Virus record (IMG/VR): IMGVR_UViG_3300033388_001377
Location: 1 to 43,278 of that record
DNA from: a virus
DNA length: 43,278 nucleotides
Reading direction: 5' to 3' (one strand)
A model generated the notes under the pieces. It searched no databases, was not told the origin of the DNA, and saw only the letters and a program-made list of their open reading frames with translations. Made by a program: the position numbers and the translations under genes. Of this stretch, positions 1-43,278 are shown in pieces. Position 1 is the first letter of the stretch, and each line of letters starts with the position of its first letter.

Positions 1-177
1 TACAGCCTTTTCAATGTCCTGCTTGTTATCAACGATGTTGTCTGAGTTTGTTTTTATCCTTGAATCAAAAAGAAGGAATGCAGCAGTCGGCGGAACAACA
101 AGTGTCAGGACGGATAATAGGCCGACCAATAACTGTATCGGTGCGCTAAGGTTTTTCATTCCTACTTTTTCAGACAT
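1..177 (-). CDS. Small single-pass membrane protein, truncated by the window edge
   Basis: Fifty-nine residues are visible from an ATG at 177, with no stop before base 1. A hydrophobic stretch at about residues 11-38 (with PP near 29-30) is followed by a polar, probably helical tail rich in Asp, Lys and Gln. It is the last visible gene of the late operon and starts 1 base after the preceding gene's stop. A late position, one membrane segment and a helical tail suit a holin or lysis-accessory protein, but no family is recognised. If the window ends were joined, the frame would continue 18 codons into the right end and stop at 43222-43224, giving 77 residues. Confidence 0.6.
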   Translation of the reverse strand, partial: MSEKVGMKNLSAPIQLLVGLLSVLTLVVPPTAAFLLFDSRIKTNSDNIVDNKQDIEKAV

Positions 178-178
178 C

Positions 179-535
179 TCAAACCGTCTCTTCTGGCTGG
201 TTAGCCTTTACCATTTCTCTGTATTGCTTATCATCCAAGCACCCAACAGCGGATACATGGACTGCGATTGATTCAAACTCTGGGAATTGCACAGCTGTTT
301 GGTTTTGCAGTGACAGCTTGACGTATTCTTGGCCTCCAAGATTGCAACTAAACTGCGCCCACTCAGCAAACGTTTTGCGCTCTCTAGTTTCGTTTCCGTT
401 CTCGTCAACACGGACAAACTCGGAGTTCGGAAACTCAAGCGGCACAAGGTCATCTACAGAGTCAACCGGCATCATGCAAAAGCAATCGCCGCCACTGTAG
501 CCGGGGGTGTGTCTTTTCATTTCGGTTGGGGTCAT
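179..535 (-). CDS. Hypothetical late protein
   Basis: 118 residues from the ATG at 535, which follows the previous stop by 2 bases. An in-frame GTG at 571 would overlap the upstream gene and is less likely. The protein is acidic, with no signal peptide or membrane segment and scattered cysteines near the N-terminus (GGDCFCMM). It lies between a tail-associated protein and a membrane protein at the end of the tail module, so a virion-accessory or lysis-related role is possible. No family is recognised. Confidence 0.65.
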   Translation of the reverse strand: MTPTEMKRHTPGYSGGDCFCMMPVDSVDDLVPLEFPNSEFVRVDENGNETRERKTFAEWAQFSCNLGGQEYVKLSLQNQTAVQFPEFESIAVHVSAVGCLDDKQYREMVKANQPEETV

Positions 536-537
536 GT

Positions 538-1431
538 CTAATACCCCGGCTGTCCGATTGCCGCCAACCACTCATCAGAGAACAGGCTTTCGTCCCATAT
601 CTCCAAGTCAAAAGCGCCATTCGCGCCGATTGTTGCGTCACTGGATTCCATAACGGAAAGCTTGAATTCAGTTAATGACGGAATGATATCTTTAAAGATC
701 CGGCGATCTTCATAATTTGACGTAGCGGAAGTTACACCAGATATTGACTTCTTGATAGTCCAGTCCTCCCCGGGTCTTTTGCTTCTGTATGCCTCTATGA
801 GATATTGAGTTCCTGCGGATGGGTTGCCCGAGAAATTTAATCCAACTTCACCGCGTTTCAGGAAAATGACTTTCTCTTTAGGAACTCGATATATTGCCAT
901 TTGAGTCTGATTATTACCATCAATGATATAAGCCTTCTGATTTGAATTCGCCGCTGATGTCCCTACGGAGGCTTGCACACTCCCCTCTATTTTGGCAGAT
1001 GCAAGGTTAGTCATTCTTGCAACAAATGAACACGGTGTATCCAGCGCAATAAAAACATCATCGTCTCCCACGGCCTTTGACTGCTCAAACTCCGTTCCAT
1101 CCGCAAGTTGGCACAGAAGTTCAATGGTCTTTCCATTATCAGCATCTTCCGCACCGCCGATGTTAACCGCCCTTATATGCGTAATGCTGTTGGTTGTCTC
1201 AAACTCGTATTCTCCTACACCTTCCCATATATCAACAGGGGCTGATACGCTGGTCGTAAGCGTGACGCCCCATTTGTCAAGCGAGGAAACGCCGGGAACA
1301 AGTCTCATGGCAATGAGGTCATTCCACGGCATCGTTGTATTCATGATGTATGTCTGACCATCAGAGTTCAGGATTGCCGGAAGCTGAACGGTTGCGCCTA
1401 ATGAATTTTTAATTGGTACTGAATCGAACAT
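538..1431 (-). CDS. Probable virion-associated protein after the tail genes
   Basis: 297 residues. The N-terminal half carries a pattern seen in many tailed-phage structural proteins: a DKWG segment, then DIWEGVGEYEF, then a beta-rich stretch ending near a TELLCQLADG-like segment. The rest is beta-rich with no catalytic motif. It lies directly after the LamG-like tail protein, with 1 base between the genes, in the same operon. A tail-tip or fibre-associated role is inferred from position and from this loosely conserved segment. The exact role is unknown. Confidence 0.6.
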   Translation of the reverse strand: MFDSVPIKNSLGATVQLPAILNSDGQTYIMNTTMPWNDLIAMRLVPGVSSLDKWGVTLTTSVSAPVDIWEGVGEYEFETTNSITHIRAVNIGGAEDADNGKTIELLCQLADGTEFEQSKAVGDDDVFIALDTPCSFVARMTNLASAKIEGSVQASVGTSAANSNQKAYIIDGNNQTQMAIYRVPKEKVIFLKRGEVGLNFSGNPSAGTQYLIEAYRSKRPGEDWTIKKSISGVTSATSNYEDRRIFKDIIPSLTEFKLSVMESSDATIGANGAFDLEIWDESLFSDEWLAAIGQPGY

Positions 1432-1432
1432 C

Positions 1433-4009
1433 TTAGATACCTCCCCCCGTTATCAACGGGATATACATGCTGTTATCTGGATTGCTAAAATCTAGCCCAT
1501 CAGGAAAAGGGATAGGACCTGCCCCACAAGAGTGGTCTCCTATCCATACTAACATCAGGTTATATTCTTGCTCAGTGAACACTTTGGATTGCGGATAAAT
1601 CGCCCGCCCCGTTAAGTGGCAACCTCCATTTTTCTTTCTGAACTGAAGCCATGTGTTATCGCTTCCGTTGGGATGCGCAAGATAGTCGGCAAATGTTTTA
1701 TCATCGAACGTTGCACCTCCTGCGCTCAGGAAAAGATTATCAAGAAGAACCGCGTCTGTGTCGCTTGTTTTAACATTTGCTCCGTTATGGATTCCCCCAC
1801 CATCACGAGTTATGCCGCCATTAAATACATCGGACCCGCCCGACTGTGCGCCAGTTGACCACACGCTGTCAAATCCGATTGTCTGGTCTCCAGTTGTATG
1901 CTGCCAGAAAGAATATCTGCCTATGTTTGGCGCGAACTCCGTGGAGGTGGCCTGCCCAACAAGCGCATCATTAATGTATACTTTGATAGTATCGTCTGCG
2001 TAGGTATAGTGGATTTTGTGGCTCACATTCAACGGCAGAATCGGGTCAATCGTCCCCTGTGCGTGGATGGTCAACCCACCGCCGCCACCTGTGACGGCAT
2101 TTTCGAGAAACCACGAATCTCGCATGACGCGAATATGGGTAATTCCCTGATACCATGGATCGAGTTCGGACGCCTGTATAAGAACAATGTCACGCTCTCC
2201 TGTGCCGAGGTCTTCCCATGTAACATAGCACCCTATCTCTGATGCCGGGGCCTCTGTGTACGCCCCCCAATAAGCAGGGTCTGTGTCCTGATTTGCATAC
2301 AACCGCTCACCCTGAATCTGTAGCCCTGTATCCGTCAATCCAAAACCAAACCCTCCGTGAAATATATACTCAAGGGCCGGGGGGTCTGTTACCACCTCAA
2401 ATGCAGTATCAGGCCGTGCGAAATCGTCAAAGAACAGATCGGAGTTTGTTGCCTGTACCGGCGCTTCCATCAGGTCCGGTGATCCGAGATTTGTAGTCTG
2501 CGAAAGGTCTATAGTTTCACCATCAAGAACGACCCCGCCAATTAGACCCGCCGTGTAGTCGGAGGCTATTTTGCGAGGGGAATTACCCAGTGCAAGTTGG
2601 TCGCCGCCTGATAGGTCCAGCGTTGGCGTTGTTCCCCATGCCCGGAATATACCATCCAGATAAACTCTGATATCATCTGCGTCAATGACAACCAATTCCA
2701 AATTATAGAGTGTGTTTAGCTGGAACACACCATTCAGAGTACGGAAGGCGGTGCCTCCCGTGCGAGTAAGCAGTCTTAATAGGCCGGTATTCCCGAGGCC
2801 CAGATACCATCCCTCCGTACCCGCCGAGTTTTCTGTACCTGCAAATTTGTGATACTGATTGGCCCCTTTATAGGCGGTTACATAGAAGGAAAATTTTAAC
2901 GAGAAGGATGTGCCGGGTGTCTTGTCCGTCTGGAAAAAATCATCAACTCCATCACACCATGCCGAATACGCGAACCCATCTTCTAGGCTTGGCGCAATCC
3001 TGCCAACATTTGTTCTGGTGTAGTTCGCAGGGAATGGCAGGTGGTTGCCATACTGGGAAGAGTCCAGCAATAGACCGCCTGCTCCCTCTGCGAGCGAGGG
3101 CTTGTATACTACAACATCATTATACAGAAGCTCCACTGCGTGGATTTGTCCAAGGAAGGGATTGGACGGGACTGCGCCCAATAATCGGGCCGCGATGGTG
3201 ATTGTAGATCCCGTGTGTGCTTGCGTAAGTCCTGAGGTAGAAAGGGCAACCTCCTCATCGTCAATAAGCACTTTCTCACTAACGTAGTCCACCGTAGCTT
3301 TTACGAGGCTCCCGACAGTCAAAGGGGCATCGGTTTCATACCAAGTTCCGCTAAACAAGACTAGCAAGCTCTCTGTGTTGGTGATAGAAAACGATCCAGA
3401 ATCTTGAATGCCCCCCACGAGTGCATTGACAGATGTGGCGTTGGGGACCGTAAACCATATATTTGCCTTATTGGCTGTATACAGTTCTTTCTCGGTGTCG
3501 ATGTACCCGGTCCCCGTTGAGGTTATCGAGTTTGCCGCAACAGCCACGGCCTTGCTTAGTCCTGCCGTCGCTTTGTCGTTGTAAGTCGCGCCGAATGTGT
3601 TCGGCTCTGGGTTGTCGATCCATTGCAGGAGGTCGGTGAGGACGGGGCCGAATTTGATAAGCAACAGCAAAACGTAAAGCCGCCAGTCTTGCGCGGCGGA
3701 TGCCGGGATTGAATACGTTATTCCGTTTAGATCAAGAATGGATTGAACCGCTTTTATTTGCCGTTCTCGCGCCGTTCCTGATACTTCCGGCGTTGCCCCG
3801 ACCGTAACCGCAAGTTGGTGCAGATAATAAGCCTTTCGCGTTTCAAGTGATGCGGATGAGCCTACGAAATCTCCGCCGAGCGCCTCGATTATGAGTTTGC
3901 AAACTTCGCAGAATCGGTTTAGTGAGTACCCGTTAACGCTCGACACATCAATGCCTGTGTCTATTGCGGCGGACCTTAGTGCTTCATATTGTTTATAAAT
4001 CACGCTCAT
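1433..4009 (-). CDS. Large tail protein with LamG/concanavalin-like beta-sandwich domains, probable receptor-binding fibre or spike
   Basis: 858 residues from the ATG at 4009, which forms an ATGA overlap with the upstream gene and has GGGAAAAG ahead of it. A GTG at 4024 is a weaker alternative. The first 140 residues are helical and probably the attachment part. A LamG-like sandwich follows at about residues 310-520, with the typical run of LLLDSS, WCDGVDDFF, a Phe-rich FSFYV strand, VYLDG and LALGNS. A second jelly-roll-like segment spans about 535-720 and starts with FFDDFARPD. The C-terminus is glycine-rich and ends in a W-rich block. LamG-type domains bind glycans or other surface ligands, and the position after the tail hub fits host recognition. 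The ligand cannot be read from the sequence. Confidence 0.75.
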   Translation of the reverse strand: MSVIYKQYEALRSAAIDTGIDVSSVNGYSLNRFCEVCKLIIEALGGDFVGSSASLETRKAYYLHQLAVTVGATPEVSGTARERQIKAVQSILDLNGITYSIPASAAQDWRLYVLLLLIKFGPVLTDLLQWIDNPEPNTFGATYNDKATAGLSKAVAVAANSITSTGTGYIDTEKELYTANKANIWFTVPNATSVNALVGGIQDSGSFSITNTESLLVLFSGTWYETDAPLTVGSLVKATVDYVSEKVLIDDEEVALSTSGLTQAHTGSTITIAARLLGAVPSNPFLGQIHAVELLYNDVVVYKPSLAEGAGGLLLDSSQYGNHLPFPANYTRTNVGRIAPSLEDGFAYSAWCDGVDDFFQTDKTPGTSFSLKFSFYVTAYKGANQYHKFAGTENSAGTEGWYLGLGNTGLLRLLTRTGGTAFRTLNGVFQLNTLYNLELVVIDADDIRVYLDGIFRAWGTTPTLDLSGGDQLALGNSPRKIASDYTAGLIGGVVLDGETIDLSQTTNLGSPDLMEAPVQATNSDLFFDDFARPDTAFEVVTDPPALEYIFHGGFGFGLTDTGLQIQGERLYANQDTDPAYWGAYTEAPASEIGCYVTWEDLGTGERDIVLIQASELDPWYQGITHIRVMRDSWFLENAVTGGGGGLTIHAQGTIDPILPLNVSHKIHYTYADDTIKVYINDALVGQATSTEFAPNIGRYSFWQHTTGDQTIGFDSVWSTGAQSGGSDVFNGGITRDGGGIHNGANVKTSDTDAVLLDNLFLSAGGATFDDKTFADYLAHPNGSDNTWLQFRKKNGGCHLTGRAIYPQSKVFTEQEYNLMLVWIGDHSCGAGPIPFPDGLDFSNPDNSMYIPLITGGGI

Positions 4010-6423
4010 ATTTGCTTTTCCCACTCTGTGTAACTATCAAAACCGCTTCTAACACTTTTAAGCTGGAAGGTCAACGGTGAAGGGATATTAATCGCAACTA
4101 ATGCGGAACCCGTATAAATTCCGAGCGCGGTATACGTTCCTTCTGGATCTGCGTTGACAAGCTCAAAGCCATCGGTCGGCACAACTCCAACCGCCGTGCT
4201 AATAAACCAGCGAGTGTTCGCCGTGTTCCACCAGATGTAATAGGTGGCTCCGTCATAATAGGTCGGCTTTCCGTCGTTTGTTCCGGTTTCGGTAAATGCG
4301 CCCGTAACGTCCGGCGTCATAGTGCCGCTTACGATCAATCCAACATCCGTGCGTTGCTCTGCCTCGGTGTAGGTGTAAGTATCGGCGGTAATTCCTGTGA
4401 TTTGCCGCAACTGAGTAACCCCGTCAAGAATCGTCAAGGTGTCGGTCTGGCCAGCCTCTCCGGTCTGCGCGGCTTCTGATTGTTCAGTGATTGCGTAACC
4501 ATTAAGGCGCGTTCTCGTTTTCCACGTTGTGACATAATCGCCAGCGGTTGGCGTAATGACGAAATCGGCAGGGGGATATGGTGTCTGGAACCGCTCTGCA
4601 ACTGTTAGGCTGTATTCTGTTGCGTCACCAATCGCAAGCGTTGACTTTGAGGTTTTAATCAAAAGCTTTTCGTCAAAAGAGGCTCCAGCTAAGAGTTCAG
4701 GCGACTCAACATAGGATTGCGTTGAAAGGAACAGCAAAGGCTTGGCGGCATCATGCGCGATTGGAACGGTGTCAATTGCTCCTCGCGCAAGTTCAATGTC
4801 TCCAGTGATAGCATCGACCGCAACAACCTTCATAAACTCGCCGTCATAATAAGCCGGTGTGTTTATTTCGACATCAGATAAACCCGCGAACCCTGAGAGC
4901 GTTGTGACAATGTTTGCGATTGAATCATCCAGCGCATCCGGCAAGACACCAACCGGCGTGTAAGAGTCAGATCTGTAGAACGAGTAACCGCCACCAAGAT
5001 CGAGCCATGTATCAAATCCGATTGATTGCCCCTGAATCTGAGGAACAAGCGTTATCCCAAAGCCGGTTCCGGTTGGTTGGTTCTGCGCAGATTCCTCGCC
5101 ATTGAAACGCACCAGTTCGTAATATGGCATATCCATGATTACAGCCTGATCATTATCAATCGGATCGTCTTCAGGATTTACCCAACCAGAATTCTGAGGC
5201 GCTGAATAAATTGCGTTGTTGATTCCGAAAACATCTTCCGCAACATTGATGGAGAGCTTATTGTCTGAAAGCTCGCCATAATCAACGCTGACCACGCGCA
5301 CAACAACGCTTTCGATTCCCCACGCCGGATAGGTCAAAATGAAAACATCGCCAGCGTTGTAATCGAGAAACATGCGCGTACCAATTATGGTGCATTTGAA
5401 TAATGCAGATGATGCCTGCTTCAATTCTCTTGCAGCAACAATGCTTGCCAGATCAGATTCATGGATCCCATAATAATCAAACGACCCCTGAACGCGCCGA
5501 CCCTGTGCATTGATGTTTGCGATATTCGCAGATGATGCAACGCGCTTTGAATAGTTGTTTGAGCGGTCGGTGAAGTTGATGTAAATATCATTGATAAGCT
5601 CTGAATTACTCGGGCGGGCAAAGTCCTTTAGCTGTACAATTTCATCTTCTCCGAATGTCTCCAAGTTGCCGACAATGTAATCATCACGAATCATTTTGAT
5701 ATAATATTTGCCGTTTAAATCCTGATAGATTGAGCAATCAATGATGTTGCGGATATCATTTAGGAACTCAGAAACGGAAGCCTCTGAGCGGTCAAATGTA
5801 AACGAAAGCCCGAATCCTTCATCAAAGCAAATGTCTGCTGCCGCCTCGAAAGAAACGGAGTCAATCAATGCCGTCGATTCATTCAGGCCGAACACCGGAG
5901 AAACTAAGCATTCGCGGATAATGTGAACCGGGTTTAAGTCGTCACCGATGCGGGCTTTTGCGATATACCATTGCGCCGTATAATCCGCTTGTGTGTCCGT
6001 TCGGCGCATCACTGCTGACAACGGTTTTAGATAATTTGTTGTTCCGAAGTAAAACGCAGACGAGAAAAAGCTAAAAAATCCGCCCGAAGCGCCGCCGCCT
6101 CGAAATACAAGTCCAACGCGGCCCCTGTAAGCCGGTATATCTGTGCCGAGTTGCGATTGAAGGTAAGTGTTTTTGATCTGCGATGCCGCTCCGGTTTCGA
6201 AATCAACAGTGCCAGAAACGCCGCCCTCTTTCTCATCACCGCCGAAAAGATTTGGCGCATTAATTGAAATGGCTTGGTTCGATGTTGCCGACCCAGACCA
6301 CGCTATTTCATCGTCAAAGCGAATCTCCTTCAACTCATCGACGGATCCAAGAGAAAGGATGTTGTGCATTCCCATTCTGTAGCGATATCCAACTGTTTGC
6401 TTGTCTTTGCTGAATAATCCCAT
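4006..6423 (-). CDS. Tail-tip hub protein (lambda gpJ-like, phage tail protein III family)
   Basis: 805 residues. The opening MGLFSK, the RFDDEIAWSG segment and the long central region around IRECLVSPVFGLNES resemble the phage tail protein III family of tail hubs, which join the tube to the receptor-binding apparatus. Residues about 704-773 form a compact module with GKPTYY and YIWW that is also present at the C-terminus of the tail tube protein at 14556-15830. It lies between the small gene at 6427 and the LamG protein and overlaps the latter by 4 bases. AAGGA precedes the ATG. The hub assignment rests on family resemblance and gene order. Confidence 0.8.
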   Translation of the reverse strand: MGLFSKDKQTVGYRYRMGMHNILSLGSVDELKEIRFDDEIAWSGSATSNQAISINAPNLFGGDEKEGGVSGTVDFETGAASQIKNTYLQSQLGTDIPAYRGRVGLVFRGGGASGGFFSFFSSAFYFGTTNYLKPLSAVMRRTDTQADYTAQWYIAKARIGDDLNPVHIIRECLVSPVFGLNESTALIDSVSFEAAADICFDEGFGLSFTFDRSEASVSEFLNDIRNIIDCSIYQDLNGKYYIKMIRDDYIVGNLETFGEDEIVQLKDFARPSNSELINDIYINFTDRSNNYSKRVASSANIANINAQGRRVQGSFDYYGIHESDLASIVAARELKQASSALFKCTIIGTRMFLDYNAGDVFILTYPAWGIESVVVRVVSVDYGELSDNKLSINVAEDVFGINNAIYSAPQNSGWVNPEDDPIDNDQAVIMDMPYYELVRFNGEESAQNQPTGTGFGITLVPQIQGQSIGFDTWLDLGGGYSFYRSDSYTPVGVLPDALDDSIANIVTTLSGFAGLSDVEINTPAYYDGEFMKVVAVDAITGDIELARGAIDTVPIAHDAAKPLLFLSTQSYVESPELLAGASFDEKLLIKTSKSTLAIGDATEYSLTVAERFQTPYPPADFVITPTAGDYVTTWKTRTRLNGYAITEQSEAAQTGEAGQTDTLTILDGVTQLRQITGITADTYTYTEAEQRTDVGLIVSGTMTPDVTGAFTETGTNDGKPTYYDGATYYIWWNTANTRWFISTAVGVVPTDGFELVNADPEGTYTALGIYTGSALVAINIPSPLTFQLKSVRSGFDSYTEWEKQI

Positions 6424-6426
6424 GAT

Positions 6427-6642
6427 TTATTTCCTTATCGCATCCGAGCGAAGGTCTCCGTACCAAACGTTATTTGGTGACTCAAATTTAACAGTTCCGA
6501 ATATGATTGGAATCGCCCGCCCTTCCGAAGCGGTCGGTATATCAAAATCAGCAAGCGTTGAAGGAGTCGGCTTTTGTTGCTTCGGGGCAAGAGCCGCTGA
6601 AAGCACAATTGAAAGAACCAGCAATGTAAGCATGAACCACAT
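6427..6642 (-). CDS. Small tail-assembly protein with N-terminal hydrophobic segment
   Basis: 71 residues. A hydrophobic stretch at about residues 3-19 is followed by the motif EGRAIPIIFGTVKFESPN and then WYGDL. The motif resembles the start of many phage tail-tip proteins of the gpI/gpK neighbourhood. It stands between the BR0599-type protein and the hub, where a tail assembly factor is normally encoded. AGAGG lies 9 bases before the ATG. The hydrophobic N-terminus could be a membrane anchor or could pack into the tail tip; I cannot decide which. Confidence 0.65.
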   Translation of the reverse strand: MWFMLTLLVLSIVLSAALAPKQQKPTPSTLADFDIPTASEGRAIPIIFGTVKFESPNNVWYGDLRSDAIRK

Positions 6643-7437
6643 TTATACTATCCTCTTTTTCCATGGGTCTTTTGTTGGGATGTAAGGCTCGCCGCCGAAG
6701 TTATCCAAGTTGGCGAACTTATTAAGGCAATCCGTTGTGCTGTGCGCACATCCCGCCGTTGCCTCATACGCATCACCGGCTTCTATATTCATACGCGGTG
6801 ATACCTGAACCTGATTCCCAATATGAGTAAGAATCATTCTTCGAGTACCGCCTGAAACGATCTCGCCACCATTAAGCCAGCCATCCGGCTTTGTTGCAAA
6901 TTCTGCGGCCTCAATCGTTGCCCCGTCACTGGATGCAACATTGCCGCTCACGAGAAACGATCCTCGATTGGCTCTACATGTGAAGCCGTCAAACAGCGTG
7001 TACGGGCACTGAATCGAATGTGTCAGGTGCAACATTACATTCTCAAGCGCCTTCGCAATCGGAACGCATGTGATTGTTGACATTGGTTCGCTTGCGCTGA
7101 TCGAGTCAACGCGGCCCGAAAACTGTTGTGTCCACCCGCCTGCATTCTCACGAAATAAAGTGAAATCGATTGGGTCAATGATCACCTCGGAAATGTAAAG
7201 CAGAACAAGGTCGGCAGTGAATGTGATATCAATCTCAAGCGAGGATTTATCAAGCTCCTCTGTCTGCTCTACTTTGCTTCGCCCGATTACAATCGGTTCA
7301 TATGTGTTGGTCTGAAACGTGATAGGATCAGGCGATGAGGTATAATACCAAACCTGCCCCGTTGCGAGGCGGGAAAACGCATAAAGCTCTATAGGCTTAT
7401 TGTCCTGTACGCTGTCCTCTGTATCATAATACGTCAC
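6643..7437 (-). CDS. Tail-tip protein, DUF2163 / phage BR0599 family
   Basis: 264 residues using a GTG start at 7437, which makes a GTGA overlap with the upstream gene and has AGAGG 7 bases before it. An ATG at 7491 would force a 58-base overlap and is less likely. The C-terminal half carries the family signature: CPYTLFDG and TCRANRG near the middle, paired cysteines in CAHS and CLNKF, then NFGGEPYIPTKDPW at the end. These proteins lie in the tail tip upstream of the hub in siphoviruses and gene transfer agents. The exact role is not established. Confidence 0.8.
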   Translation of the reverse strand: MTYYDTEDSVQDNKPIELYAFSRLATGQVWYYTSSPDPITFQTNTYEPIVIGRSKVEQTEELDKSSLEIDITFTADLVLLYISEVIIDPIDFTLFRENAGGWTQQFSGRVDSISASEPMSTITCVPIAKALENVMLHLTHSIQCPYTLFDGFTCRANRGSFLVSGNVASSDGATIEAAEFATKPDGWLNGGEIVSGGTRRMILTHIGNQVQVSPRMNIEAGDAYEATAGCAHSTTDCLNKFANLDNFGGEPYIPTKDPWKKRIV

Positions 7438-9128
7438 TGTTGAACCTCTACAAACGTTAATGATGCATCGGCCTGTCCAGCCAGCACCCATTCAAATTTG
7501 ATTGTGTCACTCAGGAGCCTCGCAAGCGGCATCCTCATCACCTTCAAATCGGCGGGATTATAAGCGGTTCCAAGCGAAGAATCAATAGTAATAAATTCCT
7601 CGTCTGAATCGATGACATCTGAGTTTGTGATTTCGCGGAAGTACCATGTTGCGCCGTCGTAGATTGCAACGTGGTCCGTGTGGTTCAAATCGCCCCACAT
7701 CACAGAATAATTATCATTCTTGACGTAAAGCGTTTGATCGCCGGAAGCAACCGAGCGGGTGAGCGTGAAATCATTATCAAGCGTCGGAACCCAAACCGAT
7801 TTCTGCATACCGTTTAGATAGTGCAGGAATTGACGAAACGCCCAAATTTCTTCGAGGCTCTGCATTGAGTATCCGTACTCAAACGAGTTCTTCGGAATGT
7901 TCCACTTGATTTGATTGAAGAATGCGCCGCTTTTATTGTCAACACCCCATGCGCCCGCATTGATTCCGCGCCGTTGACGTTCGCCGGAGAACCAACCGCC
8001 GTCAGTTATAACCGGCGTTCCGTTGTATTCCTGCGCGAAAGTCGGCGCTTCAACTGCCGCATTTTCTGCAATTCGCATGTTTAGCTTATACTGAATTGAG
8101 CCGTTTGCCGTCTCATTGCCTTGTGTCTGCACGTTTCCGAATGCGCGATTCAATGGCATCACAACCGGCGAAGAATACGAACCAACAACGCCAAGTGAAA
8201 GATTTAGAACGCCAGCGCCGACCGTTGCAACCTGCACCGCCTCGAAGTTGTCCGCGTCCTGATAAACAAAAGCAAAGCCTGAATCTCTGAAATCGGCGTA
8301 ATCAGTGGAGCATGTAATCACCGTATCGGTTGCCGTGATTGCTTCCGCGTTACGCTGTTCTGTCCATGTCGGGTATAAAATCGGGTATCCTGCGCGAGCT
8401 TCGAGAATGTTACGCAATGCCATCGATTTATTATCAAAAGCAAAATCATAGTTTACCGCGAATGATTGGCGAGGAATCTTCCGGTATCCTATCCGCTGCT
8501 CCTTGCCGTTCCGTGTCGTGATGATGTCGGTCAAGAATTCAAGCGTCTCGGTCTGAACACTTTGCGGGCGATACGGAAGCAAGACGCCGACTTGACCGGA
8601 TACGGAAAGAACCAAGTCCGGCGAGTTATCAAACTCAATCGTCACCGTGATATCAAAAAAAGGAGGCGCGCCAAACTTTACCGTGAACGTCGTAGCAATC
8701 TCTTCATAGAATCCGAACACGCTTCCGACCTCAAGCCCGCTGATCTCAAGCGCATTGGTCGGTGCGAGCGTGATTCCTGTTACCGTGCTTTCTTGCGCAT
8801 GACTATTCCAGATGCCGACCGTTGTTTGTGTGTCTGGCGCAACAACTCCAAGGTCGAAATCGTAAGGAACAATTTTTGCATCCTTGACGGTGATCCATTT
8901 ATCATACAGCACAGGCGGCGTATTTACCGTCTGCCCGTCGAAAGTGTTTATATGCGGTTGTGGTATCACATAAAGCCGCGAACCTGACCCTGGCGAAGGT
9001 ACAAGCGTATGAACAGGGGCGTATTTGTACCCCTCGTCGGCCGTTTGCAAATTAACCGAAAGCCAAGCCCTGTCATCAAGAGCTTGACTATCTGTTTTTG
9101 CAATAGATTTTCCGCTATAGATTGCCAT
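7434..9128 (-). CDS. Distal tail protein candidate (baseplate/tail-tip structural protein)
   Basis: 564 residues, soluble and beta-rich. It has an immunoglobulin-like stretch near residues 100-190 and, near 430, an FRQFLHYLNGM...SVWVPT segment. That segment resembles the 'F-hydrophobic-LRG-FWVPT' motif of phage tail-tip proteins that sit next to BR0599-type proteins. It follows two virion genes and precedes the BR0599 protein in a single unbroken operon. A distal-tail role is inferred from this order and motif, not from a confident family match. Confidence 0.65.
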   Translation of the reverse strand: MAIYSGKSIAKTDSQALDDRAWLSVNLQTADEGYKYAPVHTLVPSPGSGSRLYVIPQPHINTFDGQTVNTPPVLYDKWITVKDAKIVPYDFDLGVVAPDTQTTVGIWNSHAQESTVTGITLAPTNALEISGLEVGSVFGFYEEIATTFTVKFGAPPFFDITVTIEFDNSPDLVLSVSGQVGVLLPYRPQSVQTETLEFLTDIITTRNGKEQRIGYRKIPRQSFAVNYDFAFDNKSMALRNILEARAGYPILYPTWTEQRNAEAITATDTVITCSTDYADFRDSGFAFVYQDADNFEAVQVATVGAGVLNLSLGVVGSYSSPVVMPLNRAFGNVQTQGNETANGSIQYKLNMRIAENAAVEAPTFAQEYNGTPVITDGGWFSGERQRRGINAGAWGVDNKSGAFFNQIKWNIPKNSFEYGYSMQSLEEIWAFRQFLHYLNGMQKSVWVPTLDNDFTLTRSVASGDQTLYVKNDNYSVMWGDLNHTDHVAIYDGATWYFREITNSDVIDSDEEFITIDSSLGTAYNPADLKVMRMPLARLLSDTIKFEWVLAGQADASLTFVEVQQ

Positions 9129-9132
9129 GATT

Positions 9133-10104
9133 TTACTTCTTGAAGGCTACGCCTGCCTCATAATTGTCGTTTATGCGGAAGCACTTGAACACGTCTGAAC
9201 CGATAGTTATCTCCTGCCCGCCAGAATAGTTCTTCATGTTGATAAAATGCACACCATCTAGCACACCGGATGGTCTTACCTCGCCTATGTTACTCAGTAG
9301 GCAAGTCGTTGCGCAAGGCGGAAGAGGCGCATTTCCTCTAAACGGATCAGGGGAATTTTCTACATACGCAGAGGCGTAGTCTCCCTTTACGGTCACACCA
9401 TGCAGAGATACAGCAGGATTTAAACTGTCGGTTGCGCTCCCCCCTTCGGACACATGCCCTAGCCATCCGGTCCCATCGTACAAAGCGGCGCTGAAGTTTC
9501 TAATATTAGTGCTGATATCGGTATCAGCCCCGGCTAGGTATATTGCAAAATTAGACCGATCAGATTTTAAACCTTCCTGTTGCCCTGCGCTACACGCATA
9601 AATGGCTTTGTTTAAATCAGTAGCACCGATTGTTATGAACTGGAACTCCGATAGAGCATACTCACTTTGAAACGCGGCCGATACAACTGTCGGAGTCGCA
9701 AAGAAGTGGTAAGTGCCTCCGGTTTCGATCAGTTTCCTACAGCTCCCCCCAATGGAATCGGATGTTCCAGATGCGTAGGCCTCTTCCGTGTGCCCCGGCT
9801 GTGTGTCCCACGAATTACCAGCGTTGTATCCCGTAGATCCGTTTACACAAATACCGGTAACGTTTGTGTAGGAGGTATCCTCAAATACGCGCTGGTTCGA
9901 GCATGATCTGAAATTGAAAAAGTAATCAGTCCCGTTGATATTCTTCTGAACATGCAAGCGCCTTCCTGTGAACACATCACCAGCATACGCCGCCCCGTCG
10001 TCTGACAAGTCGTTTTGCGTATATCCCGCCGTGCCAGTCAGAAATGTTGCGAATAAGTTAAGCGCGTCGTTTTGGTCTGTATAGCTACCGGTTGAATAAG
10101 CCAT
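9133..10104 (-). CDS. Tail-associated protein of unknown function
   Basis: 323 residues from the ATG at 10104, which has TGGAGAT 8 bases upstream and lies 1 base after the preceding stop. Two further ATGs (10113, 10119) sit too close to the ribosome site. The start AYSTGSYTDQNDALN is typical of virion proteins found after the tape measure in environmental siphophages. The body is rich in Gly, Ser, Thr and aromatic residues, with several cysteines, as expected of a beta-structured surface protein. It pairs with the next upstream gene in position and style. A tail-tip surface role is inferred. Confidence 0.6.
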   Translation of the reverse strand: MAYSTGSYTDQNDALNLFATFLTGTAGYTQNDLSDDGAAYAGDVFTGRRLHVQKNINGTDYFFNFRSCSNQRVFEDTSYTNVTGICVNGSTGYNAGNSWDTQPGHTEEAYASGTSDSIGGSCRKLIETGGTYHFFATPTVVSAAFQSEYALSEFQFITIGATDLNKAIYACSAGQQEGLKSDRSNFAIYLAGADTDISTNIRNFSAALYDGTGWLGHVSEGGSATDSLNPAVSLHGVTVKGDYASAYVENSPDPFRGNAPLPPCATTCLLSNIGEVRPSGVLDGVHFINMKNYSGGQEITIGSDVFKCFRINDNYEAGVAFKK

Positions 10105-10105
10105 T

Positions 10106-11233
10106 CTATGCATCTCCAATTAAATCGATTGCGATCACGCTTATTGTCCCCGTGCGGAACGTGTCCTGAAAAATAATAAAGCATTTATTGCCATCATTAA
10201 TTATGTCTTCCGGCGTAAGTACAGAATCCCCGTTCACCGCATAGTGAACCCCCTCAAGCCTCCCGTAGATGTTTTTGGTCGAGGTCTTCAGCGCCTCGCA
10301 AGGGTACGTCGTGCGGTTCCCGTCCAGATCGGGGAACCACGACAATTGGGAATCCCAGAAACTTCTTGGTATGAATTGATTGATCTCAACCCATGAATTT
10401 CCGTCATTTACAGCGCCAGATAGTTCGCCGTCAAAACTTGCCCAGTAATTCGTGTGGTCGTCCTCTGTTCCGCCGACAAGTTGCGCCACATCATCGGTCG
10501 AGCCGCCGACAAATTGGGGATATGCGTATTGTGATGGCGAGGCATTCGGCAAAAACCAGCCAGTGTAGCCGCCACCGTAAATGGTTCCGATTACAGGAAC
10601 TATCTTAATACAACGCGAGGTTGTGAAAATCCAGAAGTCAAAGCCGACGGATGAAAGACAGGTGTAATAAGATCGAATCCCGTTCTGATCGTCGTATGTG
10701 TTGCCGTTCACGTAGCCGCTAAAACCGGAAAGCTCAAGATTGAAATAGGTTGACTCATCTGATTGAGTCCGAAGCCCGACAAAGATTTCATCCGCGCCTG
10801 AGCCGATACCCTGAAGCATTGCGTATTGCTGGGTGCTTATGAGATCGCTTTCATTTACGGACCATTCAGGCGTAATTGCGGCGACTACGAACGTATAAGA
10901 ATCTGCAATCACCCAATCGGCAGAACCGTTCAGCATAATAAAAGAGCATTCATCAATTGAATAAGGCTCGCCGGATACCGCGCCAACCTGTGGACCAGAA
11001 AAAGAACCCGCTACGGTGAAGGTTGCGACACCATCCGCGCCGCCGAGGTCACCGGTAGCCGTCCATGTTTCTGCAACGCTGTTTGCCGTAGCAGATGCTC
11101 CGTACAAAACGCCGTCTCCTGTATTGCCACCGCCCGCCGTGATTGAACCGGCCCCGAAAGCCTTTGTCGAAAAGGCGACAATCTGCGCGAGACAGTTCTT
11201 GTAATCCGTTGCGTTTAGTTTTGCCCATGCCAT
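10106..11233 (-). CDS. Tail-associated protein of unknown function
   Basis: 375 residues starting MAWAKLNATDYKNCLAQ. A helical N-terminal segment is followed by a long Gly/Ser/Thr and aromatic-rich beta-type region. Near the C-terminus, YPCEALKT and GVHYAVNGDSVLT resemble the end of the adjacent 9133-10104 protein (VLDGVHFIN, FKCFRIND). The two may share a C-terminal fold, although overall similarity is low. It comes directly after the tape measure gene with a 2-base gap. A role at the tail tip is inferred from position. Confidence 0.6.
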   Translation of the reverse strand: MAWAKLNATDYKNCLAQIVAFSTKAFGAGSITAGGGNTGDGVLYGASATANSVAETWTATGDLGGADGVATFTVAGSFSGPQVGAVSGEPYSIDECSFIMLNGSADWVIADSYTFVVAAITPEWSVNESDLISTQQYAMLQGIGSGADEIFVGLRTQSDESTYFNLELSGFSGYVNGNTYDDQNGIRSYYTCLSSVGFDFWIFTTSRCIKIVPVIGTIYGGGYTGWFLPNASPSQYAYPQFVGGSTDDVAQLVGGTEDDHTNYWASFDGELSGAVNDGNSWVEINQFIPRSFWDSQLSWFPDLDGNRTTYPCEALKTSTKNIYGRLEGVHYAVNGDSVLTPEDIINDGNKCFIIFQDTFRTGTISVIAIDLIGDA

Positions 11234-11235
11234 AA

Positions 11236-13341
11236 TTAAATCCTCAAGCTCTTTCTGTTGCGGGATATTACATTGGTGATGATCTTTTGTCCAGTTGTAC
11301 TTGCAAGCGCGTCATAAAACTGCTGCTGGTCAACCACATTTACGATTGTCGGAGCCTGAGACTCCCCGCCTCCTGCTTCTGGGTTCGGGATGATGCGACC
11401 GGCTGATTGCGGGACGAAGATTTCCGGCCTGCGCTCACCCACAACGGTTGGAACCCCCGCCTGCACTTGCCCGCCGAACTGATTTCCTCCGATTGCGCCA
11501 GCCAATCCAGCGCCAAGACCGCCGCCGCCGAGTCCGCCGATTGCACCAAGAACCGCCTGCGTGATAAGCGCCTGAATCATGATTGATATAAGCTGATTGA
11601 TTGCGGTACGTGCCAAAGCTTTAAAATCAGCCTCGCCGCCCGTCAATGCCTCTGTGAGTCCGTCTGAAAAGCTTCTGATCGTGTTTTGGGTCAGGTCTGA
11701 AATGATCTCGCCAAAATTCATGACCTCAAGGCTCATTTGCTGGAAGCCTTCTTTGATTCCGCCAAAGAATGTTTGCGGGTTCATGGCCTCGCGCAGTTGC
11801 TTAAATTTATCAATAGCGGCATCTATTCCGGCGAGTGGTATCAGCTCATCTTCTGCGTTGAAATCAGGAAATATAAGCTCCGATGTTGGATCGAATACGC
11901 CGTCGCCAACTTTTGCCCGCACGCTGTCAATGATTCCGTCCCAGATGGAGCTATGTTGCGCAAATTTTGAAGTGAAATCAGCAAGTTCTTCCTCTGACCG
12001 GTTCATTTTAAAGTTATCAATCCTGAATCTCACATCATCGAAATCACGCGCCATCTTTGTCATGGCAACATTCCACTTGCTGGAGAAGTCGATAATTGCC
12101 GGAACCATGTCCTTGAGTTTTTCAGTAAGCGCAACCAGAGCGTTCCCGAGGGCGGAAATAGTGCCTGTTGCCTCCTCTATACGCCCGAAGAATTCGGTCA
12201 TATTGGTTTTCATGATCGCCATTGATTGCGAAAATGTGCGGCTAATGTTTTTGAAGTCAGCCGTGATTGCGTCAGATTGGCTTGCGATGGCCTCGAAGAA
12301 ATCTTTTGAAAGGAATTTACCCTGTGCTGTCAGCTCTTTAAGCTGTCCAACGGTCAAACCGGTCGCATCCTGTAATGCTTTCATTGCTCGCGGTGCGGCT
12401 TCCATTACAGAACGGAACTCATCACCGCGAACGGCAACAGAACCAAGACCCTGCGAAAGCTGAATCAATACAGAGCGCGTTTCCTCTGCGGTCGCGCCAG
12501 AGATTGCGAGTGTTTCAGAAATGGTTTTAGTAAACGCAATAAGCTCTTCTTGCGATTTGCCCAGATTCTTATTCGCAAGGGATAGGCGCTGGAACAGTGT
12601 AACGTTGCCTTCAATGCTTGAAAACGTCTGCTTAGATACCTTGATCAGCTCTTTACGAACTTTGGTCAAATCCTTTTCGTCTTTGGTTACGATGCGGATT
12701 TTATTCGATAGCGATGTCCATGCATCAGAGTACCTAATTACCTCTCGCACAGATAGAAAAGTTCCAAGCGTTGCAAGAATGCTACGCAGTCCAACAAATG
12801 ACCTAGTGACCCTTCGTGTCGATTTTTCAGTACGGTTCATTGCCGCGCCGGTCTGCCTTATCTCAACCTGAATTCTGTCATTTGCGCTGGCTAATTCGCG
12901 CATGACGTTTGTTTGGTGATCAATATCATCAGAAACCAAGTTGACGGAGTTGTTGACCTGACGCATTTGCAAGACGAGCTGTTTTATTTCACCAACGAGT
13001 GCAGATATTGCCACGGCAAGCATCTTCATTGAGTTCTCGTTTTGATCAATGGCTACATCAGATCTAGTAACAGAAGCCGCAATGTTTTCGCCAATAGAGC
13101 GCGATGTCATGGACACCTCGCGCATTACTGTTATCAGCTGTTTAAAATTAAGACTCAACTCGGCAACCTGCGAGTTTATAGCGCCAAACTTAACGCCACG
13201 GCTTATTCCTGCAATTGTTTTGCGGAGTGACCGCAATGACTTAGAAGCCGCCGCCGCATTGCTTCCTATCTTTTTAATATTACGGGAGACAATTGCTGTT
13301 CCGTCATCCCTGAAAGCTACTACATAGGTTTGGTCTGCCAT
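11236..13341 (-). CDS. Tail tape measure protein
   Basis: 701 residues. Coiled, helix-rich N-terminal region (about 1-180), then the tape-measure N-terminal domain at roughly 203-385 (SDAWTSLSNKIRI, SIEGNVTLFQRLS, LAISGATAEET, GLGSVAVRGDEF). A hydrophobic Gly/Ala stretch at about 590-630 precedes the common C-terminal GERRPEIFVP motif. The protein spans the tail lumen and sets tail length. At about 0.15 nm per residue this gives near 105 nm, which is short to medium for a siphovirus. The ATG is shared with the previous stop as TAATG, indicating translational coupling. Confidence 0.9.
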   Translation of the reverse strand: MADQTYVVAFRDDGTAIVSRNIKKIGSNAAAASKSLRSLRKTIAGISRGVKFGAINSQVAELSLNFKQLITVMREVSMTSRSIGENIAASVTRSDVAIDQNENSMKMLAVAISALVGEIKQLVLQMRQVNNSVNLVSDDIDHQTNVMRELASANDRIQVEIRQTGAAMNRTEKSTRRVTRSFVGLRSILATLGTFLSVREVIRYSDAWTSLSNKIRIVTKDEKDLTKVRKELIKVSKQTFSSIEGNVTLFQRLSLANKNLGKSQEELIAFTKTISETLAISGATAEETRSVLIQLSQGLGSVAVRGDEFRSVMEAAPRAMKALQDATGLTVGQLKELTAQGKFLSKDFFEAIASQSDAITADFKNISRTFSQSMAIMKTNMTEFFGRIEEATGTISALGNALVALTEKLKDMVPAIIDFSSKWNVAMTKMARDFDDVRFRIDNFKMNRSEEELADFTSKFAQHSSIWDGIIDSVRAKVGDGVFDPTSELIFPDFNAEDELIPLAGIDAAIDKFKQLREAMNPQTFFGGIKEGFQQMSLEVMNFGEIISDLTQNTIRSFSDGLTEALTGGEADFKALARTAINQLISIMIQALITQAVLGAIGGLGGGGLGAGLAGAIGGNQFGGQVQAGVPTVVGERRPEIFVPQSAGRIIPNPEAGGGESQAPTIVNVVDQQQFYDALASTTGQKIITNVISRNRKSLRI

Positions 13342-13757
13342 TATAGTTTCCTGATTACTTTTGCATTTTTCAAAACAAAACGAATGCCGCGCTCTGCCCC
13401 GCGCTCAACCCAGAATGGGTTTGCCTGTGGTGATGTGCCGAATAGGTTTAGCGAGCGCACGTAGGGAACGGGATTCGATACGAACACAGATTGACCGCTT
13501 CTCTTTGTGCGCCCCCGAAGGAAGTTCATGGCCGATTTTGATGCGGTAGGATAAAAGCGTTGCTGTTCTTCTCTTGCTGGTGAGCCTATCGAGCCTTCCC
13601 AGTTACCGGAAGAAAGCCCGGTATCAATCGGATTTGAATCAGCAATGAACTTTCCGGCCTGCGCAGCGGCATCAACTACGATCCTGTTTGCGTTGGCCTC
13701 AAACAAGACGCCGAGCGCCTTCATATCTTTCTCAAATGCTGAAAACGGCTTGCTCAT
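13341..13757 (-). CDS. Neck / tail-completion protein candidate (HK97 gp10-like)
   Basis: 138 residues. A helical N-terminus is followed by DTGLSSGNW and then, after a basic segment, a PYVRSLN...SPQANPFWVERG stretch. This arrangement is typical of HK97 gp10-like and Mu-like tail-completion proteins that sit at the head-tail interface. It overlaps its upstream neighbour by ATGA and its downstream neighbour by TAATG. Its position between the tail chaperones and the tape measure is unusual, since such genes normally lie before the tail terminator. The fold assignment is moderate. Confidence 0.65.
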   Translation of the reverse strand: MSKPFSAFEKDMKALGVLFEANANRIVVDAAAQAGKFIADSNPIDTGLSSGNWEGSIGSPAREEQQRFYPTASKSAMNFLRGRTKRSGQSVFVSNPVPYVRSLNLFGTSPQANPFWVERGAERGIRFVLKNAKVIRKL

Positions 13758-14080
13758 TTCTTTTCGCCTTGCTCCTTGATGTATTCCAAATATTCGGCAT
13801 CCATTGCCTTGATCACATAAATAAACTGATCGTCTTCTTTTATCTCCTCGCGGTCAATGTACTGGACAACCGCCGTCCATGGTATAGGCCCGTTAACGTA
13901 GCCAAAATTCCTGCATGTCGATAGATCGCTGAACGCATCCATGTACCAGATATTCAGGCTCTCGATGGTTGGAACATTGCGCCACGGCTCCGGCAAACGC
14001 TGACCCATGCTTTTGAGCATTTCCGCGTCTCTCCGATAATCTTTTCCGTAGCGCAATTCCCATGCGAGAACCTCGGTTAG
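13754..14080 (-). CDS. Frameshift-expressed C-terminal part of the tail assembly chaperone (gpT-like)
   Basis: The minus-strand frame is open from the slippery site at 14086-14080 to a stop at 13754 and adds 108 residues. Only a TTG at 14056 could serve as an independent start, and no clear ribosome site precedes it. Reading through the -1 shift gives a join ending ...AAKN then LTEVLAWELRYG, and a fusion of about 237 residues with the product of 14077-14466. This is the layout of the lambda G-T chaperone pair, whose fusion binds the tape measure protein while the tail tube forms. It lies just upstream of the neck protein and tape measure genes, as expected. Confidence 0.75.
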   Translation of the reverse strand, partial: LTEVLAWELRYGKDYRRDAEMLKSMGQRLPEPWRNVPTIESLNIWYMDAFSDLSTCRNFGYVNGPIPWTAVVQYIDREEIKEDDQFIYVIKAMDAEYLEYIKEQGEKK

Positions 14081-14466
14081 TTTTTTGCGGCTTGGGCCAC
14101 CGCTACAGCGTTAAACATTTCCTTATCCAGCGCGAACTCAAGAACATCCTCAAGGAATCCACACTTTCTCAGCGCATTGCACTTTTCAATAAATGCATCC
14201 GGAGAGTATTCTGCCCCGAACGCTTTTGAGTCCCAGCCGGTGACAACGGTTCTAGCGACAGTCTTGGCGAGCTGCTCAAATGCAGCGTCGTCATTGATTT
14301 TCTGCCCGCTCGCGATTCCTTTTGTCATACGGACGAATTCTTTATTGCGGCCGGTTGCTGCCTTGAGTGCGACCCACCCGGCCATCAACTGACACTCAAC
14401 GCCTTCTTCTTCGATTGCCTTACGTGCTTCGTATGCTTTCTCTACTGCGCTTTTCTTTGCTGTCAT
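14077..14466 (-). CDS. Tail assembly chaperone, zero-frame product (gpG-like)
   Basis: 129 residues, mostly helical and charged, beginning MTAKKSAVEKAYEARKA with AGAGG before the ATG. The last codons are GCA AAA AAC TAA, so the slippery heptamer A AAA AAC ends exactly at the stop. Size, position between tail tube and tape measure, and the frameshift site identify it as the short form of a siphovirus tail chaperone. Sequence similarity alone would not have settled the identity. Confidence 0.75.
   Translation of the reverse strand: MTAKKSAVEKAYEARKAIEEEGVECQLMAGWVALKAATGRNKEFVRMTKGIASGQKINDDAAFEQLAKTVARTVVTGWDSKAFGAEYSPDAFIEKCNALRKCGFLEDVLEFALDKEMFNAVAVAQAAKN
14080..14086 (-). promoter_or_regulatory. 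Programmed -1 ribosomal frameshift site A AAA AAC
   Basis: On the minus strand the zero-frame codons are GCA AAA AAC TAA. The heptamer A AAA AAC matches the canonical X XXY YYZ rule and is followed at once by the UAA stop. The -1 frame continues open as CTA ACC GAG GTT and joins the ORF ending at 13754. No ribosome site was seen for that downstream ORF, which supports expression by shifting. Confidence 0.8.
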
Positions 14467-14555
14467 GGTAATTCCTCTTTTATGACATCTCTTTTATTTG
14501 TAATCCGCACCCACAAGCCCAAAAGAGAAGAAAAAAGCAAGTGGGGCGGTAATCG

Positions 14556-15830
14556 TTAAGCTGTTGGGTCGTATGCCGCGCCGCTCATGTCGCCGGTTGC
14601 GGTCCCTACAATATCCCAAGTTCCGGTTGGGTCTGCCGCGTTGGTGTTCTCCCAGCCTACCGCAACAGGGAAGGTTCCAATGTCGCCGTAAAGCGTAACC
14701 GCCCATGCAACGTCAGCCGTACTCCACCAGATGGCATTCAGGCCATCAATTGAAGCATAAACGTCCTTCGTATCGTTCAGCGTACCGTCCTTGTAGAAAG
14801 TACCCGTGAAGTCAGGCGATGGCGTTGTGGTAACTTCGGTCAGCTTGATTCCTGCGCCCGCTTCGAGGGATGCAATCTTTTCAATGGAAATATCTACCCC
14901 ATCACTATCAAGGAACGCCTGCGCAACCATGGCCTGCACAAGGTCGGAATTGCTACCCTCAACAGGAAGACCGCTTTCCATGATTTTAATGTTACCCTGA
15001 ACAACCTTATACCCTCTGGTTCCGTCGGATAGGATGTATGACAAAGTGCCGGACGTGTTTTGCTTGAACATTTCATCATATTCGGGGCCGGAATAGTAGT
15101 ATCCAAGATTCGTAGTAATCTCCCGATCACCATACCCAATGCCTTTGGCGAAGATATCAGGATAGGTAACGACGCCAGTGCATTTTCCTTGTTGCATTCT
15201 CGTGTTGGCGTTGATGGTAAGGCCGAGTGTTTTAAAACACGCCTCGTTTTCTATGCTGTTGATTGTTGTTTTTACAACACGCATCTCAGGCATTGACATG
15301 ACTGGATTTTCATTTGCGGCGGTATAAGTTGCGCCCGCAATGATCGCCGTGTCCTGATCCTCGCTTCTCGCCATTACATTGATTGTTCCTGTAATTGCGT
15401 TGGTTGCTTCTGCGTCAAGCGTAAGGGCCAGAGAGTTTACGGTGCTACCCTTGTATCTGTAGTAATCAACACCGCCTTCAACGGGAATCTGCCGCTCAAT
15501 AAACATCGATTCACATTCTGAACCGCCATTAAGCACACCGAACTCATCAAAGAATCCGCTTAATGCCTGCTCCCAGAACCGATCCATAAAGTAACCATAC
15601 GAAGGCTCGAAATTAATGTCACCCTCTGCGCCTCCGGTGGTCATGATTGCATCCGTTTTGCCGCGATTAGCAGTGATTTCATCGCTTGCCGCTTTGTTGA
15701 TGGTGGCACCAAGCCCATTGCCTGTTGATCTGATATAATGAAGCTCAGGCGTCAAAATATCCTCAGCCCAATTAACTTCAGGGATGAGTGCGATTATACT
15801 CGTGCTTGCGTCTGCTCCGATTCCGGCCAT
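14556..15830 (-). CDS. Major tail tube protein with added C-terminal domain
   Basis: 424 residues, longer than a minimal tube protein. The N-terminal about 330 residues fit phage tail tube proteins: MAGIGADAS, a GLGATINKAA loop, then repeated beta strands with RMQQGKCTG and TTNLGYYYSG. The last 86 residues (339-424) form a separate module with an AIWWSTADVAW segment and PTGTW. A related module sits in the tail hub at 4006-6423. C-terminal Ig-like or similar decorations on tube proteins project from the tail surface and may help adhesion. ACGGAGG precedes the ATG. Confidence 0.85.
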   Translation of the reverse strand: MAGIGADASTSIIALIPEVNWAEDILTPELHYIRSTGNGLGATINKAASDEITANRGKTDAIMTTGGAEGDINFEPSYGYFMDRFWEQALSGFFDEFGVLNGGSECESMFIERQIPVEGGVDYYRYKGSTVNSLALTLDAEATNAITGTINVMARSEDQDTAIIAGATYTAANENPVMSMPEMRVVKTTINSIENEACFKTLGLTINANTRMQQGKCTGVVTYPDIFAKGIGYGDREITTNLGYYYSGPEYDEMFKQNTSGTLSYILSDGTRGYKVVQGNIKIMESGLPVEGSNSDLVQAMVAQAFLDSDGVDISIEKIASLEAGAGIKLTEVTTTPSPDFTGTFYKDGTLNDTKDVYASIDGLNAIWWSTADVAWAVTLYGDIGTFPVAVGWENTNAADPTGTWDIVGTATGDMSGAAYDPTA

Positions 15831-15831
15831 T

Positions 15832-16245
15832 TTATGCCTCCGTTTTGATGTTATCGGTTCTGTAAGGGATTCTTACATTGTAAATATAATATCGTGCGTC
15901 TGTTGGTGCTACTCCTGCCGCAACCGTATAGCCTACATCGGTAATCGTTTCTGCAATTCTCCGTTGTGACAAAATGATTCTTGCGCTCTCTGCGAGTGCC
16001 AGTCCGTTCCCTTCGTAGTTGACAGGAACGTGAACCATTAAAATGCAGTCGCCTTCGTCCCGCTCCCATGTTGCGCCGGGGTCTCTACCAAGGCAGGGTT
16101 GCTCGCTGAAGTTCTGGGCGGTAAGCATTAAAATATATGGGTTGCCATCGGGCTTTCCCTCTACATTGTCAATGTGCACCGGCGTCGTGGTCCATGCGGC
16201 AAGGAAGGTTGACTCTAAGTTCGTTGTGGTTACTAAAATACTCAT
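15832..16245 (-). CDS. Tail terminator-like protein (DUF4128 / gpU-like)
   Basis: 137 residues starting MSILVTTTNLESTFLAAW. The size, the alpha/beta pattern, the HVPVNYEGNG segment and the final YYIYNVRIPYRTD fit the DUF4128-type tail terminator group, which caps the tube and joins it to the head. It is directly before the tail tube gene and is coupled to its upstream neighbour by TAATG. The family call rests on pattern and position. Confidence 0.65.
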   Translation of the reverse strand: MSILVTTTNLESTFLAAWTTTPVHIDNVEGKPDGNPYILMLTAQNFSEQPCLGRDPGATWERDEGDCILMVHVPVNYEGNGLALAESARIILSQRRIAETITDVGYTVAAGVAPTDARYYIYNVRIPYRTDNIKTEA

Positions 16246-16625
16246 TACGCACCCCCTGACAGGGCGGCAACATATATCAAGCCGGTTCCCGCTGGATTAA
16301 TCGGCTTTGTCGCAACAACCATCCAGTTTTTGCCGTCGTAAGTGACGGGTGAGTCTGCACCGATTGGATTATCATCATCCCACAGAATAATCGCTTTAGA
16401 GGTCGCCTTGATAATGTCCTCATTGAAGTATCGGCTTACATCGGTCTTGCTCCATGGCGTGATTACCATGAGAATTTGGGCCTCCGTATCAGATGCAGTG
16501 CGCTCACGTGGTTTGGTTGGGTCTGGCGTGGTAAATACGCGGTTTGTCAGCTCGCCGTATTTGCCGAACTTCAGCAGCAGATCTTCAGCCACCTTATGCA
16601 TTTTGCCGTAATCAAAGCTAGGCAC
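16245..16625 (-). CDS. Head-closure / head-tail joining protein candidate
   Basis: 126 residues using a GTG at 16625 that overlaps the upstream stop by 8 bases, giving PSFDYGKMHKVAEDLLLKFG. A longer frame reaches 16652, and an ATG at 16601 is also possible; none has a good ribosome site. The FDYGKM...LLLKFGKYG start and the VTYDGKNWMVVATKPI end resemble small head-tail joining proteins placed between connector and terminator genes. Function is inferred mostly from order. Confidence 0.6.
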   Translation of the reverse strand: MPSFDYGKMHKVAEDLLLKFGKYGELTNRVFTTPDPTKPRERTASDTEAQILMVITPWSKTDVSRYFNEDIIKATSKAIILWDDDNPIGADSPVTYDGKNWMVVATKPINPAGTGLIYVAALSGGA

Positions 16626-17136
16626 GGCGCAACCCGTAAGCGGTACAAACAAATCCGCTACCCGTCAAAATGTTGTCGGCAATCTGATAGATGTTCCAAG
16701 TAGAAGCGCTCACTTTAGAGCCGTTGTATTCGCGCTCGGTTTCGAGTACGTCAACTTTGTCCATCTCCTTGGAAACATTCTGCTCAGATGCCGTAAATGT
16801 GTTGCTTAGCGCCGCTGTTTCGTTTGCGTAGGCGTATTCCGCGCAGGCCGTTTTGGCCTCGCGGGGGATGCCTTCAACTAGATTGCAAAAATTATCGTAT
16901 AGGTTTTCGCGGGGAAATGCCGTTGTCTGGTCCCGCCCGTTTAAAGGGGTTCCGCAGTATTCATAGCGCGTGTCTGCAAACTGCGTGGCTTCAACGATAT
17001 TTCCCTGCACCTCGTCATCAGTAAGCGATGCGGTGTCAACGTTCTTGTCGGTCCAGTATGCGCGAAAGTCCGCAACGCTAATATAAGCGTTTGCGTTTGC
17101 TACTGTGCCGGTATCGTCTTGGAGTGTGAAGGCCAT
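16618..17136 (-). CDS. Head-tail connector (adaptor) protein, DnaT-like family
   Basis: 172 residues. The start MAFTLQDDTGTVANANAYISVADFRAYW and the following NIVEATQFADTRY helix, then FPRENL and GIPREAKTACAEYA, match the phage adaptor proteins usually annotated as DnaT-like or connector proteins. They form the ring under the portal. No good ribosome site precedes the ATG, and a GC-rich hairpin lies just upstream, so its translation or transcription may be tuned relative to the capsid genes. Confidence 0.75.
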   Translation of the reverse strand: MAFTLQDDTGTVANANAYISVADFRAYWTDKNVDTASLTDDEVQGNIVEATQFADTRYEYCGTPLNGRDQTTAFPRENLYDNFCNLVEGIPREAKTACAEYAYANETAALSNTFTASEQNVSKEMDKVDVLETEREYNGSKVSASTWNIYQIADNILTGSGFVCTAYGLRRA

Positions 17137-17150
17137 AATAAAAGGATTCT

Positions 17151-17171
17151 GGGGGCTGTTTTACGGCCCCC
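17151..17171 (-). terminator. GC-rich intercistronic hairpin, weak terminator or attenuator
   Basis: Six perfect G-C pairs (GGGGGC with GCCCCC) close a 9-base loop between the capsid-cement gene and the connector gene. On the minus strand the stem is followed by AGAATCCTTTTATT, a T-rich stretch but not an immediate U-tract. It could lower readthrough from the highly expressed capsid genes into the tail genes, or protect the 3' end of capsid mRNA. Confidence 0.45.
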
Positions 17172-17189
17172 GTTGGTCTGGGGTTTGGG

Positions 17190-17618
17190 TTAGCTTACGA
17201 TTACGAGGTACGTATTGACGCTTGATGCAAGCGAGGTCGTGTCAGGAGTGAGAACAACCTTGCTGTAAATCTCATCAGCAAGCTCACGGTCTGCAATGTA
17301 GCGGAAAAGTTCATCATCTTCCGCAAATACAGTATCGCCGGTCCCGCCCGTAATGGTCAGGGTCGCATAAGTGGCAAACGTTCCGCCGCTGGCCGCCGCT
17401 GTTTGGAATTCAAAGGTAAGCACCTCATCCTCAGCCAGTGTCATTGCCGCATTTGCGGTAACTTTGATTTCAACGCCTCCCGAAGTCTGACCGAGTAAGA
17501 ACTCGTCAGAGGTGATTGGCGTAGTGGTGATTGCTTCTGCCGTGAAGATTGCATCAGGTTTGGCTTTAATATCAGAGCCAATTGAGAAATCAACGATTGC
17601 TGTGGGGTTATTAGACAT
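17190..17618 (-). CDS. Probable capsid decoration / cement protein
   Basis: 142 residues, acidic, low in basic residues, rich in Thr, Ala and Ser, with regular beta-strand spacing. It lies two genes after the major capsid gene with a strong GGAGG site. Small acidic beta proteins at this position commonly bind the outside of HK97-fold capsids, Bbp16-like cement proteins being one example. No specific family is matched with confidence. Confidence 0.55.
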   Translation of the reverse strand: MSNNPTAIVDFSIGSDIKAKPDAIFTAEAITTTPITSDEFLLGQTSGGVEIKVTANAAMTLAEDEVLTFEFQTAAASGGTFATYATLTITGGTGDTVFAEDDELFRYIADRELADEIYSKVVLTPDTTSLASSVNTYLVIVS

Positions 17619-17901
17619 TATTATCGCCTCCGTTTAGTTTTGCTTTTATGTCTTTGCGCATATTTTCCGCGCTTTTACTTTTCTTCAGTTCGATTCCGAT
17701 TGTTCGCCCGTACACCTCAAGTGCGTCCTTGTCTTTGCTGGTTTTCCAGTCAAATTCAGGAACAGGGGCCGAAGCCCCTTCGCTTGCGGCAGATTTAAGC
17801 AGTTCAATCTCTTTCCCAAGTTGGTCGATTTTCTCCCATGCGCATTTAAGCGCAAAGTTGATGTCTGACCTTGTTGGTGATTTTACAAATCTGCGATGCA
17901 T
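17611..17901 (-). CDS. Small capsid-region protein with C-terminal HeH/LEM-like helix motif
   Basis: 96 residues. A basic N-terminus is followed by a helix (about residues 13-45) and an Ala/Pro linker, then DKDALEVYGRTIGIEL...MRKDIKAKL. That last segment looks like the HeH/LEM/SAP-type two-helix element found in many small phage proteins beside the capsid gene. It may bind DNA or capsid protein. It overlaps the next gene by 8 bases and follows the capsid gene by 9 bases. Confidence 0.6.
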   Translation of the reverse strand: MHRRFVKSPTRSDINFALKCAWEKIDQLGKEIELLKSAASEGASAPVPEFDWKTSKDKDALEVYGRTIGIELKKSKSAENMRKDIKAKLNGGDNNV

Positions 17902-17910
17902 GACAGCTCC

Positions 17911-18852
17911 TTATGAGGTTTTACCGAAGTTGCGAGTAGCAACCAATGCGACGCCGTTCCATGAAGCAATCAGTCGGTCAAAGTTATCATCAGCAACACG
18001 CATTTCAAGAGCAGAACCCTTGTAGGTGTTGAGTGCGATAAGAGTGCGAGTGTCGCAATAGATTACAGGGCGTCCGCCATCATAACCGCGGGCGTTGTCG
18101 ATCATATCATCAATCTGCTCTTCGGTCGGAATGGCTTTGCGCCCGGTTGCTTCGCTGGCATCAATAACGATGTCGATGTTATTGATTGCGGAAACAAATC
18201 TTTCATCTGCGAGCTGTACACCCATCTGGGATTTAATACGGGAGCTGTATCCGGGGATATCGTTCCCGTCCTTGTCCTTGATAAGCATCAGGTCACCGCC
18301 GCTAATTTTTGCGGCATCAAATACTTGACCTCTTCCCCATCCATCGGGATCGTAAAGACCTTCAATTGAGCCCTCAATCCAGTTCACACACAGCATTGAA
18401 TACATGTTTCCCGTATTCGTTCCGCCAGCCGTCTGAGAGTTTGAATTAGCGTTTGCGTAAGCAAGGAAGCTATTAACGAGCAATGATTTCTCAAGCTCTT
18501 GGGCCGTCTGCGGCATGATAATGCGAAGGCGGTCATCGAAATACTGCTCGGAGGTCTTGTTGAGGGTTTTTACCTTATCCTCACCGACCGTCATGATTCC
18601 GCCGAATTGTGAAACATTCGTGCGCCCAAGCTCTGTCTCGGCGTTGATGATTGGCAATGGAGCGTCAAGGTCAACCGCTTTGGGGGTTGTAACTGACTTA
18701 ACAATCTCGAACAAGTGTTGGAGACCGTCGCTCGTTGGTGCCATTGGCATGTTCGCAAGGAATGGAACCATTTCAAGGAACTTATTAATTAATGCGGCCT
18801 GTTTAGGCGCTTTTTCAATCGCTAGTTCGCGATAATTTCCGTAGATGCTCAT
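17911..18852 (-). CDS. Major capsid protein (HK97-like fold expected)
   Basis: 313 residues starting MSIYGNYRELAIEKAPKQ with AGAGAGG before the ATG. A helical N-terminal arm (about 1-40) is followed by the E-loop-like region and a typical capsid body: LEKSLLVNSFLAYA, DGGRPVIYCDTRTLIALN and SWNGVALVATRNF at the end. It sits directly after the scaffold gene. The short N-terminal arm fits use of a separate scaffold. Identity comes from composition, length and order, which together are convincing. Confidence 0.85.
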   Translation of the reverse strand: MSIYGNYRELAIEKAPKQAALINKFLEMVPFLANMPMAPTSDGLQHLFEIVKSVTTPKAVDLDAPLPIINAETELGRTNVSQFGGIMTVGEDKVKTLNKTSEQYFDDRLRIIMPQTAQELEKSLLVNSFLAYANANSNSQTAGGTNTGNMYSMLCVNWIEGSIEGLYDPDGWGRGQVFDAAKISGGDLMLIKDKDGNDIPGYSSRIKSQMGVQLADERFVSAINNIDIVIDASEATGRKAIPTEEQIDDMIDNARGYDGGRPVIYCDTRTLIALNTYKGSALEMRVADDNFDRLIASWNGVALVATRNFGKTS

Positions 18853-18908
18853 TTTTTACCTCTCTGGTTGTTTTTTACTTAGCAACCAGAAAGGCAAAGT
18901 CATTCCGG

Positions 18909-19598
18909 TTACTGCAAATCCTGAAAAACGGAGATTTCTTTATCATCTCGTTTATTGGCTTGCGTCCCTTCACCGGAACCCTTTTCACCGCCTGCTCCAC
19001 CACCGGAGTTAGAGGCTTTTAGGTAATCGCGACCTGAAACATAATCATTCAGGTAAGCGGTAGCTTCAAGTCCGCTTTTATCCCCTAGTTCAGTGCTTGT
19101 CAACACCTTTCCGTCGGATAATACGAAATCTTTTGAAAGAACGTTGACAAGATCATCAATCGCCCCCTCTGAAACAATGCCCTTTGCCGCCTTTGCGAGC
19201 GCTGCTTTGATCTGGCCTGAAGTCATTTTCGTTTCAAGCGTTCCATACCTGGTTTCAAGGTCGCCCTTTTCCGTGGTCAAAGTTTCCTCAGCCCGCTTCA
19301 GCCGCTGGAATTCAATCTTTTCCTCGGTATCAAGCTTCTTGTTTTCGTCGGATTCGTAGGCGTTCACTTTGTCACTCAGCCCGTTTTTCTCTTTCTGAAG
19401 TGCCTTGACTTCCCCTTCAAGATCGCGCTTCTCTTTCAGGATGTTGTCACGGTTCAGGATGATTTTATCGATATCCTCCTGCGTCTTGAGTCCATCAACC
19501 TCCAGCGCATAACCGTCGCCATCCGCCTTATAGAGCGCCTTAATCTCATCACCAAGTGCATCGTACCCTGCTTTGTTCTGGTTTACTTTTAGTCCCAT
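18909..19598 (-). CDS. Capsid scaffolding protein
   Basis: 229 residues from the ATG at 19598 (MGLKVNQNKAGYDAL), with AGGAG 7 bases ahead. The frame is open to 19652 but that extension overlaps the next gene. The middle (about residues 50-130) is a long, highly charged coiled coil of Lys, Glu, Leu and Gln. The C-terminus has a Gly-rich linker and a short basic tail, the usual way scaffolds hold the capsid protein. It is directly before the capsid gene. Confidence 0.8.
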   Translation of the reverse strand: MGLKVNQNKAGYDALGDEIKALYKADGDGYALEVDGLKTQEDIDKIILNRDNILKEKRDLEGEVKALQKEKNGLSDKVNAYESDENKKLDTEEKIEFQRLKRAEETLTTEKGDLETRYGTLETKMTSGQIKAALAKAAKGIVSEGAIDDLVNVLSKDFVLSDGKVLTSTELGDKSGLEATAYLNDYVSGRDYLKASNSGGGAGGEKGSGEGTQANKRDDKEISVFQDLQ

Positions 19599-19599
19599 G

Positions 19600-19806
19600 T
19601 TACTTCTCCTCTTTTGTTTCTTCATATGAAAGCTCAACAACATCGGCGGCATTCCTCAAAAAGGAAACTATGTCGAAAATGCTTCCATCTCTTTTTGTCG
19701 AGAACTTACCACCAATCAATGTGTCGCCATCATAAAACTTTACCCTGAAAGAAAACATCCCATCATCGCCAACGAGTGGCTTTAAGGCGCAAATATTAGC
19801 ATCCAT
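19600..19806 (-). CDS. Small hypothetical protein before the scaffold
   Basis: 68 residues, alpha/beta-like, with FSFRVKFYDGDTLIGGKFST in the middle and an acidic-basic tail ending KEEK. A strong AGAGGAG precedes the ATG, and the same leader sequence stands before the scaffold gene. Its C-terminal tail resembles that of the upstream 19807-20166 product (both end in KEEK), which follows from the reused ribosome-site DNA. No function can be assigned. Confidence 0.6.
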   Translation of the reverse strand: MDANICALKPLVGDDGMFSFRVKFYDGDTLIGGKFSTKRDGSIFDIVSFLRNAADVVELSYEETKEEK

Positions 19807-20166
19807 TTACTTCTCCTCTTTTGGTTCATTGATTAGAACAACTTGAACATCGTACCGGATCAGGTTGTTAACCGTTTTTTCATCGTCTTCTTGGCCGCAA
19901 ATCCAACCGCTACAACAAAGCTTTACAGAGAGCAGTTCGTTTAGTAGCGATGCGATAAAGTCCCTTAATGGATATTGGACAGCATCAGTGAACCCGAAAT
20001 GAACCCCCTCAGCATGTTTTGAGGAAATAATCTGCATCACTTCGTGCCGAGTCAATCCGATCTGTTGCACGTTTTCATCACGCGCCGCCTTATCGAACTC
20101 AATTGCAATGCGCTCGATTTCTTCTGATTCGCCTAGGTCCGGCTGTTCGTGTCTGACTACCTTCAT
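19807..20166 (-). CDS. Hypothetical protein between MuF and scaffold genes
   Basis: 119 residues, start at an ATG preceded by AGAGGAG. Helix-rich N-terminal half with a LTRHEVMQIIS segment, then a hydrophobic DFIASLLNELLSVKLCCSGWIC stretch with three cysteines, not long enough to be a clear membrane span. It ends KEEK. It lies in the head operon; no family is recognised. Confidence 0.6.
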   Translation of the reverse strand: MKVVRHEQPDLGESEEIERIAIEFDKAARDENVQQIGLTRHEVMQIISSKHAEGVHFGFTDAVQYPLRDFIASLLNELLSVKLCCSGWICGQEDDEKTVNNLIRYDVQVVLINEPKEEK

Positions 20167-20205
20167 TCCATTTCTCCTCTTTTATCGCGGAATCACTCCG
20201 CTTTG

Positions 20206-20367
20206 TTAAATCTCACTGGCAATAACATCACGCTCGCGCTCAAGTGCACGGAGTTGCTCGCGCAAATCGTCTATCTCCGCAATCTTCCTGCGCAATACGT
20301 CGTGCTTATCTCCGCAGAGCGAAGTATCCCACTTGATTTCTGGCAATCCGAGCTTTTCATGCTTCAT
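20206..20367 (-). CDS. Small coiled-coil protein
   Basis: 53 residues from the ATG at 20367, which shares one base with the MuF gene's stop (TGATG). The first 20 residues contain PEIKWDTSLCGD; the rest is a charged leucine-rich helix (LRRKIAEIDDLREQLRALER) with heptad spacing, so a coiled coil is likely. It ends 39 bases before the next gene. A short hairpin, GCGGA with TCCGC, follows the stop. Conserved overlap and coding-like composition support it. Function is unknown. Confidence 0.65.
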   Translation of the reverse strand: MKHEKLGLPEIKWDTSLCGDKHDVLRRKIAEIDDLREQLRALERERDVIASEI

Positions 20368-21518
20368 CACAACACTCCCTTATTCACAAGCTCCTGAATC
20401 GTGTAACGCGCACCGTCTGGCGCAACGTACTTCCCGATATCCATTTGCCCGTCCTGCCAAGCACGATAGCGGTTTGGCCCAAGATAGTCACGCTGAAAAC
20501 TCTTTGGTTGCTCATTAAACCACGGCTCAAAGTCCTTGCTTTCTGGAAGCTCGCCAACGTTCTTCTTGAGCCAGCGTTTCTGCTCATCAACCACCGCGTC
20601 AAACTGTTGCTTGCCGGTCATGTCGTCAAACTTCTTGCCGCCGATCCTGCGCCGTGCATCCTTCTGAAAATCCTTGTTCGGAACCTCCAGCTTTTCAGGT
20701 GTCGCGAGAATGGCAGGGATTGGATAGCGGGCGGATCTGCAATTTCTATGCAGCGGCGGAATAGGACCAACACCCGGCTTGTACGTGTTACCGCTTAGGC
20801 TTGCGCAAATAAATGATGTGCGACTATCAAGGATGGCCGAAAACACTTCTAATAAATCCACGCCTTTTTTTTTGGACATGCCTTTAGACCATGCAACCCG
20901 CGATTGATTCGCAACACCAGCCGTGACCGTGCGAGCAAGTGACCGCGCAGAGTTCTGGGAAGCACTAAGCGCCCCGTCTCTGTATCCCTGCCCTTTCGTG
21001 CCGAGTAACGCGGTTATAATTGCCGTATCTGTTACGCCATCATTAACGCCAGCCGCAATAGTCTGAAGTGTTCGGCTGTAATCGCCTTCAGTGAAGCCGT
21101 CGAACCACTGGTCAACCGTCAAGCCGTCATATAGCGCATTCTGCATCAAAAGCGGCACAATGAACTCGTCGTCTTCATCTGCTTCGATATCCAAAGGCAA
21201 GCGGTTGAATGACTGATTCATTTTCATGTACTCGGCTTTAACCAATACCGCCAACGCCTCTTCAAAGCTAATCCGAAACCCGGTCACTTGCTTGCCGCGC
21301 ACAGAGCTGATTTGACGAGCCAACCGTTCGAGCGCAAGAGAACGCGCCTTTGTCAGCGGTCGAATGCCTTTGATTTCCGGCAGCGTCTCAAGCATCAGCC
21401 CGCGCACCTCAGTATTTGACTTGTTCAGGTCGTCAACAAAGATGTCGCCGAACTTGTTGCCAAGGCCAACAATGTAGAATTGACGGCGCACGAATGAGTC
21501 TGGTAGGGATTCAGCCAT
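20367..21518 (-). CDS. Minor head protein, MuF/SPP1 gp7-like
   Basis: 383 residues from the ATG at 21518, which overlaps the upstream stop by 8 bases. A longer frame to 21587 would overlap the upstream gene by 77 bases. Residues about 240-290 carry the MuF signature: SAILDSRTSFICASLSG, then GVGPIPPLHRNCRS. The N-terminal half is helical. MuF proteins bind the portal inside the procapsid and may be injected with the DNA. Position after the portal fits. Confidence 0.85.
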   Translation of the reverse strand: MAESLPDSFVRRQFYIVGLGNKFGDIFVDDLNKSNTEVRGLMLETLPEIKGIRPLTKARSLALERLARQISSVRGKQVTGFRISFEEALAVLVKAEYMKMNQSFNRLPLDIEADEDDEFIVPLLMQNALYDGLTVDQWFDGFTEGDYSRTLQTIAAGVNDGVTDTAIITALLGTKGQGYRDGALSASQNSARSLARTVTAGVANQSRVAWSKGMSKKKGVDLLEVFSAILDSRTSFICASLSGNTYKPGVGPIPPLHRNCRSARYPIPAILATPEKLEVPNKDFQKDARRRIGGKKFDDMTGKQQFDAVVDEQKRWLKKNVGELPESKDFEPWFNEQPKSFQRDYLGPNRYRAWQDGQMDIGKYVAPDGARYTIQELVNKGVL

Positions 21519-22317
21519 ATCTATACTTTCTGCAATCCGAGAATAATTCACAAGATGCGCATTCTGCCTGTCCGAACGCTTCAGCATTCATGCATCTTGT
21601 ACGCTTCGCAAGCGCCTCCTTCGTGCATGGCTTCCATACTGCGGCTCTGTTCATAAATTCAAAATGTTCTGCTAAAATTTCCGGCGTAACATTCATACTA
21701 CTTCCCGTCAGCGAATCGCATAGCTCGATCATGCAAACATCAGGAGCGTCAAGCGTGGCACCTATTATCGCAAAAGAAACAAAGTTTCCTTCGCCGGAAT
21801 CCCCCGCGAATCTTACTCTTTTGATCGAAGCGAAATCACCAAAGCCCCACGGCGTCCGCGTTTCTTTTGGCTTGCCTGAACCGTATATCGAGCTATTAAA
21901 TAACTTATCGCGTGATTCCTTGCGGTTACGCCTGCAAGCAGCGCATTCGCAGTCTGAATTCAGATAACCAGTGATTCCTACGCATGGGTAATCGCCTTCC
22001 ACCCGAAGTTTGGGTGCGTGGATATTAACGAGAAACTTAAGCATCTCGGCGTTGCGAAACGGGCACTCCTTTTGCTCTGCCGGTTTATGATCCATCCGAA
22101 TGCGAACCTCACCGTCTGCTATCACCGCCCAGACAACCCCTTCAATGCTTTTCAAAGCAGTAAGGCAAGAGTATGCGCACTTAATAATTGCTGTATCAAA
22201 CTCGACGGAACCGTGTTCATCACCACGCCGAATCATGCTGGAAATGCGCTGATCACAAGCGATTCGAAACTGAGTTTCCATCTGCTCACGTACTCTCTTT
22301 TTATCTCTTTTACTCAT
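21511..22317 (-). CDS. Cysteine-rich protein between portal and MuF genes, function unknown
   Basis: 268 residues from the ATG at 22317 (MSKRDKKRVREQ), with GGGAGAAAA upstream; the open frame reaches 22365. Cysteine pairs suggest metal binding: CECAACRR near the middle, and CMNAEAFGQAECASCELFSDC at the C-terminus, a possible zinc or Fe-S cluster site. An N-terminal region has alternating strands and helices. An Ig-like or catalytic motif is not seen. It is unusual for the head module, where most genes are structural. Confidence 0.6.
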   Translation of the reverse strand: MSKRDKKRVREQMETQFRIACDQRISSMIRRGDEHGSVEFDTAIIKCAYSCLTALKSIEGVVWAVIADGEVRIRMDHKPAEQKECPFRNAEMLKFLVNIHAPKLRVEGDYPCVGITGYLNSDCECAACRRNRKESRDKLFNSSIYGSGKPKETRTPWGFGDFASIKRVRFAGDSGEGNFVSFAIIGATLDAPDVCMIELCDSLTGSSMNVTPEILAEHFEFMNRAAVWKPCTKEALAKRTRCMNAEAFGQAECASCELFSDCRKYRYG

Positions 22318-22376
22318 CCATTTTCTCCCTTTTAATTCGCCGCAACTGTAGCGGTTTGCGCGCATAGGGTCAATGA

Positions 22377-23834
22377 CTAAACATCAGCCCCGCGCAAATC
22401 AAGCGAGTCTTTTACTTCATCCCATTCGGATTCAAGCAAGCCGCCTTTAACGCCGAACTTGTGGATGTCCTCGCGGGTCATTGGAGCGCCGGAATTGTAC
22501 GAAGCAACCATCTTAGCAAGCCCGTCTGGATCAACAGCGCCATCAACAAACTCACGATTCAATGCAATTTCGACATCGCCCGTAATGTTTCCCCACTCGG
22601 TCAGGATTGCAAACAGCTTCAGCAACCCGTCCTCGCATGAAGTAGCAATCTGTTCAAGAATCACGGTCTGCGAGTCGGTACGTTGTGCCAATGCCTCGCC
22701 GGATTCATTCGCGCCGCCGTCCGTGAGCTTCATGTTCTCGGCCTGCGCCTTTGTGTGCAGATCGTTAAGGCTTTTCTCCATCTCGGACAGGCCCGCGCCT
22801 GTCACTTCCATGAATGCGGCCTTGAATAGCGGATCTTTGGCCGCAATAATACCGTTTGCGCCCAGCAAGAAATCCCTTGCCTCTTCTACGGTCGCGCCCG
22901 CAAATGTCGGCGTCGCCTGCCCCTGAACAAATAGGGCCTGCCTGTAGTCTGCCTCGCCGCGATAGATCGCCAAGGACATTTCAGCAACGCTGTCCAAAAC
23001 CGGAAGCTCTGGAGCCGCGTTAATATTCGTTGCATTGATGAATACAAACGGGATGTGCTTTGATTTCTGCCCCTTGTAGACGGGATAAATAGAATCCTCT
23101 GTGGGCGTCAAATAGTCGAGTTGCTTCTTCTGCCCGTCCGTCAATCCGGTCAAGTCATAGGTGCCGGTGAAATATTCTCTGTTATCGTCAAGCGCACAAA
23201 TACGGATGATTTCGCGGTACTCAGTTGACAAATTCGTTGTGACATATTTTGATTCATCCAGCACAACGAAGGTCAATTCGTCTTTGCCGTCTGGGGTGCG
23301 TTCAACGTTCCAGTTCAGGATGCGTAATGCTCCATAGATTGTCGTATACGGCGGGTTGGTCGTCGGGGCTTCCGGGAAGTCAGCCAGCACGCCACAGCGC
23401 GAGTATTTGCACTGTTCCGCGAAAATAGCTTCAACCATGGAGGCAAAAGAAAGGCCGTCCGGGGTTGATACTTCCTCCAATGGCTCAAGCTCTGAAGGCA
23501 ACTTGATTACAGGCGGTTCATTGATCAACCGGCCAACCATCGTTTGCACTGTCTGCGCTGGGTAGCCATAATACACGGCCCGCATTTTATAAAGCTCGTA
23601 TGCATAAGCGCCTTGACCTCGGCAACCGTTGACCGCGCAAGGCATTGCCTTATTCCACTGAGTAACCATGCCGGATGTTGCGGGCAGATACTCTTGACCC
23701 TTCGCCTTGATGGTCTTCGATCCGCCGTCAACCAGATCATTGATTTGCTTCCAGTTATCGACCCACCGCTGGAAATCTGGATGGGTCAGCGCGGATACAA
23801 CGTTTTCAGATCGTGTGTTTGTAGTATTAGCCAT
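22377..23834 (-). CDS. Portal protein, DUF4055 family
   Basis: 485 residues. The start HPDFQRWVDNWKQINDLVDG and YELYKMRAVYYGYPAQTVQTMVGRL fit the DUF4055 portal family. The helical C-terminal third contains the expected GEALAQRTDSQTVILEQIATS segment (portal wing and stem). The protein forms the dodecameric ring through which DNA enters and leaves the head. It follows the large terminase gene, the canonical place. Confidence 0.85.
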   Translation of the reverse strand: MANTTNTRSENVVSALTHPDFQRWVDNWKQINDLVDGGSKTIKAKGQEYLPATSGMVTQWNKAMPCAVNGCRGQGAYAYELYKMRAVYYGYPAQTVQTMVGRLINEPPVIKLPSELEPLEEVSTPDGLSFASMVEAIFAEQCKYSRCGVLADFPEAPTTNPPYTTIYGALRILNWNVERTPDGKDELTFVVLDESKYVTTNLSTEYREIIRICALDDNREYFTGTYDLTGLTDGQKKQLDYLTPTEDSIYPVYKGQKSKHIPFVFINATNINAAPELPVLDSVAEMSLAIYRGEADYRQALFVQGQATPTFAGATVEEARDFLLGANGIIAAKDPLFKAAFMEVTGAGLSEMEKSLNDLHTKAQAENMKLTDGGANESGEALAQRTDSQTVILEQIATSCEDGLLKLFAILTEWGNITGDVEIALNREFVDGAVDPDGLAKMVASYNSGAPMTREDIHKFGVKGGLLESEWDEVKDSLDLRGADV

Positions 23835-23875
23835 AGTCTGATCCTATACAGTCTTATTTTCGTAATGTCAACAGT

Positions 23876-25084
23876 TTAAAACATTCCCATCATGCCGAAT
23901 GACGCAACCGAGTTCTGCTTAATCAGTTCGTACAGCGCGTATCTTATCGCATCTATGTAGTGATTCCAATCATCAACTATCACCGGCAGAACGTCGCCGG
24001 TTCGCTTGTCCACCTTGTAGCTATACTTTCGGAACTCCTCCGCCGTGCTGGTGCAGTCTGGATGGATTATGATTTCCTCGAAACTTTTCATGTATTCAAG
24101 GCCGTCCTCGATCTTCAACTTGCCGGGGCCAATCGTGCGCGGCAGTCCATAGCGTTGCAGGTAGCTGATTGATTCAGGGCGGGCGCAGTCGGCGCGTATT
24201 GTGTATTTCTCGATCCCCTCAATGCGCTTTTTAATGAAGTCCGGCGTGTCATCCAGATCAAGGCCGACCTTTCCGCATTCCCTCCGAATATACAGCCGGT
24301 TTTTATGCACATAGAGCCGAACTGCGGCGGTAGGATCTCGCGCAAAGCCGAAGTCAAGGCCGTGCAATGGCGCGCCAAGGATGGACTCGTCAAAGTCCTT
24401 CACTGACCATTTGCCGCTGAACACGTACCGATCTGATATCTCGTTATATTCACCTAGCCAAACATGCCCAAACGATTCAGGGCTTACACGTAGATGCCGC
24501 TCTGCCTCTTTTAATAGTTCTTCAGGCAGGAACGGGTTTTCTGTGTAGTTTACGTGGACGCAAATCATGTCATCATCATTTGCAGAGTCAGCAAACAATA
24601 AATCAACAGGGTCGTCGGATTGGTCAGGATTCCATGTAAACCAGATTTCGGAACCGGGGGCGCGTATCGTCGGCAACAGAAGTTCCATGGAGCGAGCTGA
24701 AAGGCTTTGCGCTTCCTCAACCCATGCGCGGTCGAATCCTTCAAGCGACTTGATAGAGTCAGCAGTATGGTCCTGCATACCCTGAAAGATGATGATGCCG
24801 GTTCCGCCTATGCTACGAATCTCCGTCAGGGTGACAACGAACAAATGCGATACGCCAAGCGAACGTATTTTATCCTCGATCAGCTTTTTAGCGGAGAACT
24901 TGAGCGACTTTTGAATCTCACGGATGCAGACGCTTTGCTGATTCGGGTCCGCAACATGCTCCTCGACCAATAGTTCAGCGTCAAAGTGCGATTTACCGGA
25001 TCCGCGCCCGCCTTTAATGCCTTTGTATCTGCAAGGCGGTATAAGCGGCAATGCCCATCTAGGCGTTAGAATCTCCAGTTCCAT
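23876..25084 (-). CDS. terL: Terminase large subunit (packaging ATPase and nuclease)
   Basis: 402 residues from the ATG at 25084, preceded by AAGGG; a TTG one codon upstream is unlikely. Walker A GGRGSGKS at 25-32, Walker B around RAWVEEAQ at 119-126, and a coupling-type FTWNP segment near 150. The RNase H-like nuclease carries Asp in GLDFGF (about 244), RADCA (about 299) and HYIDAIRYAL (about 378), so all three acidic positions are present. This fits the Terminase_3 family. The start overlaps the small subunit gene by 26 bases. Confidence 0.95.
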   Translation of the reverse strand: MELEILTPRWALPLIPPCRYKGIKGGRGSGKSHFDAELLVEEHVADPNQQSVCIREIQKSLKFSAKKLIEDKIRSLGVSHLFVVTLTEIRSIGGTGIIIFQGMQDHTADSIKSLEGFDRAWVEEAQSLSARSMELLLPTIRAPGSEIWFTWNPDQSDDPVDLLFADSANDDDMICVHVNYTENPFLPEELLKEAERHLRVSPESFGHVWLGEYNEISDRYVFSGKWSVKDFDESILGAPLHGLDFGFARDPTAAVRLYVHKNRLYIRRECGKVGLDLDDTPDFIKKRIEGIEKYTIRADCARPESISYLQRYGLPRTIGPGKLKIEDGLEYMKSFEEIIIHPDCTSTAEEFRKYSYKVDKRTGDVLPVIVDDWNHYIDAIRYALYELIKQNSVASFGMMGMF

Positions 25085-25448
25085 CAATTACCCTTCTAGT
25101 GATCCCGGTTATCTTTTCGCCGCCGCTGGTAACGTCAACCTCTTGCTTGTCGCTGTAGCCGTGCTTCGAAAGCATGAGTTTTGTGATGCTGGAATCGAAC
25201 GTTTTATCCAGCCCATTATCGACCAAAGTCAGCTCCTGCATTGCTTCCACGCGCGCGACGATGTCACGAAACTCTTCCTTATCATCGTCCTTCAACCACT
25301 CATAAACGCGCTGTTTTGAAATCTCACAATGCACAGCCAGACCAACGATTGAAGGGAGCTTTTTACCAAGTGCCTCCCAGCCATCAGCGTACTCATGCGC
25401 CTTTATAAGCAGTTCAGGTGTATGCTTACTAGGTCTACCGCCCGCCAT
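25059..25448 (-). CDS. terS: Terminase small subunit (gp3-like DNA-packaging protein)
   Basis: 129 residues. It starts MAGGRPSKHTPELL, then a helix-turn-helix (LAVHCEISKQRVYEWLKDD at about 37-55) and an NGLDKTFDSSITKLMLSKHGYSDK segment. This order matches the P22 gp3-type packaging proteins that recognise the pac site. It is the gene just before the large subunit, and its start is coupled to a small upstream ORF by TAATG. A headful (pac) mechanism is suggested by family, not shown. Confidence 0.85.
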   Translation of the reverse strand: MAGGRPSKHTPELLIKAHEYADGWEALGKKLPSIVGLAVHCEISKQRVYEWLKDDDKEEFRDIVARVEAMQELTLVDNGLDKTFDSSITKLMLSKHGYSDKQEVDVTSGGEKITGITRRVIDGTGDSNA

Positions 25449-25591
25449 TAGTCCGCGCTCTTTTCTGTGTGAGTTGGCGGCGAAATAATAACCTCAGCGC
25501 CCTTCATGTTTGAAAAATTAACGCACGGGCAAGTCGTAAACCCCGCGTTAAATAATCCAGCAACCAGCTGTCTGCTCAAATATGAATTCAT
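25448..25591 (-). CDS. Small ORF coupled to the terminase small subunit
   Basis: 47 residues from the ATG at 25591, with AGAGG 6 bases upstream. Its stop overlaps the terminase start as TAATG, and its own start overlaps the previous small ORF as TAATG. A cysteine pair (CPC) sits in the middle. Unbroken coupling on both sides is the main support; no function can be assigned. Confidence 0.55.
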   Translation of the reverse strand: MNSYLSRQLVAGLFNAGFTTCPCVNFSNMKGAEVIISPPTHTEKSAD

Positions 25592-25671
25592 TATGCACCT
25601 CTGTCTTCAGACATCCACTTGTAGCCCTGCTTGTCGAATCCTGCTTCATCGTATTTGCGTGTGCGTTCCAT
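25591..25671 (-). CDS. Very small ORF in the packaging operon
   Basis: 26 residues, strongly charged and aromatic (ERTRKYDEAGFDKQGYKWMS). GAGGG lies 9 bases before the ATG at 25671, and the stop overlaps the next start as TAATG. It starts 5 bases after the preceding membrane-protein gene. Too short for a family call; the coupled arrangement suggests it is translated. Confidence 0.45.
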   Translation of the reverse strand: MERTRKYDEAGFDKQGYKWMSEDRGA

Positions 25672-25676
25672 ATCGT

Positions 25677-25907
25677 TTATCCCTCTGCCTTTGTGCAAGG
25701 CTTCGAATTATAGCCCTGATTGAATTTATCAGACAACTCAGCAGCGCGAACAACTTCATCAACCCTCGCAACCAGTGCAAAAACAATCAGGAACTTAAGC
25801 GCCATATACCAGCACCCAAGCGCCGCAGTCAGCACGCATTGATAAGCCACCCATGTGATAATTAAGTTCAGTGCAAATATCTTACTACGCTCTATTTTCA
25901 ATTTCAT
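25677..25907 (-). CDS. Small membrane protein at the head of the packaging operon
   Basis: 76 residues with two hydrophobic segments (about 9-31 and 34-48), a basic N-terminus (KLKIERSK) and a polar C-terminal tail. The ribosome site GGAGG is strong. A tRNA D-arm-like sequence and a hammerhead fold lie just upstream. Two short spans and a cytoplasmic tail would suit a holin, but its place before the terminase rather than with lysis genes leaves this open. Confidence 0.6.
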   Translation of the reverse strand: MKLKIERSKIFALNLIITWVAYQCVLTAALGCWYMALKFLIVFALVARVDEVVRAAELSDKFNQGYNSKPCTKAEG

Positions 25908-25920
25908 CTCTTTCCTCCGT

Positions 25921-25961
25921 GATTCCGTTTCATCCGCTCTGACCGACTGAGCTACGAGTCT
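25921..25961 (-). other. tRNA-like 5' fragment (acceptor start and D-arm only)
   Basis: The minus-strand sequence CTCGTAGCTCAGTCGGTCAG matches the start of a bacterial tRNA. The D stem is GCTC/GAGC (25952-25949 and 25939-25936) with a 9-base loop containing GG. No full anticodon arm, T arm or 3' acceptor strand follows; the sequence runs into the ribosome site of the next gene. It is therefore a fragment or a mimic, not a working tRNA. Confidence 0.5.
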
Positions 25962-26021
25962 GTTTAAAATGTTTCTGTCAAATGCGCTCTAAACACTGGC
26001 CGCCTAGGTCTCCATTTATTC

Positions 26022-26096
26022 ACACGGTGGGGAGACTCCACGAGACCCTTTTGGGTTTCTGCGCATCTCAGCGCGTCCTCAGTCGTATATCCGTGT
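26022..26096 (-). ncRNA. Type I hammerhead ribozyme-like fold
   Basis: All core parts occur in the right order on the minus strand. CUGAGGA (26082-26076) fits CUGANGA. Stem II is GCGC/GCGC with a 6-base loop. GAAA is at 26059-26056. Stem III is ACCC/GGGU with an AAAA loop. The cleavage triplet GUC ends at 26044, so cleavage is expected between 26044 and 26043. Stem I pairs ACGA (26086-26083) with UCGU (26043-26040) and continues, after an internal loop, as ACACGG (26096-26091) with CCGUGU (26027-26022). The one flaw is a C-A mismatch at the base of stem II, normally a G-C pair. The fold lies in a gene-free stretch just ahead of the packaging genes. Confidence 0.75.
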
Positions 26097-26322
26097 CCAG
26101 ATGCTTCTTATGTCAGCGGCCTTGAGAAGCCAGCGATTAGAACGCATTTAACGTTATGTACCTTCGCACTTTTCCGCGTTCGTGTCAAGAGCCTGTGCAG
26201 TGCGCTTGATCAAGAACCGATTGCGCGAGCTTTAACCGTGCCGAGAGATGAAGTCAAGAACCAAGTCCCAACCTGCTAATTGGCAAAATAATGCAAGCCA
26301 AAAGAACTTTTCAAGAAACGGC

Positions 26323-26481
26323 CTACTTTCCGCTAAAATACCATCCTTTCGGGGGCAACGTCCTCATATTCCATCGAATCATCTTTTTGCCGAGCCTTGG
26401 ATTTACCAGCGCAACAATCCAGTTCAGCAACAAAAGTATCAGCTCAAGAATCGCCATCGGTATGATAAGAAGTTTTCTCAT
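26323..26481 (-). CDS. Small membrane protein
   Basis: 52 residues from the ATG at 26481, starting MRKLLIIPMAILELILLLLN. One long hydrophobic helix (about residues 4-27) is followed by a basic, Trp- and Pro-containing tail (KKMIRWNMRTLPPKGWYF). It begins 2 bases after the stop of the release-factor-like gene, so the two are probably co-translated. Holin-like size and topology; no family match. Confidence 0.6.
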   Translation of the reverse strand: MRKLLIIPMAILELILLLLNWIVALVNPRLGKKMIRWNMRTLPPKGWYFSGK

Positions 26482-26483
26482 GT

Positions 26484-26840
26484 CTATTCTTCAACCCACT
26501 TTCCGCCTTCGTCTTTAACATCGACTCTGATTTCTTTCATCTGTTTATCAACGATCTTGTCGACGCCCGCAAGCGTGCCGCTCTGCCTCGAAGTTTCCAG
26601 CCTGTGCCAGTTATTGAACTCCTTGGTATTTGCCATGCGTTTAAATGCGGCCTCTTTATTCTTCCGCTGTGATCGCCCATCCTCTGATTTGCCAACAGCG
26701 CCGGATGAAACATGCGTACACCTGACACAATTCGCGGTCCTGTTTCGCTTCTGCCCGCCCTTGCCGCTTCCGACATAGTAATCAAATTCGCAATCATTCG
26801 CCGTTACGCTGAACAATATCTCCCTGTTTGCCTTGTTCAT
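26484..26840 (-). CDS. GGQ-domain protein, release factor / ArfB-like peptidyl-tRNA hydrolase
   Basis: 118 residues. A central GSGKGGQKRNRTANCVRCTH segment places the catalytic GGQ at residues 28-30, followed by GRSQRKNKEAAFKRM, the second conserved block of the RF-1 catalytic domain. The codon-recognition domain of a true release factor is absent. The C-terminal part (about 70-118) is charged and helical, as in ArfB, where a basic tail enters the empty mRNA channel. The expected reaction is hydrolysis of peptidyl-tRNA on ribosomes. It sits at the start of the late operon with a GAGGAG site. Cys17, Cys38 and Cys41 are not part of the known active site. Confidence 0.8.
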   Translation of the reverse strand: MNKANREILFSVTANDCEFDYYVGSGKGGQKRNRTANCVRCTHVSSGAVGKSEDGRSQRKNKEAAFKRMANTKEFNNWHRLETSRQSGTLAGVDKIVDKQMKEIRVDVKDEGGKWVEE

Positions 26841-26850
26841 ATTTTCTCCT

Positions 26851-26888
26851 CGTTTTAACCTATCACTTGAGTTCTGTTGTGAGCTGGA
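26851..26888. repeat. Repeat A, copy 1
   Basis: CGTTTTAACCTATCACTTGA followed by GTTCTG, TGTGAGCTGGA. It covers the 3' end and stop of the 26863-27084 gene and the leader of the next. Related copies stand at 27100-27139 (small insertions) and, in part, at 27171-27190. Confidence 0.7.
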
Positions 26889-27084
26889 TATCGATCAGCT
26901 TTGTAGTGCACATATATTGGTGTAAAGGAGTGGTCAGAGTGTCTTTGTCGAACCACATTTTCCCGCCTCCGCTGACGCCCTCCGCAAAGAATCTTGTGTC
27001 ATCCTCTTTTGTTATCACCGCATCGTTAACAACGTCTCCGCGTTCCGTCATTGCGACCATTTTGACCTTGTCTCCAACCTTCAT
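26863..27084 (-). CDS. Small beta-rich protein, first gene of the late operon
   Basis: 73 residues starting MKVGDKVKMVAMTERGD, with AAGGAG upstream. The opening looks like a small SH3-like or KOW-type barrel, and the next strands (DTRFFAEGVSGGGKMWFDKDTL) fit this. The 3' end of the gene, including its stop, is copied in the leader region at 27100-27139. No specific function can be assigned. Confidence 0.6.
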   Translation of the reverse strand: MKVGDKVKMVAMTERGDVVNDAVITKEDDTRFFAEGVSGGGKMWFDKDTLTTPLHQYMCTTKLIDIQLTTELK

Positions 27085-27099
27085 CTGTTTCTCCTTTTC

Positions 27100-27139
27100 G
27101 TTTTAACCCCTATCACTTGAGTTCTGCCTGTGAGCTGGA
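27100..27139. repeat. Repeat A, copy 2
   Basis: Nearly the same sequence as 26851-26888, with CC inserted in the TAACC run and again near TGCCTG. It lies upstream of the gene whose 3' end contains copy 1, and both copies directly follow a CTCC-rich ribosome-site strand. It may be a remnant of a duplicated gene end. Confidence 0.7.
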
Positions 27140-27170
27140 AACACCTACCCGTAAGCTTGGGAAGGTGCTG

Positions 27171-27190
27171 TTTTAATCTATCACTTTGAG
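27171..27190. repeat. Repeat A, partial copy 3
   Basis: TTTTAATCTATCACTTTGAG matches the first half of the repeat with three changes. Confidence 0.5.
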
Positions 27191-27423
27191 ACTGATGATC
27201 GCTATCAACGTTTAGTGGGTCAAGTGGCCTCCGGTTGTGCTATAAGCCTCCCCACACCCTACAGGCTTGCGCCTCACAACGGCAGTATAATTTTAAATCG
27301 GATGATGGTATTATGTTTGTTTTTACCTGCACCCCTAGAGAAATATTATCGCTTCGGTCATTACAACTCTGGAACAGCACAGAACGCTTTACGCGGTCAC
27401 AACGGGCGACTATGTGCAGGCAC

Positions 27424-27493
27424 AAAAAAAGAGCACCTCTTGTGGGAGTTGAAGCGCGGCGCAAATAACCGACCTCCCACAAGAACTGCTCTT
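27424..27493 (-). terminator. Strong minus-strand terminator with 20-base inverted repeat
   Basis: Arms 27429-27448 and 27474-27493 pair over 20 bases with two mismatches, around a 25-base loop. On the minus strand the hairpin ends in seven Ts. It ends the short leftward operon of 27566-29217 and insulates the late operon from it. Confidence 0.8.
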
Positions 27494-27565
27494 CTTTGCC
27501 TTTTCGCGGGCTTCACTCCGCTTAACACCCAAGTAACTTACCAAACAGGCGCAGTATTGCAACCC

Positions 27566-27814
27566 CTAATTTAGGGTTATTACATCGAAACGCCCCCCAA
27601 AGACGCCAAACACGCAAAGAAAGGCAAACACAATAGCAACAATCCCGCAACAAGCCGCAATAGACATAAAGGCAATATGAAAAAAGTCGGGGCGAAAAAA
27701 GAGGCTTCCAAGCTCCTTCCTGACTTCCTGAACACAGCCCCATAAAAGAAAAACCCCAACAAACAATATAAGAACAAGACGAATTGCCCAGCCTACATCT
27801 ACATACTCAATCAT
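27566..27814 (-). CDS. Small membrane protein
   Basis: 82 residues from the ATG at 27814, which has GGAGAG upstream and an ATGA overlap with the previous gene; an ATG at 27826 is too far from that site. Two hydrophobic segments (about residues 9-27 and 45-72) with a charged link (QEVRKELGS). The stop lies inside a small AACCC/GGGTT hairpin. Last gene before the terminator. No family match. Confidence 0.65.
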   Translation of the reverse strand: MIEYVDVGWAIRLVLILFVGVFLLWGCVQEVRKELGSLFFRPDFFHIAFMSIAACCGIVAIVFAFLCVFGVFGGRFDVITLN

Positions 27815-27999
27815 AACACTCTCCATTCGTGTGCTAGTTCCAGCCTTCTACAAGCGGCAACCATGCGCTTTATAGCGGTGTCTTCTGCCGAGCGCGCATC
27901 ATCACCGCGCAACTGTGATGCCACCCATCTGTTATTTTCAGCCATGGTAAAGTGGTGTTGCGCCATAAACTCGTTGTGATTTACGTCAAAGTCAGCCAT
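27811..27999 (-). CDS. Small soluble protein, function unknown
   Basis: 62 residues from the ATG at 27999, 7 bases after GGAGGG; an ATG at 28005 is too close to that site. Helical, His- and Met-rich N-terminus (NHNEFMAQHHF), then a basic helix (RMVAACRRLELAHEWR). It overlaps the next gene by ATGA. Confidence 0.55.
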   Translation of the reverse strand: MADFDVNHNEFMAQHHFTMAENNRWVASQLRGDDARSAEDTAIKRMVAACRRLELAHEWRVL

Positions 28000-28020
28000 C
28001 CTCATCCCTCCGATTTATTT

Positions 28021-28095
28021 TCACTTTTCCCCGCCAGCCATTCGCCCAGAATCCACTATGACGGTCGGTAATTCTTTGCCGGTTTTATTGCTCAA
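28021..28095 (-). CDS. Possible tiny protein with TTG start
   Basis: 24 residues (SNKTGKELPTVIVDSGRMAG...) from a TTG directly after the upstream TGA. GGAG stands 5 bases before it, inside the end of the upstream gene. Coupling and ribosome site support it; length and start codon make it uncertain. Confidence 0.35.
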   Translation of the reverse strand: MSNKTGKELPTVIVDSGRMAGGEK

Positions 28096-28278
28096 TCATG
28101 CTCCAATTATTAATTTAACGAAAAACATATATCCGCGCCCTAACAAAAGAGCAACTGACACCAGCGCGACAATGAAGATTAGGAAATTATAAATCTTAAT
28201 CTCATACCAATCACAGACAGCATAGATTCCGAACAGAATAAAAACAACAAGCGCGATTGCGCCTAATATATCAAACAT
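28096..28278 (-). CDS. Small membrane protein with two spans
   Basis: 60 residues, almost entirely hydrophobic: spans at about residues 3-24 and 31-57, joined by CDWYEIKI. GGGAG precedes the ATG. It is one of two membrane proteins in this short early operon. No function is recognised. Confidence 0.6.
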   Translation of the reverse strand: MFDILGAIALVVFILFGIYAVCDWYEIKIYNFLIFIVALVSVALLLGRGYMFFVKLIIGA

Positions 28279-28328
28279 AATTTTCTCCCTTTTTCGCCAG
28301 CCGCAACCAAAGAGGAAGCGGCAGACCG

Positions 28329-28550
28329 TTACGCTAGTTCTTCCTCGTCATCAATGCTATCGTACAAATACACAACGGCATCAACACCACACCCGCCCAT
28401 TCTATCTTGATGATAAACGTTGTGATAAGCGCCGCATTCATGACAAATAAAGCGCGACTGCCATGGTCCAGCGTCAAGTGTTCTGCCGCTTTCGTTTCCG
28501 CATTTAAGGCATAGTTTCGGCGTAAATCTTTCGACGGTTATCTTCTTCAT
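28329..28550 (-). CDS. Zinc-ribbon protein
   Basis: 73 residues. CLKCG and CHECG form a likely four-cysteine zinc ribbon 19-22 residues apart, with an acidic tail (DSIDDEEELA). GGGAGGGATG lies ahead of the start. One of many tiny zinc-ribbon proteins in the early regions of this genome. It could bind DNA, RNA or a host protein; nothing more specific can be said. Confidence 0.65.
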   Translation of the reverse strand: MKKITVERFTPKLCLKCGNESGRTLDAGPWQSRFICHECGAYHNVYHQDRMGGCGVDAVVYLYDSIDDEEELA

Positions 28551-28599
28551 CCTTCATCCCTCCCTTTGAGGTTGCGCCGGATCTCTCCGGCTTGCGTGG

Positions 28600-28749
28600 T
28601 TAGATACCGCTATTAAACCTTGCGCCATTGAATCCGTCATCCCATGGGCAATGACGCATATCGGTTTCAGGGTAAGGGTTGTCGCTCTCTGAGTGACCGT
28701 TGTAATATGCATCCCATCCGAGTTCATAAAAATACTCTTTATTCATCAT
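28600..28749 (-). CDS. Small RMF/CrpP-like protein
   Basis: 49 residues, MMNKEYFYELGWDAYYNGHS then DNPYP and CPWDDGFNGARF. The spacing G..A...G......NPYP......W..GF..A is that of the ribosome modulation factor/CrpP family of small phage and bacterial proteins. Family members bind ribosomes or modify small molecules; which applies here cannot be told. The start (ATGATG at 28749) overlaps the upstream gene by 11 bases and has a purine-rich site. Confidence 0.6.
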   Translation of the reverse strand: MMNKEYFYELGWDAYYNGHSESDNPYPETDMRHCPWDDGFNGARFNSGI

Positions 28750-28894
28750 TCCCACCGCCTCTTATATTAGCAATCGCTTCCTCAAGCTCGATAATCCTCG
28801 TACTCATTGCCTCGATTGAAAACTGTCGCCACGCCCCTGTTGGCGAATTGCGAAACATCAAAACACCATTTATTATTTTCTTTTCGTAAAACAT
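28739..28894 (-). CDS. Small hypothetical protein
   Basis: 51 residues (MFYEKKIINGVLMFRNSPTG...), with strand-rich N-terminus resembling a short 'display' beta hairpin, then a helix (MSTRIIELEEAIANI). CGGAGG precedes the ATG at 28894. No family recognised. Confidence 0.6.
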   Translation of the reverse strand: MFYEKKIINGVLMFRNSPTGAWRQFSIEAMSTRIIELEEAIANIRGGGNDE

Positions 28895-28929
28895 CCCTAT
28901 TTCCTCCGTGTTGCGGTTAGTCGTGCGTT

Positions 28930-29217
28930 CTATCTTGCGGTTATAATCGCCGTTTCGTGTATTTCTTCGTCTGTCAATTCGCGCGGGTCCGAATCAATAA
29001 CCGTCCCCATTGAGTGGATCAGCTCTTTAATTGTAGGCTTTTTATTTCCCGCATCCAACTCTTGTTCTAGCGCCTTGCGGATATAGCCGCCAAGTTCGGT
29101 TATTTCGTCAGGCGTTGGCTCGTGTCCAAGCGCCTCATTAAGCGCCATATATTGAGCCACTACAAGGTCACCGAAAATCAGGTGGTGTGGTTTGTAATTT
29201 TTGCAAGTCGTGTTCAT
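28930..29217 (-). CDS. First gene of the short leftward early operon, function unknown
   Basis: 95 residues from the ATG at 29217, which follows AGGAGG; the frame is open to 29274 but that stretch contains the promoter. Helical, with HLIFGDLVVAQYMALNEALG and an acidic C-terminus. The first gene after the minus-strand promoter is a reasonable place for a regulator or host-takeover factor, but no DNA-binding motif is seen. Confidence 0.65.
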   Translation of the reverse strand: MNTTCKNYKPHHLIFGDLVVAQYMALNEALGHEPTPDEITELGGYIRKALEQELDAGNKKPTIKELIHSMGTVIDSDPRELTDEEIHETAIITAR

Positions 29218-29242
29218 CCGATTTCCTCCTGTTGATGTGATG

Positions 29243-29270
29243 AAGCTACCAGAAACCGGTGAGAGGTCAA
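29243..29270 (-). promoter_or_regulatory. Sigma70-like promoter, leftward
   Basis: TTGACC (29270-29265), 16 bases, TAGCTT (29248-29243) on the minus strand, 26 bases before the ATG of 28930-29217. It mirrors the rightward promoter at 29340-29367 in hexamers and spacing. Confidence 0.6.
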
Positions 29271-29290
29271 ACACTATTTATAAAAAGATT

Positions 29291-29320
29291 CACTTTTCCG
29301 CAAAAGAGCACTTTTCTGCA
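29291..29320. promoter_or_regulatory. Tandem 12-base repeats between divergent promoters, operator candidate
   Basis: CACTTTTCCGCA (29291-29302) and CACTTTTCTGCA (29309-29320) differ at one base and are separated by 6 bases, so they start 18 bases apart, on nearly the same helix face. An imperfect inverted pair, AACACTATTTATA and TATAAACAGTAGTT, flanks them. A regulator bound here could control both promoters. Confidence 0.45.
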
Positions 29321-29339
29321 TTTAATCTATAAACAGTAG

Positions 29340-29367
29340 TTGACATAAACTGTGAGTGTGCTACCTT
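29340..29367 (+). promoter_or_regulatory. Sigma70-like promoter, rightward
   Basis: TTGACA, 16 bases, TACCTT, 47 bases before the first rightward gene. The consensus -35 is the strongest in the window. Confidence 0.65.
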
Positions 29368-29414
29368 GTATCCATCGCCAGCGGATAGGCCAACGGCACA
29401 ACGGAGAAAATGAG

Positions 29415-29594
29415 ATGAATGATTTTAAAACAAATGTAGAACTAGCAATGGAGGACGCCCACAGCAAAGCATCGCATGATTTCAAAAAAGGATTGTCATG
29501 TGATTCGGAAAGGCACGATGCGATGTCAGGAAGTGCGTGGGATGCGTGGTATTCGCAGAGATATATGGAGGAGATTAAGTCAGATACCGTCTAA
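29415..29594 (+). CDS. Small early protein, function unknown
   Basis: 59 residues from the ATG at 29415, 8 bases after GGAG; upstream in-frame codons would lie on the promoter. Helical and acidic, with SGSAWDAWYSQRYMEE near the end. It is the first gene downstream of a strong promoter. No family recognised. A GCCCGA/TCGGGC hairpin without a T-run follows. Confidence 0.6.
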   Translation: MNDFKTNVELAMEDAHSKASHDFKKGLSCDSERHDAMSGSAWDAWYSQRYMEEIKSDTV

Positions 29595-29645
29595 CCACCC
29601 ACAGCCCGCCCGAGCTTATCGGGCAGAACTTAACAGGAGAAAGAA

Positions 29646-29789
29646 ATGAAACAGGATAAAATGAGTTACGTTCACTTCAGGAAAGAAGGAACAACCGGCG
29701 TATGTGGTCGGGCGCATGTCCACACGACTAAAAAGCAGAAGCTCGTAACCTGCCAGTTTTGTAATGATAAAATAAGGAAAGCAAAATGA
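29646..29789 (+). CDS. Tiny zinc-finger-like protein
   Basis: 47 residues (MKQDKMSYVHFRKEG...). One Cys and two His (VCGRAHVH) followed by TCQFC could make a small zinc site. The C-terminus is basic (NDKIRKAK). AGGAGAA precedes the ATG at 29646 and the stop overlaps the next start as ATGA. Confidence 0.6.
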   Translation: MKQDKMSYVHFRKEGTTGVCGRAHVHTTKKQKLVTCQFCNDKIRKAK

Positions 29790-30088
29790 GCCTCACAAAC
29801 GAAGAAAAACAGGTACTGCGGGCCGAACCGGATCCGTACAGCCCGCAAAGCATCTACGCGCTGAACAAGGCGGGAACCACTAAGCGCAACCGGCCTATGC
29901 TGGGACTGCTGAAAAAGGCGGTTAAGAGCCTGAAGTATGACCGGCTGGAATCAAAGGCGCTGGAACTAAACGCCGTTCTTGACGAGATTCTACCGGCCAT
30001 GATGAAATACGTTTCGCCTTATGCCGCGGTTGTAATCGCGGAACTCATGCAGGAAATCGAAAACATTTCAGCGGAGGCCACCAAATGA
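29786..30088 (+). CDS. Helical early protein, function unknown
   Basis: 100 residues: a basic, Pro-containing N-terminal half (PYSPQSIYALNKAGTTKRNRP) and two amphipathic helices in the C-terminal half (LESKALELNAVLDEILPAMM, VVIAELMQEIENI). Overlaps both neighbours by ATGA. No family match. Confidence 0.6.
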   Translation: MSLTNEEKQVLRAEPDPYSPQSIYALNKAGTTKRNRPMLGLLKKAVKSLKYDRLESKALELNAVLDEILPAMMKYVSPYAAVVIAELMQEIENISAEATK

Positions 30089-30261
30089 GCGAGCCGAAAA
30101 TCATTAAGCACAAGATCGTTGACGGGTTTGAGTATAAGCAGAATACAAGCGTTCTTTGCGAATTCTGTGTTACAATGAACGCATCACCCCTGTGTTTCAA
30201 ACTCGTCCCATTTGGTGATAGATGCACCGGATCATGGAACAAAGTAAGAACGCAATACTGA
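30085..30261 (+). CDS. Small cysteine-rich protein
   Basis: 58 residues. Four cysteines (CEFC at 24-27, then positions 37 and 47) in a region with hydrophobic and basic residues suggest a zinc site of the CxxC...C...C kind. The ATG overlaps the previous stop as ATGA. Function unknown. Confidence 0.6.
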   Translation: MSEPKIIKHKIVDGFEYKQNTSVLCEFCVTMNASPLCFKLVPFGDRCTGSWNKVRTQY

Positions 30262-30272
30262 GGAGAAATGAA

Positions 30273-30542
30273 ATGAAAAAGAAATTAATCAAACAGCAAA
30301 TCGCAGTAGCATTTGAAGACGCAGTAAAAGAACTCGGCGGCGACATGGATGCACGAATCGCAGTATCGCAAATGTTCGATGAAGTTAAATTCGACGGCGA
30401 GCATCACCCGGACGCGCTGAAGGTCCACAAACAGCGCACCAGTCGCTTTGCATGGTTTTGGGCAATCATTCGTCGCTTGAACACAGAAGAGCGGCGAGAG
30501 GCGGGAATTCTTAGCGCGTACGACCATCAGGCAGTAAAATAA
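30273..30542 (+). CDS. Early protein, helical, function unknown
   Basis: 89 residues from the ATG at 30273, 7 bases after AGGAG; upstream in-frame ATGs overlap the previous gene. Starts MKKKLIKQQIAVAFEDAVKE, then a Trp/Phe-rich segment (RFAWFWAIIRRL) that could be a short membrane-associated helix. No family recognised. Confidence 0.55.
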   Translation: MKKKLIKQQIAVAFEDAVKELGGDMDARIAVSQMFDEVKFDGEHHPDALKVHKQRTSRFAWFWAIIRRLNTEERREAGILSAYDHQAVK

Positions 30543-30560
30543 CAAACAGGAGAAAGCAAA

Positions 30561-31007
30561 ATGAGCGAAAACACAGTAAAAGAAAAACAAGTGGAAATGG
30601 CAAAGGTTATTTGCGAGCAACGTAATTGCGCAAAGCTTGACTGCAAATTCTGCCCAGCACACAGAAGATTTAACGATGGGGATAATTGCGACTCAGGGTT
30701 TTGGGATACGCCTAATTCACATCTTGAAAGAATGGATGACGAGCAAATCGGAAGATTCGAAGCCTTCATCGCCAAGCACGACGGACCAGCAAAGCGCAAA
30801 GCACCAACACACAGCCGGAGCGTTTCGGAAATATGTAACGACATCGAATACAAGAAAGACGAAATCGACGGCCTGAGCATTGAGGAGTACACCTCAGAAA
30901 TGCAGAAGCACATTGACGAGCGCGACGAAAAGAACAAGCTGATCAAGGAATACCGCGCACGGATACGCAAACACAAATCACTGGATGAAGCAGGTCGGCT
31001 AGACTAA
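30561..31007 (+). CDS. Early protein with Cys-rich N-terminus and charged coiled coil
   Basis: 148 residues. The N-terminal third has CEQRNCAKLDCKFC and a later Cys, a likely zinc-binding knot. The C-terminal third is a long charged helix (IEYKKDEIDGLSIEEY...RARIRKHKSL), probably coiled coil. AGGAG precedes the ATG. Last gene before the bidirectional terminator. Function unknown. Confidence 0.6.
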   Translation: MSENTVKEKQVEMAKVICEQRNCAKLDCKFCPAHRRFNDGDNCDSGFWDTPNSHLERMDDEQIGRFEAFIAKHDGPAKRKAPTHSRSVSEICNDIEYKKDEIDGLSIEEYTSEMQKHIDERDEKNKLIKEYRARIRKHKSLDEAGRLD

Positions 31008-31029
31008 CCACCGCCACCAAAAAGAAGAA

Positions 31030-31062
31030 GCCGCTACCCGTAACAGGGGAGCGGCCTTTTTT
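31030..31062. terminator. Bidirectional Rho-independent terminator
   Basis: GCCGCT (31030-31035) pairs with AGCGGC (31050-31055), with inner CCC/GGG pairs. A run of six Ts follows on the plus strand (31057-31062) and an A-rich AAAAAGAAGAAG precedes it, so the minus-strand copy also ends in a T-rich tract. It separates the rightward early operon from the leftward replication operon, which meet here. Confidence 0.85.
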
Positions 31063-31066
31063 CGTG

Positions 31067-31195
31067 TTACTTGCCTTTTGCGCTGGTGAAGTTGAAGTGA
31101 TTAATCGCGCAGTGTTCGCAGATCGGACCCCCGTTAAAATTCTCGGCATAACGAGGAGCCACCGTCCCGCAGTTCGTGCAGGCTTCGAGTTTCAC
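31067..31195 (-). CDS. Tiny zinc-ribbon protein
   Basis: 42 residues from a GTG at 31195 that overlaps the upstream stop as GTGA. CTNCG and CEHC, 20 residues apart, form a four-cysteine ribbon; the tail is basic. An upstream in-frame ATG would overlap the previous gene by 76 bases. Last gene before the terminator. Confidence 0.55.
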   Translation of the reverse strand: MKLEACTNCGTVAPRYAENFNGGPICEHCAINHFNFTSAKGK

Positions 31196-31476
31196 ACCCA
31201 CAGCCCTGTCGCCTTGAGAATTGACTCGCACCACTGCCCTTCGTCCGCCGTCAATGCGATCTCCCAATTCGCGCCCATTTCAATCGCCACTTTGTGGCGC
31301 TCTTCCTTGGTCAGCCCCTTTAGCACGCGATGAATTGCGGTGAAGTCATGCGGATAATTGATTAGATAATAACCATTACCGTTCTTTGTGAACACAAAGT
31401 TTCCGACGACATCAATCTCGCTGAATTCGTATCCATCCAGTTTCGCCATTGCCATTGAAATATTTTTATCATCCAT
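31192..31476 (-). CDS. Phage ABA-sandwich-like protein
   Basis: 94 residues. The order AKLDGYEFSEI, then a strand pair, a helical middle, and a closing WEIAL...GQWCESILKATGLWV resembles the small phage ABA sandwich domain proteins of early regions. Their role is not known. No strong ribosome site before the ATG; the preceding tiny ORF ends 2 bases upstream, so coupling is likely. Confidence 0.55.
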   Translation of the reverse strand: MDDKNISMAMAKLDGYEFSEIDVVGNFVFTKNGNGYYLINYPHDFTAIHRVLKGLTKEERHKVAIEMGANWEIALTADEGQWCESILKATGLWV

Positions 31477-31478
31477 TT

Positions 31479-31583
31479 CTATTCACCCTCGCAATCCAAC
31501 CGCCGCAGCTCCTGCCGAATGAACAGCACGGCCTCGTATTCGGACCAGCCTAGATTAATAAGTGTCTGTACGTTTGTGTCCAT
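31479..31583 (-). CDS. Very small ORF
   Basis: 34 residues (MDTNVQTLINLGWSEYEAVLFIRQEL...), helical, with AAAGGAGG before the ATG at 31583, the best ribosome site in this area. Ends 2 bases before the next start. Probably translated; function unknown. Confidence 0.5.
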   Translation of the reverse strand: MDTNVQTLINLGWSEYEAVLFIRQELRRLDCEGE

Positions 31584-31594
31584 TGCGTCCTCCT

Positions 31595-31900
31595 TTAGTT
31601 CAATGCTTTCAAGATCTCATCAACTCGTTTCTGTGTCGGATCAGTTCTGTTTTTACGATGCATATTCTTTTCTTCATCCGACACACCGAAAGGAATTTTT
31701 ACCTCAATAACTAAGTGGTCACCCTCGTCCCGGATCCATCCCCAGTCTGAATAATCAGATGTGTCATGGTGTAGCTTTCCTTTCCACGGCATTGCATTCT
31801 CCTTTTTGCTGTTTTCAGTAATCGCATTATCAAATCCGCACCCTTGGCACGTGTCAAATCCCATGAGTTCTAGCCCGCATCCTTTGCACTTATCGCTCAT
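31595..31900 (-). CDS. Zinc-ribbon protein
   Basis: 101 residues from the ATG at 31900 (MSDKCKGCGLELMGFDTCQGCG); the longer frame to 31993 overlaps the upstream gene. Two CxGCG knuckles 13 residues apart form a zinc ribbon. The C-terminal half is acidic, with DYSDWGWI and a basic end. ATAGGAGAAATG leader, the same as that of the next gene upstream. Confidence 0.6.
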   Translation of the reverse strand: MSDKCKGCGLELMGFDTCQGCGFDNAITENSKKENAMPWKGKLHHDTSDYSDWGWIRDEGDHLVIEVKIPFGVSDEEKNMHRKNRTDPTQKRVDEILKALN

Positions 31901-31937
31901 GGTCATTTCTCCTATCCGTTCAATTTCAAGGTCCGTA

Positions 31938-32093
31938 TTAGCTATCACCAAGCTCTCGGTCGAATAACATGCCGTCTTCGTAACTATCATCACATGACCG
32001 GCAGGCCGAGTCGTTTAATCCACTAATTCCGTCATCCCATGGCTTGAAATCTTTGCCACAGAAACAACACTTCACAATCTGTGCTTCTGTCAT
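31938..32093 (-). CDS. Tiny zinc-ribbon protein
   Basis: 51 residues from the ATG at 32093, 8 bases after AGGAG; an ATG at 32099 is too close to it. CCFCG and CRSC about 20 residues apart form a zinc ribbon, with PWDDG between. Acidic C-terminus. Function unknown. Confidence 0.55.
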   Translation of the reverse strand: MTEAQIVKCCFCGKDFKPWDDGISGLNDSACRSCDDSYEDGMLFDRELGDS

Positions 32094-32161
32094 TTCCATT
32101 TCTCCTATCCGTCATCCGTTGTCGTCAGTGTAGCATGTTTTCCGGGGGTTGCAAGGTTGGG

Positions 32162-32851
32162 CTAGTTTCGTCTAGCTTTTAATTCTGCAACTAATTTATC
32201 AATATGTTTCGTGTTGATAAAATGCTCGGGGTGCTGCTTTGATTTGATGTATTTTATCAAATGATCCTCCGTGGTAATATCCTTGCCGACCAAGTTCCAG
32301 CAAAAAGACAACCGATCCGCACTGTGAGCGTCACTATTGCACCATCCTACACGGCCATTCAGGTGAGTATCTAGATCTCCAATCCTGTCATCATGAGAAA
32401 AGAAATCCTGAGCCGAATTGATTCTCTCGTACCCATCAACGTCTTTAATCATATTGGAGTATTTGCTACCGGGGTGGCAAAGAATTGTAGCGAAGAACGT
32501 TTTACTGATCCTCAAGCTATTGAGTAGTTGCTTAGTCAATTTTCCATTTTCAAAAATCTTATTAATTGCAACTTGACCAAACACAAGAACCTCTTGGCCG
32601 CAGTATCCAGCCTCAATCCCCACAATCACCGGAAGTATTTCCTTGGCTTCTTCGCATGCATATTTAAGCAGTCCATAGCTTCTTGTATTCAAAGAGTTCG
32701 CGTCATCACTATACTCGGAACCATAAAAGTGATCAGTGATTACTAATGCACTAAATCCGAGTTCTTTAGCTTTTAGCGCCATTTTGTATGGCGAATTTTT
32801 CCCATCCGAAAAGTAACTGTGTGAATGTAGGTTTATCTTATATTTTCTCAT
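32162..32851 (-). CDS. PHP-domain metal-dependent phosphoesterase
   Basis: 229 residues. The PHP motifs are in order: LHSHSYFSDG (His9, His11, Asp16), ITDH (Asp40, His41), GIEAG (Glu80), CHPG (His126) and NSDAHS (Asp174, His176). All expected metal ligands appear to be present. PHP enzymes hydrolyse phosphoesters, including nucleotides and nucleic acid ends, and serve as polymerase proofreading domains; a stand-alone phage form may act on a nucleotide or as a nuclease. Lies just after the primase-helicase. CAGGAG precedes the ATG. Substrate unknown. Confidence 0.85.
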   Translation of the reverse strand: MRKYKINLHSHSYFSDGKNSPYKMALKAKELGFSALVITDHFYGSEYSDDANSLNTRSYGLLKYACEEAKEILPVIVGIEAGYCGQEVLVFGQVAINKIFENGKLTKQLLNSLRISKTFFATILCHPGSKYSNMIKDVDGYERINSAQDFFSHDDRIGDLDTHLNGRVGWCNSDAHSADRLSFCWNLVGKDITTEDHLIKYIKSKQHPEHFINTKHIDKLVAELKARRN

Positions 32852-32897
32852 CCAATTATCTCCTGTTGTTTATTCCGTCACCCGCGTAGCGAGGGGG

Positions 32898-34592
32898 CTA
32901 GTATTGTGTTGTTCTGGTGTCCTCAGTTATTAGCAAATCGTTGGCATCCAGCGCAATATCCTCCTGATAATATTCGCCGTGTGTATGCTTCATAATCCTC
33001 GCCCATAGCCGCTTGTGTGAATCCTTGTCTTTCCAGATTCCGATCAAAGTCTGTGATGAGTTCTCGATTGAGCCTGAGTTCTTGGCAGAGAACGGAGACG
33101 GACACTCGAACATTCCGTTTTCCTTATCCATCGGCCTTGATACTTGCGTTGTCAGAACTCCGAACTTATCAGATGCTCCAATATACGCCTTGAACTCCTC
33201 GACGTTATTCGATGTCGCCTCGTACTTGCTACCGTTGCCGGACATAAGCCCGATGTAATCAACCGCTACACCGTGGATTTTTTGCCCGGTCACAAGCTCG
33301 ATCAATTCAACGCGCTCCTTGATCCTCTCGACCGTTAAGTTGGTGATCTTCTGAATGAATACATTGTCAACGCAAACGTCTTTCAGCGTCATTCCCATCT
33401 CAAGACGTTTTTCCAGCGCCGTAACAGACATATTGTTTTCCATCGCGGCATATCTGACTGCAAGCGTGTCCTGTGAAAGCTCAAGATCGAAAACCGCAAA
33501 GTTCAGCCGTTTGATATGAAACGGAAGGTTGTGCAGGATCCGTGTCTTCCCGGTCGAGGTGTTCGCCATCAAAACGATCAGGTCACCCTCTTTGACGTTT
33601 ATATTCATACTCGGCAACCAGTCAGACATATTGAAAATATTGGTGCTAATCCCTGCCCGCGCCCTTCTCTTGATGTCGGCCCAAGTATCTGACGGCCTGC
33701 CAAGGATCTCCTGCTTAACTCCTCGCGGTAAAACCTCAGACTCCGAAAGCGATTCCATTATGAAGTCAATGGTTTCATCGATTCCATTTATCTGCACGTA
33801 GTCGGCTATGTCATGCCCTTTGAATTCTGGATTTTCAGCGATAAACTCATCCGGCATCTGAATAATCACAACGCTTTCAACGATTCCGCGCATATCTGCC
33901 AACACTGCATTTCGCCACTTTTCGCCCTGCTCGTCAGCATCCGGCATTATCACGACCTTCTGGTTGGATAACAGCTTTGCATAGCTTGAATCCCAGTTTC
34001 CTGAGCCTAGAGGGTTGGTTGTGCCTATGTATCCGCACTCTGTTAGCGCGTCAGCGGCCTTCTCGCCTTCGCAAAGGAAAATATAGTCCTCTAGGTTGCC
34101 TTTGATCTTATCGAGGTTGTATAGTGTCCTAACGGCCTTGGGTAGCGTGTGGCTTCCGTTGCATTCCTGAAAGCAATCTTTCTTGCCGTCAGCGTAATCA
34201 ATCCGCAGAACCTTGTACAATTCCTTGCCAGCCTCCGACCGGTAAATGTATTCGGTGCGCTTTACGACCGCGGCCTTTTGCTTCTTAACCGGCTTTGGCT
34301 TTGGTTTGCGGGCCGGTTCTGCCGGTTCGGAAAGATTAAACAGGTCCATTATCTTCAGGCGGCCCGCTGAATTATCAATCTTGTCCATCTTCTCAACGAA
34401 TGTGAAAATGTCACCGCCTCCGCAATCACCTGAAAAACACTTCCAAGCCTGATCGTCGTTTGTGACATGGAAGCCCTTTTTGTTGTCGCCGCCGTGAATC
34501 GGGCAGCAGGCGTGTCCTTTGATTACCTCAACCGAGTAGGCGCCCAAAAGATCCGTCATTCCAACGCGTTGCTTTATTTCTGCGTAGTCCAT
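32898..34592 (-). CDS. Primase-helicase, T7 gp4-like
   Basis: 564 residues. CHC2-type zinc site with Cys30, His33, Cys52 and Cys57. TOPRIM motifs LCEGEKAADAL (about 173-183) and MPDADEQG (216-223). A Lys/Pro-rich linker near 95-112. RecA-type helicase with Walker A ANTSTGKT (343-350) and a Walker B-like GVAVDYIGLM (441-450). It should lay RNA primers and unwind DNA at the phage fork. With no phage DNA polymerase visible, host polymerase must be assumed. AGGGG precedes the ATG. Confidence 0.92.
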   Translation of the reverse strand: MDYAEIKQRVGMTDLLGAYSVEVIKGHACCPIHGGDNKKGFHVTNDDQAWKCFSGDCGGGDIFTFVEKMDKIDNSAGRLKIMDLFNLSEPAEPARKPKPKPVKKQKAAVVKRTEYIYRSEAGKELYKVLRIDYADGKKDCFQECNGSHTLPKAVRTLYNLDKIKGNLEDYIFLCEGEKAADALTECGYIGTTNPLGSGNWDSSYAKLLSNQKVVIMPDADEQGEKWRNAVLADMRGIVESVVIIQMPDEFIAENPEFKGHDIADYVQINGIDETIDFIMESLSESEVLPRGVKQEILGRPSDTWADIKRRARAGISTNIFNMSDWLPSMNINVKEGDLIVLMANTSTGKTRILHNLPFHIKRLNFAVFDLELSQDTLAVRYAAMENNMSVTALEKRLEMGMTLKDVCVDNVFIQKITNLTVERIKERVELIELVTGQKIHGVAVDYIGLMSGNGSKYEATSNNVEEFKAYIGASDKFGVLTTQVSRPMDKENGMFECPSPFSAKNSGSIENSSQTLIGIWKDKDSHKRLWARIMKHTHGEYYQEDIALDANDLLITEDTRTTQY

Positions 34593-34594
34593 GA

Positions 34595-35254
34595 TTAAAA
34601 TCCCCTGAATGTGCTTGGTTGTGGCTTAGATGCCCCGATGGATGAATTGCCTTTCTCCCAATTCCGAACAGCGGCCATCCAATCCTTCATTTTGTTTTTC
34701 CCAACCATCCAACCTTTCGAGGCGTAGAAGTCGCAAAACTTTTCAGCTTCACTTTTTGGGTTGCTGAACTTTCCGCGAGAAGTCATGTAAGCAGAAACTT
34801 CGTCGCTAGCCGGAGGCGTAAATTTACTATTCATTTCCTCTTCCTTTCCCTTCCCTTCCTTTCCTTTCCGTTCAAGCAGATCGGAACCATGTGGTTTTTC
34901 AACATCAGAACCAGATGGTTTTTTAGTGCCGTCTTTCTTGGGCCTTCCGCCTTTTTTGCCAGCTTCTCTTTTTGCACGAACCTCTATTTCTTTCGCGCAA
35001 GGGTACGACCAAACAACCACGGCGTCGTTGTCAAAAACCCACAAGTCACAGTGGTCGTGTACCTCTGATTTACTAACGCCGACGAGTTGCATCCATTTGC
35101 GGTCGCCCCAAGATGCGCAGTCTGTAATTATTCCCCCGTTTTCCTGATCCGCGCAATAGGCCATCAGATTTAACCATGTTGCCCTTTGAATCGGATCTGA
35201 GCCTAGATACTCATTCGATCTAAGCGTTGAGAGCTCGATGTTTAACCAGTTCAT
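34595..35254 (-). CDS. Replication initiator / helicase-loader-type protein
   Basis: 219 residues from the ATG at 35254, an ATGA overlap with the HNH gene. The N-terminal domain (MNWLNIELSTLRSNEYLGSD...) resembles phage replisome organisers of winged-helix type. A basic Lys/Gly linker (KKGGRPKKDGTKK ... ERKGKEGKGKEEE) joins it to a C-terminal WMVGKNKMKDWMAAVRNWEKG segment, which is typical of DnaT or O-like loader ends. Placed directly before the primase-helicase. The family call is moderate. Confidence 0.7.
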   Translation of the reverse strand: MNWLNIELSTLRSNEYLGSDPIQRATWLNLMAYCADQENGGIITDCASWGDRKWMQLVGVSKSEVHDHCDLWVFDNDAVVVWSYPCAKEIEVRAKREAGKKGGRPKKDGTKKPSGSDVEKPHGSDLLERKGKEGKGKEEEMNSKFTPPASDEVSAYMTSRGKFSNPKSEAEKFCDFYASKGWMVGKNKMKDWMAAVRNWEKGNSSIGASKPQPSTFRGF

Positions 35255-35673
35255 AGCTCGGCCCCATCCATTACATGACCCGCCGCGATGCAACTTCTTG
35301 CGTACATCTTTGATTCCATCAATCCGAGTTCTGCCATGAATTTAAGCACCGCTTCGGCGTCCCTGTACTCTGCCCGCTCATTTGCGAGTCCATAGCACCA
35401 ATTCCTTCCAAGCTCTGCCAGATGCTTATTAAGCTCATTCTTGATGGCGTGGAATTCGTTGTGACAATTACTGCAAAGCGTGAATAGTTCCTGATCCGAA
35501 TATTCCCAGATCTCCTTATCAACGCGGTAGATTAGGTGGTGAACTTCGAGGTCGTTATTTAGTCCGCACCGTTTGCATTTATAGCCATCGATCTCAAGGA
35601 TCTCTATACGGCGCTCTTTCCATCGTGGATCATCGTATACGCTATTGCGACGCGTTTTTTTATACGTAGACAT
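35251..35673 (-). CDS. HNH endonuclease
   Basis: 140 residues. Zinc-knuckle CKRCG, then VHHLIYR (the first His pair of the HNH motif) and LCSNCHNEFH complete a classic HNH with structural zinc. The C-terminal third is helical. It starts a transcription unit behind a long structured leader, with CAGGAGG before the ATG, and is coupled to the next gene. It could be a homing-type nuclease or a replication/recombination nuclease. No intron signature is evident. Confidence 0.85.
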   Translation of the reverse strand: MSTYKKTRRNSVYDDPRWKERRIEILEIDGYKCKRCGLNNDLEVHHLIYRVDKEIWEYSDQELFTLCSNCHNEFHAIKNELNKHLAELGRNWCYGLANERAEYRDAEAVLKFMAELGLMESKMYARSCIAAGHVMDGAEL

Positions 35674-35832
35674 ATTGCCTCCTGTTTTTACGAGCGGAAG
35701 CCTTGAAGGAGTCTCGCCCTAGCTTTTATCCCTAGCTTTATGAAAAGAAATAGTGGCACGTCCCGCTAGGGTATGGACTATCCCCTTGATCGTTGTCGAC
35801 GCGATCTCGGTTAAGCCACCTTTCAATGTACA
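35674..35832 (-). promoter_or_regulatory. Structured leader of the replication genes, riboswitch- or attenuator-like
   Basis: About 160 bases of leader carry a three-stem arrangement: P1 GTGGC/GCCAC (35815-35819 with 35753-35757), P2 GATCG/CGATC (35802-35806 with 35788-35792) and a CCC/GGG hairpin (35762-35771). CCCTAGC (35771-35765) could instead pair with either of two downstream GCTAGGG copies (near 35736-35730 and 35723-35717). Those pairings would break the third hairpin, so two alternative folds exist. No known riboswitch class is recognised. Confidence 0.45.
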
Positions 35833-35861
35833 AACCTACGCCTGAAGCGGCGGAAGGTCAA
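35833..35861 (-). promoter_or_regulatory. Sigma70-like promoter for the replication genes
   Basis: TTGACC (35861-35856), 17-base spacer, TAGGTT (35838-35833) on the minus strand, just downstream of the stop of the preceding gene. It shares TTGACC with the promoter at 29243-29270. Confidence 0.6.
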
Positions 35862-35874
35862 GGGTCAAAGCCGG

Positions 35875-36057
35875 TTAAATGCCCCAAATCCACAGAATCA
35901 ATCCGGCCACTGTCACGGTAAAGGCTGCAATAACCATTATGCCCGCTATTACCTGTTGGTGATCATTGAGCATATTGCAGTCGTGATCAGCCTTTGCAAA
36001 TATCACCATGGCAATTAGCAACACAAGCCCTGTTTTAATCACATTCAATCCAATCAT
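35875..36057 (-). CDS. Small membrane protein
   Basis: 60 residues from the ATG at 36057, sharing a base with the upstream stop (TGATG). Two hydrophobic spans (about residues 5-21 and 36-58) with a polar HDCNMLNDHQ link. The preceding gene is also a membrane protein and the two are coupled, so they may act together. No family recognised. Confidence 0.6.
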   Translation of the reverse strand: MIGLNVIKTGLVLLIAMVIFAKADHDCNMLNDHQQVIAGIMVIAAFTVTVAGLILWIWGI

Positions 36058-36248
36058 CAACCCTCTCCCTTTTCTGGCCCATCCTGAGCCCCTAGTGTTT
36101 TGATATCTTCTGGTGGTTCGTTTTCAAATGCGAGCGCCATGACCGCTAGAAGATATGAAGCCGCAAGCATAGACGCATCTCCTCCGAATACAAAATTAAG
36201 CAAGCCGCCAACGGAACCGGCGCATAGACACCATTTATCAATTTTCAT
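36057..36248 (-). CDS. Small membrane protein
   Basis: 63 residues: a hydrophobic region (about residues 7-42, one or two spans) with Gly-rich turns and an acidic C-terminal tail. Overlaps the previous gene by ATGA. Function unknown. Confidence 0.6.
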   Translation of the reverse strand: MKIDKWCLCAGSVGGLLNFVFGGDASMLAASYLLAVMALAFENEPPEDIKTLGAQDGPEKGEG

Positions 36249-36673
36249 TTCGTGGCCTCCTCAAGTGCTTTTCGGGCCTTGTTTCCGCTGGTGTATTTAA
36301 ACCCCAGCGATGTCGGCATTGATTCAAGGTCTCTGAGTACAGCCTCAAGCGCCTCAACCAGCGCGTGGTGGTTGTTCGCGGCCCGCCTTTTCCGATTGCC
36401 AGCTTCACGTAAAAGCATTTGATGCCAATGACCAGCCTTGCTTGAGCGCAACTTTAATTTCCTGAACTCGTCTGAGTTCGTGTGGAACCCTTTGCTTGGT
36501 GCGTTTGTCACTGCATCCTTGAACTCTATAACTATCAGATTGGCTCTATTTATCTCGACGCACAATTCGTCATCCGTCAAATCCTCTTTCTTAAATTTTC
36601 CCATCTCTTTCTCCTCTCGTTCGGTTCGTTCGGTTTCTGCCTTGCTGATCCAGCGGTATGAAGGATCAGACAT
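36245..36673 (-). CDS. Helical protein of unknown function
   Basis: 142 residues from the ATG at 36673 (TAATG overlap with the upstream stop). An internal ATG at 36604 has an excellent GAGGAG site and would give 119 residues (MGKFKKEDLTDDEL...), so two starts may be used. Charged, helical, with a basic NRKRRAANNHH segment and a C-terminal helix ending in KALEEATK. No family match. Confidence 0.6.
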   Translation of the reverse strand: MSDPSYRWISKAETERTEREEKEMGKFKKEDLTDDELCVEINRANLIVIEFKDAVTNAPSKGFHTNSDEFRKLKLRSSKAGHWHQMLLREAGNRKRRAANNHHALVEALEAVLRDLESMPTSLGFKYTSGNKARKALEEATK

Positions 36674-36882
36674 TAAGCGCCAAGGCTGTAAACTGCGATT
36701 TTAATATCGAATCCGTCTGGCTCCATGTGGAAAACGAGATTCGACTTGATCGTATGCCCCATGCGCCTCAGATCTCCGATCCTCGCCGGTAGCCGCTTGA
36801 TGCCGTACTTATCTTTTGCCTCGGACGTGTTTATCGAGCCGTGGCGCTCTAGGTGCTGTACTACTTTCTGGTTCTGGTTCAT
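36673..36882 (-). CDS. Winged helix-turn-helix protein (HTH_39-like)
   Basis: 69 residues. VVQHLERHGSINTSEAKDKYG and RLPARIGDLRRMGHTIKSN match the small helix-turn-helix family in which an initial helix is followed by a recognition helix and a beta wing. It is the best candidate DNA-binding regulator in the window, although members also occur in phage early regions without known targets. GGAG precedes the ATG. Confidence 0.75.
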   Translation of the reverse strand: MNQNQKVVQHLERHGSINTSEAKDKYGIKRLPARIGDLRRMGHTIKSNLVFHMEPDGFDIKIAVYSLGA

Positions 36883-36912
36883 TTCATGCTCCGTTTTCGT
36901 TGTGTAACTAAA

Positions 36913-37314
36913 TTACATAGCTGGTTGTGTTACGAGAACCAAGGCCCGCTCTGGATAAACAGCCACCGTATCGGCAAACCGTTCCACGATCTTGATACGC
37001 GCCGCCTCGATCATATCAAAGGCCGTTTGCTTATAGCGCCCCTCGTAATCGGACAGGATGGCGTTTAAAAGCTGTTTGTTGTCGACTCCGGCACATATGC
37101 GGTTTGTCCAGTACCGGTCAGCCCTGCCGCAGTTCTTGCGCATTTTACGCATACGAAGAGCCGCCTTTGATGGTTCGTCTTCCTCTTCGCGCTCTTGGAT
37201 GTCAACGAGTTTGCTGGCCTCTTCAAGAAATTCGTTGTTAAGGCGCGTGTATTCCTTTCCTGCGGCATCGCGGCGAATGCGTAACTCCTGAAGCTCTGCG
37301 CTGGTCATTGGCAT
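36913..37314 (-). CDS. Charged helical protein of unknown function
   Basis: 133 residues. Long charged helices with EEASKLVDIQEREEEDEPSK, a basic RMRKMRKNCGRADRYW segment, and a C-terminal IKIVERFADTVAVYPERALVLV. The ATG follows the upstream stop with overlap. No motif or family is recognised. Confidence 0.6.
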   Translation of the reverse strand: MPMTSAELQELRIRRDAAGKEYTRLNNEFLEEASKLVDIQEREEEDEPSKAALRMRKMRKNCGRADRYWTNRICAGVDNKQLLNAILSDYEGRYKQTAFDMIEAARIKIVERFADTVAVYPERALVLVTQPAM

Positions 37315-37695
37315 TTACCCGGCCTCATCAAATATGTTGCCGATCACTTTGAGCGATTCGACCTCTGAAAGATTGTCAATGTATGTTCCGTCTAACTCCG
37401 CAACAACAAATGCAAAGCGAGATTTACACCATGCAATGACCATTCCGCCGCCCTCGTCATCTGGATCATCGAGAATGTCGCCTTCGTATTTGCCTTCCGA
37501 TCCGGTGAACTCGCAGACCGTGGCGGGGTCTACGTCAATGAACCCAATAACAATAAGGGCATCCTCCTTGTCTTTCTCCGTGCAAAGAAACGCGTTGGTA
37601 GGAACTATTACGGCCTCATTCTCTGTACTGATAAGATCACCAAACACCCACTCGCCTGTATCAATCCGTTTCGCTTTATATTTATGCTCTCTCAT
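37315..37695 (-). CDS. YopX-family protein
   Basis: 126 residues from the ATG at 37695 (TGATG overlap); a TTG one codon upstream is unlikely. HKYKAKRIDTGEWVFGDLI at the start, CEFTGSEGKYEGDILDD in the middle and IGNIFDE at the end match the YopX pattern. YopX proteins are common in phage early regions and their role is not known. Confidence 0.8.
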   Translation of the reverse strand: MREHKYKAKRIDTGEWVFGDLISTENEAVIVPTNAFLCTEKDKEDALIVIGFIDVDPATVCEFTGSEGKYEGDILDDPDDEGGGMVIAWCKSRFAFVVAELDGTYIDNLSEVESLKVIGNIFDEAG

Positions 37696-37856
37696 CAATC
37701 TTCCTCCGTGATCTCTTTTTTAAGCGCGTTTTGTGCATTGCGTCCCATCTCGGCGTAGAGGGCGTGCATCTCGCCTATCAAACGTCCTCGCTCTCTTTCG
37801 TTTTCAAGCAATAAAACGTCCAGCCGTGCCAGTTTGGTTTTATCGTCTGCGCTCAT
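37695..37856 (-). CDS. Small coiled-coil protein
   Basis: 53 residues from the ATG at 37856 (TAATG overlap), with AGGTGG upstream. A single charged helix (LARLDVLLLENERERGRLIGEMHALYAEM), probably coiled coil. Function unknown. Confidence 0.55.
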   Translation of the reverse strand: MSADDKTKLARLDVLLLENERERGRLIGEMHALYAEMGRNAQNALKKEITEED

Positions 37857-38023
37857 TATAAATCCACCTTTCCGCAGTCCATGCATTCAAAGTACTTCCG
37901 CGGGCCTTCGTATTGCTCCCATACTTCTCCGCCGCACCCCTTGCAAGGGGCATCTAACACGACAGGCTCGCAATCGTTATCGCACCCGACGCGCCCGCAG
38001 TTGAAACAGTATGTGCGCCCCAT
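37856..38023 (-). CDS. Zinc-ribbon protein
   Basis: 55 residues from the ATG at 38023 (TAATG overlap). Six to eight cysteines: CFNCG, CDNDC, CKGCG and CMDCG, enough for two zinc sites. Unusually metal-rich for its length. The longer upstream frame overlaps another gene. Function unknown. Confidence 0.6.
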   Translation of the reverse strand: MGRTYCFNCGRVGCDNDCEPVVLDAPCKGCGGEVWEQYEGPRKYFECMDCGKVDL

Positions 38024-38304
38024 TATTCCGCCTCCCGTGGATTGTCGCGGATGAATTCCAACAGGTTGATGATCTCGGAGAGGGTGAGCATTGATCCGGA
38101 TGGCGCGTATTTGTCCCATTCCATAATCAGGCAAGCGCTGTATGCCTTCCCCTCATTATGGAACCATACCGTAACGCACGGATGCCCGCCCGCATTGGTT
38201 TCGAATTGCGCATTTGCATCGAAGTCATTCCCGAAGCAGATCCCCGCAATCTTTCCGACCTTCTCGGCGTCCGTCATTTTTTCAAGTGTGCTTTTATCGG
38301 TCAT
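38023..38304 (-). CDS. Small soluble protein of unknown function
   Basis: 93 residues, alpha/beta with a strand-rich middle (GHPCVTVWFHNEGKAYSACLIMEW) and a closing helix (LSEIINLLEFIRDN). AAAAGGAG precedes the ATG. No family match. Confidence 0.6.
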   Translation of the reverse strand: MTDKSTLEKMTDAEKVGKIAGICFGNDFDANAQFETNAGGHPCVTVWFHNEGKAYSACLIMEWDKYAPSGSMLTLSEIINLLEFIRDNPREAE

Positions 38305-38343
38305 TCGATTTCTCCTTTTGTGCGGTTTGGTAGGTGGTGGTTA

Positions 38344-38547
38344 TTAATAAAGCTCTTTTTCGTATTTCTCGTGACAGTGCGGGCACTCAATTTCAAGGAA
38401 TACAGAAACCGAATCGTAGTATCCGTGCACAAGATCCGTATCGAGTTCGACAAGAGACGCCTTCCCGCACTTGCATTCGAGTCGGGTTGAGATTGTGACA
38501 TCAACAACTGCGCAACCATTTTTTGATACAAATTCAAATTTCTTCAT
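38344..38547 (-). CDS. Zinc-ribbon protein
   Basis: 67 residues. CKCG and CPHCH, about 30 residues apart, form a zinc ribbon on two beta strands, as in many small RNA polymerase- or DNA-interacting ribbons. CGGAG precedes the ATG. An overlapping 78-residue frame (38301-38537) lacks these features and was discarded. Confidence 0.6.
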   Translation of the reverse strand: MKKFEFVSKNGCAVVDVTISTRLECKCGKASLVELDTDLVHGYYDSVSVFLEIECPHCHEKYEKELY

Positions 38548-38557
38548 CCATTTTCTC

Positions 38558-38592
38558 CGTTAGCGTTTGTGTTCGTTTCTTTCGATGTGGCT
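38558..38592. repeat. Repeat B, copy 1
   Basis: CCGTTAGCGTTTGTGTTCGT followed by TTCTTTCGATGTGGCT. It lies in the leader of 38344-38547 and overlaps the stop of 38591-39052. Copy 2 is at 39075-39111. Confidence 0.7.
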
Positions 38593-39052
38593 ACTTTGTG
38601 GCATCAAGCGAGCGAGAAAGCATCTGCCGGATCTCGGAAAGGTCAGCCTGCGCCTTTTCAGTTGCCGCTTTTGCTTCCTTGATCCCCTTGGCTGATTCTT
38701 CGTTTGCGAATCTTAACTCAACTTTCGCAAGTCCGATTCTTTCGCACAGACCTTTTAGCTCGTCTTTCTTCGCCTGTATTTCCTCGCTGATGCGGGCGGT
38801 CGGGGCGTACAAGAAAACATCAGCGGCAAGAACAACGGTGTCTTCTGCCTCGTACTCGCATTCAACATCGATCTCGCTGTGATATCCACCGGCTCCGCTC
38901 GCAATCATCGACTCTACGAGAAACTGCGGCGTAACAATAAGCTTTTCTGGTCCGTCGCTTTCGGGGAATAATTCTCTTACCAAAAGAGATTCCCCGAGAT
39001 GGTTGCAAAGTGTATCGCCGATTTTGATTTCGTATCCGTCTCTAGTGTTCAT
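38591..39052 (-). CDS. First gene of the leftward replication operon, coiled-coil C-terminus
   Basis: 153 residues from the ATG at 39052 (MNTRDGYEIKIGDTLCNH). The N-terminal half is a small beta domain; the C-terminal half (about 80-150) is a charged coiled coil. GGGAGACAGAGG precedes the ATG. Repeat B flanks the gene on both sides. No family recognised; its place just behind the promoter is compatible with an early regulatory role. Confidence 0.6.
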   Translation of the reverse strand: MNTRDGYEIKIGDTLCNHLGESLLVRELFPESDGPEKLIVTPQFLVESMIASGAGGYHSEIDVECEYEAEDTVVLAADVFLYAPTARISEEIQAKKDELKGLCERIGLAKVELRFANEESAKGIKEAKAATEKAQADLSEIRQMLSRSLDATK

Positions 39053-39074
39053 GCCTCTGTCTCCCGTTTGTGTT

Positions 39075-39111
39075 CCGTTAGTGTTTTTGTTTCGTTTCTT
39101 TCGATGGCTGG
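39075..39111. repeat. Repeat B, copy 2
   Basis: CCGTTAGTGTTTTTGTTTCG followed by TTTCTTTCGATGGCTGG. It matches copy 1 over about 35 bases with a few substitutions and single-base indels. Both copies lie directly upstream of a minus-strand gene. Confidence 0.7.
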
Positions 39112-39140
39112 AATTTCGCAAATCGGGAGGGGGATGGCAA
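39112..39140 (-). promoter_or_regulatory. Leftward promoter candidate
   Basis: TTGCCA (39140-39135), 17 bases, GAAATT (39117-39112) on the minus strand, 60 bases before the ATG of 38591-39052. The -10 is weak; an A/T-rich upstream block (39141-39180) may help. Confidence 0.4.
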
Positions 39141-39176
39141 GTTTTATTTTAATGAAATATTATTTTAATTTAGTTA

Positions 39177-39205
39177 TTTACACGGCGGTTTGCCTGTGGC
39201 TTAAT
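39177..39205 (+). promoter_or_regulatory. Rightward promoter for the recombination operon
   Basis: TTTACA (39177-39182), 17 bases, CTTAAT (39200-39205), with a long A/T-rich tract (39141-39180, TTATTTTAAT twice) upstream that could act as an UP element. 32 bases before the first gene. Confidence 0.5.
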
Positions 39206-39237
39206 GGCTCTACTTTCAATAAACAAAGGAGCAACAA

Positions 39238-39507
39238 ATGAAGAAAATCATGTGTATTGATTGCAATAAGCCGGTTGATGTTGAGTTATACAGCAACACT
39301 GGTGCGGATGACTTATACGTATGCACTATATGCGGTCAGTTCTGCTACGAGGCCGACGATCTGAAGCGGGTAGCAACGACACTTCCTCGGTACGAATGGG
39401 AGGCGTTGGTTCGCCAAGCAAAGCGGGAAGGATCGGAGCGGGAACCATATTACGCATCAGTTCTTTCAAAGCGGGCAAAGCAGATTATTAAAAAGGAGTC
39501 GAAATAA
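39238..39507 (+). CDS. Zinc-ribbon protein, first gene of the recombination operon
   Basis: 89 residues. CIDCN at the start and CTICG with a following Cys near residue 30 form a zinc ribbon; the C-terminal half is a basic helix (LVRQAKREGSEREPYY...KRAKQIIKK). AAAGGAG precedes the ATG. Function unknown. Confidence 0.6.
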   Translation: MKKIMCIDCNKPVDVELYSNTGADDLYVCTICGQFCYEADDLKRVATTLPRYEWEALVRQAKREGSEREPYYASVLSKRAKQIIKKESK

Positions 39508-39848
39508 TGGAAGCCAGCGAACGCCACTTAGAAGGCGCTGAACCTGCGAATTCAGGCGACATGGTGTATGAGCAGGAATGCGAGGGCCACGCTTGCTGTT
39601 TGATGGGTGACTCGTTTTATAAAGGTGCCGTGTATTGCGCCGGTTGCCTGCTCGACATGTTGGGAGATTCACTGCGGGAAACATTGCAGGGATTCACGAT
39701 GACAGCAGACGAGGCCGACATTGCCGCTGATTCTGCCGACATTCGCAACGACGAAAACGATGAAGCGCAGATGGTGACGGTTCCGCTGGACTTCAAATCT
39801 GTAACCGGCGACATAGCTATTCCGGTGAATATGCTTAAAGCTAAATAA
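39507..39848 (+). CDS. Acidic cysteine-containing protein, function unknown
   Basis: 113 residues. CEGHACCLMG and CAGCLLDML suggest a metal site; the middle is very acidic (TADEADIAADSADIRNDENDE), the C-terminus beta-rich. Starts inside a shared A of the previous stop. Acidic early proteins sometimes mimic DNA; that is only a possibility here. Confidence 0.55.
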   Translation: MEASERHLEGAEPANSGDMVYEQECEGHACCLMGDSFYKGAVYCAGCLLDMLGDSLRETLQGFTMTADEADIAADSADIRNDENDEAQMVTVPLDFKSVTGDIAIPVNMLKAK

Positions 39849-39873
39849 ACGAAACAAACTGGAGAAAAAGAAC

Positions 39874-40566
39874 ATGAGCGACATTAAATATTACCGCGAA
39901 CTGGAACAAGGCACCGATGAATGGTTGTCAGCCCGCCTCGGAATCGTTACAGCAAGCGAGGTTAACAACCTGGTCACGCCAAAGGGAAAACTTGCAAGCG
40001 GTGCCAAGGTGCAAGCCTATGCCTGCGAGAAGGCATCACAGCGCGTCAATATGCGGATTGAGGATCACTTCGAAAGCTACGACATGCAACGGGGCCATAT
40101 TGAAGAAGAAACCGCCCGCGATGTTTACATTGAAAACTATGCAGAGGTTGAAGAATGCGGCTTCATTGTTCGTGACTTTGGCGCGTTCAAAATCGGCGTA
40201 TCACCTGACGGGCTGGTTGGTGAAAACGGCGGCATTGAGATCAAATCTCGGAAAGCAAAGTTTCAGGTCGCAACAATCGTTTCTGATACCGTGCCGGATG
40301 AATACATGAATCAATGTCAAGCGTTCCTGCTGGTGACTGGCCGCGAGTGGATTGATTTCGTCCAGTACTCGAACGGTATGCCGATCTTTGTTAAACGGGT
40401 TATGCCGGATGCCGAGCGCATGGAGCTTATCAGGACTGCTGTTTCTGATTTTGAAATGCACGTAACCAAAGCCATGGTTGTTTATGAGTCTCACGCAATG
40501 AACATGGTGCAGACAGAGCGCGTCGAGTTCGTCCTTGAAGATATGATCACAGAAAGCGAAGGATAA
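39874..40566 (+). CDS. YqaJ / lambda-Exo family recombination exonuclease
   Basis: 230 residues. QGTDEWLSARLGIVTAS at the start, GHIEEE (about 74-79), GVSPDGL with Asp112, IEIKS with Glu122 and Lys124, and the later NQCQ (Gln147, Gln149) follow the YqaJ order, so the PD-(D/E)XK site looks complete. It should degrade 5' strands to give 3' single-stranded tails for recombination or annealing. GGAG precedes the ATG; the partner gene begins 4 bases after its stop. Confidence 0.9.
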   Translation: MSDIKYYRELEQGTDEWLSARLGIVTASEVNNLVTPKGKLASGAKVQAYACEKASQRVNMRIEDHFESYDMQRGHIEEETARDVYIENYAEVEECGFIVRDFGAFKIGVSPDGLVGENGGIEIKSRKAKFQVATIVSDTVPDEYMNQCQAFLLVTGREWIDFVQYSNGMPIFVKRVMPDAERMELIRTAVSDFEMHVTKAMVVYESHAMNMVQTERVEFVLEDMITESEG

Positions 40567-40570
40567 TATT

Positions 40571-41152
40571 ATGACTGATTTAAGAAAAGCAATCGAACCA
40601 AAGAGCGACCAACTGAACGCGGATGACCTTATCGCGGGGCCGAAGACTATCAAAATCACCTCGGTTAAAGTGGCGGCAGGAGAACAGCCGGTTTCGATTC
40701 ACTACGAAGGCGACAACGGGAAACCTTGGAAACCTTGCAAATCGACTTTGCGCGTTCTGATTGCCGGTTGGAAGACTTCAGACGGCGACAAGTTTGTTGG
40801 TCGGCAGGTAACGCTGTACCTTGATCAAAATGTTACGTGGGCAGGTCAGGCGGTTGGGGGGATTCGAATCTCAAGCATGAGCGACATTGAAAAGCCTTTG
40901 AAGATTATGCTTACCAAGTCACGCGGCAAGAAATCGTCTCACGAAATCGGCGTGATTAATACGGTTCCGCTGGTTGAGCTTTCAGAGGATGAGTTTGAAT
41001 CGTTCAAGACTGACTTTGAAAAGTGCGCAACGATTACAGAACTTCAGGCGGCTGGCGAAAAGATGGGAGAAGTGAAGTATGACGAGGCCGGACGCAATAA
41101 GCTGGCCGTAATCTACCGCGCAAAAATGGCAGAACTCCGCGCCCAAGCATAA
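40571..41152 (+). CDS. Exonuclease-linked protein, probable single-strand DNA-binding or annealing partner
   Basis: 193 residues. A conserved-looking N-terminal region (DQLNADDLIAGPKTIKIT, then KPWKPCKSTLRVLIAGW, FVGRQVTLYLD, AVGGIRISSMSDI) resembles a family that often sits beside YqaJ exonucleases in phages; the strand-rich pattern would fit an OB-type barrel. The C-terminal third is helical. A role in binding the exonuclease's product is inferred from this linkage and is not shown. Confidence 0.6.
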   Translation: MTDLRKAIEPKSDQLNADDLIAGPKTIKITSVKVAAGEQPVSIHYEGDNGKPWKPCKSTLRVLIAGWKTSDGDKFVGRQVTLYLDQNVTWAGQAVGGIRISSMSDIEKPLKIMLTKSRGKKSSHEIGVINTVPLVELSEDEFESFKTDFEKCATITELQAAGEKMGEVKYDEAGRNKLAVIYRAKMAELRAQA

Positions 41153-41186
41153 GCGGCTAAACTATGCGGTCGTAATGGCCGCTTTT
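41151..41186 (+). terminator. Weak intercistronic hairpin
   Basis: AAGCGGC (41151-41157, overlapping the stop) pairs with GCCGCTT (41178-41184), then TT and AAGG. The short T-run makes it a weak terminator or an mRNA 3' stabiliser. Confidence 0.4.
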
Positions 41187-41198
41187 AAGGAGGGCGCA

Positions 41199-41495
41199 AT
41201 GGATGAAAAACGGATATTAGAGGAAGCGATTAACGTGTTCGGCGTGGATAATCAAACCGATATGATTTCGGAGGAGGCGGGTGAACTCGTCGCGGCTGTG
41301 AATCAGTTTAAGCGCAGCCGAAAAACGATTGAGGAGTTTCTTGAAGAGGTCGTTGATGTCGAAATTATGCTGGAACAGGCTCGGATTATGTACGATCCAG
41401 AAGACGAATATTGTAGTATGATCAGGCAGAAAAAGCTAAAGCGGCTCGGAAAACGGGTTGCTCAAGAGCGGAACAAACAGAGGAGGAGCGGATAA
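41199..41495 (+). CDS. MazG-like nucleotide pyrophosphohydrolase
   Basis: 98 residues from the ATG at 41199, with AAGGAGG upstream; an ATG at 41175 would overlap the hairpin. ISEEAGELVAAVNQF carries the first metal-binding EExxE, and EEFLEEVVDVEIML the second ExxD. This is the helical MazG / all-alpha NTP pyrophosphatase pattern. Such enzymes remove non-canonical or excess nucleotides or alarmones; the substrate is unknown. Overlaps the next start as TAATG. Confidence 0.75.
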   Translation: MDEKRILEEAINVFGVDNQTDMISEEAGELVAAVNQFKRSRKTIEEFLEEVVDVEIMLEQARIMYDPEDEYCSMIRQKKLKRLGKRVAQERNKQRRSG

Positions 41496-41599
41496 TGGCA
41501 GAGAAGGAACTTGAAGAGTTGGCGAAAGACTACGAGGCGGCGGGGTGCGATACAATCGCGTTTATGATCAGGGAGCAAATAAGCAAGGGAGAAGGATGA
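41495..41599 (+). CDS. Very small ORF
   Basis: 34 residues, acidic then basic (MAEKELEELAKDYEAAGCDT...). Coupled on both sides: TAATG with the MazG-like gene and ATGA with the nuclease gene. Function unknown. Confidence 0.5.
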   Translation: MAEKELEELAKDYEAAGCDTIAFMIREQISKGEG

Positions 41600-42015
41600 A
41601 AAAGACGAATCCTAAAAAACCGGCCTATGACAAAGACGTTGTTCGCTCAGTGCTTACCCAGTTGGGAGTTGATGCGCCGGTATTTGAACACAAGTTTCAT
41701 CCTGTGCGGCGTTGGCGCTTTGATTTGGCTTGGCCTGAGCATAAACTGGCCTTAGAGGTACAGGGAGGAATCTTTACCAACGGAAGGCACACAAGAGGCG
41801 CGGCACTGCTTAAAGAGTGGGAGAAGCTAAACACGGCGGCTGAAATGGGATGGCGCATTGTCTTCTGCCAGCCTTCGGACCTAATGAAGACGGAAACAAT
41901 TGAAATGCTGAAACGATGCATGTTAAAACAAACCGAAACAGAGGAGAAGGCCAATGAAAGACTACAGCATGAAGGCACATCGACATTTCGAAGACCAGCA
42001 GAAAGCGCAACGTAA
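41596..42015 (+). CDS. PD-(D/E)XK-type nuclease
   Basis: 139 residues from the ATG at 41596, an ATGA overlap. FHPVRRWRFDLAWPEHKLALEVQGG carries the catalytic pattern (Asp in RFDLAW, Glu in LEVQGG), followed by GRHTRG and an EKLNTAAEMGWRIVFCQPSD helix-strand, as in small VSR/DUF559-like or Holliday-resolvase-like phage nucleases. It probably processes recombination or replication intermediates. Exact family uncertain. Confidence 0.7.
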   Translation: MKKTNPKKPAYDKDVVRSVLTQLGVDAPVFEHKFHPVRRWRFDLAWPEHKLALEVQGGIFTNGRHTRGAALLKEWEKLNTAAEMGWRIVFCQPSDLMKTETIEMLKRCMLKQTETEEKANERLQHEGTSTFRRPAESAT

Positions 42016-42070
42016 AAAGGAAGCGTTTGTGCGTGACGCTGAGAAGGCCGAAATCATGGCGGATTACTAA
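41954..42070 (+). CDS. Small basic ORF overlapping the nuclease gene
   Basis: 38 residues (MKDYSMKAHRHFEDQQKAQR...), helical and basic, from an ATG with GAGGAG 8 bases upstream. It overlaps the nuclease's last 62 bases. After its UAA stop the frame stays open for 21 codons (RPGRPIKEIAVINRVLNE...). That may be a remnant of a longer gene or readthrough. Confidence 0.45.
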   Translation: MKDYSMKAHRHFEDQQKAQRKKEAFVRDAEKAEIMADY

Positions 42071-42152
42071 CGACCGGGGCGACCGATCAAGGAAATTGCC
42101 GTGATTAATCGGGTGTTGAATGAGCGTTGTAATTAACAGGAGGAAATGGAAG

Positions 42153-42365
42153 ATGAATTCAGTAGAATGGAGTACCCTTGACTATCAGAGCAAGGTAGAA
42201 GTTGCAAGAAAGTGCAAACGTGGTGAAAAGTGGTCGAATAATAAGACAGGCAAAATCGTCGAGGTTCTGGGAAATTACAACAGAGATCTAAACCTACTAC
42301 ATGAGTCCGGGCGCATCACAAAAAAGCAGTGCCATTATTTCGCCTATGATTATTCCCCGTGCTAA
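42153..42365 (+). CDS. Small basic protein, function unknown
   Basis: 70 residues from the ATG at 42153, 9 bases after AGGAGG; an in-frame ATG at 42120 is upstream of the site. Sequence begins MNSVEWSTLDYQSKVEVARK, then a WSNNKTGKIVEVLG strand pair and a Tyr-rich end. Could be a small beta-barrel nucleic acid-binding protein; this is uncertain. Confidence 0.55.
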   Translation: MNSVEWSTLDYQSKVEVARKCKRGEKWSNNKTGKIVEVLGNYNRDLNLLHESGRITKKQCHYFAYDYSPC

Positions 42366-42411
42366 TCATTACTAACCCCGCGTTGTGACAAAATAAAAAC
42401 AGGAGAATGGA

Positions 42412-42609
42412 ATGGAAGTTACTTGGGAAATTGAAGACGGTTATTGCGGTGGATCTCGTCCACAAACGACAGAGGTTCCGGATGATGAGCTGGATGAATG
42501 CGAGACCGAATCCGACTGCCAAACATTAATTGATGAGTATGTGCAGGCTGATTTTGAAAATACCGTATCATGGTGCATCACTGCGCAGTCAATGAGTTGT
42601 GAAAGATAA
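42412..42609 (+). CDS. Small acidic protein
   Basis: 65 residues, strongly acidic (VPDDELDECETESDC) with five cysteines. CAGGAG precedes the ATG. No family recognised. Confidence 0.55.
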   Translation: MEVTWEIEDGYCGGSRPQTTEVPDDELDECETESDCQTLIDEYVQADFENTVSWCITAQSMSCER

Positions 42610-42624
42610 AAAGGAGAATGGAAG

Positions 42625-42768
42625 ATGAGTGAATTAGAAAAAGAGGCGATTGATAAGGCTATTAAGTTTCATGATCTTATCGAATCAGACGAATCACTGC
42701 ATGAAGTGCTAATGGGTTGCGATGAGTGGCACAAATTCAGGTCGGTTATGATTAGTTTGTCGCTATAG
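42625..42768 (+). CDS. Small helical protein, last gene of the recombination operon
   Basis: 47 residues (MSELEKEAIDKAIKFHDLIE...), with AAGGAG upstream. Acidic helices and a hydrophobic C-terminus. Followed by a strong terminator. Function unknown. Confidence 0.55.
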   Translation: MSELEKEAIDKAIKFHDLIESDESLHEVLMGCDEWHKFRSVMISLSL

Positions 42769-42789
42769 CAACCCAACTCACCAAACAGG

Positions 42790-42813
42790 AGGCCGCCTTC
42801 GAGCGGCCTTTTT
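42790..42813 (+). terminator. Rho-independent terminator of the recombination operon
   Basis: AGGCCGC (42790-42796) pairs with GCGGCCT (42803-42809) around a CTTCGA loop, followed by a T-run (42809-42813). Ends rightward transcription 22 bases after the last gene. Confidence 0.85.
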
Positions 42814-42920
42814 CTTTGCGCAGGCGTAAAAAGAAACCTCACTCCGAGCGCGTCCGCCTGATGATACCGGTTGATTCCGGTCGAGATTTGAGCATCGTTG
42901 AGAGGCTTCCGAGGTGTTAT

Positions 42921-42948
42921 AAAAAAAGCCCAAGCATATGCAAGGGCT
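42921..42948 (-). terminator. Rho-independent terminator, minus strand
   Basis: AGCCC/GGGCT stem (42948-42944 with 42931-42927), loop with a GCATATGC palindrome, then seven Ts on the minus strand (42927-42921). It faces the plus-strand terminator and ends leftward transcription entering from the right edge. Directly downstream of the three-way-junction RNA. Confidence 0.8.
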
Positions 42949-42961
42949 AGTGCTCTATTGC

Positions 42962-43007
42962 CACGGAGTACAGAGCGTGTACCGGAGCGGTTGAATAGAC
43001 CGCCGTG
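42962..43007 (-). ncRNA. Compact three-way-junction RNA next to a terminator
   Basis: P1 CACGG/CCGTG (42962-42966 with 43103-43107 by shape, i.e. 43003-43007) closes two hairpins. One is GTAC/GTAC with a 7-base loop (42968-42982). The other is CGGT/ACCG with a 7-base loop (42988-43002). On the minus strand the junction is followed by AATAGAGC (42959-42952), which can pair with either loop (CTATT or GCTCT), and then by the terminator. The fold can form on both strands, but the terminator makes the minus strand the likely one. No Rfam class is recognised. Confidence 0.5.
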
Positions 43008-43022
43008 TAAGTGTAATCGTTT

Positions 43023-43061
43023 CTAACAGCCTCTGTCTTTTGCGGATGCTGTACGTTTCAT
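43023..43061 (-). CDS. Possible 12-codon leader peptide
   Basis: MKRTASAKDRGC, then TAG. AGAGGAA stands 6 bases before the ATG, a strong ribosome site for so short a frame. It ends just before the three-way-junction RNA and the terminator. It may be a leader peptide or the last tiny gene of the unit; it could also be chance. Confidence 0.3.
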   Translation of the reverse strand: MKRTASAKDRGC

Positions 43062-43278
43062 AATTAATTCCTCTGATAGATGAGCTAAGTGTTTCCTTAC
43101 TCGCAAAGCACAAACATATAGCCAATCGCTTTTTGATTCAAGGCAAATATTCACGAGCTTTATACTTGCGAATCACACGCGCAACCCATACCTTTAACCC
43201 ATGGACGAAATGATGATAATCTCAGCTGTAATTACGACGGCCTTTTGTGCGCTCCCGTTCATGGCATTGCCTGAGACC

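Follow-up and report, generated by a model that had tools for sequence, protein, structure and literature searches.

Our comparative analysis of the window, i.e., the complete 43,278-nucleotide stretch of IMG/VR viral record IMGVR_UViG_3300033388_001377, revealed on its minus strand a probable self-cutting hammerhead lying within a larger, intricately folded RNA that is common to many unrelated phages. The whole conserved element, a two-half pseudoknotted scaffold with a hammerhead insert, occupies positions 25997-26136 (minus strand), as delimited by BLAST homology to phages of Mycobacterium abscessus and by parsing together with 157 homologs; from 26136 to 25998 the minus strand reads UCGCUGGCUUCUCAAGGCCGCUGACAUAAGAAGCAUCUGGACACGGAUAUACGACUGAGGACGCGCUGAGAUGCGCAGAAACCCAAAAGGGUCUCGUGGAGUCUCCCCACCGUGUGAAUAAAUGGAGACCUAGGCGGCC. 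The extent of 26022-26096 assigned by the original prediction was thus too small, as conservation runs well past both of its ends. The best explanation, in which we place considerable confidence, is a transcribed phage RNA module composed of a double-pseudoknot scaffold with an optional type I-like hammerhead as its linker.

All hammerhead parts named by the original prediction are present on the minus strand where it had placed them. The 5' strand of stem I, ACGA (26083-26086), pairs with UCGU (26040-26043), which is at the same time the start of half B of the scaffold, and pair 1.1/2.1 of this stem covaries among A-U, G-C and C-G. The core C3-A9, CUGAGGA (26076-26082), is followed by stem II (26060-26075), in which GCGC (26071-26074) pairs with GCGC (26061-26064) beneath a UGAGAU loop and C(26075) faces A(26060) at 10.1/11.1. 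G12, A13, A14 and A15.1 (GAAA, 26056-26059) lead into stem III (26045-26056), formed by ACCC (26053-26056) and GGGU (26045-26048) around an AAAA loop, with U 26045 pairing with A15.1. The predicted self-cleavage site lies between C17 (26044) and U1.1 (26043), as had been proposed; the C at 26044 and the composition of position 17 in the homologs agree with this site, and cleavage there is very likely, judged from the sequence comparison. The assignment to type I is borne out by the core, by homology and by the stem order, with stem I open to the outside. Out of the two-part stem I envisaged earlier, the ACGA/UCGU part stands, whereas ACACGG/CCGUGU is not a plain continuation of it but a pseudoknot, because its 3' strand sits in the loop of the hairpin GUCUCC/GGAGAC.

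The hammerhead-like fold at this place is real and not a product of chance. A strict descriptor (core, at least four pairs each in stems II and III, H17 and four pairs of stem I) matched once in the window and not at all in 10.4 Mb of simulated first-order Markov sequence, both strands being scanned, and homologs exist, in line with the earlier statement that a chance match was very unlikely. Folding energy was uninformative, the isolated 83-nt fold being of unremarkable stability (z -1.4) and the hammerhead junction being absent from the output of the folding program, so that the support comes from comparison.

The comparison covered 112 distinct hammerheads, whose core was never used as a search term. 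The catalytic core, or its compensated C3U/G8A version, was kept in 111 of them: CUGANGA was found in 108 and UUGANAA, the C3U/G8A swap, in three, the remaining one being an apparent parsing error. GAA was present in 112/112 and the A15.1-U16.1 pair in 111/112, position 17 was C in 70, A in 38, U in four and never G, and stems I, II and III all covary. The C3U/G8A swap is described as natural and active in hammerheads by Perreault et al. (2011, PMC3088659). The Arthrobacter phage Constance carries a fully canonical core with A17. In Mycobacterium phage Gaia (L010:2481-2620), a cultured phage, we observed a UUGAUAA core, i.e., the compensated C3U/G8A form.

The C-A mismatch at the base of stem II, earlier singled out as the weak point, is present; it is a family trait, as 53 of the 112 hammerheads lack G-C there (GC 59, AA 30, UU 16, CA 4, AC 2, AG 1). 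According to Perreault et al. (2011, PMC3088659), hammerhead predictions mispaired at 10.1-11.1 were rejected unless activity was measured, and by this screening rule for a Watson-Crick pair the window copy, with its C.A, falls outside. The window domain has the C3-A9 core, G12, A13 and A14 with A15.1-U16.1, a C as H17 and three covariation-backed helices in type I order; its own 10.1-11.1 position being unpaired, its provisional filing as a hammerhead rests on homology to siblings in which every rule holds. Position N7 is G in the window copy, a base found there in three of the 112 hammerheads, and together with the C.A at 10.1/11.1 it suggests that the window copy may be slow.

The Rfam hammerhead models, whose silence the original prediction had named as a sign against it, gave no match in the window at E up to 10, either over the whole window or locally with lax thresholds; yet a covariance model trained on 34 homologous domains, with the window left out, detected the window domain with E=8.8e-10 and 42.0 bits, whereas no other site in the window scored above 11.9 bits. 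One sibling matches Rfam Hammerhead_HH9 (RF02275) at E=6e-5, under the cut-off of that family, and sub-threshold Rfam hits of siblings scored 20.9 and 26.5 bits. The failure of Rfam to report the window copy reflects the Rfam models, and the tolerance of the family for a 10.1/11.1 mismatch helps to explain it. The scaffold itself, represented by a hammerhead-less copy (L101), retrieved nothing meaningful among the 4227 covariance models of Rfam 15 at E up to 10, and the elements, though neighbours of tRNA genes, were not called as tRNAs, with no cloverleaf reported by ARAGORN or RF00005. The exact sequence of the window core, scanned in viral contigs, did not occur there.

Homologs were traced by distant BLAST and by sequence patterns. 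BLAST revealed phages of M. abscessus with 75% identity across the hammerhead and its downstream flank, their copies being located between tRNA-Ser and tRNA-Trp genes, and these phages used as query led to Mycobacterium phage Gaia and Arthrobacter phage Constance. In Microcystis phage Mwe-JY26 the match covered the 3' part only and the hammerhead was wholly missing. A half B pattern lying outside the hammerhead (GGAGT..RAATAANTG...ACCTAGG), scanned on IMG/VR, was found in 89 IMG/VR contigs and additionally in 8 genome contigs; a broader version retrieved at least 120 contigs, and a half A pattern added 12 further genuine copies, 4 of them with a hammerhead. Though blind to the hammerhead region, the half B searches still recovered hammerheads in most copies. 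Viral contigs, isolated phages and a small number of genome contigs together supplied at least 157 distinct copies that could be parsed, and more exist in nature. A hammerhead was present in 121 of the 157 (106 canonical and 15 permuted copies) and absent from 33, in which a short linker or small hairpin stood instead; 3 had other inserts. Long inserts not recognisable as hammerheads were noted at the hammerhead position in L132, L156 and L169, of which that in L156 could be another folded domain. Seven pattern matches (L003, L098, L113, L116, L122, L127 and L128) were discarded as false, having no pairing halves. Pseudomonas phage PaP3, which has a hammerhead known from Perreault et al. (2011, PMC3088659), yielded no copy by the parser and a weak model hit only, and a plasmid search returned one hit, which was unrelated.

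The scaffold lies beyond stem I, is about 95 nt long and has two halves of similar build, which a pair of covarying pseudoknots holds together. Half A follows the plan NCGUGG-P1-CA-K1-CUGACA-P1'-AUCUGG-K2' and half B the plan NCGUGGA-P6-CCA-K2-GAAUAACU-P6'-CUAGG-K1'; in canonical order the hammerhead stands between K2' and half B, taking the place of the inter-half linker in most copies. In the window (minus strand) half A starts with the NCG triplet UCG (26134-26136), which is repeated at the start of half B (26041-26043). P1 is formed by GCUUCU (26125-26130) and AGAAGC (26103-26108), the latter running into the nearly invariant AUCUGG (together 26097-26108). GGCCGC in loop A (26116-26121) pairs with GCGGCC (25998-26003) as pseudoknot K1, with a one-base shift of register in the window copy, and ACACGG (26091-26096) pairs with CCGUGU (26022-26027) as K2. 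P6 joins GUCUCC (26031-26036) to GGAGAC (26008-26013); its loop B (26014-26030) holds the K2 3' strand and the conserved GAAUAAAU (26014-26021), and the conserved CUAGG and the K1 3' strand occupy 25998-26007. The shared plan of the two halves suggests an internal duplication.

All four scaffold helices are supported by covariation. Among 80 copies, the expected partners were paired in 476 of 480 cells for P1, 480/480 for P6, which covaries, 476/480 for K1 and 479/480 for K2, compared with at most 342 (K1) and 413 (K2) of 480 when partners were shuffled between copies, and the expected pairs of P1, P6, K1 and K2 ranked top by mutual information. In MAFFT alignments the covariation score was 0.544 for 25 hammerhead-less copies (0.16 when shuffled, 0/500) and 0.557 for 40 hammerhead copies (0.15 when shuffled, 0/500), while slid partners gave at most 0.13 and 0.09, respectively; P1 showed both-sided changes at five of its six pairs in each of the two alignments. 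An extra contact was found between the start of half A and loop B, where the fourth base of CGUGG covaries with the C of AAUAACU; this is mostly G-C, else U-A or C-A, and is U-A in the window copy. Strongly conserved unpaired bases (AUCUGG, GAAUAA(C/A)U and CUAGG) surround the pseudoknots; AAUAA in loop B is invariant, but forms part of the search pattern. Of 142 canonical copies, 136 have one and the same first NCG base (G, C, U or A) at the start of both halves, whether or not a hammerhead is present; in hammerhead-less copies no complementary cis partner for the repeated NCG was found nearby.

In 15 of the 157 parsed copies, including those of Enterobacter phage SDFMU_EhYP, Pectobacterium phage Pappous and several contigs, the halves occur in swapped order: the hammerhead and half B with K1' come first, followed by a hairpin linker and half A. 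These permuted copies retain all four scaffold helices and the hammerhead, which indicates that the order of the halves is free and the pairings are not. In SDFMU_EhYP the ends are joined by a terminal stem, AAGAGCACUG/CAGUGCUCUU. Circularly permuted elements were observed at L118:2990-3225 and L120:1450-1640 and in L131, L144, L179 and L191, and the hairpin linker between the halves is in several permuted copies of the type ACCCUAA...UUUAGGGC. One phage contig (L017:236-442) contains two tandem hammerhead-less copies, with N = U and C.

At the head of the packaging operon, where the original prediction had set it, the window element stands ahead of the genes for the small and large terminase subunits, portal and head proteins: it lies between a release-factor-like gene with an RF-1 domain just upstream (26484-26840, minus strand; phrog_3122, E=7.7e-24) and a small ORF, after which the terminase, portal and head morphogenesis genes follow. 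Just downstream there is a tRNA-like relic (25935-25971, minus strand), 37 bases that correspond to a tRNA 5' half and are 86.5% identical to the tRNA-Ile gene of an Erwinia phage; such a relic would fit an eroded tRNA array, and no intact tRNA gene was found. Near the window element, promoter and terminator signals did not rise above chance level. Among the first 80 copies, 26 have a tRNA gene at most 400 bases away, in all 26 cases on the same strand and often only 0-6 nt from the tRNA ends, in keeping with an RNA that undergoes processing. Copies inside tRNA arrays, where tRNA enzymes already cut on both sides, frequently lack the hammerhead, which fits a processing role without proving it. 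Among the nearest downstream same-strand genes, the annotated families that recur most often are terminase subunits and HNH endonucleases; no gene neighbour is common to most copies, and the other copies do not share the RF-1 gene found at the window copy. In Mycobacterium phage phiGD24-3 (L001) we observed that the gene at 2259-4532, annotated as hypothetical, matches the Pfam family Beta-lactamase (PF00144, E=2.7e-45) and is classed by PHROGs as a minor tail protein with lysin activity.

In the module that we propose, the two homologous hairpin halves form a compact double pseudoknot, each loop pairing with the opposite half's tail. Roughly three quarters of the copies, that of the window included, have a type I-like hammerhead as the linker between these halves. 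The window element would probably be transcribed with the packaging operon, the RNA would fold and the hammerhead would cut at 26044/26043. Hammerhead cleavage is known to give a 2',3'-cyclic phosphate on the upstream side of the cut and a 5'-hydroxyl on its downstream side, and the two pieces produced here would carry these ends. As K1 and K2 bridge the cut, the cut RNA would be expected to stay assembled. The module would in this way part the upstream from the downstream transcripts, and the new ends, held in a tight fold, could resist nucleases; such an end-protecting role of the scaffold is a tentative idea that we consider possible rather than probable. Cleavage is not needed for the core function of the scaffold, given that some 20% of copies have no hammerhead. 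On a weak scaffold tree (86 positions), too weak to date gains and losses, hammerhead presence required 26 inferred changes versus 30 with shuffled labels; with this near-random distribution on the tree, the hammerhead acts like a module that moves or is readily lost.

Several other readings were weighed against this module. Chance resemblance might be argued from the nine loose CUGANGA...GAAA matches in the window, where 3.2 were expected, but it is ruled out by the empty simulation with the full descriptor and by covarying homologs in unrelated phages, and its probability is negligible. The initial proposal, a type I hammerhead standing by itself in the packaging leader, would account for the core and stems as described and for the position upstream of the terminase genes. 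It is hardly tenable, as the hammerhead is instead an optional domain of a larger RNA with four further covarying helices, P1, P6, K1 and K2, which persist in hammerhead-less copies. Homologs occur both near packaging genes and in tRNA arrays, and roughly one fifth of copies have no hammerhead. That the conserved object is a DNA site folding as a single strand, e.g., a packaging, replication or recombination signal, could be suspected from the frequent proximity of terminase genes and from the rarity of G-U pairs in scaffold helices (23 of 2826 cells in P1, P6 and K2, compared with 30 of about 750 in the hammerhead stems). However, most copies embed an RNA-only catalytic core, the strand agrees with that of adjacent tRNAs without exception and the genome position varies, which makes such a site very unlikely.

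Two further readings concern what the hammerhead does. The window copy could be a catalytically dead derivative whose junction is kept for structure alone, as its C.A at 10.1/11.1, a kind of mispair on which predictions were rejected in the published screening cited above, and its rare G at N7 would allow. We regard this as improbable, because 111 of 112 copies preserve the core bases and obey the NUH rule, structure alone would not make position 17 avoid G, and the C3U/G8A covariation, known to be active in hammerheads, appears three times here. Alternatively, the scaffold may sense a ligand or protein and thereby start or stop hammerhead cleavage, as a natural aptazyme would; the strongly conserved unpaired bases around the pseudoknots, attached directly to stem I, and the modularity of the hammerhead seen on the weak tree speak for it, whereas the widely varying neighbour genes and the many copies between tRNA genes are unlike a sensor of one pathway, and no expression platform is evident in copies that lack the hammerhead. 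Such control seems rather unlikely, and the transcribed scaffold module with an optional hammerhead linker is preferred.

The hammerhead domain shares with type I hammerheads (Rfam clan CL00010: RF00163, RF00008, RF02275) the order of stems, the C3-A9/G12-A14 core, A15.1-U16.1, H17, three covarying stems and, through one sibling, a match to RF02275. It differs in being built into the linker region of a larger RNA with pseudoknots, in its short stem I of 4 bp that is continued by a pseudoknot, and in a 10.1/11.1 position that departs from the canonical pair in roughly half of the copies, and it scores below the Rfam cut-offs. The phage and prophage hammerheads of Perreault et al. (2011, PMC3088659) are likewise intergenic, many have pseudoknots near stem I, and C3U/G8A covariation is seen in nature; a search of the text of that paper found no scaffold in common with hammerhead-less copies. 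Non-circularly permuted hammerheads (HRIMA-1, PMC10085705) also hold their core in an intricate multi-pseudoknot RNA; there the hammerhead blocks are permuted, whereas here the hammerhead order is normal and the outer scaffold occurs in two orders. GOLLD and ROOL (PMC12286853) are similarly structured phage non-coding RNAs of unknown function, but several hundred nt long, in contrast to a scaffold of about 95 nt with no Rfam match. Searches of open PMC papers found no earlier account of the element. An association with tRNAs is known for GOLLD.

The scaffold rather probably represents a natural RNA class of its own, with two homologous halves, reciprocal loop-tail pseudoknots and two circular orders in many tailed phages, in which the detachable hammerhead would convert a one-piece RNA into a two-piece complex. 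Its lack of a described relative in Rfam 15, together with its internal duplication and its permuted copies, makes it well suited to structural study, and isolates carrying the element (Gaia, Constance, SDFMU_EhYP and Pappous) are available in principle. To our knowledge, phage hammerheads have so far been without a clear role. In the present element such a hammerhead comes with a defined RNA partner that is both widespread and strongly conserved, and as the same scaffold occurs without the hammerhead, the purpose of the cut becomes directly testable by comparison.
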